Part shown: one piece after another, positions 1-61,627 of the stretch
Layout of the letters: each line of letters opens with the position of its first letter
Position numbering within the stretch: the first letter of the stretch is position 1
Assembly (NCBI GenBank): GCA_019828545.1
Contig: JACVRA010000122.1
Coordinates: 1-61,627, forward strand
Reading direction: 5' to 3'
Length of the DNA stretch: 61,627 bases
Source: Paracamarosporium sp. OC-R06-R3
Taxonomy: Eukaryota > Ascomycota > Dothideomycetes > Pleosporales > Didymosphaeriaceae
Translations under genes and position numbers: made by a program
The notes under the pieces: model-generated
Told to the model about the DNA's origin: nothing
The model's input: only the letters and a program-made list of their open reading frames with translations
Databases searched by the model: none

Positions 1-384
1 TTGTCCCTACACCTCTTAATCGTCCACCGTACACGGAGTAAACACCGCATCGAATCGCCACCGCGCGTCTCCGACGTACTACGTAGTCGAACCAGACGCC
101 TGCACCTTGCGTGCTCACATCTTGGCCATATCTTGCACATGACCATTAGCCCGGACTTCGTGCCTTGCATCAGGACGTCGGGATGGAGTCTGTCCCCGTA
201 AGCAACAGCAGGGCACCTGCCTCACTGTTCCACGTCACATACCGCACATCTTCTCGTACATATCCTGCTTCCATCGTTTGCCTTCTTCCTAAAACACGAC
301 CTCCTATCTACGCGCGACCTATCTGATCTGTGATTCGCCTTTCTATATCCCTCTAGTCACTGAAGAACAGCAGACAAAACTGTT
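1..384. other. Left-edge region upstream of the first gene
   Basis: Promoter and leader of the F-box-like gene. A 66-codon frame open from the first base has no domain and could be random or the end of something outside the window. Confidence 0.4.
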
Positions 385-1689
385 ATGTCAGACCATTTGC
401 GTTTCCTCGACCTTCCCATAGAAATAAGGGAGGTCGTCTATCGAGATTTGCTATGCGTTTGGGTGATGGAGCACAAACGCGAATGCGCCTATCTCAGCAC
501 TCGCCACAACAACCCCACCGCCATCCTACGAACTAACAAACAAATCTACAGCGAGGCATTCGACTACCTCGTCAGACACAATCAGTTCATCCGCGTGGAT
601 TGCGATGGCACAAGTATCCGGTCGCACCCCCTTGGCCGCCAGATCCTCCCAGTCACAGATAGCCCAAAGAGAATCAGTCAGTTCAAAGGCTACATCGCCC
701 GTATCAGATGGTCCACAAACAGCGATCCGCTACAGAGTCGATCGAGAACCCAATATATGGTGCTCGCAAACCAATTCCCAGACATCCTCAAATGCACAGA
801 CTACCACAGCATGACCAGCTGGCCCGCCATCACCCTAAACATCATCATCGACCCAATCCCAACACACTGGCAAACAAAAGAGAAAAAAACCCAAACACAC
901 ACCACCACGCCCCTCCGCCCCTTCCAACTAAACCTCCTCCACACAATCCCAACTCTCCTCCACGACTTCCCAGGCCTAATCATCCAAGGGGCCTCCATCC
1001 CCAAAGACCTAGCCACCGCCATCATCCACGAGGCCTCTCTCCCCCGCTGGCCGGACCCCGCCGCCGCCCTCGCCGACCTCGCCTGGTTCAAGCACAACAA
1101 CGACCGCCTCGCCACAGAAGCATACTACCTCTCGACCAACACAGCGATAGAATGCGGGCTGCAAACCATCGCCCACATGCGCGCCTCGCCCGCCTGGCCC
1201 GATCTGATTCTCACCGGTGGCCCGACCTTCATCAACGCCGTCGCAGACCTGCGCTTCGAGTTCCTCGTCGGCCGGGCGCGCCGCGCGCTCGATGCCATGG
1301 AGCGCTCGCGGTCGCGCAGGGTCCTCGTCGAGGAGCTGGCTGAGCATGCCGACGCAGATCTGCGCGATTGCGTCCCTGCTTCGAGGGCTGGCGCCGATGA
1401 TCTCGGCGGCTGGACGCCGTCGGCCGAGCAGCGAGCGGTCGTCATGTGCATGGCTGCGAGGCGCCTTCGGTTGCTTCTAGACGCTGAGAACCGCGATGTC
1501 GCTATACGGTCTATAGAGCGCGCGGTGCGTGCTTCCCCGGGGAACGAGATGATACGGGTGGAGCGGGGGGCGGTGAAGGCGTGGTCTGCGCGGGTGGATA
1601 CGTATCTGAGGGAGGTCGAGGTGTCGGAGAGTGGGCCGCTGCTTGCGATGTGGCAGTGGGAGCAGGAGGAGAGGTACTGGGATTACTGA
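385..1689 (+). CDS. F-box/2EXR-like hypothetical protein
   Basis: Single-exon gene of 434 residues. The N-terminus has the layout of the large fungal F-box/2EXR-like family: 'FLDLPIEIREVVYRDLL' at about residues 7-23, then 'ILRTNKQIYSEAFDYLVRHN' at about 47-66, where a hydrophobic helix is followed by an 'N-x-Q-I-Y-x-E-A' stretch. The family's function is mostly unknown; the N-terminal helices resemble F-boxes that recruit Skp1. The rest has no domain I recognise and is rich in Ala and Arg, with strongly GC-biased third positions between about 1000 and 1600. The ATG at 385 is followed directly by the family motif, which fixes the start. It ends convergently with the carboxylesterase, about 200 bases away. 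Confident that it is a gene, moderate on family. Confidence 0.8.
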   Translation: MSDHLRFLDLPIEIREVVYRDLLCVWVMEHKRECAYLSTRHNNPTAILRTNKQIYSEAFDYLVRHNQFIRVDCDGTSIRSHPLGRQILPVTDSPKRISQFKGYIARIRWSTNSDPLQSRSRTQYMVLANQFPDILKCTDYHSMTSWPAITLNIIIDPIPTHWQTKEKKTQTHTTTPLRPFQLNLLHTIPTLLHDFPGLIIQGASIPKDLATAIIHEASLPRWPDPAAALADLAWFKHNNDRLATEAYYLSTNTAIECGLQTIAHMRASPAWPDLILTGGPTFINAVADLRFEFLVGRARRALDAMERSRSRRVLVEELAEHADADLRDCVPASRAGADDLGGWTPSAEQRAVVMCMAARRLRLLLDAENRDVAIRSIERAVRASPGNEMIRVERGAVKAWSARVDTYLREVEVSESGPLLAMWQWEQEERYWDY

Positions 1690-1894
1690 GGGTGTTTGGG
1701 GCAGGTTTTGAGAAACAGACAGCGGAGTAAGCTGCTCTGCTGTTTGATTCGATACGGGCATTGGTATGTCTATCCGGCATAAACCAAGACGCAAATGCCC
1801 AGACGCAATTATTACTCCTACACGACGCTCATCCTCCAACACAATCACCAACCAACCAACCCCTCGCTCCCTCACCCTCACACACTACACCACC

Positions 1895-3720
1895 CTAGTA
1901 CTTCCCAGCCAAAACATCCCTCCAAAACGCACACGGCCCATCGATCTCCCGCTGCCCAACAGCCCTCACCCTCCCCACATCCCCCTCCGTCTCAAAAACA
2001 CCCACATCCGCGCCCGCCGACCCACGGGCTCCAATCGCGCTCCACCCGGGGCCCGCCTCAGGGTCCTTCGCGAACCCAGCCCACGTCCCGCGCATGAGCG
2101 CCGAGAGCTCGTGCTGCGCGGGCGTCGCGGTGGCGACCGCGTACGTGCTGAAGACGATGCGGATTTCGGAGCTGTGGTATGCGCGCGAGTCTGGGAAGGC
2201 GGCTGTGTTGGGGAACGTCGCGTTGTACTGTGTGTGTGTGTTTGTTAGATGGGTCGGTCTGTGGTTAAGTGGGATGGAATGGAGAAGAGAAGAGAGGGAG
2301 AGGAACAAAGATGGAAAGGGGTGGGGGGTACGTACGAGGTATCTCCACGAGGGCGTCCCGATAGCCGCGGTATCGTTCGCGACAAGCGCGGCGCCGCACT
2401 GGAACGAGATATGCGTGTCTATTGTAGCGAGGACGTCTACGATCGTGGGATACGCCGGTGTGCCTACGGGGTACTGCTTCTCGACTGCGGCGAGGATCTC
2501 GGGCGTGAGCCCGTCGCCGAGGGCCTGCGTCAGGTACACGGTGAGGTTGTTCTGGCTGTAGACGATGAAGCGGCCTTCGTCTGCGTTTGTGCCGCTGAGG
2601 AGGGGGACCCGCGGGACGTTCTTCGTGCGGCGGCGCGCGGCTATGTCTGTGTATAGCGTCTTGTTGTCGTAGGACGGCCAGAAGTAGAGGAAGTCGCGCT
2701 CGAGGATCTGCTTGATTGTTGTGGCGGGCGCGGCGGCGATGCACGTGAGGTTGCTGGCTTGGTCGGTGCAGTTCAGGGCCGCGGCGAGGGCGTCCCACGA
2801 TGCCGTCGAGTCGGGGTACTGTTTGCCTACGTTTGGAGACCCGCGGTAGCTCAGCTGGCCGCTTTCCATGATGGCGGCGCGGAAGGGCGGAGTGGACTTC
2901 GCAGGGAAGCTGGTGAGGAGGGCGTCGACGGAGAAGGATCCTGCGCTCTCGCCGAAGATGGTGACTTTCTTGGGGTCGCCGCCGAAGGCGCGGATGTTGC
3001 GTTGGACCCAGTCGAGGGCGAGGCGCTGGTCGAGGAAGCCCAGGTTGCGCTCTTCCAAGGGGAGATCAGACGTGCCGGGGAAACCGAAGACTAGGTGTGA
3101 TCATCAGCAAGCCGGAGCTTCTCTTTGGACACGATATCATACCGTTTGTGCGGTAGTTTGCAGCAACGAGGATCACGTCTTCGTACGCGGCGAAGTGCGA
3201 GCCGTCGTATCCGTCGTGGGAAGCATCCCCGAAATACAAGCCTCCGCCATAGATCCAGAACATCACTGCACGGCCTCCCTTCGGCGCCGGTGTAGCAGGG
3301 ACGAACACATTGAGGTATAAGCAGTCCTCGCTCTCCTCAGGCGGCGGGTCGTTGAACAACGCTTCAGTGAGATTCTTGGTGGGTTGGGTAACTAGAACGT
3401 ATCAATGGACATCCCATCATACAACAGACCTACACATAGTAAGACTCACAAGCAAATTCCTGGATACACGCCGGCTTCTTCTTCTGCGTGTTCAACGGCT
3501 GCGTCCACGGCTTGTTTGGCTGCGGAGGCGAGAACCTCTTCGGGGGCGCCGCGAACGGCACGCCGAGGAACTTGTTGACGGCCACAGGCGCAGACGGCAA
3601 CGAAGTCGTGGTACCAACGATAACGCCCCCGCTGACCGTAGCCGTAGGCCCCGTCACATACGCCTCGCTGCATCCCGCCGCAAAGAGCAGCGCCGCAAGA
3701 CCACTATCGAAAAACCTCAT
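1895..3720 (-). CDS. Secreted type-B carboxylesterase (alpha/beta hydrolase)
   Basis: Four exons on the minus strand: 3720-3450, 3391-3143, 3090-2336 and 2227-1895, giving 535 residues with phases that join cleanly. A signal peptide is visible (MRFFDSGLAALLFAAGCSEA). The oxyanion-hole region reads 'MFWIYGGGLYFG', the nucleophile elbow is 'GESAG' (Ser about 222), the acidic residue lies in 'NADEGRF' and the probable catalytic His in 'SRAYHSSEIRIVF'. The segment 'SEDCLYLNVFVP' is the family's second signature. It hydrolyses ester bonds of lipophilic or aromatic substrates, probably outside the cell; the natural substrate cannot be read from sequence. All three catalytic elements are present, so the enzyme looks active. 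It stands alone, with no sign of a metabolite cluster around it. Confidence 0.93.
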
Positions 3721-4336
3721 CGTGAGAACTCGCAATCCAAATCGAACGAAAGACTGATGATGACTGCCGTGCTGCCTCCATCTCCACTGCACACTCCATC
3801 TTTTATATCTCTCGAGATCATCGCCAGCGGACGAATTCGCAATCTACGTGCTGGTACGTCGTCGCAGTGTTACCAATGTTACTAATGGGTTTCTACGGGG
3901 GCTAGGGGAGCCGCATCCTGCGCGTAATGGCCAGGCTGGATGATTCGCTGCGGTACCGAGGGAAGGATGCGCATCCGTACAGTTGCTTAGTTAGAACATC
4001 GACCTATGTGCGGGTTGGGACTAGCACACGAGCACGGGGCAAATGTCAGAAGATGTCAGAAATCGCTCCGTCGGCGGGTTTGAGGGTTGGGACACCGACG
4101 ACTAAGTCACGGGGTTGCTTGTGTGGAACGGGATTGCGAATGATGAGATGTTCAGCTTGCTGGAAAATAGGGGTTGGGTGTTCCAGCGAATGTTGGCTGG
4201 ATTCAATGTATGCGTATTGTAATATCGTAAAGAATGTCGATGTAAGTCCACTTTGCACCTTGTACTCCCGCATATGTCCTCTGACTTGTCCGTCGTACTT
4301 GTGTCCATCCAAGACGCAAAGAACACTCTAGATTGA
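3721..4336. other. Spacer between carboxylesterase and ABC transporter
   Basis: About 600 bases lying upstream of the carboxylesterase start and downstream of the transporter stop. It must hold the esterase promoter and the transporter 3' end. Only short overlapping reading frames occur and no motif stands out. Confidence 0.5.
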
Positions 4337-7300
4337 TCACACCGCCTTCTGGCTTTCCACAAGCGCCTTGAACGAACTCCCTTCAGTCTCTAAAAGCCTG
4401 TCCGGCGCTCCGATCTCTACAATCCTCCCCGCATCCATGACAACCACGCGATCAAAGTCTAGAATTGTGTCCAACCGATGGGCAATCGCAATGATTGTGC
4501 GATCCGCAAATGCAGTGCGCAGTATACGCTGCATAAGAGCGTCCGTGTGCGCATCAACGCTGCACCAAGAGTTAGTTGAGGACTGAGTGGTACAAAGTGG
4601 GGATATCCTACCTGCTAGTAGCCTCATCGAGGACAACAATCTTGCCATCCATCAGTGTTGCACGAGCAAGGCAGAATAGCTGGCGCTCGCCCTGGCTCAG
4701 TAGATTCTCCACGTTATCGAGGCTGAGATCGAGAGCAGACTGCCCCGTCGCTGTTGCTCCGCTCAGTTTATCCCAGAGCTGCACTTGTTCGAGCGCGACT
4801 TGCATCTGCTCGTCAGAGATGACGGGGCGCTTATCTTCCGGGTTCCATGGGGACAAGTTGTACCGCACGGTGCCTTTGAGGAAGAATGGCTCTTGCGGTA
4901 AAGCGATGATCTTAGAGCGGAGGATGGAGATGGAGATGTCTGCTATGGGGACGTCGTCGATAAGGATCTGGCCTTCCCTCGGGTGCAGAAGACCAAACAG
5001 GGTTGCAACGAGACTAGACTTCCCGCTTCCTGTTCGACCACAAAGACCTACTTTCTCGCCGGCTTTAATGTTCAGGGTGATGTCGTTGAGGACTGCTTTA
5101 CCATCTTCCGTGTAGCTGGCTGCAAGTCTGTCGAAATAGACGGAGCCATTCTTCGGCCAACTCTCTGGTGGATCAGCAGTGATGAGCTCTTGCTCTTCAG
5201 AAGGTGTAGCTGAGAATTGTAAAATGCGAACAACAGCACTGAGCGATGTCTCCAAATCGGTCCAATACACAATGATGATGCGGAAGTTGAAGCCCAGGTC
5301 CATCTGCGCTTTTAAGTATACTGCCGATGAGTAGTCCAGGCTTGACTCACAGCAGAAATCAGCGCTAGACCAAGATACCCAGGGTCAATCTTGTGCCGTA
5401 GCCCTACAGCCAGGCCAACAATCAAAGTAATCAAGCCCGCAACCACAAGTTCCAGCACCAGCGCCAGCCAGTTCTGAATCGCAGCAAGCAGGTAGAATGG
5501 GACCTGCGACTGGTCAAGAAGTCTATCGTTTCTCTTACGGTATGCCTCAGCCCACCCAAAAGCGCGGATAGTAACTATGCCAGCCATGGTTTCAAGAAAA
5601 TGAGTACACAGCGGGGCTTTGGCTTCGAGATCCATTAAGCGCACCTGTCTGGACGTGCGGAGGTACACTCTCTGTATGCAGTAGCCAACGACGCCGAGAA
5701 CTGGAATCGTAGCAGCGACGGGAGGTGTGGCGATTGCCATGATGACGATGGAGCCTATAGTGAGCAGGACCTCGAATGTAAGATTTAGCCATCCATTTGG
5801 CAACTGAAGATCGACAAGCATGATGTCCTGGGAGAATCTGTTCGTAATTGAACCGATATCCTATGTATGCCTGTCGTCAGCTAGCATGTTCTGAGGGCCT
5901 TCCCTGCACAGTCTGGATGCCTTCTTAACTTACCGTAGATGCCAAAAATGAGAATCTTGCGCGCATCAGAGCAACGAGCTGAGTGGCATGCATGTTTAAA
6001 AACAACCGCGGCGTGAACCATAATACGTAGTGGGCGAAGTAAACAAAGTACATCACAATGTTCACAGCAGTGACGATGATGAACAGGTAGAGCTGACGGA
6101 TGGTCCCAGACCTACTCTTGTCGTCTGTTTCTGCCCACCACTTCAGCCAGAGATACTGGATCTGGGTCATTCCAATACCCCCGACAAGCGTGATGCAGCT
6201 GATTGCCATATGCAGCGGACCGATGGCTTGCATAAAGAACATAAGACTGCGTCTGTCCCCAGATTGCCGTGCAGCATCCTCTTCCTCTACTTCCTCGGTG
6301 ATGGGTTTACTCGCCACCGACAGAACGGTATCATATTCAGAGATTGAGTCAGACTCTTCTCTATCATCAGTCGTGCTAGAGATCTCGCCATCGTTCAGGT
6401 TGCGGAAATCGACGTTCTTCTCCGTCAATTCCCGGTATGTTCCCTGCTCGGCGATACGCCCATCAGATATCACGATAATCTTATCTGCATGCCGGGCATA
6501 GTATGTAGCATGAGTAGCTAAAATGACCGTGGCTCCGGATTTGCGCAAGATACCGCTACGGCCGAAGACACGATGGAACACCAGCTTCTCGGTCGTGTTA
6601 TCCAGCCCGGCAAGCATGTCATCAACCACGAGCACCGGCTTCCTTGCATAGAGAGCCCTCGCTAAGGAGAGACGATTCTTTTGGCCACCGGATAGAGAAA
6701 TTCCTTTTGAGCCGATTGCGGTACGATCACCTTCCTTCATGCTTTGTAGATCTTGCAAAAGGCCGCAGCTCCAGAGCACCTTTTGGTACCATGGCGCGTC
6801 GAACGAATCTTCTCCGACGATGTTTTCTCGTACAGAGGCGTTGCGGAGCCAGACCTGTTGATCGCAAAATGCACTGCCTGATAAGGAGTGATTGAAATTG
6901 CCGCTTATCAGAGCTGTTTCACCTACCAATGAGCGTAAGAAGACCGATTTTCCCGATCCAACTTTACCGACGATCATGGTAAATGTATTTGAAGGGAAGT
7001 AGGTCGTTAGCTCAAAGAGTAGAGGCTGGGTGTCGATGGTGAATGTTGCGTTTTCCAATGAAATCGTGTGGCCTTTGTCACGAACTGATTCAAGTGGAAG
7101 CAACTCTATGCCCTCAATACTTGGGTTAGTGTTAGATTCGACCTTGTTTTCCTTAGAACCAGTGTCACCCTTGAGGAAATTTTCGATGCGCTCAAGGGAG
7201 GCATAGCTGACTTGCATGATGGGAAGTATTTGAAGCACCGTCGTAAACGGTGTGGTGAATAACTTCAGAGCAGATAAGGATCCATATAGCCTGTTGAGGT

Positions 7301-8978
7301 CTAGAATGGCACCATTACCACTTGTAAGCGCGATGACCGCGAACGTAACATAGGTCGCAACACTGGTCAATTGAAACATGACGTTTGAGATGAGTGTGAT
7401 CCAAACACTGAGCTTTCGGATGTAGATGTACGCATCGACTTCGCCATGACGCAATTTAGTTAGCATCTGGAACACTGTCTCAGACAAACCAAGCATGCGG
7501 ACGCCTTTCATATTGCCGACGACGTATGAGATGGCATTTATACGCCGCTCCGTTGCGGCCGCGTACAATGTCTGGCGGGATTTCATTGCGGCACCAAGCC
7601 AGGTGGTCACAGCAGTGCTGACCAGTACCGTCAAGAAAGGAGCGACAAAAGCGGCACCCAGGTGAGTGTACATAATGTACAGGGCTACACCAGTCACGAT
7701 GAACGCGGCCCAAATTTCGTTCATCAGCTTGCAACCTTGAAGCAGCTTGTCCACATCAACGTTCATAAGGACCGTGGCAGTGCCCATATCCACGTCTTTC
7801 GAAGCGGTGTGCAACGTCTTTTCGTATAACGTGGAGATAAGACAACCCCGAAGTTTGGTCAGAAACCGCGCCATACTCTGGGCAGACCAGCCGAAAGCGA
7901 CAGCAAGAAGAGTATAATTTAGACCGAAAGCCGCTATAAGCCCGTAACCTTTGTTGATGGAGTCAGGATTCTTGCGATCTTCAATGAAAGCGATCATTGC
8001 CGTGATCAAATATGGTTGACTCAGTGTGGTCGCTAGTTGGATGATGCTAATGTCCATCACTCAGTGACTTTCTTGTAGCTACGTCGACTGGGAACATACC
8101 GTGGAAGGACTGGAAGAAGCAACTCAGGCCAGAGGACCTTGATGATGGTCCGCAATAAAGGACTCTTCTTGGTCTTGTCCTGGGCTGCCCATGCTTTCTG
8201 AAACGCTACTGCTCGTTCCTTTGATGCAAGGTCTGCATCCATACTATACAGATCTGTTGGTTTGAGGATCTTTTGATAGCCTTCCTTGAACAGGCCATTG
8301 AGATACCAGAACAATCGTTTACCGAAGAGACCGATGGTCTCCTCCGGAGGCAGCTTACGGTCATGATCGGAATTGAATAGCTCACGCTTGTCAAGAGATT
8401 CTAGCAACAACAGCAAGCCGGTCAAGAATGTATGGATCGATGCTGGTGTTACAATGGATGTTGGGTAATCCATCAAGAACAGAGTGCGTAGACGTACAGC
8501 ATCGCATAGCAGCAAGACCAGCAGGAAGGCTTGTAACAGATGGCTGGGGCGTACGGCCCTACTGTGTTCCAGGCGAGACAGTGTCACAATGAACAATGAG
8601 CCTAGGAACTCTAAAGCGGACGACGCAACAGACAGCTTCGTCTTGAAAGAGTCGATCTCGCTCCATATTGCTAAGAGTACGATCGAAGAGACGACGTAGC
8701 AGACTCCAGTGACCTTGGATGCTCGTTAGTCGGGGAACACTCGGGACGGGTGAAGGGAGTATATGTACCGTTTTTAGAAAGCCAAGGTGGGAGTGTCTCG
8801 CGACTCTATCGCGGCGGCGTCGAAGCGTGGCCAATCGGACCGGTGCCAGGAGTAGGAGGACAGCCTGGGGCAGCAGGCCCAGCACGCTGTCTTCGAAGCC
8901 GAGAGTAAGATCAAAGCCCCCACGGCATGCGCCGACTCCCGGCCCAAAGGACCCATCAGTCGGGCAGGCTGCCGACAT
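4337..8978 (-). CDS. ABCC-family (MRP-type) full ABC transporter
   Basis: Six exons: 8978-8769, 8713-8100, 8046-5934, 5860-5351, 5303-4612 and 4559-4337, giving 1453 residues, normal for the family. The N-terminus ('DGSFGPGVGACRGGFDLTL') matches fungal ABCC proteins and leads into a TMD0-like set of membrane helices. TMD1 precedes NBD1, which has Walker A 'GKVGSGKS', signature 'LSGGQ' and Walker B 'VLVVDDMLAGLD'. TMD2 precedes NBD2, with Walker A 'GRTGSGKSS', signature 'LSQGE' and Walker B 'IVVLDEATSSVD'. NBD1 has Asp where NBD2 has the catalytic Glu, the usual ABCC asymmetry with one degenerate ATP site. It probably exports conjugates or toxic organics at the plasma or vacuolar membrane. For the junction near 8046 I chose the acceptor that keeps family spacing after 'LPVLPR'. 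Confidence 0.93.
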
Positions 8979-10844
8979 GGCCACTAATTATGTGGGGTAA
9001 GGGTGACAGTGCAGTACCTGAATGGCAGTTTATCCCGACGGCGTAGGGCAGCGATTTGGCGTCCAGATAAACAGAGACTCCTGCTCATCGAGAGAACGTT
9101 GTGCGTCGCGCGCTACGTAGTGCTTGACTCACACGGTGGTGGTGAGGCGTGGCCTTGGGCATGAGAGTGGTCGAAGACGCGTCGCGAGGGGTGAATTCGT
9201 CATGGTAGGCGTCTCTTTGCGATGCTGACTAGTCCAATGATAACCAGCGTGGCCAATCAAAAGACGACCTCCTGCAAATGGCTGCCTGGATCGCTGCCAT
9301 GCTCTGGCTGTGCCGCTGGACGTTTGCGCGGTCGAGAACGTGGTGGTGCTCGTTGCCACCTGCTCGACCCGACGTATTGTTGAGCATGCGAGCGTTTCCT
9401 CTGGTCCGAGCAAATTTGAGCGTCACCCGCGTCAAATCCAACCTCCACCACCATCGCAGAAAAATATCACACCATGGCATCACCCAGAAAATCCTAAGAA
9501 GCCATCACCTCCACACTAAATCGCATGCAGGGCAGGCTATCTTCGGCTTACACGTTGACGAGCGAGCCGCCGGCGCACTGGGCAGCCCCCGCAACGGCTC
9601 ACCGCCGAATAGAACCCCAGAGTTCTCCAGACGCGTCGTCCAGAAGCAAAGGCAAAGGCGAGATGACGCCCACGGGTCGCACAGAGCGCCCGTCGCCAGC
9701 CTGCGCCAATCCTGCCGCGACGCAGTGTCAGACCTGTGTCTCCCTGACGCTGGCACGGCCATACATCCAGAGGCCTGCCTCAACGTGGGCTGCCCGCCCC
9801 AACAGTGCCCTCCGCGCTACTCCTTACGGCGTGCGCCTGCTGCACGAGGCAGGGTCAAATCTCACATGGGGCAGTCTAGTGCTAAGTCCGGCTTTTCTTG
9901 TCCATTTTTCTGCATCCTCTTGCATAACAAAGTCCGCTTCTTTCGTTGTTTGCTCGGCACTAACACTCTAGAACCTCGGATTTGCATTCCCTTTGCCCTG
10001 CTCGGCGGCTGCGCTATCACCCAACTCAACTGATTTCTCCTGTGAAGAAGATAAAAATCCCCGTCCTCTACCCCGTCTCCGCGTCACTTGTCTCAACTCA
10101 TCTCCACTGTGCCCCAGTGTTCAACCCCGCCAAGCGAACGATCAACAACCAAGAATTTTAAACCGTCGAGAAACAACACTCTTATCTACCGGCCCCAGCA
10201 ACTGGAAACCCATCTGGTGCTCATAAAAATATACACGACGTTGCCTCTGTCACACACCAAGCCCGTAATCCTGACAGATCCCAAGGCGCGGCCCGCTGCC
10301 AAGTAGAGATCCAGCCAACCGCCGAAGCCCTCGTACAGCACATCGCACAACCAAGCTTCTTGGTCGCTACATCTCACACTGGGCGCCACATAAACAATCA
10401 AGCACGTCCGGTGAGAGAGTCCGCGCCGATCGTTTTTTTGTGTCGGACAGCCTACTGCGACATCCCGCGCTTCCGCACAAGGCCCACCTCGTTTTCACTA
10501 TCTGGACACTCGGGTCCTTGGCTGCTTCTCGTCATTACACATCTGTCTTAGGTGGGGAATATAAGCTGAGCAAATCTCCGAGATTCCTTTTCCTCAGCAC
10601 GCCTTCACCTCCTCCAATATTCGACCTGGTCATCTGACACCCCACACTTTCCCTCTTTCTACTAAAAAGCAATACGGGATTACCGGAGCTATCGTCTGGA
10701 ACGACCTCGCTCTACCGAGACGCCGACATAACCTTGCTTTGTAAAAGCAAGTATATCATACTCCACACATCCCCCCGCCTTTGCCCTCAACCCCTCAACC
10801 CCCTTCTCCTCCACTCCCTCAAGAACAACATACATCCTGGCGCA
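8979..10844. other. Divergent intergenic region with pyrimidine-rich leader
   Basis: About 1.9 kb between the transporter start and the small protein at 10845, so both promoters lie here. From about 10590 to 10844 the plus strand is strongly C/T-rich, as seen in leaders of highly expressed fungal genes. Reading frames of up to 251 codons cross the region but have no recognisable domain, so I do not call them genes. Confidence 0.5.
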
Positions 10845-11207
10845 ATGTCTTCCGGCCGCCTCCACATTCCCTTCCCGAGGACCTTCCTCTCTCTCAACAC
10901 TCCCACCAAGAAGTCTGTCAGCCCAGTCGAGCCTACCGCGGCCCCCGAGCCCCAGCAGTCTACTCACGCATTTCTTTCCAACCGACCGGTCGCTGGCACC
11001 CGCCATGCCTCGATCTCTTCCGTCAGCAGCATCGATAGCGTTGCCAGCACGGCATCTGCTCCTGCCAGCGAGCCTTCCGCTTCACCAGTCCTTAAGCCGA
11101 CGCTTCCAACTTTTCTGTCGCTTAACACGAAGTATGCGGCTCCCCCGAAGACTGCTACGGAGATGACCGAGGTCGAGAAGCACAGCTTCCTCTCCAACAG
11201 GCACTAA
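10845..11207 (+). CDS. Small protein with duplicated FLSLNT / FLSNR motifs
   Basis: Single-exon gene of 120 residues. I chose the ATG at 10845 because the frame upstream is low-complexity C/T-rich leader. The protein has a two-copy layout: 'PRTFLSLNTPTKK' near the N-terminus pairs with 'LPTFLSLNTKYAA' near residue 87, and 'HAFLSNRP' pairs with 'HSFLSNRH' at the C-terminus. The linker between is rich in Ser, Ala and Pro ('ASISSVSSIDSVASTASA') and looks disordered and phosphorylatable. There is no signal peptide or membrane helix. I do not recognise a named family; the exact repetition of two motifs in the same order suggests an internal duplication or two copies of a docking peptide. Codon use and the clean stop support a real gene. 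Function unknown. Confidence 0.75.
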   Translation: MSSGRLHIPFPRTFLSLNTPTKKSVSPVEPTAAPEPQQSTHAFLSNRPVAGTRHASISSVSSIDSVASTASAPASEPSASPVLKPTLPTFLSLNTKYAAPPKTATEMTEVEKHSFLSNRH

Positions 11208-14200
11208 GTATACCACTATGTGCTTTTGACTTCGCAATGCCCAACCTCGAAGCTGGGCACGAAGTGGCGTTGACTGGACTTCGGCACGTTGCCTCGCACC
11301 CTCGCGACGGCGACTCAAAAAATTGGATGGATACCGGATACCTCTACCTGGGCGGCATTTTGCAGGCGTTTACGACCCTAATGATTGAATTTGAATAACC
11401 TTTCCTACTTCACTTCGGGCCACTATATAACTACAAAACCATACTCTGGGACGGTATGGATGGAGGGAGCACACACGATCCGGTTCGCTTTGACGTTTAC
11501 TCAGCCTACCAACACACCTTCGTTACCGAGATCTCCATAGTTTTCCCTACAATACAAAGCCTGTTGTAACAACCTGCTCTGCTCTGCTCGCTGCCTCGCT
11601 CTTTCGTATTCGTCCGTAATCATGATAAGGGCGATGCTACGCCTCCTGCCTTACCTGCTTGCTTCCCTGCTCGTCCGGCTCCCTTATCACCTCGCTTATC
11701 CTGCTCGCCCCAGGGTCCCGATCTGCACGCATCCATGCACCGCTCGCAGCGTGCCCTGCGGCCCAAGCGGCGTTTTAAGCTCGCCGACGTGCGTGCGTGC
11801 TTGCTTGCTTGTGTCAAGGCTGCCTTTTGCCACCGGCCACGTGCTCCCTCCGAAACGCCATAGGTTGCGCGCCGTTTATGCCCCCGAAGTGGCCGGCGCG
11901 ACGAAACGGGGTGTGATGGACAAGGGGGCACGACTAAGCCGCGCTCTCGCTCGCCGGACACCGATACCGAGGCCTATCTCTCGTGCTGCGTGCTTGCACA
12001 ATCGGGCGTGCCGGTGACGTTGTGGCGGAGTTTGTAAGTGCATGAGATGCACGGGGTATAACGGTGTTTGCGGGGTGCGGTGCTGTGGTTCGTGCGTCGG
12101 CGACTTAGTCGTTTGTGCCGGGGAGTTTTGTCTCCTTTTTGGGCGGAGGGTTTAGGTCCCGCACGGTCCGTCTAGTCTGGCTTATGCTTCGTGACATAGC
12201 GTTCACAATAGCTGGTGAGCCTGATGATGAATTCACATCTTTTTGATGATGTACACTCTATGGAAGTTCGGGTGCATAGCGCGGTTCCTGTATAAGTGAT
12301 GTTCATCTAGCAAAGACTGCTTAGAAGCTTGGCAACCTCGGACGCTCTTGTAGAGCCGCTGAGCTACTGGCGGTAGTCCAGTGCATACGCGCTTGGCTGG
12401 AGGCTGACTTCCATTAACGTTCCAGGACGCTTGCTAAAATGCTTGGTTCACTCATAAGGGGTTAGAGATATCAGTCGTAAAGGGGTACCTGCCTATTATC
12501 GACACGGCTTCTAAAACCATAGTGACTTCCGTTCCCGTACACCACTACTACGATCACATGACTTGTCCAATTCGCCTTAGTTCTGACCATGGTAGGTTTT
12601 GTGCTACGTTCATGACGTAAACCCGCTGACGGTGTGTTATCCTGTATGTATATGGTCAAACCTCGGCGACAGCTCTATACTTCTTACATTTCTTTCCAGA
12701 CATTCAAGACTTATATTTGCCTTATATAACGTTATGATACTCTCGTTATGGTATTTTCATAGTGTACAAACACTGTTTTAACCGGCAGCCTTATTGCTTC
12801 CTTGTCGAATATCGATAAATGTTAGGAGGCTCACAGGTAATTGTTTTGATCATGATCTCTAATCCGATTTTCAATTTTTTTTATCTACGTTGATATTCTT
12901 TCAACTCCGGACGGTTCTCAGCTTCACACAATAGGCATCCGAGACTCCACCGACGAGCATCTTGGCCTACACTGTAAGAACGTCTGAGATACCATCTAAG
13001 AGGATCAGGATGCCGAGAATAATGTGAAGGTATGCATAAGTCTGCGATCATGAAAGTCCACGTCGACTAGTCCTTCCGTCTGCCGTTAACTCAATCAGCG
13101 GTCCGTTATGCAGCCAATACGAAATTTGTTCCGCGTTGCACACATTCTTTGTGAAATCTATGAATCATTTCTGTTTGAATTCGCAGTCGATTCTACCTTC
13201 CTTCATTTCTCTCTTTCCAATGTTCATTTCCCATATCGCAGTACAGGATACTATAAAACTAGCTCTAGCTCATTTGTTCGATTGCTGTTCGTTGACTATT
13301 ATTTGATAGTTCTGTTAACTAAGCCCATTGAAGTATCTTGATCGGCTAATGGCGTCACGTTCAGATTGTTGAAACAGTACTGAGAAATGGCAACTATAGA
13401 TACTGCGAGGCAACAGAAGTCTGCTACCTAGGTGTAGATTACATTTTAGCGGACTGTGGGTATAGTGCGTCGAGCACTACTTTCTCAAGCCAATCTAAAT
13501 TTAAATAAAACTCCGAGCCCATCATGCTAAGTTGCACGATAGAAATGCCGGATGGTGGAGCGACACAAATTTAGCACATTGCCATGACGGGGGTTGGCAG
13601 TACATCAGAAAATCTATCAATAGGATATTGTAGTAGAAAGTAGGCTGGTAAGAATATTGCGACAACTACCACTGGCACGCAGCCCGTAATTGTCCGCTTC
13701 CGTAGTGGTGTACGCATAGTCTCTGCTAATGTTTGTCCATTCAGTTGTGGTTGCGGCTATAAAGATAGATACAGATATTCAAACCTTCCAGAGCTTTCCA
13801 ATGAACTGATCAGCCTATGGTCGATGCTCCAAACCTGAAACGCCATCTCCAACCTTGCTCGAACACTTGAGCTACCTGCAGTTGCTCGGAAGATCTCCTT
13901 GTCTCTTATTTATAAGCGTCGCATTATTTGTTTGTCTAAACGTAGACTGCCAGCTTAAAGAATGAGGTTTACTTCAAGAGGACGAAAAGCTGAAAAAATA
14001 TCTTTAGGGTAAGGGCAGAGCTTTGGCCAAGTCAACGCTGCATGGATGCCTCAGGATGCGCTGCGCCCCTGAAAAGCTGATCTGAATGCAGGGGTAACTG
14101 TATCTTCTCACCAAGGATCAATCAAACAGCCTGTTAATACGATGCCCAAGACTGCTGCCTATACTACCCGAAATTTTATTCAGGACCAATTTTGCAACAA

Positions 14201-14283
14201 AAGACGTCCTGGCTCTTCGCCAATTCCAAAGTTTTGCTCATTACGATTTCAATTCTTTTTTTCTGAATAAGACGACCATCAAA
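11208..14283. other. Gene-poor region, turning AT-rich
   Basis: About 3.1 kb without a supported gene. The first kilobase is GC-rich and may hold 3' sequence of the small protein; a 131-codon frame at 11622-12017 is composition-driven. From about 12.2 kb the sequence turns AT-rich and has no frame longer than about 80 codons, as in degraded or RIP-affected fungal spacer. At 13387-13405 there is a 19-base near-match (17 identical) to the start of the HET gene at 14284. Confidence 0.55.
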
Positions 14284-16870
14284 ATGGCTACTATAGATAC
14301 CGATATGTCTGACCTATACGCCAGTTTGCCCCTTCCAAGAGAGTCGACGTTTATCCGTGTGCTGGATGTCTACGGCCCTTCTAGCCTACAAGACGGTAGT
14401 AGCTCAATATGGTGTGATCTTAGAGTTATCGACCTTGCTTCGGAAAGCCCTCCCTCGTTCACAGCGTTATCCTATGTATGGGGATTTGAGGCTGTTGAAG
14501 GCCACTTCATAACTTGTAGAGGTCGATCTCTTAGAGTCACGCCCAATTGCCATTCCGCATTACGACACCTGAGAGAGAAACTTGGAAACTTCACCATCTG
14601 GATCGATGCCATCTGCATCAATCAAAAAGACGAAGACGAAAAAATGAACCAGATAATGTTGATGCGAGACGTATACTCCAAAGCCGAAACCGTGTACGTT
14701 TGGCTTGGAGAGGGCAATGATGCGACGAACAGGGCTATGGCTTATTTGAAGACTGCCGGTTATCTGAGGTACTTCTTTCACAATGGGAAAACAGTCGAAG
14801 ACGAACTGCAGGAGCCACGTCGCCGGACCGCCATGTGGGCTGCGTTTACAGCATCCTTTCATTTACCGACGGGTCTCTCTTCATCGTTGAATCATGGTAA
14901 GATCTTACGTTCAAGGTTACACAAAATCATAGTAACTAGCTATATTGAAGAGACTAAATTTGTCAGGCCTCGACCAAGCATTGCCAAATATTTTCCCTAA
15001 GATTGTAAACGCTTCTTACCAGGACATCAACGACCTCTTAGATAGGGACTGGATTAGGCGGATATGGACCTACCAAGAGATACTTCTTGCTTCCAATCCG
15101 GTTATAGTTTGTGGTGGTTCCCACCTTCCTTGGGCTCGATTCTCATTGGGTGTCGCATTTCTCGAGTATTCCGGGATAAGTTACCGAAACGGCAACCCTA
15201 TGATTGCCACTCTGAATACATGGGTACAAATTGCTTCGAACCGGGACCACCTCGTTTGGTCTCATGCTACATGCTTTGCCAATATCGAATCGTGTAGGCA
15301 AAACGACGTGCCCCAAACAACATTACAGAGATACCGGAGATTCATCATCGATGTCAGTGGAAGCATCATACGGCTCCGAAAGCAAAGCAAGGTAGTCATG
15401 TTTGTTGGTCTCGGCTGCGTTGTCTGCGTTACATGCATCTGGGTTTTAATAAGGACAGTTAAGGGGACATCCACAATTATAACCACGGTACCAAGCGAGG
15501 TGGCTAGCGCAGCCACTAACACATCAGTTAGTGCAACGGCGTGCGCTGAAGCCTGCTCAGCATCTGACATTAAAGCATGCGCAAGGGCTTGTGACGCAGC
15601 GATGCAAGCAGCTAAGAGTGTAGCCTCGCTCTCAGCCCAGATCGACGACCAGGTATTGTACCAAAGCATCGATCGTATATTTGGTCCTATTTTCGGACTT
15701 TTCTTCATCATCTTTTGCGTCCCATTTGTTCTCTTTCTCAGCTTAGCACGGCGGAAACATCCCATGCTAGAACATGTTCCAGTAGTTCAGAATGCAGGAA
15801 TCGATCTGGTGGATGGGATTTGCAATCGAAAGTCAAAAGAGAAGAAGGACAAAGCTATTGGAGTTCAAGCAGTCCTACAAAGATTATCGAAAACAGCCCT
15901 CTCACCAATTGATAATGCTCACTCATTGGAGCATCTCTACAAACAGCTGTGCATTAATCTGATGGAAGCTACTGGTTCTCTTCAGTTTTTGCTACCGGCA
16001 TCAATGAACAGCTTCCCCGAACATCCATCATGGGTACCAAATTGGGCTGCAGATTTCGACTCCTTCTGGCTGAAATCTACTCTATTTAGAAGCGCGCCCG
16101 TAACTGCAACGCCTGGCTCGAGCGGTCACTGGAAACTGGACCCTAAGAAAGACAATGATCTCACTGTACGGGGCCGCCAAATATGTACCGTTGCCAAATG
16201 TTTTGAGTTCCAAGAAACATTCGACACCTTTGACTCTAGCCAAAGAGATCTTCATCGGGAAAATCTTCGAAACATACTACAATGCGAGCCTATATTTAGA
16301 GAACATGACAAAACTGTATCTTCGATTGTAAATCAGACGAATGCGTTTGGTTTGCTGCAACGTAGTAGCGACCGTCAAATCCACGCGTGGAAAGAATTCA
16401 TGTATCGGATGCGGTACAAGGATCCGGAAAATCTTCTATCAGCTCTTGAGGGTCGAGATAGAACGCTTACATTCAGTCTCGGACTTGATGAACGGGAAGG
16501 GGGAGATTCTTCCCGTGAAGCGATGTTACTCACTCAGATTTCAATATGCAACTGTCTGGCCAAAAAAAGGGTAAAGCTCTTTGCAACCAATCCTCTTCAT
16601 AAATATCGTGCTCTTCTCAATCCAGAGATTTTTGGAGATGAAAGAGAAGAATCCGATTGGATATCTAGGCGATTAGGCGTTGGTTCTCATAGTGTGCGAG
16701 CTGGCGACTTTGTCGTGCTTATTGCCAGTGTTTCATCGCCGTTGATAATTCGTCGTGACGGTATTTCGACACGACTTATAAGCCCAGCAGCTGTCCAAGG
16801 GGTTTCGGATGGAGAAATTTGGGATACTAAGTGGAGAGCGGAAGATCTTGAGGAGTTTATATTGTCATAG
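14284..16870 (+). CDS. HET-domain protein with internal transmembrane hairpin
   Basis: Two exons, 14284-14896 and 14967-16870 (70-base intron), giving 838 residues. The heterokaryon-incompatibility (HET) domain occupies roughly residues 57-255: 'FTALSYVWG' at 59-67, 'IWIDAICINQKDEDEKMNQI' from 105, and 'DWIRRIWTYQEILLASNPV' around 231-250. HET proteins trigger fungal non-self recognition and cell death. The unusual part follows: a hydrophobic helix near 347-369 ('MFVGLGCVVCVTCIWVLI'), a loop of about 75 residues containing a Cys/Ala-rich patch ('ACAEACSASDIKACARACDA'), and a second helix near 444-465 ('FGLFFIIFCVPFVLFLSLA'). The remaining C-terminal half is soluble and is of the type found in many HET genes. 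The hairpin suggests a membrane-bound form. It sits beside an AT-rich gene-poor zone, typical for this fast-evolving family. Confidence 0.9.
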
Positions 16871-17716
16871 ATATGTACCTATAATTCATTTGCTTGGCTC
16901 CATCCACAACATTACCATCCACCAGACACATCCTACGTTACCTCATCCAATCAAAACCTAGGTACCTAGTCTAGAATACCATAACAGTATCACGTACAAC
17001 TACAGCATCTCTAATCCACGACCTGCATCCCTCGCATACACACCCAACCACGTCCAATCCCTGCGCTGATCTGATCACCGTAACAAACCCCATCTCATCT
17101 CATCCCAGCCCAGCGCGCATATACACCGCCGCACACAAAGCCAAGGCAAAGCAAGTCTAGGCGAAGCGCCCAGGCACGTACGCACGCATCCTTCGGTTTC
17201 ACCGAGGTACATACGGTGCGGTTCGGCGCGATGCGGTTCCGTAGGGAGGTGAGGTGAGATTCGACGCTACAGCACGCCTCCCAAAGTAGGAAAGGATTGC
17301 GAAAATGCGCAAACGAAAGCCGATAGACGCAAAGCTCGTACGAAGCTCCGACTACACCGATTGATGATCAGGGTGCGGTGAACTGCTGAGACAGGATGAG
17401 GAAGGTGCGGGCCGGGGGCTGGCTGAATTTTGTTAATTTTGGACCGTGGTGGTGGGGGTGAGGCACGGGGGTTTTCTGCTTGGGGGAAATGTGTTCGGAT
17501 GTGGGTGAGTCGAGACCATGCTGAGATGAGACGAGGTGATCTTCGCGGTGCTGGCTGGGGGCGCGGCTTGTACTGTACCTCGACATGCGTGCAAGGTATT
17601 GTGGAGTTTGTGAATTGTTTGTGTTCTGCTTTTGTTTTTACTGTGCTTGTCATACCTGGCCGCCTACTAACCTACTAAATTAGAATAAACTACTCCTCTC
17701 CACCACAATCTCCCAT

Positions 17717-17742
17717 CCGTCTGTCTGTCTGTCTGTTTGCCT
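17717..17742. repeat. (GTCT)n microsatellite
   Basis: Imperfect tetranucleotide tract of TCTG/GTCT units in the spacer downstream of the G alpha gene. Confidence 0.8.
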
Positions 17743-17921
17743 GTCGATTAGCTAATCCACCCCCTTCCACCTCTAAATCAACCAATCAACCTACCACACC
17801 CAGCACCTCAAACAGAACCTCAAACCACTTCACACAACCAACATCACCCATAACCCCATAGTAGAACATATTTATATTTAACCCCTGTACCAGACTACTA
17901 AATCTGATTTCGTCTCGTTTA

Positions 17922-17950
17922 CCTCATCTCATCTCATCTCATCTCATCTC
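17922..17950. repeat. (ATCTC)n microsatellite
   Basis: Five or more head-to-tail copies of the pentamer ATCTC. Confidence 0.85.
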
Positions 17951-18073
17951 GCTACCCACGCAGCCCCATAATCGCGCTGCACCACACCACATGCACACAC
18001 ACTCACTCATCAGCACCAGCCAGCACCACTCAATCAGCGAGAGAATATAACGTACAAGAGTGTGTAGCATAGC

Positions 18074-18106
18074 GTAGGGTAGGGTAGGGTAGGGTAGGGT
18101 AGGGTA
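18074..18106. repeat. (TAGGG)n microsatellite
   Basis: Six near-perfect copies of TAGGG. It resembles the fungal telomere unit TTAGGG but is one base short, so it is not a telomeric repeat. Confidence 0.85.
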
Positions 18107-18251
18107 AGGCAGCGCAAGGCAGCGCAGCGTAGAACCACACAGGCAGATGGATGGCAACCGACCGCTCAGCCGGTCGCCAACCCACCAGCCAGCCAGCCAG
18201 CCCGCCCGCCATCCTCATCCACACCTCCATCAACAAAACCACAAAAGCAAC

Positions 18252-18288
18252 CAGACAGACAGATAGACAGACAGACAGACAGAGAGAC
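18252..18288. repeat. (GACA)n microsatellite
   Basis: Tetranucleotide GACA tract with one GATA interruption. Confidence 0.85.
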
Positions 18289-18318
18289 AAGACAGACGAG
18301 ACAAGACGTCCAGAAAAT

Positions 18319-18343
18319 GTAGTAGTAGTAGTAGTAGTAGTAG
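18319..18343. repeat. (AGT)n microsatellite
   Basis: About eight perfect copies of the trinucleotide AGT. Confidence 0.9.
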
Positions 18344-18579
18344 GCCCCTTACGCACCGAACCGCACCTAGCAAAACCACAAAACAAGCAGGCAGAACAAA
18401 AGCAAACAAGCTTCCAGTATATATAATCACTGATCTCGTGTCGTCTCGCCTCGGGCCGTGCCGCCTAATCTCGACAAACCAAACTTTTTCTCAGACCAGT
18501 GGGAAAGCAGAGTAGAGGAGAGTAGAAAAGAAACAGAAGAAGGACCGGCGTCAGACGCGGCGGGCGAAGGAGGAAACTC

Positions 18580-18602
18580 GGTATGGTATGGTATGGTATG
18601 GG
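18580..18602. repeat. (GGTAT)n microsatellite
   Basis: Four copies of the pentamer GGTAT, with a further single copy just downstream. Confidence 0.85.
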
Positions 18603-18991
18603 ACGGTATGGGGCAACGCAAATCATGTTGGGAAAGCAGAAAGAAAAGTAGAGGACACCGACGACGCCCAGGGGTAATATGGTTCGAGGACAGACAAACT
18701 TCCCAAGCACGGCTGCTCCGGTTCGCGAGCAGCCAGACCTCCCAATTCGAAAAAACGCCGTGAAACTCCAATGCTGCGCTCTGCAAGATGACAAGAGGCA
18801 ATGATATATCCCAGATCCGTAATCGTGACTCAAAAGTGCATGAGATGAAGTCCGATCGACGGCGGTGCGATCGTGACGCGTGATGTATTATATGGTATGG
18901 TGGGCGGACGGTATGGGAAGAGATGGGCGATTATGCACAGCGGTCGACGTGTGGCTTCGTCAAGGAGCGGGGTGATGCACGCGGGGAGACG

Positions 18992-20310
18992 TTACAATAT
19001 CCCTGAGTCTTTGAGGGCGTTTTGCAATATCGTCTCCTTCACAGCGGCGAAAACGAGTCGGATATTCGAAGTATCGGTGGCTTGTGTGAGACTGCTGAGG
19101 TTAGTGCCGTACCGGCTGCAGCAGGGAAAGTGCATACTGAGGGTATAGGTTGAGATGCGCCCGATTTACTTGGTTGAATCTCCACAGTAGGTACTTGGCC
19201 GCGCGGTTCACGTCGTTGCCTCCGGAATAGTCGGGGAAGTAGTTCCCTAGTGGTGAGCGCGCGAGTTTCGCCTTGAACAAGTCCACTTTATTCAGGAAGA
19301 GGATAATGCTTGTTCTCATGAACCACCGACTGTTGACGACTGAATCGAACAACACGAGACTCTCCATCATTCGGTTCTAAACTGTCAGCCAAGACACGGA
19401 CCGGAGCGGTAGTGCCGTACCTGGGAGCTCTCTTCCAGCAGAACCTGGTCGTACTCGCTCAAAGCCACGCAGAATATGATAGATGTGACGTTTTCGAAAC
19501 AATGTATCCATTTCTTGCGCTCGCTCCGTTGTCCGCCCACGTCAAACATGCTGCAGTTTCATATTAGCCGGAGGATCCAAGATTTCACCCGAGGGAGCCC
19601 ACGTACTGTATTGACAACTGGCCCATGGTAAACCTTGTCTCGTATATGCCCGTCGTTTTTGTACGTGCGCGCAGGACGTCGGACTCGATCGGGATGTAGT
19701 TGGGGTCGGCTATGCGCATAACTTCGTCGAAGAAACTTGCAGCAGTTAGCGGAGGCGCATGCGGATGGGTTGAAACCGGACATACTATGGTGCAGAATCC
19801 ATCAGGTAGAACTCGCTCGAGTGCTCCAAGACTTTTGATACGCATGGATCTCGCCATACTGATGTTATCGCCTGTCCCACCCGTATATCGAGCGGTTTCT
19901 CCGGGTCGGGGTCTACTGTGTACTCGAGCAGATAGCGGCAGTACTCCTCGTTGCTGGAGTCTGAGGGGGATATTTCGAACTGGTGCATTGCGCCGATGAG
20001 AGCCTTTGCGCAGTCGATGACGTTTTTGTATATGGTCAGACGGTACATTGCGAGCTCCTCTTGGGTGTAGCCGTTCTGGTGTATAATCTTCATCTGTTTG
20101 ACGATGGTGGACTTGCCGCTCTCGCCGGAGCCTGCAGGCGCGTGTTAGCACGGGGAGGAGGCGAGCGTCGCTCAGCTGCTTACCCAGGAGGAGGATTTTG
20201 CATTCTCGCCGTAACCGGCGCGAATCCTCCTCGAGCTTCCGGTCGATGGCCTGGCTACGCTTCTTCTGCTCGGCATCCTGGTTGTCTGCGCTCGACATGC
20301 AAATGCCCAT
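18992..20310 (-). CDS. gna-3: Heterotrimeric G-protein alpha subunit, group III (GNA-3 type)
   Basis: Six exons: 20310-20184, 20131-19786, 19735-19607, 19550-19421, 19376-19138 and 19091-18992, giving 356 residues, the standard length. The N-terminus 'MGICMSS' offers Gly2 for myristoylation and Cys4 for palmitoylation. The P-loop is 'GSGESGKS' (43-50), switch I contains '[14 protein letters not shown]', switch II is '[13 protein letters not shown]', the guanine-specificity motif is 'FLNKVDLF', and the C-terminal receptor-contact tail is 'NALKDSGIL'. The last feature and the overall sequence fit the fungal group III class (GNA-3, GanB, GPA3), which couples nutrient sensing to adenylate cyclase and controls germination, conidiation and often virulence. 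There is no pertussis-toxin Cys at the fourth-last position, unlike group I. It is transcribed divergently from HOG1. Confidence 0.96.
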
Positions 20311-20949
20311 CTTGTCGGGTGCGGATGGCGGGTGGTCGGCCGTGAACCGTGTGGCGGATGGTCGACAGGCGCGGCCGCCTCAGTCGGACAGGGGCAATGG
20401 CAGGTCGCCGGCTCGCAAACGGAGGCGTCGAGAGACAGGGTGAAGGGCTCGCGAGGGTTTCACCGGATGGGGACGCGATCCGTGTGCGGGAGGCACGGCG
20501 GGGAGGCTTTGTGTCGGCAAGGGGCACGAGGGCAACGTGGAGCAGCTGCGGTGTGCGGAGCGAGGGCGGGCGGAGGCGTGCGCGCGAGGCGCTTCCGAGG
20601 GCGGATGGGAGTGGAGGGTCGAGGTTCGCGATGGTGGAGGTCGCGGTATTGGCAGCAGTGCAGGTCGGGGTGAAGACGGGCCAGTGCGCAGGCGCCCCCT
20701 CTGGCAGCGGGTGAGCAGCAAGGCACACTCGGATGCGCAAACGGGCGTCGGCGGCGCAGGGTCGGGGAGGCGGCGGGAGGCGGGATTCTTGGACGTCTGG
20801 CGGCGCGCAGGCGACGACGTGGTCCAAGGGGTGCTCTGGTGGTTTGGACGACCGCCGTGCTGGGAAGGAGCGGCGCTGGTGTGCAAGCTAAGCCTAAGCC
20901 CCCAGGTTCCAACACTCGAATCTCGGTGACGGGCGCGGCCAGCCCAGCT

Positions 20950-20977
20950 CAGCGGCAGCGGCAGCGGCAGCGGCAGC
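20950..20977. repeat. (GCAGCG)n short tandem repeat
   Basis: About four copies of a GC-rich hexamer inside the GC-rich segment upstream of the G alpha gene. Confidence 0.8.
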
Positions 20978-21683
20978 ACGCAGGTTTCTGGGAGACGGGC
21001 GACGAGGAGATGGGTCGGGACACGGCGGGGAGAGGCGCGCAGCGTCGACGGTCGTAGGTCGACTCGGGCGCCCCCAGCCCGCCAGCGCCATTGGCCAGCG
21101 CCCGCTCCCCAATGGCTTCATTCACCGCGCCGTGGACCTGAGCCCTTCCGCCGCGGCCAAGCGCAGGCCGTTGCTTTGGCACTGCCCGTCGCCTCCATGA
21201 TTCATCGTCAGCCACAGAGGCACCGACTGACGTGCAGGCGAAGCGTCTAAATTAGGCACCGTACATGCCAACGAGGCACCCTCTGGTCTGACCAGCCGTC
21301 AGGCACAGATTAAAAGCCCCGTCATTCTCATCTCCGACCGACTGCCCACGCTCGCAGTGACGATGTCTGCCGGCCTCGCCCAGAAACTCCACCTACCGGA
21401 GCCTCGCTGCTGTTGCGCCCTCTAGCTCCATGCAGCCCAGCCATCCCTTGGCCCGATCCATTTCAGATACAGACATCAAGAAGCCGTCAGCTGTCACCGT
21501 GTCCGTCTGCATCCAGCAGCCTTCTCCACACCCGAGCCCGTTTGGGCCTTGCCGGCCAGCCCTCGTGGCAATCCTCCCGAATTACACTTGGACCTGAGCT
21601 GCTCGCGTAATCCGCGACAGTCATGTTTGCAGCGCATTGCCTGGCACTGCTGTCTGCGAGTGACGTGACCGTGACCATGACCA

Positions 21684-21719
21684 TGCCTGTGCCTATGCCT
21701 ATGCCTATGCCTATGCCTC
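21684..21719. repeat. (GCCTAT)n short tandem repeat
   Basis: About five copies of the hexamer GCCTAT, the first imperfect (GCCTGT), between G alpha and HOG1. Confidence 0.8.
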
Positions 21720-22629
21720 CCGTCCAACATATGTGCAGCAGCAGCTACACGACGTGTGCATGTTATTAGTTGTCACGACGACCAACAATGGCAGCTAGTA
21801 AACGGCGTCGTGTTAGTGGCCTGGCCACGGTCGCATGTAGCAGTGTGGCGCCGACGCCTTGAAACTTCCATGGCAGGCTGCCATGCTCGGGCGTGGTGAC
21901 TCGATTCCTGCTGGCCCGAGAGACCATCTCGGCCCATGCTGCCGCCATTGGTCGTTTCTTTTGGAATTTTCCATCTGTGTGTACCAGGCGTGAAAGGCCA
22001 TCTGCGAGCATGGACTGGCCGCCCGCACGAGCCTCCGCCACCATGCGCAAAGAAAGGAAAAACGATGCAGGGCCGGGCCAACAGGACCCAGACAGGCAGG
22101 AGAAGCAGCAGAGTAGTGTGAGCTGTACAGCAGAAGACGGCGGATATTTGTCACTGTTGCGTGGGAGCAACGGAGAAGCACACGGCGGGCAACCATCGAG
22201 GTCCACTGTACTTTGTCGATGACGTAGGCAAAAATCAACTCAAGCAGCCTTCAGTGCGAAACCTGCTAAGCTGGGCACGGGCGCGGGCGGCCAGCCCACA
22301 CTGCACGCTTGTGCCCCTCTATCCCTCAGTCCACAAGCCCTTCTCCTTTTCCTTCACCCTCCGCCATCTCCATACCCTCTGCCTGTGTATCCCCGCTCCC
22401 GGCAGTGATCGCCCTCCCGCCTCCCCCCTCCATCCCATACCTTCGGCGCGCTACTACCTTGTTCCGCACGCGTCCGCTCCCCGCCAAAACATCTCCAGCA
22501 ATCCCATTGCTCGGCCAGTCCGACCGCAGGTTCTGTTCTGGCTCTTCTGGAATCCTTGGTGTTGCCTCTCTGAACAGCCCCGAGCCTCCGCGGTCGACTT
22601 CGCCGATCCAATTACCCGCGCCGCTCCAG

Positions 22630-22658
22630 CCCACGCAGCCCACGCAGCCCACGCAGCC
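22630..22658. repeat. CCCACGCAG nonamer repeat
   Basis: Three perfect copies of a 9-base unit in the HOG1 leader, about 100 bases upstream of the start codon. Confidence 0.8.
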
Positions 22659-22753
22659 CAGTTGTACCGCGAACCGGCGAGCCCACAACAACACCCTCTC
22701 ATCGCGCCTTCAGCCCTCAATTCACACCTGTCCCGACAGCTCATCCGCCCATC

Positions 22754-24204
<1,451 letters not shown>

Positions 24205-25115
24205 CCTCGATACTCTACCTTTAAGTTCTGGATACGGTAGCTCTGCATTTGGGAACCCGGTCATGATCTTTCTTCCTCCCTGGCGCAGGCTGGACATATT
24301 TCCTTAGGATTAATTCATGAACATACCACTGGTAGTGGAATAGAGGAGTGTGGGAGCGATTGGCAGTTTTGTGTTGGAATCGGATTTGCGCAAGCGGTGG
24401 TACACGAGGATGGCATGTTGGGTTGGGATATAACGTGTGGTATTGCGGTACGGCTCTAGTGCCAGGATCAGTCAGTGCTGAGCTCGAAGCAAGTTCTTCG
24501 TGGCTTTGATGGGAATTCTGTTGCCTTCTTGGACTCCTCCATTTTCGCCTATAGAAAGATTATGATACGAATTAAAAGTACAGAAATCGATGCTTGGCTA
24601 TGGAGGGTGCGTGCGCATAAATCTCGTACTGCGAGGGCCATACTGGAAAATCTCCGATTGCAGGTGTCCTTGCTGGCTATGGCTTGCGATAAGGTCCCGA
24701 TGCGGTACGATTTCCCCGGACCAACTGTGGGTTGAACCGTGGGATCACATGGCGTAGCGCACGTCTATATGCGCGGCACAGACTAGAGCATCAAGAACCC
24801 TGTCGCACATCCCGGGATCATGGTCAATGGGTGTCGGCATGGAGTGACAGATAAACTGTATTGGCATCCACGACATGCATCTGCAAAAAGATTTCCCCAG
24901 ATCAATTGTGCATCGAAGATCACATGCCCATCGCCGCCTCCATGCATGGCGCGCGAATGCCCAGAGGATCCCTGTCCCCACCCGCTATCGATAAGCGCCC
25001 AGCATCCACTTGCAACTAAAGGCCAAAGACCAAGACCACGTCTTATGTCCTATGGCCTTCTCACGACTCGACACTCTCGCACGACGGTAGCGAGCAATTT
25101 GGATATACGACGAAG
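24205..25115. other. Spacer between HOG1 and AVL9
   Basis: About 0.9 kb holding the HOG1 3' end and AVL9 promoter. An 86-codon frame at 24475-24735 has no recognisable domain. Nothing else seen. Confidence 0.5.
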
Positions 25116-27385
25116 ATGGCGTTCGCGCCTCTGATCTGCGTTGTTGATTTTCACCATGCCAGGTGGGTAATAACGGGAGGGGAAGTGCGTGGGCCCTTTT
25201 GCTGATGCCGATGCAGGGGACCGGAGGTAGAGAGATGGTTTGGCGTAGAGGAAGGCGGCGCAGACCCGGCTGTGGAGAATGAATGGTCGAATCTCCCTTT
25301 TATGGCGCTGAGTGACGGTGCGCACGCGTAAGAGCTCCCTTAAACATTTGAGGGGCTGCAGCAGTATATCTGACATTGTACAGCTCCACGGAAGACTACT
25401 CCTACTTCACATTGCGACGCGCCGAGACCTCGAAACACCCCGCCTCGAGCCTTTTTGGTATTTCGTGTACGCGACAATTGGATGCCAGCAAATTGATTGA
25501 TCGGCCGGCTGAGGTTACAAGGAGTACGGTGCAGAAGGCGGTTGTGGTTATTAGTGATAGTCCACAGTACTTTGGGGCTATCAAGGCACAATTGGGCGTC
25601 GTTACTGCGGCGTGGTTCGCCCAGAGGGACTTCACGGATGTCGAGATTCTACAACGGTTCACCGAGAGTCTGCCTACGTTGCTCAAGAATCAGGAGGGAG
25701 AGGTGGACCACTACTTTGGCATTTCCCTGCGAGAAATGATCCATGAGTTCAAGTGGCAGACGCTCGTTCTTTTCAAGTGCGCTTTGCTCCAACCAAAGGT
25801 ACGGTCAACCCATGCCAAGACGACCAATCGGCTGACCATCCGCAGATGCTCTTCTTTGGCTCGCATTGTGAGCGGTTATGCATGATGCAGTTTGCTTTGA
25901 TTTCTCTGATACCCGGCCTTATCCGCCACCTGCAAGATTCTGCTGATCCCAAATTCAATTCGTGCGAGGCGAAGCTCTTCATACCCACGTCTCTCAGGAC
26001 ATCCCAGCGCTCCTCATGTCAGTTGCTCCATTGCTAAGTTTAGGTTGCACTAACCATGTCATAGTACTTACCTACATGGGCCTTCCTCTTCAGCTGTTCG
26101 GAAAAGGTGCGCTCTTTGGACCGTATACACCATTACAACAGCTCGACGTACTGGCCGATCAAGACACGAAGTCATATATCGTCGGCTCCACTAATTCATT
26201 GTTGCTCCAGCAGAGAGATCGATATAGCGATATACTGATCAATCTCGATGAACACACCGTCAACATCACGTCGACCTCTCTGCAGCAGGCGCTCGTGTTG
26301 TCTACACCAGACCGTCGCTGGATAGACTTCCTCACACAAACTGTGAATGACACCTGGGACGAGTCCAACCCTAGCCGCCCTAAGGACCACGGCTATGCCG
26401 GCAGTGAAGAGTTCATTCGGATGCAATTCGAAGAGTACCTACTCGCGATGCTAAGCGCGGTAAAATTCAAAGCATACCAGGAGAAAAACAAAGACAAGGA
26501 CAAAATCGTGACAGAACACGACGGCGATGCCGCAGGAGAGTTCTCAAACAACTTCATCTATGCGTGGATGGAGACGGAAAACTTCCGCATATGGAACAAG
26601 TTCACCGACTCGCATCTCTTCGACATTGTCGAACCCAAACACCCCTGCTCCGGCGGGCTCAGCATCGAAGACGTCCAACGCCGTCTCGCACAGTAAGTTC
26701 CTTCCTTCTCTCGCACACGTCCGGGAGAAGCTAAGCCGATTCCACGCATCAGGCTGTTCTCCAATCCCACCTTCCAAGCAGCCAGCCTCACGATCTGTGT
26801 GCTAATCCTCGCGTATCGCATAGGCAAGTAGCAGACATGCACCTCGACGAGCGACTCCAGAACTCGCGCGAAGCCCTCGGCAAGCAGCTCGCGGTGGGCC
26901 AAAAGAAAGTATCATCCGCCTTCGACAGCCTCTGGGCGCAAATGGAAGCCGTCCGCGAGGCCCAGCGAAAGCGCCAGGAAGAACACCGCCTCGCCAAGGA
27001 AAGCGAACCATCCAGCCCCGTCGTCGCCTCCCCGCCGCTCGCCCACGCCCAGGCAAACATCCAGGCGGCGTCCACCCGCGCAGGCGCGTACCTCTCCTCG
27101 TGGGGCGCGTGGGCCAGCGAGAAAAAGAAGGGCTGGGCCGCCTCGAGAAGCGCCTCGGGGACCCCCATCCAGTCGCCTGGGCTCCCTGCCGAGCCCTCGC
27201 CCGGCGACCTCAAGCGCGCGGAGGAGTTCAGGAGGGAGAAGGACGGGTTCGTGGATCTGGGTTCTAAGCCGTTGAGTAGTGCGCGAACGGCGCCGGCCGA
27301 GGTGCAGAGAGAGGCGAAGAGGGAGAGTTTGTTTTTCGATGCGGAGAGGGACGGGAGGAGTAAGGAGGCGGGGGATGTGCAGTGA
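25116..27385 (+). CDS. AVL9: AVL9 family DENN-domain late secretory protein
   Basis: Six exons: 25116-25162, 25217-25327, 25384-25798, 25846-26017, 26065-26692 and 26824-27385, giving 644 residues. The first two small exons were found by reading upstream of the long frame: they encode 'ICVVDFHHARGPEVERWFG' and 'LPFMALSDGAHASTEDYSYF', the N-terminal DENN signature of Avl9. The central part has 'LVLFKCALLQPKMLFFGS', 'YMGLPLQLFGKGALFGPY' and 'SYIVGSTNSLLLQQRDRYSD', and 'NFRIWNKFTDSHLFDIVEPK' aligns with human AVL9 before its C-terminal end. The C-terminal 190 residues are a charged, probably coiled and disordered tail. Yeast Avl9 acts in exocytic transport from the Golgi, and DENN folds are generally Rab/Arf regulators. 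The N-terminal exons make this a complete copy rather than a truncated one. Confidence 0.93.
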
Positions 27386-28436
27386 TGAGTTTTGGAATGG
27401 GCTTGGCTTCGGCTTTGTTTGGTACATGAGTGATGGATGGATGGTCACGGTTATATATGAGTGGGTGGTGGGTTTTCTGCATTTCGTGCTTTGCTTTGCT
27501 TTGCTGCGCTTTGCATTGGGCGGATGGTGCGTGGGTGGAGAGCATACTAATGTGGTTGGCTTGTATGTGTGCATTGCATTTATATATCCATTTCGTTGTT
27601 TTCTCTCGGATCAGCTTTGTTCTCTCGAGAGAGTACGGGTCTCGCGGTGTGATGTTGGTTTTGGGGTTCGTTCACGGTGGATCGATCAGGTACTTGGATT
27701 GGTCATGGGGAGTATTTGTCACATTGTTCGTATTGAGTGTGTGGGTCTTGGGGGTATGCACGGTGCGAGGTCACGCTGGAATCAGTGTGAGTGTGTGTTC
27801 TTGGGTATATGGGGAATTGGGATGGTAGGGGTGCGTGCTTTTGATTTCTAAGTGGGTTGGGTGTTGGGGTTGGCAAGGGTGGAGAAGGGTTGATCTGCTT
27901 GCTTCATAGTGTTTCTATGCAGAATGTAGGATATGCATGTTTTGAATTTTTGTTTGGATTTGATGGAGTGTAGATTACAGTGTACAGAAAGAGTAGTAAA
28001 CCATCGTGATAGAATCGTTTGTTGTTGCAGAGCTAAAGGTTGCGACTTCACGCAAACGAGCGATTAATAAGTGAGGGGCTCATCAGCACCGTACCACACG
28101 CACTCGGGTCCCTAGCGAAGCCCTCTAACTGGTTCGCAGCCTGCTAGATGGGCCACGCATCGCAGTTGTCGTTCTGCGGAAAGCATGTTGTAGTCTTGCG
28201 CTACATCACGTCATCGGGTGTGACGACCATTGGCGCGGAGTGCTAGTGGGGCAGTACGAGTAATGCGTGATTGCACGCCATGATTTGTGGACTACGAGCA
28301 GCTTACATATCAACACCATCACGATTGACGTTATAAATCTACGGCTTCAATCCCGCTTCGCTGAGCATCAATCACTGCACTCATTCTCTCATATCCCACT
28401 ACTCAACCAAGGAACCTGAATAAGACAAGAATAATC
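27386..28436. other. Spacer between AVL9 and the GST gene
   Basis: About 1 kb containing the AVL9 3' end with a short TTTGC pentamer run at about 27488-27513, and the GST promoter. Frames present are T/G-rich and low-complexity. No gene called. Confidence 0.5.
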
Positions 28437-29421
28437 ATGTCGTCCTACCATTACACCGACGAGACGCCCAAAGAGGTCAAAGAGGCTAAGGGTCTGCACC
28501 TCATCACGCAGAACACGCCCAATGGACAGGCGGTCCAGATCTTCCTCGAGGAGCTCAAAGATGCGTATGGTACGGAGTGGACCACCAGCGTCATCGACAT
28601 CTCGTACTTCTTCCTCACGTGCTCTTGACCCTACACCAAGCTAAACCCTCGCAGCACCAACGTCCAGAAATCAGACTGGTTCCTCCGCCTAGATCCCAAC
28701 GGTATATTCCCTTTCCTCTTGCCCTGTCCTCCTATTCCTCTCGAATCATTCCCCAACCAAACCAAACCAAACCACACCATCGTAACCACTCACTCAGTCG
28801 CACTAACCCCGCCCCAGGCCGCATCCCCATCCTCGTGGACAACACGCAGACTCCGCCCTTCAGCGTGCACGAGACGTCCGCAGAGCTCTTCTACCTGCTC
28901 AAGTTCGCAGACAAAGAAGACAAGTTTGGCTTCACCAACGACCTCGAGCGCAACCAGGCGCTTCAGTGGACGTTCTTCTGGCACGGCAGCGGGGCCCCGT
29001 ATCAGGGGCAGACGAACCATTTCCGGAGGGCGGCGCCGGAGCAGATTCCGTATGCGATTACGAGGTTCAAGAACGAGTACGTAACATTGGCTCTATTGCA
29101 TTTCGTTCCACTTCATTCCCACCCAAATGAATCGATTGACTGATAGCGAACAGGACACTCCGCGTCTACGGCGTGCTAGAAATCCACCTCAGCGGCAAGT
29201 ACACGGGCGAGCCGCGCGAGTACCTCGCCGGAAACGGAAAGGGCAAGTACAGCGTTGCGGACGTCAAGACGTGGCCGTGGGTCAAGGGCTGGGAGAAGAG
29301 CGGCTTTACCAAGGAGGAGGTTAGCGAGTTCCCGCATTTGTTGAAGTGGGTTGATAGGATTGCGGAGAGGCCGGCGGTGCAGAGGGGCATTGGGGAGACG
29401 TATGCGAAGAGGACGATTTAG
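28437..29421 (+). CDS. Ure2-like glutathione S-transferase
   Basis: Four exons: 28437-28603, 28655-28701, 28818-29076 and 29154-29421, giving 246 residues. The N-terminal thioredoxin-like domain includes 'TPNGQAVQIFLEELKDAYG', 'LRLDPNGRIPILVDN' (with the cis-Pro of the glutathione site) and 'FSVHETSAELFYLL' where a Glu-Ser/Thr pair holds the glutathione gamma-glutamyl group. The C-terminal all-helical domain includes 'WTFFWHGSGAPYQGQTNHF', characteristic of the Ure2p/YfcG-like group. It probably conjugates or reduces electrophiles and peroxides in the cytosol. Catalysis in this group usually uses an Asn/Thr or Ser near the N-terminus rather than Tyr; 'TPNG' fits that. The second intron carries a short ACCAA repeat. 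No cluster context. Confidence 0.92.
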
Positions 29422-30380
29422 GGGGTGTGGATGAGGTGCAGGTGTGGGGTGACTCGCTCGCTCGTTCTTGAGAAATGCATCTCATGATGCAAGATAGATT
29501 CAATTCAATTCAATTGAAATCATAACGTGAATGTATTTTTGTCTGTCATAAAACTACCTGCTCCAAAACCGCACGACTCCGGAAGTTGCAATGCAACTTT
29601 ATGCGCTATTCCATTGCTAGATTGCATACCCGATGGCTGCGAAGGTCAACACGGTCTTATGCAGGTAAGCATAATAGCCTGATACCCGTGGGGAAAGCCA
29701 ACTTGCAGAAGTCGTAGTCGCTGCGCCTACCCGTGTTGTGGCAGGGTGCAATGTCGGCAGGCTGGGAACATGGATGCGAGAGTCGAATAGCGGTGTGAGA
29801 TAAAGCACAGCTAGGGAAATGCTAGTGCTTGCCTTTTAGAGCGTGGCGTAGCTAAGCATGGACCACAGTGTGGTTCAAAGCGTGGTTCAAAGCGTGGTGT
29901 AAAGTGTGGTGTAAAGTGTGGTGTAAAGTGTGGTCTAAAGTGTGGTCTAAAGTGTGGTCTAAAGCGTTACTAGCGACAATCGCCTCCACAGAGAAGTTTC
30001 CTTTACACTTCCAGCATGGCTTTCAGACTACAAGGCGTAGAACAAAGGTCGAGTATCGGGTAAATACCCAATGTTTGGCATAATGGCAATACGTCTAAAC
30101 AAACCAAGCTCACACAAGACAAACTCAAACATGCCTCTCCAATCAAGTTTGCGACAGTGTTTCCCTATCGACAAACCAACCAAAACAAATCTGACAACCT
30201 CCCTTATTTTACGTTCGTTGATCTTCACACAAAACTTCAATGCGCTTTCTCTAGTCATCTTCTCATGCGCACATATAGCAATGATTATGCTTTCATTCAC
30301 TACATATTAAGTCGAGCAGTGGAAGGAAAGAGAGTAAAAGGGAAGAAAGAGTAAACCCAGATAAAAAAAAAACCAAGCCT
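29422..30380. other. Spacer with minisatellite
   Basis: About 1 kb between the GST gene and the phosphotransferase 3' end. It contains the 12-bp minisatellite listed separately and otherwise only short frames. Confidence 0.55.
29867..29962. repeat. 12-bp minisatellite, 8 units
   Basis: Eight head-to-tail units of the form AGYGTGGTNYAA. Variants are arranged in blocks: two units ending TTCAA, three ending TGTAA and three ending TCTAA. Because 12 is a multiple of three the array stays open on the plus strand and would encode a W-x-K-rich peptide, but I do not consider it coding. Confidence 0.92.
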
Positions 30381-31566
30381 TCAACTTACGATTCTGAATG
30401 AATTGCGGTTCATACAATATCCCAAGAACACGGCTGTGTGCATACACGTAGTCCCCATAGCTTCCAATATATCTCTTGTATAAAACCTCATATCATGTCC
30501 ATATAAGTCGACCATATCATCCTGGCAGATTTGACATGCCTCAGCCCAGCCAGGCATCCAGCACATGAACTCCCAATCAATTATAACGATCTCTTCCATA
30601 TCAACAATCTTGTCTCCATCGTATACCGGCTCCTTTAACATTATATTGCTGCCCCCTAGATCCAGGTGCGATAGTATGGGTTGCCGATCCATATTGCTAA
30701 TCATGGCAATACTCAAATGATGGTGCAATAGTCTATCGAAGTCATCGAGAGGATTCAACACCTTTAGCATTGCTGACGAATGGATCAGTCTGTCTACCAA
30801 AGTTTCGTAATCAAAAGGGCCGTAGTCGTGGAAATTGGGAGCCGGAGGACAACCCAGACCTGGCATCTTGGGGAAAGGTCTCCCTCCAATCCGACCAAAG
30901 AGGTTTGGATTGGGACATGGTACGATACGGAGCCTTCTCAAATGTTCTGCTAGCAGCTGTCGAAATTTATCCTTAGCAGACCGGGCCATCTTATCTAGAG
31001 CTTCCAGGAGTGTTTCGCCCTTGATATACTCCATGATTAAGTAATAATAGGTCATATTCTCACTCGCACCCTGATGCTGGCCTTCCTGCTGTTCATTGAT
31101 TCCAAATTGATCGTGATCTTTGCTTGCGAAAGCGGCATAGACTTTCGGGACGCGAACATTCGAGTTCTTCTCTAGATAGATGAGATTCTCAGCCTCCTGA
31201 AAGACGTTAGTCGATACTATAACATATCCGACGTGAGGCGAGCACCTGTAAGATTTGTACGACAGTTCCATACTTTATCATGTAAGGACCCACATTTACC
31301 GTCTGACACGCCCCGGTATTCCAGGCCTCACTCTCCAAGCTGGAATCAACATTGGCTCTGGCAGTGGCAATCTCAGCTAGCGTGGGTAGCGATGTGGGAA
31401 ATGGTCCTTGGGATTCATAAGGAAAAAGACTCGTGTCTAGGTTGGCATCTGAGAACTCTATGATTGGTTCTCTTTTTTCCATTTCCACAAAAGCTAGCCC
31501 GATATTGTCAGTACCATAGTACTGTAGCATCATCTCGTTGGACGTGGTGAGTTCGACTGGCGACAT
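30381..31566 (-). CDS. APH-type phosphotransferase family protein
   Basis: Two exons, 31566-31246 and 31196-30381 (49-base intron), giving 378 residues. The fold is the aminoglycoside phosphotransferase / choline-kinase-like family that is expanded in filamentous fungi. Visible elements are the N-lobe 'VPKVYAAF', the hinge 'YYYLIMEYIKGETLLEAL', the Brenner motif 'LSHLDLGGSNIML' (catalytic Asp and metal-binding Asn) and the metal-binding 'IVIIDWEF'. All core catalytic residues seem present, so it may be an active kinase, but the substrate is unknown; aminoglycosides are not implied. I started at the ATG at 31566, since the frame upstream contains no family sequence. The first 60 residues are not conserved-looking. 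Confidence 0.85.
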
Positions 31567-31983
31567 GGTTGGTAAGAAGATATGTGAATAATGACATTGA
31601 ACGTTTAGTTGGATGTAGTCAATTTCATGGGTAGGATGAGAGTGGTTATTTGTGCAACGGCACAAAGAAATGCCACCTATAAAACAATTTGGAAAGAAAT
31701 CACTGCATGCAGTTCTTAGCACCATCTCTATATTTTGCGAACAAAGAAAGCAACCATGAATAAAACAATTACTTACACTAAAGTCTGATTTAGTGCAAGC
31801 ACAGGCATCCTGGACGTCTTCCAGGCATGCAAATCTATAGTACTATAATATAACGTCATTATACTATACTCCTACTTATAACTAAATTACATCCACTACT
31901 TTGCTAAACTAACTAAACACACGACCCAGTCTAAACCTCCTTATCCTCTCCTCCCTCAATGCTCCTTCCAACTACCTAACTAA
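31567..31983. other. Spacer upstream of the phosphotransferase
   Basis: About 400 AT-rich bases between the phosphotransferase start and the oxidase stop. Nothing seen beyond the expected promoter and 3' end. Confidence 0.45.
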
Positions 31984-33633
31984 CTACCCAGCCCTACTCA
32001 ACTTGAACCCTCCCGGAACCCTAACCTGCCAAAACCCCTCAGGATCATACACGTCCGCCACGCCATTCAAAAACCCCAAATTCTCCTCCCCATAACTCCC
32101 CAAAGAATCCTGCGCAGGATGCGCATAATTCATGTACCTCCACGCCTGTAACACACCCTCCTTCTCTGCAAAATCACTCAGCTCAGCCATCACGGCGAGG
32201 AACTCCGTTTCTGCACGCGCAAGCGCCGCGTCGTCGCCGAGGACTCCGACGCCGCCCGTCCACATAATGGCGTTGGAGCCTATGTTTGACATGCCCATTA
32301 CGTTGCCACCTTTGCGCTCGGAAATGCTGGCATAGTACGCGGGTATGGGTTGGAAGATGCTGGTTATGAAGAAGTTCTCAGGGCCGAGGGATGCGGTTAG
32401 GCGGGTTGTCAGGGTTTTGTGCAGGGTTGCGGCGTGTTGAAGGACAGGGAGGGAGGAGAGGAAGGTCAGTGTCGAGCCAGCGCCTCTAGGGGTCGATTAG
32501 TAATTTTTTCTGTGGTAGGGACGGTTGGAGGGCAAACTTACCGGAACCCAGATGTGAGTTGCGAAGCGTTTGCTGCGTCAGCGAGGGAGATGGTTTCCCA
32601 GCTTGTGGAGATGGCGGGTATAGCCTTGAGTCCGTCGAAAGATGTTGTGTTCAGGTTTCCCTGTGTGTTCACGTTCCTGCTCAAGATGATCGAGCCGTTT
32701 ACCTCGGGACTGTACTCGTACAGCAGGAACGTGTGGTCGTGCGGTCGCTCTGCGATATGGTTCGTGAAGTCGAGCAGATTATCCAACACTTCGTCCGAGT
32801 GTTCCAACGAGATTATTGTGTCTCCATACGCGAGGTCGACAGCCGGCATGGCTTCGACGTCGAAACGCGTTACGATGCCAAAGTTTGCACCACCGCCCTT
32901 GAGCGCTTTGAAGAGGTCTGCGTTCTCGTTTGCGTTGGCTTGCACGATTGTCCCGTTCGCGAGCACAACTTCGTAGTTGACCACCGCATCGCATCCGAAG
33001 CCGTTCGTGCCGGTGTAGTAGGAAATGCCGCCGCCTAGCAAGAAGCCACCGACGCCGACGTTACCATCTCGGCCACCGGTAACAGTCACGTTGTACTTCT
33101 CGAGCAAGTTTGCGTAGGTGTCTTTCCAGTGACCGCCAGGCTGGAGGCTCGCCACTTTCTTGTCAGCATCGTACCAAGAGCCATTCATGTTTCCGAGGTC
33201 GATGGTAACGCCTTTCACGACGTTATTTGATCCCGGGAAGCCATGTCCTCCGCTTCGAACTGCAATATGCCAGTCGCCAGCCCCTTTCCCCGCTTTCGTT
33301 AAGGTGCTGATTGCGGTAGAGAGCTCTTGCGACGTTCGAGGTTGGAAGAGGCACCATGGGTGGTAGCGTGCATTGGCGGAAAAATAGTCCATAATTCGCA
33401 GTTCGTATTCGTCTGACAACGGGGTGAGGACGCGGTCGCCGAGGTCGGCGGATATAAGAGCATCGCACTGGTGAGATGGTCAGTTGCTAGTACAAAAGTC
33501 CTTTGCTGCAGAAGCTTACGGGAGGGAACCCGGTACGATACTCGGGAGCCTCTGTTGAATTCTGTGCGAATGTTGAGAGAGGCAAGGAGAGGAGAGGAAG
33601 TAGACTCCCAAATGCAATAGCGTTTCTGAACAT
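31984..33633 (-). CDS. Secreted FAD-linked oxidase (BBE-like)
   Basis: Three exons, 33633-33520, 33467-32542 and 32485-31984, giving 513 residues. A signal peptide is present (MFRNAIAFGSLLPLLSLPLS), followed by 'STFAQ'. The FAD-binding PCMH domain shows 'AVRSGGHGFPGSNN', where His about 113 is the expected covalent FAD attachment, and 'VGVGGFLLGGGISYYTGTNG'. The second, cysteinyl attachment position of berberine-bridge-type enzymes reads Asp here ('GGRDGNVGVGG'), so flavin is probably linked through one bond. The C-terminal BBE segment 'AWRYMNYAHPAQDSLGSYGE' is intact. Such enzymes oxidise sugars, alcohols or secondary metabolites outside the cell with oxygen as acceptor. Several N-glycosylation sites fit secretion. 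Substrate unknown. Confidence 0.93.
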
Positions 33634-34512
33634 CGTCGCAGAATGAATAGCGGACTTTTAAATCAAGTATCCCACGACGAAGTGTTGAAGAGTGGTGTCC
33701 TGTAAGTAAGCAGCTTAATGAACTCCTTCTTATACTTTTCTACTGCGCAAGTCTCTCCTCTTTAGGAGTTCTTGGCTTTTCCCATCGCACTGCCCACCCA
33801 GGCTCCTGAGGATGCCCTATCATCTCCACAAGTAAGCACTGATCAATTTTTCAGCGCGGAGATCATTTTGATTACGAGTACTGGGGGCGAGAGAAGGGCA
33901 GTGCCATCTTCTTGTCCGTTAACTTGCCCGTATTGACTATTGTAGACTGGGTAGTGAACTAGCCGGTATGTGCGGATACGCGTATTCCTTCAGGATGGAT
34001 GACGCTAACGTGAAAGGGTGGATGATCAGCCGCGCACGGTCAACTGTGGCTTTGCAAGATGTCCCCGTCATGCGCTTGGCAACGTGCACGTCTAGACGAC
34101 AATACAAGACAGGATTTCAGAGAAGACGTAAGGCTTTCACAACGTACGATTGATTATTTTGGAGTAAGATGACGTAGAGAGTGGCCTCTGAAGCGGCATC
34201 ATATTGCTTGGAAGTCGCCTATGAATTGCGTCTCGTTCCGAAGAGGATTGGAAGTAACACGTATTGGAAGGATTGTTTGTGCAGTTAGTATCGGCTCGAG
34301 TTTCGGAACAGTTCTGAACTTGGAGGGTACACATGGAAGGTTCCAACCGAAACGAGTACGTACTGGGTCCAGCTTTAAGTTGCCGTGGGCAATCCTTGGT
34401 CCAATGGAGCTTGCCAAAACTTTGCAACGGTTTGATATACTGAGAAGTTCCAGTAAGGGATGCCTAGCAACAGCCCCGCTCCATCGTGGCCATGTAGCGA
34501 GTGTATAGCTAG
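33634..34512. other. Spacer, no gene seen
   Basis: About 0.9 kb between the oxidase start and the end of the acidic orphan gene. It must contain the oxidase promoter. Overlapping short frames occur at 34137-34630 on both strands, none convincing. Confidence 0.45.
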
Positions 34513-35300
34513 CTATTCGTGGTCGTAATCCTCGAAGTGGAGCATGCCCGCTGCATCCATGGGGACGTGACGCAACTCCGCCATGGTTCGTGCTAAAGAC
34601 CGAAGTAACGTCAGTCGACGTTGCTCGCATTCCTCGAAAGGGTTGTCCTTTCGTTCGGTTGTGGTGTCTTCCTCATCTTCCTCTTCGTCGCCGACTTCAT
34701 ACCAGGATAGAATATGCAGATTTTCTCTCCATAAACGAATGGCAGGCAAAGGCGCACCGATCCCATTATCAAAATCCACATTATAACCCAGGACGTCAGA
34801 CACTGAGAAATGAAGGATATGATCCTTGACAAAAGTCATAGTATCTGCATCACAGCTTATCGGTGGCGCATGCTGCGGGTTCCATCGGTTTTTGGTACCA
34901 ACCACAGGCAACTTTACGACTAGTTTGTTGGTACCATTGCTTGAAATAACAACGAAATTTTGTAGCCATGTACATGGCGTTCGACAACGAATGGCACATC
35001 GAATACGTCCAGATCAAACACGCACATTGCAAGTGACGCAAAAGACTCGTGTAGAATCACCCGAAGAGCGCCCCCACGATCATGTTCTTCATCTTCATTC
35101 GAGTCAGATTCTGTGCCGTCATCAGAATCTATCTCAGCATCTATATTCACCGTAGTGTCAGTGCCACTCTCGTTGTCACCCGATCTAGGATGATCAGACA
35201 ACATTTTTAGGCCGGCAACGACAGACGGTTGCTGGTGCCAAGAAGTACGGATACCACCATCGGCAAGCAATTTAGCAGTAGTCACAGCGTATTGAGCCAT
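34513..35300 (-). CDS. Acidic hypothetical protein
   Basis: I do not recognise this gene. Two open frames in different phases lie next to each other. They join cleanly if an 86-base intron (35025-34940, starting GTGCGT and ending CAAG) is removed, giving exons 35300-35026 and 34939-34513 and a 233-residue protein. The start is the ATG beginning 'MAQYAVTTAKLLADGG'. The protein has two highly acidic stretches ('DAEIDSDDGTESDSNEDEEH' and 'EVGDEEEDEEDTT') around a more hydrophobic middle ('NKLVVKLPVVGTKNRW', 'HILHFSVSDVLGYNVDF'). There is no signal peptide or membrane helix. An alternative is a frameshifted pseudogene, because the frames overlap in the region I treat as intron. Acidic patches suggest a nuclear or chaperone-like role, but nothing proves it. 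Confidence 0.5.
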
Positions 35301-36088
35301 ATTAGGACCAGACACAACCCGCAATTCTTGGAAGTGTCCTTAAATGGCATCTGCAAGCGTGTTCAACATGTCTGAAATTACCGAGGTTGAGTGTGGCGCT
35401 CGCCGACCTATATAGCAAGTGAACTATTTGATAAGATGTTCCATGTTAATGGGCTTGTGGTAATTCGTTAGGTTGTGAATTGAGACTCGAGAAAATATTA
35501 GTGTGGTATGAGACCGCACAAGATTTTATCAGGCCACGCAATTGTTATATGTGCGGGTCGTTAAAAGCTGCCATAAGGTTCATCAAACAATTCACGCTAA
35601 GACTCTATACACATCGAGTTATTTGTGAATACTAAGTCGTGTTTTATCACTAATCTAGATTTACTTGGCATCAAAGCTATCAAACTACGATGTTTTGTGG
35701 AAAGTGGCATTGAAAATCCACAAAGTATGAAAGAGAATACTTTCCCCTAGCACGTGAATTATGCCGATCGAATAAGCATCTTGTATTCGAATGAGCAATG
35801 CGCCTCAAACTCGAAAGGTAGATCACATGCTTAACTGCTAGAAGTTTCCAGCCACACTTAAAGTTACACTATCTTGTATGGTGAATTCAGCTACAGCAAT
35901 GGGCCTATCTATAACATACATAGGTGCTGGTACTTATGCACTTAACCCATACCACACGACATCAACCCTTGAGCCAAGACAATCACTTCAAGTTTGAGTC
36001 TCGGAACCGACATTGACGCGTTAAACTCGAGAGCTACAACGATCAATTCTGAACCAAAGAAAATCGTCTAAAAATTCTGAAGACTAAC
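35301..36088. other. AT-rich spacer
   Basis: About 0.8 kb of AT-rich sequence between two divergently transcribed orphan genes. No open frame or repeat worth naming. Confidence 0.5.
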
Positions 36089-36523
36089 ATGGCAAGAGGT
36101 GGAATCGCGCGTCATGAAGATAACGACAACTCTTACCCCCACCATTGCCGTACCTGTAAGGGGGCAGTAACGGAACGGTGTATCAAGAAATACCATGTCG
36201 CCTGGTGTGAGGAGTGTACTATACTGTTCCAGTGTTTCAGCAAAACAGGATGCAGTGCACATCCCTATGCTGATGGGCATAACCTCTCGGCAAAAAAGGC
36301 AAAATCTGGGCTAACTCCCGATCACCGGACTACCATGGAGCGCCAGCAAGAAGCTGGTCATGCCGCAAGAAGAGCCGCTGAGCGTGAGGCCGCCGCGACG
36401 AGACACACTCCCCAGGCTCCTCAAGCGGCCCAAACCGAGCAAGAACAAGAATATCAGCAGAGGATGAAGGAGAAGAACAAGAGGAAGTACAAGAAGAATA
36501 AGGGTAAACGCCATGGAAACTAG
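36089..36523 (+). CDS. Small Cys-rich, putative zinc-binding protein
   Basis: Single-exon gene of 144 residues. The N-terminal half contains 'HHCRTCKGAVTERCIKKYHV', then 'WCEECTILFQCF' and 'TGCSAHPYADGH', that is C-x2-C, C, H, C-x2-C, C and C/H residues spaced as in a small zinc-binding fold (RING-, LIM- or ribbon-like). The C-terminal half is a charged helix rich in Arg, Glu, Gln and Ala, ending in a strongly basic tail ('KNKRKYKKNKGK') that could bind nucleic acid or act as a nuclear signal. Many filamentous ascomycetes carry families of short proteins of this general style, but I cannot name this one. It is flanked by AT-rich spacer on both sides. The coding call rests on the regular Cys pattern and uninterrupted frame. 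Confidence 0.6.
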   Translation: MARGGIARHEDNDNSYPHHCRTCKGAVTERCIKKYHVAWCEECTILFQCFSKTGCSAHPYADGHNLSAKKAKSGLTPDHRTTMERQQEAGHAARRAAEREAAATRHTPQAPQAAQTEQEQEYQQRMKEKNKRKYKKNKGKRHGN

Positions 36524-37245
36524 CACTAGTTCGATTTGGCGAGCTAGTTTTTCACGGCTACGGTGACTGGTCAATCGAGTGCAATGGATCGGACACTATC
36601 ATCTCTCAGCGGTCAAACTCAGACACCACATATCCTATCTCTCCGTTCGTTTCCTTGATTCGTCTTTGAGAACAAACGTCGAGAACTGGTCTCCAAATCA
36701 GGCCAACCCCTTCTCCCCATCGAAATACGACGCCTAGTAGTCGTGCAGAGGCACTAACGTATCCAGAGTATTGCTGTGCACGCTAGCGTATTCTCATGGT
36801 AAGCGAGACTTCCAATAATCGGCACTTTTCCCCTTCTTGCTACGCTTCGGCAGTACCATTATCCGAATTCTTCTACCGTACAACACCGTGTCACTACAGG
36901 CAGGAAGTGTCGGGGCTAGTTTTGCTACGTACATAAGCACAGTCATGAGGGATGTAGGCAACTACCTACGCTTGTATGCAAACAGAGTTGATGGTTGGTT
37001 TCTCCTGAATGCTGTCAATTTGCATGAGACATACAGCTTGCCTAGCAATAGTCTCCCGCTTGTTTGGCATACAGACAATGCCGCAGTACCTCTATGAGTC
37101 CACTTATGCATAAAACTTCAAACCAACTATGCATCATCACTACGAGAACTGTTTAAATTGCTTTCATTGATGTATCCTACAACACTTCGATTTAAGGAAC
37201 GGCGTCCAGGCCTCTACAAACACACCGTTTGCTTCCTTTCATCTC
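36524..37245. other. Spacer, no gene seen
   Basis: About 0.7 kb between the Cys-rich orphan and the ACH1 stop codon. Frames of up to 86 codons show no domain. Confidence 0.45.
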
Positions 37246-39337
37246 TTACAATTTGCTCTTCGCACTTGCCATTCCCTCCTCGCTACTCCTCCAGTCCCAG
37301 CTCGGCAACTTCATGGTTCCCTTCTCGTTCAGATGCTTGTGCATGTCAAAGCTGTTCCAGAGCAAATGCGGCTCGTGGCCCCATCCCTTCCTCAAGCACT
37401 CAAACTCTGCCTTGTTGAAGTAATCTTCAAGGATAGGCTGGTAATCGGGGTGTGCACACTTCTTGATGATGACACGGGCGCGCTCGCGGGGTGAGAGACC
37501 ACGCACGTCAGCAAGACCCTGCTCCGTGACAATGACGTCGAGATCGTGCTCAGTTTGGTCGATGTGCGTGCACATGGGCACAATGCAGGAGACACCCGTG
37601 GGGTCGGTCTTTGAGGGACGCGTAGAGGGCGTGTGCATGATGGAGTATTTGGAGGAACGGAGGAAGTCTGCGGATCCACCGAGACCGTTGAGCATGCGGG
37701 ATCCCATTACGCAAGTGCTGTTTGCGTGGGCATAGATGTCGACCTCAACGGGCGTGTTCATTCCGATAACACCGAGACGGCGGATGATTTCAGGCGAGTT
37801 GGAGACCTGCTGTGAGCGGAGAAGCAGCTTGGGTGCGTAGCGGTCCCAGTTATCATAGAAGCGCTGGAAGCCTTCAGGAGAGAAACGGATCGATGTAGCA
37901 GTGGCGAAGTCTAAGTTTCCGGAGTCGAAGAGGTCTAAAAATGAGTCTTGAAGCACTTCTGTCCATACTTTAAGGTTCTTGAAATTGGCGCCACCAGACT
38001 AAAAATTGTTAGCACAAATTCTGAGTCAAATTTCTTACAATATCGGATACTTACAGCCAAACCTCCAATGACAGCGTTCGCAATGTTACCGATACCAGAT
38101 TGTAGAGGCAACAGATTCTCCGGCAACCTTCCATGGTTGACCTCATGCTTCAAAAACTCGATCAAGTTTGCTGCAATTGCCCTGCTCGTATCGTCTTCAG
38201 GAGCATTTGGCTGCGTCTGATCCGGGTAGTCACTCTCAACGATTGCAACCACGCGTTCCGGGTCTATCGGAATATGAGGGGTACCGATGCGGTCTTCAGG
38301 AGCCATGATAAGATATGGCTTTCGGCGGGGAGGCAAATCGGTCATGGTGATATCGTGTAGACCCTCAAAAGATGGAGCAGCGGTATTGACTTCGATGATG
38401 ATTTTGTCGGCCATCTGGATGAGTTCGGGTGATGCACCAACGGATGCGCCAGGAATAATGCCGCCATCTTCGGTGATCGCAGAAGCTTCCACAATTGTAA
38501 CATCAAGGCGATTCTGAGGCTTGTTGAGCGTGTAGTATCTGTTTCCTTTTAGCATTTTGACTTCTTTGAACTCAGTCCACTATGCCTCCATAATTTTCTA
38601 AGAAAAGGGATTCGAAGTTTGTACGTACCCATACATCAAATCCACCGGGAACATACTCAAATGCTTGTCGAAGAATTTAATGTTGCCATTGTTGATGCCT
38701 TTTGCTATCTCCTTTCCGACCTGATGAGGCGACCGTCGCTCGATCATGTTCAATCGCGCCCAACGGTTTTCGGTCTCGGCACCAGAAGACGCACCGACAA
38801 ACAGGTTGTATTTCATCTGACCCTGCAAGTTGTTCTTTTCGACATGGTCGGCCAAGGCGGTAGGGATTTTCCTGGAGTTACGCTGTTAGTACCACGCGGA
38901 CCAGGGTGTGAGAGCTGGAAAAGCAAGGTAGCCAGATAAACCACTCGTTCCATGCTTTCGCCTCTTGCTGCTTCAGCACAAACATTTTGCTTGAAAAGTC
39001 ACTGCCCATACTGCGAAAGCGCCAGGTCCTGTGCTCCTCCCCGGCCCACAAAAAACTCCATCCGTGCTCCCAACTTGTGCTCGGAGATTCCTCGGCCCCC
39101 AAACTTCCGTTCCGCCTCGGGACAAGCAAAACACACATCCTCAATTATGCACAAAACAATTGAGCAAGTAGAAAATCGGACAAGGGTTACTCACTTCGGA
39201 TATCCCACACCCGTGAATCCACTCCAACCGATATATGCACCATTTGGAAAATGATGAAGAAGGTCCTCAGCCTTAGCTAGCTTGTTGAGATAGCTAGGTC
39301 TCCTGACCCTACTCTTCAATAGTGCAGATACAGACAT
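37246..39337 (-). CDS. ACH1: Acetyl-CoA hydrolase / CoA-transferase (Ach1, CoaT)
   Basis: Four exons, 39337-39195, 38871-38629, 38538-38055 and 37998-37246, giving 540 residues. The N-terminus '[20 protein letters not shown]' is basic and looks like a mitochondrial presequence. Family blocks include '[13 protein letters not shown]', '[17 protein letters not shown]', '[19 protein letters not shown]', '[20 protein letters not shown]' and '[20 protein letters not shown]'. The enzyme moves CoA between acetate, succinate and propionate and in fungi detoxifies propionyl-CoA and helps acetate use in mitochondria. The protein ends in 'AKSKL', a canonical peroxisomal PTS1 tripeptide. The first intron is 323 bases, long for this window, with a good CTAAC branch site next to its acceptor. 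Identification is very secure; the location is less so. Confidence 0.95.
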
Positions 39338-40071
39338 CCTGATAGCCTCTCTTCGCCAATTGGTGGTTAATTGTGTTGTTGCTTGGAATCCTTATGCGTG
39401 TATGATCGCCGATCTGAAGCTCCAAGCTCCTGGCGTGAGCTATGCAGGTCGGCAAAGAGTGGAGAGGTATGAACAGGAAGAGAGAGGACAAGAAAGGAGG
39501 GAGTGACGGTTCCAAGGATCCCACGGAGTATTTAAGGGTTTCCGCATCATGACTAACCAGCTTGCGTCTCCTTGGGGTGAGGGCGCGACCCACAACACAA
39601 GCATGACGTTGCTGCAAGTGCAGCGCTTGCTAGGGTCTAGCTCGCCGCAAAGCCGAGGCGGGGCGTGGGCAATCCAGGAACATCAGGCCATCAACGCGCT
39701 GCACAGCCATGAATCTCGCGATTTTACCGAGCGTTGATAGCGTTGCAATGGCTGCTCATTTCCTTCGCACGATATAGAGCGTGACCTCTTGAACAGAGTA
39801 CTTGACCTGCTCGAGCGATTTTTCGAGCCAAGCCCCCCGCAGTCCGTCATTCCATACACCACCAATGAAGTCACGCTCGAAGCGACCTTATTGAGTTGGA
39901 AGTGCACAGCATTACTCATTAGGTAGAACGTTGGTGCTCTCCGTACGCAATATAGTCTGTTGTTGTGTGCGTACCTAAGGATCTTTTTGAGCAGCTCGTG
40001 ATGCTACCCTTACATTGCTGTTTGCAGTTTCAACTACAAAGATGACACAATGTATGTTCAAGAGCCTTCAC
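39338..40071. other. Spacer upstream of ACH1
   Basis: About 0.7 kb containing the ACH1 promoter and the 3' end of the interrupted gene. Nothing else seen. Confidence 0.45.
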
Positions 40072-41199
40072 TCAAGCATTCTCGCGTCTCTCTTTTTTCC
40101 ATTTCTTCTTAAAATCCTTCTTGACTCCTGTCATCTTCCACCCCTCCAATACCGCCATCACGATCCACCAAAACAGCAACAACAACCCAAATGCCAGAGC
40201 CCACCCAATTACTTCGGTACCAAACCATTGAAAAAGGCCAATCGTTTTCTTTAGACCCTTGCTATCCGTTTCCCACATCTGTCTGCCGGTGAGAATGACC
40301 TGCATTGCGTTCAAGATGACGCTGAAGCTGGCGAAGAGGAAGAGCGTTGCTGGGAAAAAGCGTTGAAAATAGACGCCATGATTGTATTCGAAGCGGTTGA
40401 AGTGGTAGCGATGCAGAATGATCCCTGAATAGAAGTTTAGTGCTTCGAGTAGGAGCTCGCCGTATAGTCAACGAGGAGAAACGCTGGTGGACGGGATGTG
40501 TGCGAAAGCGGTTGTGAAGGCGACAAAGGATTCAAAGGTCATGTCTGAGAACGGAGGGAGGAGGTTATGCCGGAGGGCGATGGTGTAGTCGGAGCGATGC
40601 GTTATCAACAAGGCGTAAGTGTGTAGGAAACCTAGTGATGTTGCGATGAGGCGGTCTCTTTCTTCAAGAGCTACACCGCAAATCGTTGGATCGAGAAGGT
40701 GCTCCCAGAAAGCGTACGAGCATAGGTATGCGGGGAGCGGTTTGATGTAAACGATACGGTTTTCCGATAGAACAAGATGCAATGAGGGATCCTCGGTGCT
40801 GACAATGCGTCGCTCGAATGTCAATTGATGGCTGAGAGATTTGATGTTGGGATTTGCACCGCACCCCCAAAGCTTTTGGTTGAGCTTATTTAATCCTGGT
40901 GTGTCTAGATCCTGAAGACCGTATGTGACCACACTGTGGGAGTCAAGAGGAATGCTAGGTGCATCGGGTAGACGCTGCTCGTTTGTGAGGCTGCGAAGAC
41001 CCGACGACAGGTCTGTCCCTTGAATATACGCAAGATCTTCGCAGAGCTGGCGTGAGTAGTCGAACGGAGGACGATCATGTGATGCTTTTGCGCTTGAGGG
41101 AATGCTAGATGCTGAAAAAGAGGCGACATACGTCGGCGTAGGTGACACCGGTGTGATAAGCTCTTCTTCCATTCCCTTCTCTGTGTTTACGGTGCGCAT
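40072..41199 (-). CDS. Fungal DUF6601-like membrane protein interrupted by one in-frame TGA
   Basis: One reading frame of 376 codons with a single TGA at 40470-40468. The first part is 243 residues, starts at ATG 41199 and has blocks such as 'NRIVYIKPLPAYLCSYAFWE' and 'ATSLGFLHTYALLITHRSDY'. The second part, in the same frame, is 131 residues: 'LYGELLLEALNFYS', then two hydrophobic helices ('ATLFLFASFSVILNAMQVIL' and 'VIGWALAFGLLLLFWWIVMA') and a basic tail. From memory this layout, including a 'PR-x-x-YGEL-x-L' junction, matches a widespread fungal family of unknown function (I believe DUF6601). The stop replaces what is an aromatic residue in relatives, with no indel. I see no intron that would remove it. 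It is either a nonsense-mutated pseudogene or a gene decoded by stop-codon readthrough, since the stop is followed by CTA. Confidence 0.75.
40465..40470 (-). other. TGA CTA stop context, candidate readthrough site
   Basis: The in-frame stop of the interrupted gene is followed immediately by CTA (read TGA CTA on the minus strand). TGA CTA is the strongest known natural readthrough context in fungi and animals, where it gives extended isoforms of several metabolic enzymes. Confidence 0.6.
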
Positions 41200-41862
41200 G
41201 ATTGGAAGTAGAAAGATTGCCTCAGTTCAGGATGGATTTCAGGTTTTATGACGACTGCTCAGCTATACGAGGAGTACGAAGTCTTCGGCCGGGATGAATT
41301 ACGCGACTGTGATTCGCTGGGGGGCTGCAGAATTACCACCAATCCGCCTAAACCTAACCTAGATTCAATAAAATAACGCAAACTGGGGGAGGTTATCATA
41401 GTGGATCCAGGACTGCTCAGAAAGGTTGGACGCGTTCAATTTCCCTCAGTCTGTGTTACATTTCCTTGCTCACGAACAGTTTTGCGATGCTTTTTACGGT
41501 AATTGAGCGCTTCCGCTCCAACCCTCCAGTTCCAACCCATTACTTTCGTACTTAAGAGCGTCTTACTTATAGAAGTGGAGAACAGAGAACTGCAATATAA
41601 AAAGACTGATATACCTCGAAGCATTCTCTATTATCACAGGTGACTGCGAAGGTACTAGAGTCAGGTAAAATTGCGGTGGTGGAGGACGGGCTTGTCGTGG
41701 CAGTGCTACGCAAGCACCTGTATTTGAGCCCAAGTTGCACCTGCAGCTGAAGCGCAAGGCTGACTTCTCATCTGCAGCCTTGAATCAAACTTCCCTACCA
41801 CTATTATTTTAAAAGCCGCATTTTCCTTGATCTAATTTTCGATCGAAGATCAATCAGGCGAA
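41200..41862. other. Divergent spacer before the second HET gene
   Basis: About 0.66 kb between two start codons pointing away from each other; it must hold both promoters. Only short frames are present. Confidence 0.45.
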
Positions 41863-43059
41863 ATGGTTTATTCTTCTGTATGGTACTGGCAGTGGCATAC
41901 TAATCTATTTGGTAGGATTACTCGACTATGGAGAGGGGCACGTTTCTCTTTCGGTGTCTGGTTCAGGTACGTTCAAGACGATCCTGAGCCCGTTTCGTCA
42001 ACGTTTCCAGTACGTATCCGCTCAATGTGTGTATGAAAATCAGTATTCTAATTTTTGTTCGCATAGGGTGAACATATCAGATACTCCCATTTAGTGGGGG
42101 ATGAAATCCGCCTCCTCATGGTCCTTCCTGGCCGTTCGACAGACAAGATCAGAATAAGGCTGATCACAACCAGCCTATCCCAAGGGGCCCCATATGAGGC
42201 GCTTTCATACGTATGGGGTCCTTGGGACAAACGTCATATGCTTGATGTTGATGGTCGGGCCATAAATATACACAAAGGGGTGTCCGATGCTGTTCATGCC
42301 CTTAGGTTACCAGACTTCGAAAGGCTGATATGGGTAGACGCCATATGCATCAACCAACAAGATCTGGAAAAGAGAAACCAACACGTCGCACAAATGGATC
42401 AAATATACGCGAGCGCAGAAAGTGTTGTTGTTTTCTTAGGTCAGCCGACTCCGTTCAGCCGGCAAGGCATGGACGCTCTCCGGCAATTTATAGATGTACA
42501 CGCAACGTTGGCGCAGCCACCCTGGCTATATACACCTCCACCTCAAACAGAAAAGTGCATCGCAGACTTATTGAAACGACCGTGGTTTAAACGTATATGG
42601 ACGGTTCAAGAAGCTGTGTTAGCTCGGCATACAACCGTTGTCTGTGGCAAAGATCAAGTACCGTGGCATGGAAATTTCAAAACCTTAAAAGCCATCGTCT
42701 TTCGCATCAAAGCTGCCGCTATAGTTCCTCACTTTAGACCCAATGGAAGAACCAGCCGGCTCAAATGGGAACGTTTGCTTGGAATACTTGAAGAGCAGAT
42801 GAGACAAGCCGCGAGGAGGGAAGGAGTAATCATTGAACGAAGCCTGCTCGACATTGCCTTCGATTTTCGACACAGATGCTCAACAGACCCCAGGGATAAA
42901 TATTTCGCGATGTTCAGCATTTCAGGCAATGACCGTGGTGGACGATTGATCCTATCTCCAGATTATACCATCGGTGTCAAGGAATTGCACCATAGGCTTG
43001 TAATGGAGTTGCAGCGGCTCAGCGAGGCCAGCGATGTTCACACGGAGTATGCAGGATGA
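41863..43059 (+). CDS. HET-domain protein, short form
   Basis: Two exons, 41863-42009 and 42067-43059 (57-base intron), giving 379 residues. The first exon encodes a Trp/aromatic-rich leader ('MVYSSVWYWQWHTNLFG') and joins in phase to 'GDEIRLLMVLPG', the usual lead-in of a HET domain. HET motifs follow: 'YEALSYVWG' at about 92-100, 'LIWVDAICINQQDLEKRNQH' around 136-155 and 'RPWFKRIWTVQEAVLARHTT' around 220-239. The later block 'RCSTDPRDKYFAMFSIS' is the conserved sequence after the domain. The protein then stops soon after 'DVHTEYAG'; many relatives run to 600 residues or more, so this is a compact or C-terminally shortened member. The role is probably in non-self recognition or regulated cell death. 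The first exon is the least certain part. Confidence 0.85.
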
Positions 43060-43613
43060 CCACAGCTATACTTAGACCCTACGCTACGATCGATACTCCA
43101 TGCATATTGGTGTGATACTTAGGAAGTTATCGGAACTCCACTTGACAAGGTGTGGAAGCCCCACTGAGCGAAGTACGGAGGAAACCTTGTTCTGACAAAT
43201 AGGCGATAATGTAGCGCCATTATTCAGATCCTCTCCTCTAGCATCATTCCTATCATCTTGTCCTTCTTTTGAAGACCGGTAAGCTCTTGGTATCGAATGG
43301 AGATCTCCAAACACCCCACCCCCTCCTTTTCTTTACTACTTTTATACTCGGTCAGGCCTACGCCACTATATTTTTATCTCATCAAACCCAGATCGAATAA
43401 AGAAAGTCTTACCGCATGGGATACTCTCAAGCCTTAAGCAATCAAGGACTTTAGACAAATGTAAATTCCTAACATCGACAATATCCCATTAATCTCAAAG
43501 ATGCGCACCAAACTATCCCAAAGACACCATGCCGTACAAACATGCACGCTCAAATGCTATCAAACACGCTAGCTGCACCAAAACAACGCCTCCTTGGCTC
43601 CTCCATGCCGTAC
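43060..43613. other. Spacer between convergent HET and VPS52 genes
   Basis: About 0.55 kb, AT-rich in its middle, holding only the two 3' ends. Confidence 0.45.
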
Positions 43614-45783
43614 TCACTTATCAAAAGCATCTCTCAGTTTCTCAAAATGATCCCTGACATCCTCGCCCAAACGACCCTCCACATCCGTCAATATCGTACA
43701 CACAAGACTATAGTTATTACACAAAAACCTCTCCCTCTTCCTCGCATCCCCAATGCCCTTGCCCATCCTCGCCAAATACGCCTCATACTCGCTCCTCAAC
43801 CTACCCACCGACACAGACACAGGCTCATCATCACCGGCCTCGCTCGAAAGCGCGAGAATACCTTGCAGCAGATTCGCAAACTTCTGCGTCAGAGGCGTAG
43901 GCGCAGTCGAATTTGCGGATTGGGAGCCGAGGAGAGCTGCGCCGGTCGAGGGACGGTTCGGCAGCGAGTTCGTCAGTTTCTGGAGCGTTGTGCAGTGCAA
44001 GTCGAGGATTTGCTGGAAGCGTGGCCAGAGGAGCATGTTGGTTGCGTTGATGTAGCCCTCTACGGCTGGTACTTTGCGCCGCTGCAGCTCGAAGGCGAAA
44101 TGCTGGTTGAGTCTTACGCAAAGCAACATACCGAGGGTGTCCGTCGATGTTTCCACAAGCTGCTTTGTGATCGCTTGGCCAAGGGCAAAAGTGGGTTCGA
44201 AGATTGCGGCGAACGTGCGGCCTATGGCGTGGTATGTTTGGCTGGGCGAGAAGTACGATGTCAAGAAGGTGTACTCGAAACAAGCATTGTCGATAAGGGC
44301 AAGATTGAAGCTCCGGAATGGGGTCTCAAGGTAGTGTGCAGCCTTTTCTTCTTCGGCGAGGTGTGCAGGGAGGGCGTTCACAGAGGTGGTCTTGAGCGTG
44401 TCGACGCGCCGACCAAGCGAGAATGCATCGTAGGATGCTGGAGGGCCGCCCCTGGCTGGACCTAGTAGCGCACCGCTTCTCTTCGATGCAGGGTCTTCAC
44501 CTAGCACATCGTACTTGTCCAATGCGTGTATTCTCAGCTTGTCCAAGCTCGATTTGTATCTTGTGAAATGGTTCAGGTAGTACCACCGCATAGTGTAAAT
44601 ATACGCTTGACATATCTGCGAGGCGAGTTCTGGCTGATGTCTTGCCAGGAAGGCATATGAGTCCTTGTACTTCAAGAACGCTTGCTGTTGGATGATTTGG
44701 GCATTGATGGAAGGTGAGCGGATGGCCTTAATCTGGGCAACAATGTAGTCGCGTATCCGTTCAATAGCGCGATTGGTAAGATCGGTGAGCAGTGGCTTTA
44801 TGTCTGACAGAGCTTTAAGTTCTGATTGGGAAGTTGACTTGGAGGTAACCGTTTTCGACCGCTTTTCAAGATCCGACAGCGCGTGTAGAAATCCTTCGTC
44901 CACCGGCCCCTCGGCAATCTTCCGCACCACGGCTGGCGAAATGCTGATATCCTCCACAGCGGGACCAAGTATCTTCTCTACCACTTTACGATTCTCAAGT
45001 TTGGTGTTCAATGCGATTGAGCGGTTCTGCAAAGACTCTATCTCTGCTGATACGGCGCCGAGATCGGCCTGGAAGTTGGTGAGGTAGGTTTCCACCGATT
45101 TCAGCACCTCGTCACACGCTATGATGGACCTGTGCAGGTCCTCGAACTTGTCCTTCTCCTTGTCAACTGCACCCACAATAAGCAAGGCCACTTGGAGAAG
45201 GAGCAAGACACATACATTCTTCAACTGACTGTGCACTATATGTATGTACAGGAGATGCCACTGGTTCGGGCGCGCCCTCCGCCGCGAAGTCCTGCAAACT
45301 AAGCCCCCCAAAGTCTATGCTCGTCTCCATCTCTTCCGGTTTGTCTGGTATTACCCCAATGCCGTTTGCTCTTGAGGGGACGGGTTTGCGCGGCCGCCCT
45401 CCCATTATCGATTCCAACACCTGTATTGGATCTGGCACATTAGGAGGTACACCGCCCGGTGGTCGCCTACGCCCGGAGCCATTGGGTATGTTAGCGGTGG
45501 AGGGCAGGCTTGTGGTTGAGGAAAGCGGAGATATAAGCGACAGCGAGGACGAGCGCGGGTTCAGGCCGGGGCGCAGAGGCAGCGGCGCAGGTCTGTCCGT
45601 GGGATGCAGCCGGCGAGGAGCTGGGGAGTACGAGTCGCGGCGCGGCGGAGGGGTGCCTGAGGGCGTCGAGTGCGCGGACAGCCTGTCCAGACCCCACATG
45701 CTGCGTGCTGGCGTTGGTTCACGACGCTTCAAGGGAGCATAGTAGGGGTCCTTCGTCGGGGTCGCGCTGCGGGTGGTGTCCAT
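43614..45783 (-). CDS. VPS52: GARP complex subunit Vps52
   Basis: Two exons, 45783-45216 and 45166-43614 (49-base intron), giving 706 residues. The first 170 residues are Pro/Ser/Arg-rich and disordered. The rest is the Vps52/Sac2 domain: a coiled-coil start ('FDKEKDKFEDLHRSI'), 'ISPAVVRKIAEGPVDEGFL', 'INAQIIQQQAFLKYKD', 'YIYTMRWYYLNHFTRYKSSL' and 'LLWPRFQQILDLHCTTLQKL'. Vps52 with Vps51, Vps53 and Vps54 forms the GARP tether that captures endosome-derived vesicles at the trans-Golgi network. Length and blocks fit, with no missing part. A 307-codon antisense frame inside the gene is a shadow. It is the first gene of a run of core genes to its right and faces away from eIF5A across a 229-base spacer. 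Confidence 0.95.
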
Positions 45784-46012
45784 TCACACCTCGCGGCCGG
45801 CCCGTTGGTTAATCCGAGCGACGGGCTGCCCTTGCCGCCTGAGCCGCACGGGCCATGCGCCCCTCAGTGCCCCAACCCTCAATTTTGATCCAGACTGCAG
45901 ACTTCTTCTCTTCTGCCGTTTAAAAGGAGCCTTTGCCCACCCCACCTCTCACGATCACCATCCCGACAGCCTCTTCCTCACCTTCCGCCGCAGTCCACAC
46001 TCATTAATCACC

Positions 46013-46747
46013 ATGGCCGACGACGCGCAGGTACGTACCTCTTCTCCAGGGCTTGCATGTGCACTCGTGCGCACTGTACCCCGCCTCTGCCATTGCCGCC
46101 GCCTGCGTGCGCGCAGCCATGGAGCCGCTCCGCGCACATTGCCATCGCGAACTCCAGCTAATTGCATCGTCTGCAGCATGAGCACACCTTCGAGAGCGCC
46201 GATGCCGGTGCCTCGACCACCTTCCCCATGCAGTGCTCTGCGCTGAGGAAGAACGGTTTCGTCGTCATCAAGAACCGTCCCTGCAAGATCGTCGAAATGT
46301 CCACCTCCAAGACGGGCAAGCACGGTCACGCCAAGGTCCACTTGGTTGCCATCGACATCTTCACCGCGAAGAAGCTCGAAGAGTTGTGCCCGTCCACCCA
46401 CAACATGGACGTTCCCAACGTCCGTCGCCAGGAATACCAGCTCGTGAGTGTGCCAAGTCCGTCATTGTCGAACTAGCACTAATATCCTTCAGCTCGACGT
46501 CACCGACGACGGTTTCCTCTCCCTCATGTCCGACGATGGCTCCACCAAGGACGACGTCAAGCTTCCTGACGGTGAGGTTGGTGACAAGATCAACAAGCTC
46601 TTCACCGAGGAGGGCAAGGACACCAGTAAGCAAACGCCATCCAGAGGCTACTCAGATGGAGCTAATCAGAATCCAGACGTCATCGTTCTCACTGCCATGG
46701 GTGAGGAGGCTGCCATTGACGCCAAGGAGGCTCCCAAGTCTGGTTAG
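46013..46747 (+). CDS. eIF5A: Translation factor eIF5A (hypusine-containing)
   Basis: Four exons: 46013-46030 (only six codons), 46177-46443, 46493-46625 and 46677-46747, giving 162 residues. The hypusination loop '[12 protein letters not shown]' is intact, with Lys54 the residue converted to hypusine by deoxyhypusine synthase. Other blocks are '[20 protein letters not shown]' and '[20 protein letters not shown]'. eIF5A binds the ribosomal E site, relieves stalling at polyproline and other hard motifs and aids termination. The tiny first exon followed by a 146-base intron is typical of highly expressed fungal translation genes. It shares a 229-base divergent promoter with VPS52. Identification is certain. 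Confidence 0.98.
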
Positions 46748-47182
46748 ATAACCTAGCGTCGGTGAATGCCTTGGGTGGGAAAAGTTGTGTAGCGGTCAAT
46801 ATAAAAGCGGGGCTCCCTATGCAAATATCATGGAGATGCAACCTGTACGGTGGCTTTGGTGTTGCTCCAAGTCATCGTTCGCCATTTTTAGGGCGACCAA
46901 CGTTTGTGGATCTTCGGATGGATTTGGGCTTCTTGCATTGCCTTCATGTACCGGAGAAACGTGTCATGAATTAGATATACCTAACGGCAATGATAAAAGA
47001 TGATGATACTACGACCACGTAAGCTGCTTCACAGCCGCTGCTATTTGCGAAATTCTAGTGAAAGTGTGTTTGCTGTTTTCGGACTAGTGGGGCAAAAAGC
47101 CCCGGTGCGACTGCCTCAACCTTACGGTAACTGCTCTCACGACAAACACCACGAAGCTGAGAGGCATACTCTTCGGCCAAAC
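46748..47182. other. Spacer between eIF5A and RRN7
   Basis: About 0.43 kb containing the eIF5A 3' end and RRN7 promoter. Nothing else seen. Confidence 0.45.
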
Positions 47183-49003
47183 ATGGCGCCTCCTCGCTGT
47201 GGCGTTGAGAATTGCCGTTCGCGAAAATACGAAGAGGGCGAGGATGGATATCTCTACTGCGAAAATGGGCACCGGAAAGGCGTATGTGGGACGCCGCAAG
47301 TTGAACAGAACATGTAGCTTATCTGAACACAGGGGATGATAGCAGGTGAAGATGAGGACCAGTTTGAGACAGCAGTTAGAACGACTACCCGAAAGAAGGT
47401 CGACAAGGAAGACCAAGAGGCAGTCCATAAATGTGCGTCCGATGTGAAATATTTACGTTGATCAAGTCACTGTCCTGCTTTCCCCTTGGAATCAAGACCG
47501 TGTCGAACTTGTGTCAATGGGTAGCACCTATATTTAAATTGGAGCTGATGTGTATGCGTAGCCTTTAGAGGAACCCAAGGAATCGATCTTTATATCAAGT
47601 GTCTTCAGCTGATTCTTCGCCACCAGTTGGCATTCCTGATCCAGAAGAAAGGCTTACCAGCTGAGCTTGAAACGGTTGTCCAAGATTTGTGGACACTTCG
47701 CATCCTTCAACTTGGGGACAAAATCAGGAGCGAAAGCCAAGAGTCGGTTTCATCACAGGTTTTCAGCACACAGGAAAGCGAAACAGAGGCCGAAGACGAT
47801 CCCTTAATTCTATCGTCCCGCAGGAAGAAGCTCCAGGAGAATCCGACACTCATCGATTGCCTTGCACTATGCTACCTAGGCGTCATCACACTTCGATTAC
47901 CTGTGACGCCAGGAGACTTCTATACCTGGACGACAGAGGAGGACATGCCATATTTGAACGCAATCCGCTTTATCACCCCGCCTATGAAAAACCGGCTTCC
48001 GCCGACTTACCATAGCGCATTCAGTCCATATTCTTTGCTGAACCTTAGACGTTTTTACACCGCATATGCTAATCTACAAATCGGATTCGAGTGGAAATAC
48101 GCAATGGCTTTCCCTTCGCTGAACATCCCGGTGCTTCTCTTTCGGTTTTTAAAAGACCTTGCGCTTCCGCTTGAGCTCTACGAAGCTACTGTCCGTCTGG
48201 GCGAAAAACTGGGATACGATTTCGCACTTCGTGTAAAGCCTACACAAAGGCTCAATATAACAGATCTTCCTGCGGCACGGCTCATGTCTTGTGTAGTAAT
48301 ATGCGTCAAACTCATTTTCCCATTTGACGATGCCAAACGTCCTCCAAGGTCTGTAACGGAGCCTGCAGCAACAGCAATGGACTGGCCAGCATGGTCTAGA
48401 CTGATGCAAGAAGCGAGAGCGGCGGAAGCGGGAGGACGACACCGGTATACCACAGAGGAGCTCACGAAGGTTGAGGAGAAAGACGTTTTTTCAATGTCGA
48501 ACGACCAGCTCGACCAATATCTTGATTTCTACCTTGCCAACTTTCTGGATGAGACACATCTTCAGTCACAGGGAGCAGTCGACGATTTTCAAGCTGCTCT
48601 CTACAACATGTTTCCCGTCACTTCAGGAGCAAACGTCCAGTCTCAGAACTCATCCGCCGATCCGGAACACACAAGGAAGCTTGAGCTTGTTAGGGCGGTG
48701 CATGGTACGACTAAAGAGATCAAGGCAATTGCAGATGACGAGGATGGAGACGTTCTCAGACCGGGGGCGCGGTATGCTGAATACACGAAGGAAAGTGCTC
48801 TACCACCGCATGCCGCAAGGTTCTACGTGGAGGCGGCTAGAATCTCCGGGCTTACGCTTGACATGCTTATTAGATGCGTACGGCACATTGAAAGGAAGCT
48901 CGCGCGTCAACAGGGTAGACGGAACAAGCCGGATCCACAGGGAACAACTGATGTGCCAGTGGAGAGTGTGGAAGTGGAAATGCCAGACGTAGATATTGTT
49001 TGA
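47183..49003 (+). CDS. RRN7: RNA polymerase I initiation factor Rrn7 (TAF1B)
   Basis: Three exons: 47183-47281, 47333-47432 and 47562-49003, giving 546 residues. The N-terminal zinc ribbon reads 'CGVENCRSRKYEEGEDGYLY' followed by 'CENGH', i.e. C-x4-C and C-x2-G-H. The second exon gives the B-reader-like stretch 'AGEDEDQFETAVRTTRKK'. The third starts 'SFRGTQGIDLYIKCLQLIL' and continues 'KKGLPAELETVVQDLWTLRI', the first cyclin-like fold of this TFIIB-related factor. Rrn7 is a core-factor subunit that with Rrn6 and Rrn11 places Pol I at the rDNA promoter. The first two exons were recovered by splicing and complete the zinc ribbon and linker. It sits between two ribosome/translation genes, eIF5A and ubiquitin-L40. 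Confidence 0.93.
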
Positions 49004-49345
49004 GTGAAGCTATCGGCGGCGCAGACTATAGAGCGTAGTAATTGGGCGATCTGGTCATTCAGGGAGCGGCAACGTCTCCAACTAGGATTATTGAACTGTA
49101 GTAATTCACCTTTGAGACAGCATAAACTTAGCCATGTGGGCTCGTGATACATGAAAATTCCGTTAAACAGCAATTTGTTATTTTCAGCCAATCGACCGGC
49201 CGTGCATCGGATTGCGCAGGTGTAGGTCACGCCACGTGATTAGGCTAGCACGGGCCTTCGCTAAGCGAGCGCTGCGCACTTCCCTCACAAATCGCTCGCC
49301 GACTCACATCGTGAACCTCAGACAAGATCCAGCAGCACCGACACC
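49004..49345. promoter_or_regulatory. Promoter region of the ubiquitin-L40 gene
   Basis: About 340 bases upstream of a very highly expressed gene. There is a CCAAT-type pentamer on the plus strand at about 49188-49192 (CCAAT) and C/T-rich leader just before the start codon. No other element recognised. Confidence 0.4.
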
Positions 49346-52080
<2,735 letters not shown>

Positions 52081-53702
52081 TTAGACGCGGGGCTTCTTCC
52101 AGTAGTATTGCTGACGCGCGTGAGTACGGGTAAACGATACCAAATTGATCTTATACATACCTTGTGCTGTTTCCTCACAGATCGTAAGCCAGTACCGCGT
52201 ACACCAACAGTTTCGCGCCTCAGCATATCCGAGTCCATCTCGGGAACGTAGTAGAACTCGTTCTCCAGTGGCTGGCCGGCAGCGTCCTTTCCAGAGCGAG
52301 GAATCTCACCGATACACGGGATGCCATCCATCAGCCTCTTGAGATCCTGTTTGCTGAACTGTGGAACAGGAGTAGATGCGCCGCTACCCTCCTCATCGTC
52401 TGATCGTTTCGCTTGGCAGGCCTTGAGCTCAGCTGGAAGGTTGCTGTGTATGGTGGACAAGGGCTGCGAATGGATGCGGGAGTATGCGAGCTGGTTGATG
52501 ATGTGGTTCTTGATCGGGGTCTCTTTGAATTGGACTGACTCGAAGGACGAGGATTTGCGGGGAGAGGACGACTTCAGAACGGAGCGAGCTCGGCGATGGG
52601 CAGACAAAGGCGGGATCGGTGAAGCGGTAGAGAAGGACGCAAGGCGCGAGTTTAAGTTTGAACCGAAGGGCCCGAAAGAGTGAACAATGGGATCATTCTC
52701 TTCGTCACCATCTGAGAAACCATCCTCGTTGAATGACGAGAGGATACTGGCTTTGGCGTCCAAGGCTTCCGCGTCTGGGCCAGAGTTGGAGCGCGACTTG
52801 GAGGGGCGAATGAATGTCTCATCGGCAGCCAAGGGACTGGTAGGCGTGGGTGTAGCACTGCCGTTCGCTTCGCGAGCGTCTTCGTCTTCGAAGATCTGCA
52901 CGGGCCTCGCAGGAGGTGGCAGGGCATGAGCAGCACCGAAGACAGGTTGGCGAATGGGGCTTTGCGACACCGGTGAACGCGGGATGATTGGAGGGCTTGA
53001 CGCGAAGTGGTCTTGAGAAGGACGTCGGGTAGGGGTGAGGTCGTCTTCCGTGTCCCACGAGAGCTTCGCCGGAATGTGAGGCCACGCGATCATGACGCGG
53101 GTATCCTGTACGTCCAACATGATCTCCTGCTCCGGGTTCTCTGACATGTACGTGTCGTGCTTGTTGAGCTCGAAGACATTGCCTCCGCAGTGGATCTTTG
53201 CACCGTTCCATCCCAGACATTCAACCTCGATATACCCACTCGGGTAAGACGCGGTCGGAGCGTAGTACGCGGCTTGGACGTGAACACGCGAGATGAGGCG
53301 ATTTGCAGACAGCTGGTAGTCAGACGAGTTGGAGGATCTGCCCATGCGAAGAATATCGCCATTCGCGGGCAGGTCGACCGTGGGCACAGCGCCGAGCGGC
53401 TGGCGCTCCGAAAGGGCGGATATGGCACGGTCAATACCGGGGCGGCTCTTCTGGGGCGACGACGACGCCAGAATGCCAGTCGACGACGTGGGCACAGGCG
53501 TAGGGTAGTACCTCAGGTGCTGCTTGGGGAAAGTGGGAGAGTCCTCGTTGAACTTTCGCTTGGACGAGGTGGGACGCGGGAAGGGCGACGACGAGAGCGG
53601 TTCAAAGGCGGGGAGCAGCGAGGGCTTCCGCGTCTGCTCGGAGCGCTGCTGCTCGGGCTCCAAGGGCAATTGCGGAGCGCTGGTGGAAGGAGAGGAGTCC
53701 AT
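52081..53702 (-). CDS. TOS4: Tos4/Plm2-like FHA-domain protein
   Basis: Two exons, 53702-52161 and 52110-52081 (50-base intron), giving 523 residues. The in-frame sequence upstream of 53702 has no ATG, so I start at 'MDSSPSTSAPQLPLEP'. After a Ser/Pro-rich region comes the FHA domain: 'DILRMGRSSNSSDYQLSANR' then 'LISRVHVQAAYY', the Gly-Arg and Ser-x-x-His core that binds phosphothreonine. The C-terminal half is disordered with many SP/TP sites, and the last exon adds 'QYYWKKPRV'. Yeast Tos4 and Plm2 are cell-cycle-regulated chromatin proteins bound at promoters and linked to histone deacetylases and the replication checkpoint. A very short upstream frame (MASSF) lies near 53875. Family placement is good; paralogue choice is less certain. 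Confidence 0.82.
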
Positions 53703-55269
53703 GCTGCTCGGCGAGGGCAGAGACGCGCAGCTGGGCGACGTGTCGTGGGAGTATGGCGTAGACGTGTAGAGGGTCGAGGGCGTCGGACAGCCGGCAGACG
53801 AGGCGGCTGTCGAGCAGAAGGGGGTGGGTGAACAAAGAGGGGACGGCCTGGGGTGGTCAGAAAGACGAGGCCATGAGGTCAATTGGTGAAGAGGAGGCGG
53901 TCACGTCGGAGGCCACACGCCTGCCGCTGCGTCAAAGTCGCGTTCGCGGATGTGGAGTAGGCGCGCTACAGGCGAAGCTCGGACGGTGAGCAGCACCAGG
54001 AATTTCCATTTCTCCACCACGAGCTCAATTTATTCCTTGCAATCACGAGCCGGCAAGCCAGAACCCGCGTGCTGGATGCTCTGCACGGCCTGGATTCACG
54101 CCTGCCCAAAGACACTGTCTCTCTGGCGCGCTGTCTCGAGCAGGGCGCTCCTCGGCGAGAACAATGGATTCGTGCACGAGCACAAGCACTCACGTCAGTC
54201 ACAGCCCTTCACTCGCTCGGCTGGTGCTGTGCCTATATTCTTGTCCCGTCCCAGCCCCTCCGTCGGCCTTCGCCTGCCCGCGTCTATTGGCAGACGACGT
54301 CGACGCGCTGGGCCACCATGCTGCGAGCAGCAAACAAAACCCTGGTTCGTGTATATCTATAATTCCGATTCAGCCTGATCGGCCAGCCCAAAGACATGTA
54401 CCTATCCTATCCACCTATATCTGTCTCCCTGAGAACGGCCACGTCCACCAGCTCCAACGGCACCTGGTCGTCTCCTGGGCTTAGCAGCTGCAGCCAACAC
54501 GGCCATCATCTACACTACCGTACTGTCATGCAGTAGTGTCTCACCTGGTGGGACAAAGACGCTCATCAGGACGTCACGCAGCGTATGGAAAAATCTTTGT
54601 GCAGCAGCCCACTTTGTCTGCCGGGCTGGGCCTTGCCGTTGCGCGTTGGAGTGCACGGTGGCCGTCACGTCTTGAAGCGAGTGTAGACGCGTTGAAACCG
54701 CCGTGGTGAAGGGGGCCGGGCGTCGGTTTCGGCGTGAAGATCTCGCTTCCTCGATCGCGTGGCCGTATACCTTGAATTGTGCCCCATCTCCGAACAAATT
54801 GCATCGAGGCCTTCTGCTCCGCTCTGGCTACGCGTCTGCCTTGACATGCAATGCTCCAGCTTCACCGTGCCATCTCTGCCGTCAGCATGGAATTACCACC
54901 AATGCCGTGCCTGGTGGTCTCGAGCCGTGATTCGAAGATGTCGTCGGCTCGGGTGACTGCATTGCAGCTCCGCAAAATTAGAGCCATCGGTTGCCGGCAG
55001 AACAAGATGCATTTGGAGTCTCGCGTGTTAACGCGCTGCATCAACATCGCGTTGATTGGCTGCAGCAAACGTTTTTCCGCGCCGATGCTCTAACCCCTTT
55101 CGTGCCTGGCCGCGGCTTCCAAACTGCGCAACTCTGAAAGCAGTTTAAAAATTCTAGCGCCAAGATTTCCCTACGCCAGAAGCGAGCCGTGGACTTTGTG
55201 AGAATACTTTCTGCAACCGCTGCATTGCAAAGCCCGGAGTCCCTGACAGTCCTGTTTGAGATACACAAA
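53703..55269. other. Divergent spacer between TOS4-like and CIC1-like genes
   Basis: About 1.6 kb with both promoters. The part near the FHA gene is GC-rich and gives long shadow frames in several phases. No gene or repeat supported. Confidence 0.5.
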
Positions 55270-56505
55270 ATGGCGAAATCAAAGTCCCTTGCGAAGTCCC
55301 AACCGAAAGAAGAGAATGCGCCGCTCACTACGAAGAAGTCCGGCTCGCCGTACCAGCTGGATCCCGCGCAGGTCGAGCGAGCAGCAAAGGGTCTCATGGC
55401 GCACATGAAGCAGCATGCGCAGGAGAAGGAGGCAAAGGCCGACAAGAAGAATCTCGCAGCCGACGAAGACGATGCCGCAGACCAGGACCAAGCCATCTTC
55501 CTCACTGTCACCACCAAGCAGCAGGTCCATGATACCAGCCGATTGAAACCCACCAAACTGTTCGTACCCGCTCGCGCAGATTAGTTTCACTTTTCACTAA
55601 TACAACATAGCCCTCTGCCACATCCCATCATCGGCAGCGACGTCCGGATATGCATCTTCACAAAGGACCCGCAGCGAGCATACAAGGATCTTATCTACGA
55701 ATCGGGACAGTTCCCTGAGGATCTGCGCACAAAGGTTGCGCGCGTGATCGGTGTCGACAAGCTCAAGAAGAAGTGGAAGTCTTTCGAGTCGAAGCGCCAG
55801 CTCCTCGCTGAGTACGACGTCTTCATGGTCGACGACCGCGTTACCAAGATTGTTGCAGAGGCCCTGGGCAAAACTTTCTACAGCACCAAGTCCAAGCGAC
55901 CAATTCCGATCAAGCTTACCGCTGGCGCATATGTCGATAAGAGCAAGAAGGAGGACAAGAAGAAGCAGGAGAATGTTGTGGGGACCCCAGCGGGTGTAGC
56001 TAAGGAGATTGAGGCAGCACTGAGCGCAACCTATGTCAGCATGAGCGCTTCGACCAACACTTCGATCAAGGTCGGCAAGCTGTCATTGACGCCGCAACAG
56101 CTCAAGGAGAACGTGGAGGCCGTTGTCGAGAAGCTGGTTGAGAAGCACATCGAGCACAAATGGCGGAACGTGCGCGGCCTGTACATCAAGGGTCCCACGA
56201 CGAAGGCTCTCCCAATCTGGGTCCAGGACGAGATGTGGGTCAACGAGGACAAAGTACTGGACGAGGCGCCCGCGCGCGCCATCACCGACGCAAGCAAGAA
56301 GGGCGAGAAGCGCAAGAAGTGGGAGGAGTGGGAAGAAGAGATGCTCGACGAGGAAGACCTCGAGGAGAAGAGGCAACGGAGGAAAGCAAAGAAGTCGAAG
56401 AAGGACCCAGAGCAGTCCAAGTCCCGCTCGATAAGCAAGGACAAGCGGAGCAAGCTCAAGCAGGACGCGCTGCAGTCGGTGCAGACGCCGCTGATCGCTG
56501 GCTAG
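55270..56505 (+). CDS. CIC1: Ribosome-biogenesis factor with ribosomal L1 domain (Cic1/Utp30 type)
   Basis: Two exons, 55270-55559 and 55611-56505, giving 394 residues. The start 'MAKSKSLAKSQPK' is followed by 'YQLDPAQVERAAKGLMAHMK'. The L1-like fold covers roughly residues 95-280: 'PLPHPIIGSDVRICIFTKDP', 'YDVFMVDDRVTKIVAEALGK' and 'RPIPIKLTAG'. The C-terminal 70 residues are a charged Lys/Glu-rich tail, typical of nucleolar assembly factors. Cic1 and Utp30 join pre-60S or pre-ribosomal particles near ITS2; the length is nearer to Cic1. I chose the donor GTTCGT at 55560 because it is the only one that joins the frames in phase, although GTTCGT is a weak donor. An alternative name would be RSL1D1-like. 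Confidence 0.88.
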
Positions 56506-56766
56506 ATTCCTGCCCTCGCTGGCATCGTTTCATTCGCGGCGTTTGGGTGCATAAAATGGGTTGGTTTGCCTGATATGTACGAATGAATACCAATCTTATT
56601 TCTCCGTCCAATGCTGTACAATGCCGCTTACTCGTTACAAGAATCGCACTCCAGCGTACATGATAAGAAACCAAACCATATAGATCTCCCGCTTTCCAAA
56701 CGCCTCCTAAACCCCAACGCCCTTTCAACGAAACGTACAAACCGTCCCAAGAAAAACGCCGCCCGT

Positions 56767-57732
56767 CTACAACTCCACCTGCTCCTGCATGTCTTCCTCC
56801 AAACTCGCCTTCCCAGGCGAAAAATACGTCTTAAACACCTCCGTCAACACCTCATCACTCAACCGCATATGCTCACCCTCCGTACTCTTAAACTCCAATC
56901 CCCCCTTCTCATCCAACGCCCTCAGTCCAATCCAATCCTCCTTATAAATCTTCCTCTCCCGCAAATGCGTAACCTCGCCACTACTCGCATTCGTCTGCGC
57001 AAACCACCCGCTCTCCTTCGGGATAACCGTGGTATCATCCTCAAACACATACATAACGAACTTATCCAAGCTCGCCAGATTCTCCTTATACGTCTCGTTC
57101 TTCACCTCCCGCTCATTATTAACATCAGCCAGGAAATTCGAGTACGCAAGGTACTCGGGCGTAGGTTCGCCGGTGGAATCGTTCGTAGCGCGGAAGTACT
57201 GCGCCGGTACGAGATGCGACTGCACCCAGGAGCCCCACGTGTTAGCCTTCAGCAGCCCGATGTACGTCTTGCAGAGCCAGTCGGTTGCGCCGCAGAGCTG
57301 GTACTTTGCGATGCCGTTGTGCTGGGCGCCGAAGGTGACGAGGTTGCGGACGGGCGGCACGTTGCATCTTTGTACGAAGGCTCGCAGGAATTGGCCGCCT
57401 TGGGAGAAGCCGAGGGCGTTTACGCCTGGTGCGGTGGAGAGGATCGGGTGCGCGGCGAGGTCGGCGCAGACGCTCGATATTTGCTCTGTTAGGTTGCCGA
57501 GGAAGGTGGCGGTTTTGTCCGAGTCCGGCGACTCGTCGAGGCGGATGTAGTAGACGAATGTGCCTGGGTTTATTTCGTTGGCGAGGTCGCCGACGGTGTG
57601 GAGGCCGTCTGCTGCGTAGTTGTCGCCGAGGCCGTGCCAGATGAGGAGGGGGAGGGGTTGCGATGAGGGTGTGGGTGATGCGGCGATTGCGCGGAGGAGG
57701 AGGAGGGTCGAGAGGGGGAGTAGACGTAGCAT
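56767..57732 (-). CDS. PPT1: Palmitoyl-protein thioesterase
   Basis: Single-exon gene of 321 residues with signal peptide 'MLRLLPLSTLLLLRAIAAS'. The alpha/beta-hydrolase core starts 'PLLIWHGLGDNYAADGL'. The nucleophile elbow is 'ALGFSQGGQFLRAF' (Ser110), the acidic residue is in 'VFEDDTTVIPKESGWF' (Asp232/233) and the His in 'TEGEHMRL' (His288). The block 'NLVTFGAQHNGIAKYQLCGA' is characteristic of lysosomal PPT1, the enzyme missing in human infantile ceroid lipofuscinosis. It removes palmitate and other fatty acids from S-acylated proteins in the vacuole. Cysteines and several N-glycosylation sites fit a secretory-pathway enzyme. Complete and likely active. Confidence 0.96.
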   Translation of the reverse strand: MLRLLPLSTLLLLRAIAASPTPSSQPLPLLIWHGLGDNYAADGLHTVGDLANEINPGTFVYYIRLDESPDSDKTATFLGNLTEQISSVCADLAAHPILSTAPGVNALGFSQGGQFLRAFVQRCNVPPVRNLVTFGAQHNGIAKYQLCGATDWLCKTYIGLLKANTWGSWVQSHLVPAQYFRATNDSTGEPTPEYLAYSNFLADVNNEREVKNETYKENLASLDKFVMYVFEDDTTVIPKESGWFAQTNASSGEVTHLRERKIYKEDWIGLRALDEKGGLEFKSTEGEHMRLSDEVLTEVFKTYFSPGKASLEEDMQEQVEL

Positions 57733-58996
57733 CTTGGGTATGTTTGGGTGGTGTTTGGAGTTTGGAGATGTCTACATTGATCGATGATGCAACGCGTCGG
57801 ATTAGGTAACGCGTGAACATGGTCATAGCTTCAATCTTGTTGGTGGAGAGGGCGCCTCGACTTGCACCCTTTTTCACATAGCATCCCACTTTGAGTACTC
57901 TGCTCTTAACCTTATTCTTGTTATATCAGATGAGTAGAATTTAGGTCTTGCTATTATAAGAGAGGAGTAAACTAAGAGGCAATTTCGTTGTTAACATAGC
58001 ACTGAGTCCTAGCTATTCCTTCAACCGCGTGCGGACTCGTCGTTTCTAGGGGAGTAGTTTGTTTCCATCCGAGTATTCCTAGTTTGAATAGTATCTTGCC
58101 ATTATGGGCCGACCTCTACGTTCGTCTCTGCGATAGTCTGAAGTCTAAGATAAAGGTTATGGATCTCTGGAGTCTTTTTTTTAGTTCCTTTGATTAAAAA
58201 TTGGCATACGCCTTGGTACAAATAATGAGCCAAAAAAAAGCGATTCCCCTGGGAAGAGTTATGTATATCTCCTGATTTACTTATACTTATATGCGAACAT
58301 AAAAGTTTGAGAATAGAAACCCTCGAGGGAAAGTTCTTGATATGCAATTCAGGTACCAAAGATGCGGAAGCGCCTCTAAAAGCGCGTCGGATTTAGAGTT
58401 CAGTTGCATGAAAAGGCGCGTAAGGCAAATCAGCGGGTGCACCGGCCAGTTGCCTCCTCCACTAGTATACACTCGCTAGTCACCCGTGACCTAACTGTGA
58501 AGTGTCCAGTCGGCTGCCATTAGAATGGTGGGGATAACCATAACATCAAAAACAGCAAGATAGCCAATCCAACAGACCAGACTAGCGCCTCTTTCCGGTC
58601 GATTTCAGGGAACGCACGATGAGCGCAAGGCGAGCTGAATGTCTTGCCTAGTTAGGTCGAAGGACAAACTAGTGTCGTAGAACGATGCGGAACATCAACT
58701 CGACATATTATTGACCACATGCACGTCAGAATCGGGACAGTGCATCTTGCAGGGCGCAGTCTCCCAGAAATAGGGACGTGGAACACGAACGGCCCCCAAA
58801 AGCCCAATCAATTTACTGGAAGGCGTCGTGCCAGCGAAGATCTTTGACAGAATGTTACCATTGCATTCGAATGTAGACAAGCCTCGGGGTCTTTAGTCAA
58901 GACGCATACGAGCGGTCACTATAAACATCCCCTCGCCGTCAAATTTGTGGACGTCCCATTAGCTTTCCCCTTGCCGCGTGTTCTGTCTAGGATAAC
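57733..58996. other. AT-rich spacer
   Basis: About 1.3 kb upstream of two divergent starts. From 57900 it becomes AT-rich, with only short frames and no recognisable feature. Confidence 0.5.
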
Positions 58997-60059
58997 ATGA
59001 GAATGACGCTTCCCGCTACACCCCAGCCAGGCTCCACAGCCATGCCACCTGCTATCAGCTCAAACTCCCCTACTTATCTTGCTGATTCCCCTGCGTTGGA
59101 ATCGGTGCACACTCCACCCCCTGAATGTACGGATTCGCTGACGATGCTGGCGTCAACAAGAGGATATGAAGTCTGGAATAACGAGATAGTCCCAGGGCCT
59201 GGGGTTACCTTTACCGCTTGTTATCCTGACGCGATTGTAGCGAGCTACCTGAGTTCGTTGAGTGGCACCATATACAACGAATTCAACCCACTTAACTGCC
59301 CTCAGACGTACTTTACGGCAGCTACTAGGGTAGTGGATAACAGTACCACCCATGCAGTGTGTTGTCCAACGTGAGTAATATATCCCAGGCCCAATACTGG
59401 AAGCTTACCCGAAAGGTCTTACACGTTCCACCCATCTGAAACGCCGATCCCAGGACGACCATTGTATGGGGGAAGATGTTATACTGACGTAACGTCAACA
59501 TCCGTATTGAGTTACGATGAGCAAGGCACCCATACTGTACACTTCTCTCAGGCCACTTCTGGTCAAGCGTATGCTCTTGCAATAGATGGCATCGTCACGA
59601 GGGGTCCTGAACCGACTACCAAGGTACCTATCAGCACGAACATCTACCCCACTTCATCAGCGGCTCCATCTGCGTACACGCACCCACCATATAACAATCA
59701 ACAGTCAAACGTACATATGACTTTTCCGTATCTTGCATTGGCTCCGCTTACATATACAGCAAACATTCTCTCTAAAACAAAAGGTTGATATTGGTTTGGG
59801 AGTTGGTCTAGGGCTCGGTTTACCCAGCCTGGCTGCTGCGATTTTCTTGCTGGTTTGCAAGAATCGTCGGCAGCGAAAGAGAAAAAGCCCTGCTGCCGAG
59901 ATGGAAGCAATCGACAGGTCGATCTATCAACTTGACAACCCTAACCCAAGCATCTTGTATTGGTCTGCGTAAGTTGACTCGGTTCGTCATGTGCCTCGTT
60001 ACGATATACTGAATATACCCAGGAGAAATCATCCGGAGTATCAAGGACGGCAGCAATGA
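58997..60059 (+). CDS. Single-pass membrane protein with Cys-containing ectodomain
   Basis: Four exons, 58997-59370, 59416-59710, 59760-59968 and 60023-60059, giving 304 residues with introns of 45-54 bases that all join in phase. The N-terminal 220 residues are Ser/Thr/Pro-rich with six or so Cys ('TACYPD', 'NCPQTYF', 'AVCCPTSYTFHP', 'GGRCYTD'), the pattern of a large set of fungal surface proteins with a 'CCP' box. A membrane helix follows ('IGLGVGLGLGLPSLAAAIFL') with a basic stop-transfer 'CKNRRQRKRK' and a cytosolic tail of about 40 residues containing 'SIYQLDNPNP'. No N-terminal signal peptide is visible from the chosen ATG, so either the helix alone sets topology or an upstream exon is missing. 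Probably a cell-surface sensor-like or anchor protein. I cannot name the family. Confidence 0.72.
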
Positions 60060-61627
60060 TATTGTGAGCTGGGATCCTGTATTACATATAGTTAGCCCGA
60101 ATGTGGTCAATTTCTTAAGGCGTAAGGCTTCTCCACTTGTCCCGTATGACTTTTAGCCTCTTCTAGTACTTACGGTACTTTTCGTCTTCCCCGCTAGTGA
60201 CTACAAGTTTGGAGATTGGGCAAGTAGGTGCGTTTTTCTTTGTCGTGCGAGACATACCAATATCATCCGCAAAATTCTACGTACGTGAGCAACCTTTTTC
60301 GCAAAGACAAGGTATTCGCTGGTCATACACCTCTAACCACTTCAATTGTTCGCCTCCAATTCTCCAAGGCTCTCGAATACTATACTGACTAGGTTCTAAA
60401 GAGATCCCTCAAACTGCTTCCACATGAAGCACAAACGTTATTGCGAGGATCAACGCTTTTGGATGTGCTACCAATTCTACACGAGCTCGGCTGACACGTC
60501 GCGACACATTGGACAGGCGTTTGCCGTCAAAATGGTGAGCAGGTATATGTAGCCGATAGGTGTCGACTGTTACCGACAGTCAGCAAAATGTCAATAATCT
60601 GCCACTTGCTCAAACATCCTTAATTGGTATAAAGGGACCAGTTACATACAAGTCACTAGTTGATCGGGGCGGCGATCCTTTCTTCTGTAGCTTTCATATA
60701 TCTTTTCATATATTGTGTACGATTTCTCCGTAACACATTGCCAGTATTTAGACCTATTCGACAGGTTTTCGCGCCCTGGCGAAGTGAAAAATACCCAGGC
60801 TTGATGATATGTTTCGCCCGCCGTAGAAGTAGTTCGAACTGGCACCGAGTGCGAGCGTTTGCACATATTTAGCCTGATGCTGATTCTCCCCATTGTATGC
60901 GATAAGCGTTTCTGAGACATCTCGTAATAGCTATAGTAAGCAAGTTTTCTCTTTTTCAATCGATTAAGGTTGTCCTGCAAATTCGTGGCCATGAAAGTTG
61001 GGATGGTAGTAAAGGTTGAACATGTGTACCCCTCGTACTCGTAGATTAATAGAATGAATAGATAGAGGTACCTGTGAGATTGTTACTAGCTCAGAAAAGA
61101 ATGCATCGTGATACTGTAGCGAAAAGGACCGAAGTGCGGACTCATTATTTTCCTTCTAATTTTCCTGGTCAGGGAAGCAAACTGCGATACACAGAGGTTC
61201 GTGTTCATTACCTATTCGACCTTGATGATCTGTGCACTAAGGACGAATAATCCATGAAAACGAGCACCCTGGTAATGGACTGTTCTCTGCTTTCACTGTG
61301 TCATGGATCTGAAGCACGACTATCGGCCAGCTTCTCAAATAGAGCTCAGTATCTGGACCGAGGTATTTCCCAAAAAGGCTAGCGTATAATAATATCTTGG
61401 CAACAGCCCGCACCTTATAGAGCTCACCTGGCCTCAAGTCACCTATTCCTTATAATAGTATCTCACATATTTAGGTAGGTAATAGATTTCAATCTTATGT
61501 CTCTCCAGATTAGATCACATGCGCTTACGACTGGGGTCCTCTATATGCGTATTTGTCATAGTGTTAGGATCAAATCCTCTTTCGTATCGTGCTTACATAC
61601 CGTGTCTTGGCAGTCAATGCACGTCGT
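60060..61627. other. Right-end region without supported gene
   Basis: About 1.6 kb to the window edge, mildly AT-rich. The longest frames (116 codons at 60642-60992 minus, 66 codons at 61237-61437 minus) show no domain or plausible splice partner. Confidence 0.5.

What the first reader, a model, noticed from the sequence alone, without database searches (positions are those of the whole stretch)
40072..41199. Single in-frame TGA CTA splits a membrane-protein gene: readthrough candidate or fresh nonsense mutation
Sequence: 243 codons, one TGA, then 131 codons in the same frame with family-like sequence and two hydrophobic helices. The nucleotides after the stop are CTA. Knowledge: TGA CTA is the strongest natural stop-readthrough context described in fungi and animals. 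Inference: low-level readthrough would give two products from one mRNA, a soluble 243-residue form and a membrane-anchored 374-residue form. This differs from known cases, which add a peroxisomal signal. The alternative is a pseudogene, for instance W or R codon changed to TGA by a C-to-T (or G-to-A) transition such as RIP.
Basis: partly seen in the sequence, partly recalled or inferred. Interest (0 to 1): 0.8.

Follow-up and report, generated by a model that had tools for sequence, protein, structure and literature searches.

The report
Fungal gene split by private stop
A gene of unknown function in an unnamed fungus carries one stop codon where the relatives compared have an aromatic amino acid, which looks like an ordinary recent gene-breaking mutation that happens to lie in a leaky sequence context rather than a built-in switch between two proteins.

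Summary
In detail: 243 codons, TGA CTA, then 131 in-frame codons on the minus strand, with two hydrophobic segments after the stop. The gene encodes a DUF6601 (PF20246) protein of a Didymosphaeriaceae-like fungus, and the stop cuts that domain in two. At the stop column 35 of 36 relatives and paralogues have a residue, Trp in 25 and Tyr in 10, so the TGA is private to this genome in the data searched. The tail is intact and not significantly accelerated: the stop is young, or readthrough keeps the tail constrained. Breakage is common in this family: 3 of 9 copies in this genome hold in-frame stops, and the Karstenula orthologue is frame-shifted before its first membrane helix. There is no RIP signature and no consensus-like intron over the stop. 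Best reading: a recent nonsense allele of a dispensable gene (a sequencing error is not excluded), with perhaps incidental low-level readthrough. A maintained two-product design is unlikely but not excluded. While checking, I found that this genome's GAPDH gene has an in-frame extension ending in SKL after its TAG stop, a known type of cryptic peroxisomal signal.

The parts
40468..41199 (-). First open part: 243 codons plus the in-frame TGA; DUF6601 profile positions 6-152
40468..40470 (-). In-frame TGA at codon 244; the column holds Trp (25) or Tyr (10) in 35 of 36 other rows, one gap
40465..40467 (-). CTA right after the TGA (UGA CUA readthrough-type context); Leu is found at this column in no other row
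40075..40467 (-). 131 codons after the stop in the same frame; DUF6601 profile positions 155-235
40285..40359 (-). First hydrophobic helix, about residues 281-305
   Evidence: hydropathy; helix 274-308 in the model
40138..40227 (-). Second hydrophobic helix, about residues 325-354
   Evidence: hydropathy; helix 314-374 in the model
40072..40074 (-). Terminal TGA of the frame

Best explanation
A recent nonsense mutation, private to this genome in the data searched, has replaced a conserved aromatic codon in a dispensable DUF6601 membrane-protein gene and made an early-stage pseudogene. Shown: the stop lies inside the conserved domain, the relatives compared have a sense codon there, and the tail is still intact. 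Inferred: most translation ends at codon 243 and gives a domain cut short; the mRNA may be subject to nonsense-mediated decay (general knowledge, untested); the UGA CUA context may let a small share of ribosomes through, in yeast by Trp or Cys tRNA, which could give a nearly normal protein. Such a leak would be a by-product and not a maintained switch.
For: 35 of 36 relatives and paralogues have a residue at the column, 25 Trp and 10 Tyr; the other is a truncated model. None of 16 proteins from a search that admitted N-terminal halves ends at this site. 3 of 9 DUF6601 matches in this genome hold in-frame stops. The Karstenula orthologue is frame-shifted before its first membrane helix: 18 of 18 residues fit a shifted reading, against at most 14 in 2000 shuffles. 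The Paraphaeosphaeria sporulosa model has only 152 residues. The stop splits the Pfam domain. RIP indices are ordinary.
Against: The tail has no second stop or frameshift and shows no significant acceleration. The context is exactly UGA CUA, sufficient for efficient readthrough in Ustilago maydis (PMC4207609, passages). This genome's GAPDH carries a readthrough-type SKL extension, so the lineage may use readthrough elsewhere. No reads and no sibling alleles were available.
Confidence: 0.72

Rival explanations
1. Maintained translational readthrough (a pseudo-pseudogene): UGA CUA lets a fraction of ribosomes insert an amino acid and make the full membrane protein, so selection still acts on the tail.
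For: Exact UGA CUA, sufficient for readthrough in U. maydis, motif also active in HeLa cells (PMC4207609, passages). In yeast UGA is read by Trp or Cys tRNA (PMC4446449, passages), and Trp is the commonest residue of the family here. Tail intact, no significant acceleration. GAPDH of this genome has a TAG stop with an SKL-ended extension.
Against: No relative has a stop at the site. CTA after a stop has a prior of about 1-3% and was noticed after the fact. The base after CTA is T, whereas many genes of PMC4207609 have G there (passages). Other family copies in this genome hold stops in other contexts. The window has more private changes after the stop (5 of 69) than before it (1 of 76), not significant. 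PGK of this genome has only a 5-residue extension without PTS1.
Confidence: 0.12
2. Sequencing or assembly error: the real codon is sense and the gene is intact.
For: The stop is private and the rest of the frame is intact. Reads were not available.
Against: Other copies of the family in the same assembly also hold stops, and an orthologue in another genome is broken, so breakage here needs no error.
Confidence: 0.1
3. An intron removes the stop from the mRNA.
For: One GT-AG interval of 48 nt over the stop keeps the frame.
Against: Of 7 in-frame GT-AG intervals of 40-200 nt over the TGA, none has a GTA or GTG donor and none has a CTRAY branch motif before its acceptor. The 48-nt interval would delete the conserved YGEL motif, which the other rows that reach this region keep in similar form.
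Confidence: 0.03
4. The 243-residue truncated protein is itself the selected product, a soluble form without membrane anchors.
For: AlphaFold2 gives a mostly confident model for residues 1-243 (mean pLDDT 83.6). The Karstenula frameshift also removes the membrane helices.
Against: Truncation removes a predicted strand (247-250) and helix (251-262) and lowers block confidence of residues 101-120 from 87 and 82 to 66 and 57. AlphaFold2 does not measure stability. No protein found ends at this site.
Confidence: 0.03

Closest known systems
DUF6601 (PF20246), fungal proteins of unknown function
   Same: Both pieces match the profile in one frame
   Different: An in-frame stop inside the domain; relatives with a residue there have Trp or Tyr
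UGA CUA readthrough genes of fungi and animals (Stiebler et al. 2014, PMC4207609; passages seen)
   Same: Exact UGA CUA
   Different: There the stop follows a complete enzyme and the extension adds a peroxisomal signal; here the stop is inside a domain and the rest of the domain plus membrane helices follow. Stop not shared with relatives. No G after CUA.
Olfactory receptor pseudo-pseudogene Ir75a of Drosophila sechellia (described in a passage of PMC7244557; original paper not read)
   Same: Premature stop inside an otherwise intact gene, with a full-length product possible by readthrough
   Different: There translation of a functional full-length protein was reported; here there is sequence only

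Membership tests
DUF6601 (PF20246) | Profile match above the Pfam cut-off of 27 bits | tested here: met
   135.7 bits before and 50 bits after the stop
DUF6601 (PF20246) | One uninterrupted domain | tested here: not met
   TGA between profile positions 152 and 155; the gene is a broken or leaky member
UGA CUA functional readthrough gene | UGA followed by CU(A) | tested here: met
   TGA CTA; base after it is T
UGA CUA functional readthrough gene | Stop and extension conserved among relatives | tested here: not met
   0 of 35 rows with a residue at the column have a stop
UGA CUA functional readthrough gene | Measured readthrough product | not testable with these tools
   needs a reporter, ribosome profiling or proteomics
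Unitary pseudogene | Disabling change absent from relatives | tested here: met
Unitary pseudogene | Relaxed evolution after the disabling change | tested here: inconclusive
   tail/front branch ratio 1.37, fifth of 22; bootstrap median 1.73, range 0.82-2.99; private changes 5/69 versus 16/400, p 0.21

The most novel reading that the evidence does not exclude
A fungal pseudo-pseudogene: a premature UGA inside a membrane-protein domain sits in the UGA CUA context, so leaky insertion of the family's own tryptophan keeps a low dose of full-length protein and keeps the tail under selection.
Probability: 0.12. Interest if true: 0.6.

Novelty: new member of a known kind. Interest (0 to 1): 0.2.

Why it matters
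As a nonsense allele it is one more example of birth and death in a fungal gene family of unknown function. If readthrough rescued it, it would be a premature-stop rescue in a fungus like the one described for a fly receptor gene, and would caution against calling such genes dead. A short reporter test could settle it.

Full report
Observation. On the minus strand, 41199 to 40072 is one frame: 243 codons, TGA (40468-40470), CTA as the first of 131 codons, and a terminal TGA (40072-40074). Two hydrophobic segments lie after the stop; windows before it stay below 1.0.

Identity. Both pieces match Pfam DUF6601: residues 95-243 to profile positions 6-152 (E 2.9e-39), and residues 2-82 after the stop to positions 155-235 (E 4.3e-13). 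So the stop cuts one conserved domain in two. The neighbouring Vps52 protein is 93% identical to Kalmusia sp. and Paraconiothyrium brasiliense, 92% to Karstenula rhodostoma and 91% to Paraphaeosphaeria minitans, which places the genome in or near Didymosphaeriaceae (Pleosporales). The best hit was 93%, so no sibling is in that database listing. In six named genomes (Kalmusia, Karstenula, Ophiobolus, Lindgomyces, Setomelanomma, Polyplosphaeria) the DUF6601 hit and the Vps52 hit lie on contigs of the same length; I take these as the same contig and as support for orthology, but distance and order were not checked.

Is the stop conserved? No. I aligned the window protein with the 34 proteins found and with 2 intact paralogues of this genome. 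Of these 36 rows, 35 have a residue at the stop column, 25 Trp and 10 Tyr; the other (P0013) is a truncated model. The next column has Arg in 22 rows, then Cys 4, His 3, Gln 3, Ser 2, Asn 1; Leu is in the window only. The first search (lengths of about 134-425 aa) would have admitted N-terminal halves ending at this site; it returned 16 proteins and none ends there.

Has the tail decayed? Not significantly. On one fixed tree of 22 proteins the window tip is 0.151 before and 0.206 after the stop (ratio 1.37), the fifth highest of 22; three unbroken members of its own clade are higher. A bootstrap over columns (40 replicates) gives a normalised ratio with median 1.73 and range 0.82-2.99, so mild acceleration is possible. 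At columns where the other six of a seven-sequence clade agree, the window has 5 private changes of 69 after the stop and 1 of 76 before it; the six relatives pooled have 16 of 400 and 8 of 458. Fisher p is 0.21 for 5/69 against 16/400, 0.10 for the window's tail against its front, and 0.06 for the pooled relatives' tail against front, so the tail changes faster in relatives too. The simplest reading is a stop much younger than the separation from the nearest relatives in hand; continued constraint would look the same.

Breakage in the family. This genome has 9 DUF6601 matches; 3 contain in-frame stops: the window copy, one with a TGA and a TAG (C7), and one with two TAG (C60). The C7 copy is otherwise family-like, and by eye one of its stops stands at the Trp column 165 that is invariant in three of the alignments. 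Of the four stops in these two copies I read the contexts of three: TAG AAC, TGA TTC and TAG AGA, none of them UGA CU. In Karstenula rhodostoma the annotated orthologue (P0006, 286 aa) ends in a tail that fits a shifted-frame reading of the first membrane helix: 18 of 18 residues, against at most 14 in 2000 shuffles. In a tree of 13 sequences P0006 groups with P0013, P0001 and P0010 (supports 87, 90, 93), apart from the window, so the two breakages look independent, though deeper nodes are weak (35-56). No orthologue from P. brasiliense or P. minitans was listed, although their Vps52 was; absence from predicted protein sets is weak evidence. As a second family, 11 of the listed HET matches contain stops; the tool counted 151 matches, scored 150 of 346 candidates and did not list all; some of these stops could lie in introns.

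Mechanism. CUA after UGA was sufficient for efficient readthrough in Ustilago maydis, and the motif also works in HeLa cells; many of the genes there have G after it, and here it is T (PMC4207609, passages). In yeast, eIF3 promotes UGA readthrough by Trp or Cys tRNA (PMC4446449, passages). So some leak is plausible and could restore the family residue. The prior for CTA after a random stop is about 1% from window ORFs and 2.7% within this gene, a mild coincidence noticed after the fact.

Does this lineage use readthrough elsewhere? PGK ends in TAG with a 5-residue extension without a peroxisomal signal. GAPDH ends in TAG GAA and its frame goes on for 11 codons to end in SKL. PMC3798809 (passages) tells that fungal GAPDH, PGK and TPI reach peroxisomes by readthrough of stops before such signals. 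That makes functional readthrough in this fungus plausible, at a gene of the known kind and in a different stop context.

The two-product idea. The AlphaFold2 model of the read-through protein (mean pLDDT 83.8) has a strand at 247-250 and a helix at 251-262 just after the stop, before the membrane helices. The 243-residue model keeps a mean of 83.6, but residues 101-120 fall from 87 and 82 to 66 and 57. So the cut is not at a clean domain end, though a partly folded truncated form is not excluded. No known fold was recognised.

Other causes. RIP indices are ordinary. No credible intron over the stop was found among those tested. A sequencing error cannot be tested without reads.

Verdict. A real and correctly described in-frame stop, best explained as a recent, private, gene-breaking mutation in a dispensable gene, with possible incidental readthrough. 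Ordinary unless readthrough is shown.

Noticed in passing
G000:C151, stop at about 89682-89684 (-), in L050 and L051: The GAPDH gene ends in TAG GAA and the frame continues for 11 codons to end in SKL: a candidate cryptic peroxisomal signal of the kind known for fungal GAPDH.
   Followed up: partly
G000:C7:57035-57748 (L013) and G000:C60:295407-295850 (L017): Two further DUF6601 copies of this genome hold in-frame stops (TGA and TAG; two TAG).
   Followed up: partly
P0006 (Karstenula rhodostoma): The annotated DUF6601 orthologue ends in a shifted-frame tail at the first membrane helix.
   Followed up: yes
window 42193-42612 (+) and 14458-14793 (+): Two HET (heterokaryon incompatibility) domain matches; the genome has 151 or more.
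   Followed up: no
window 43617-45311 (-) and 37246-38555 (-): Vps52 and acetyl-CoA hydrolase genes flank the locus; in six named genomes DUF6601 and Vps52 are on contigs of the same length.
   Followed up: partly
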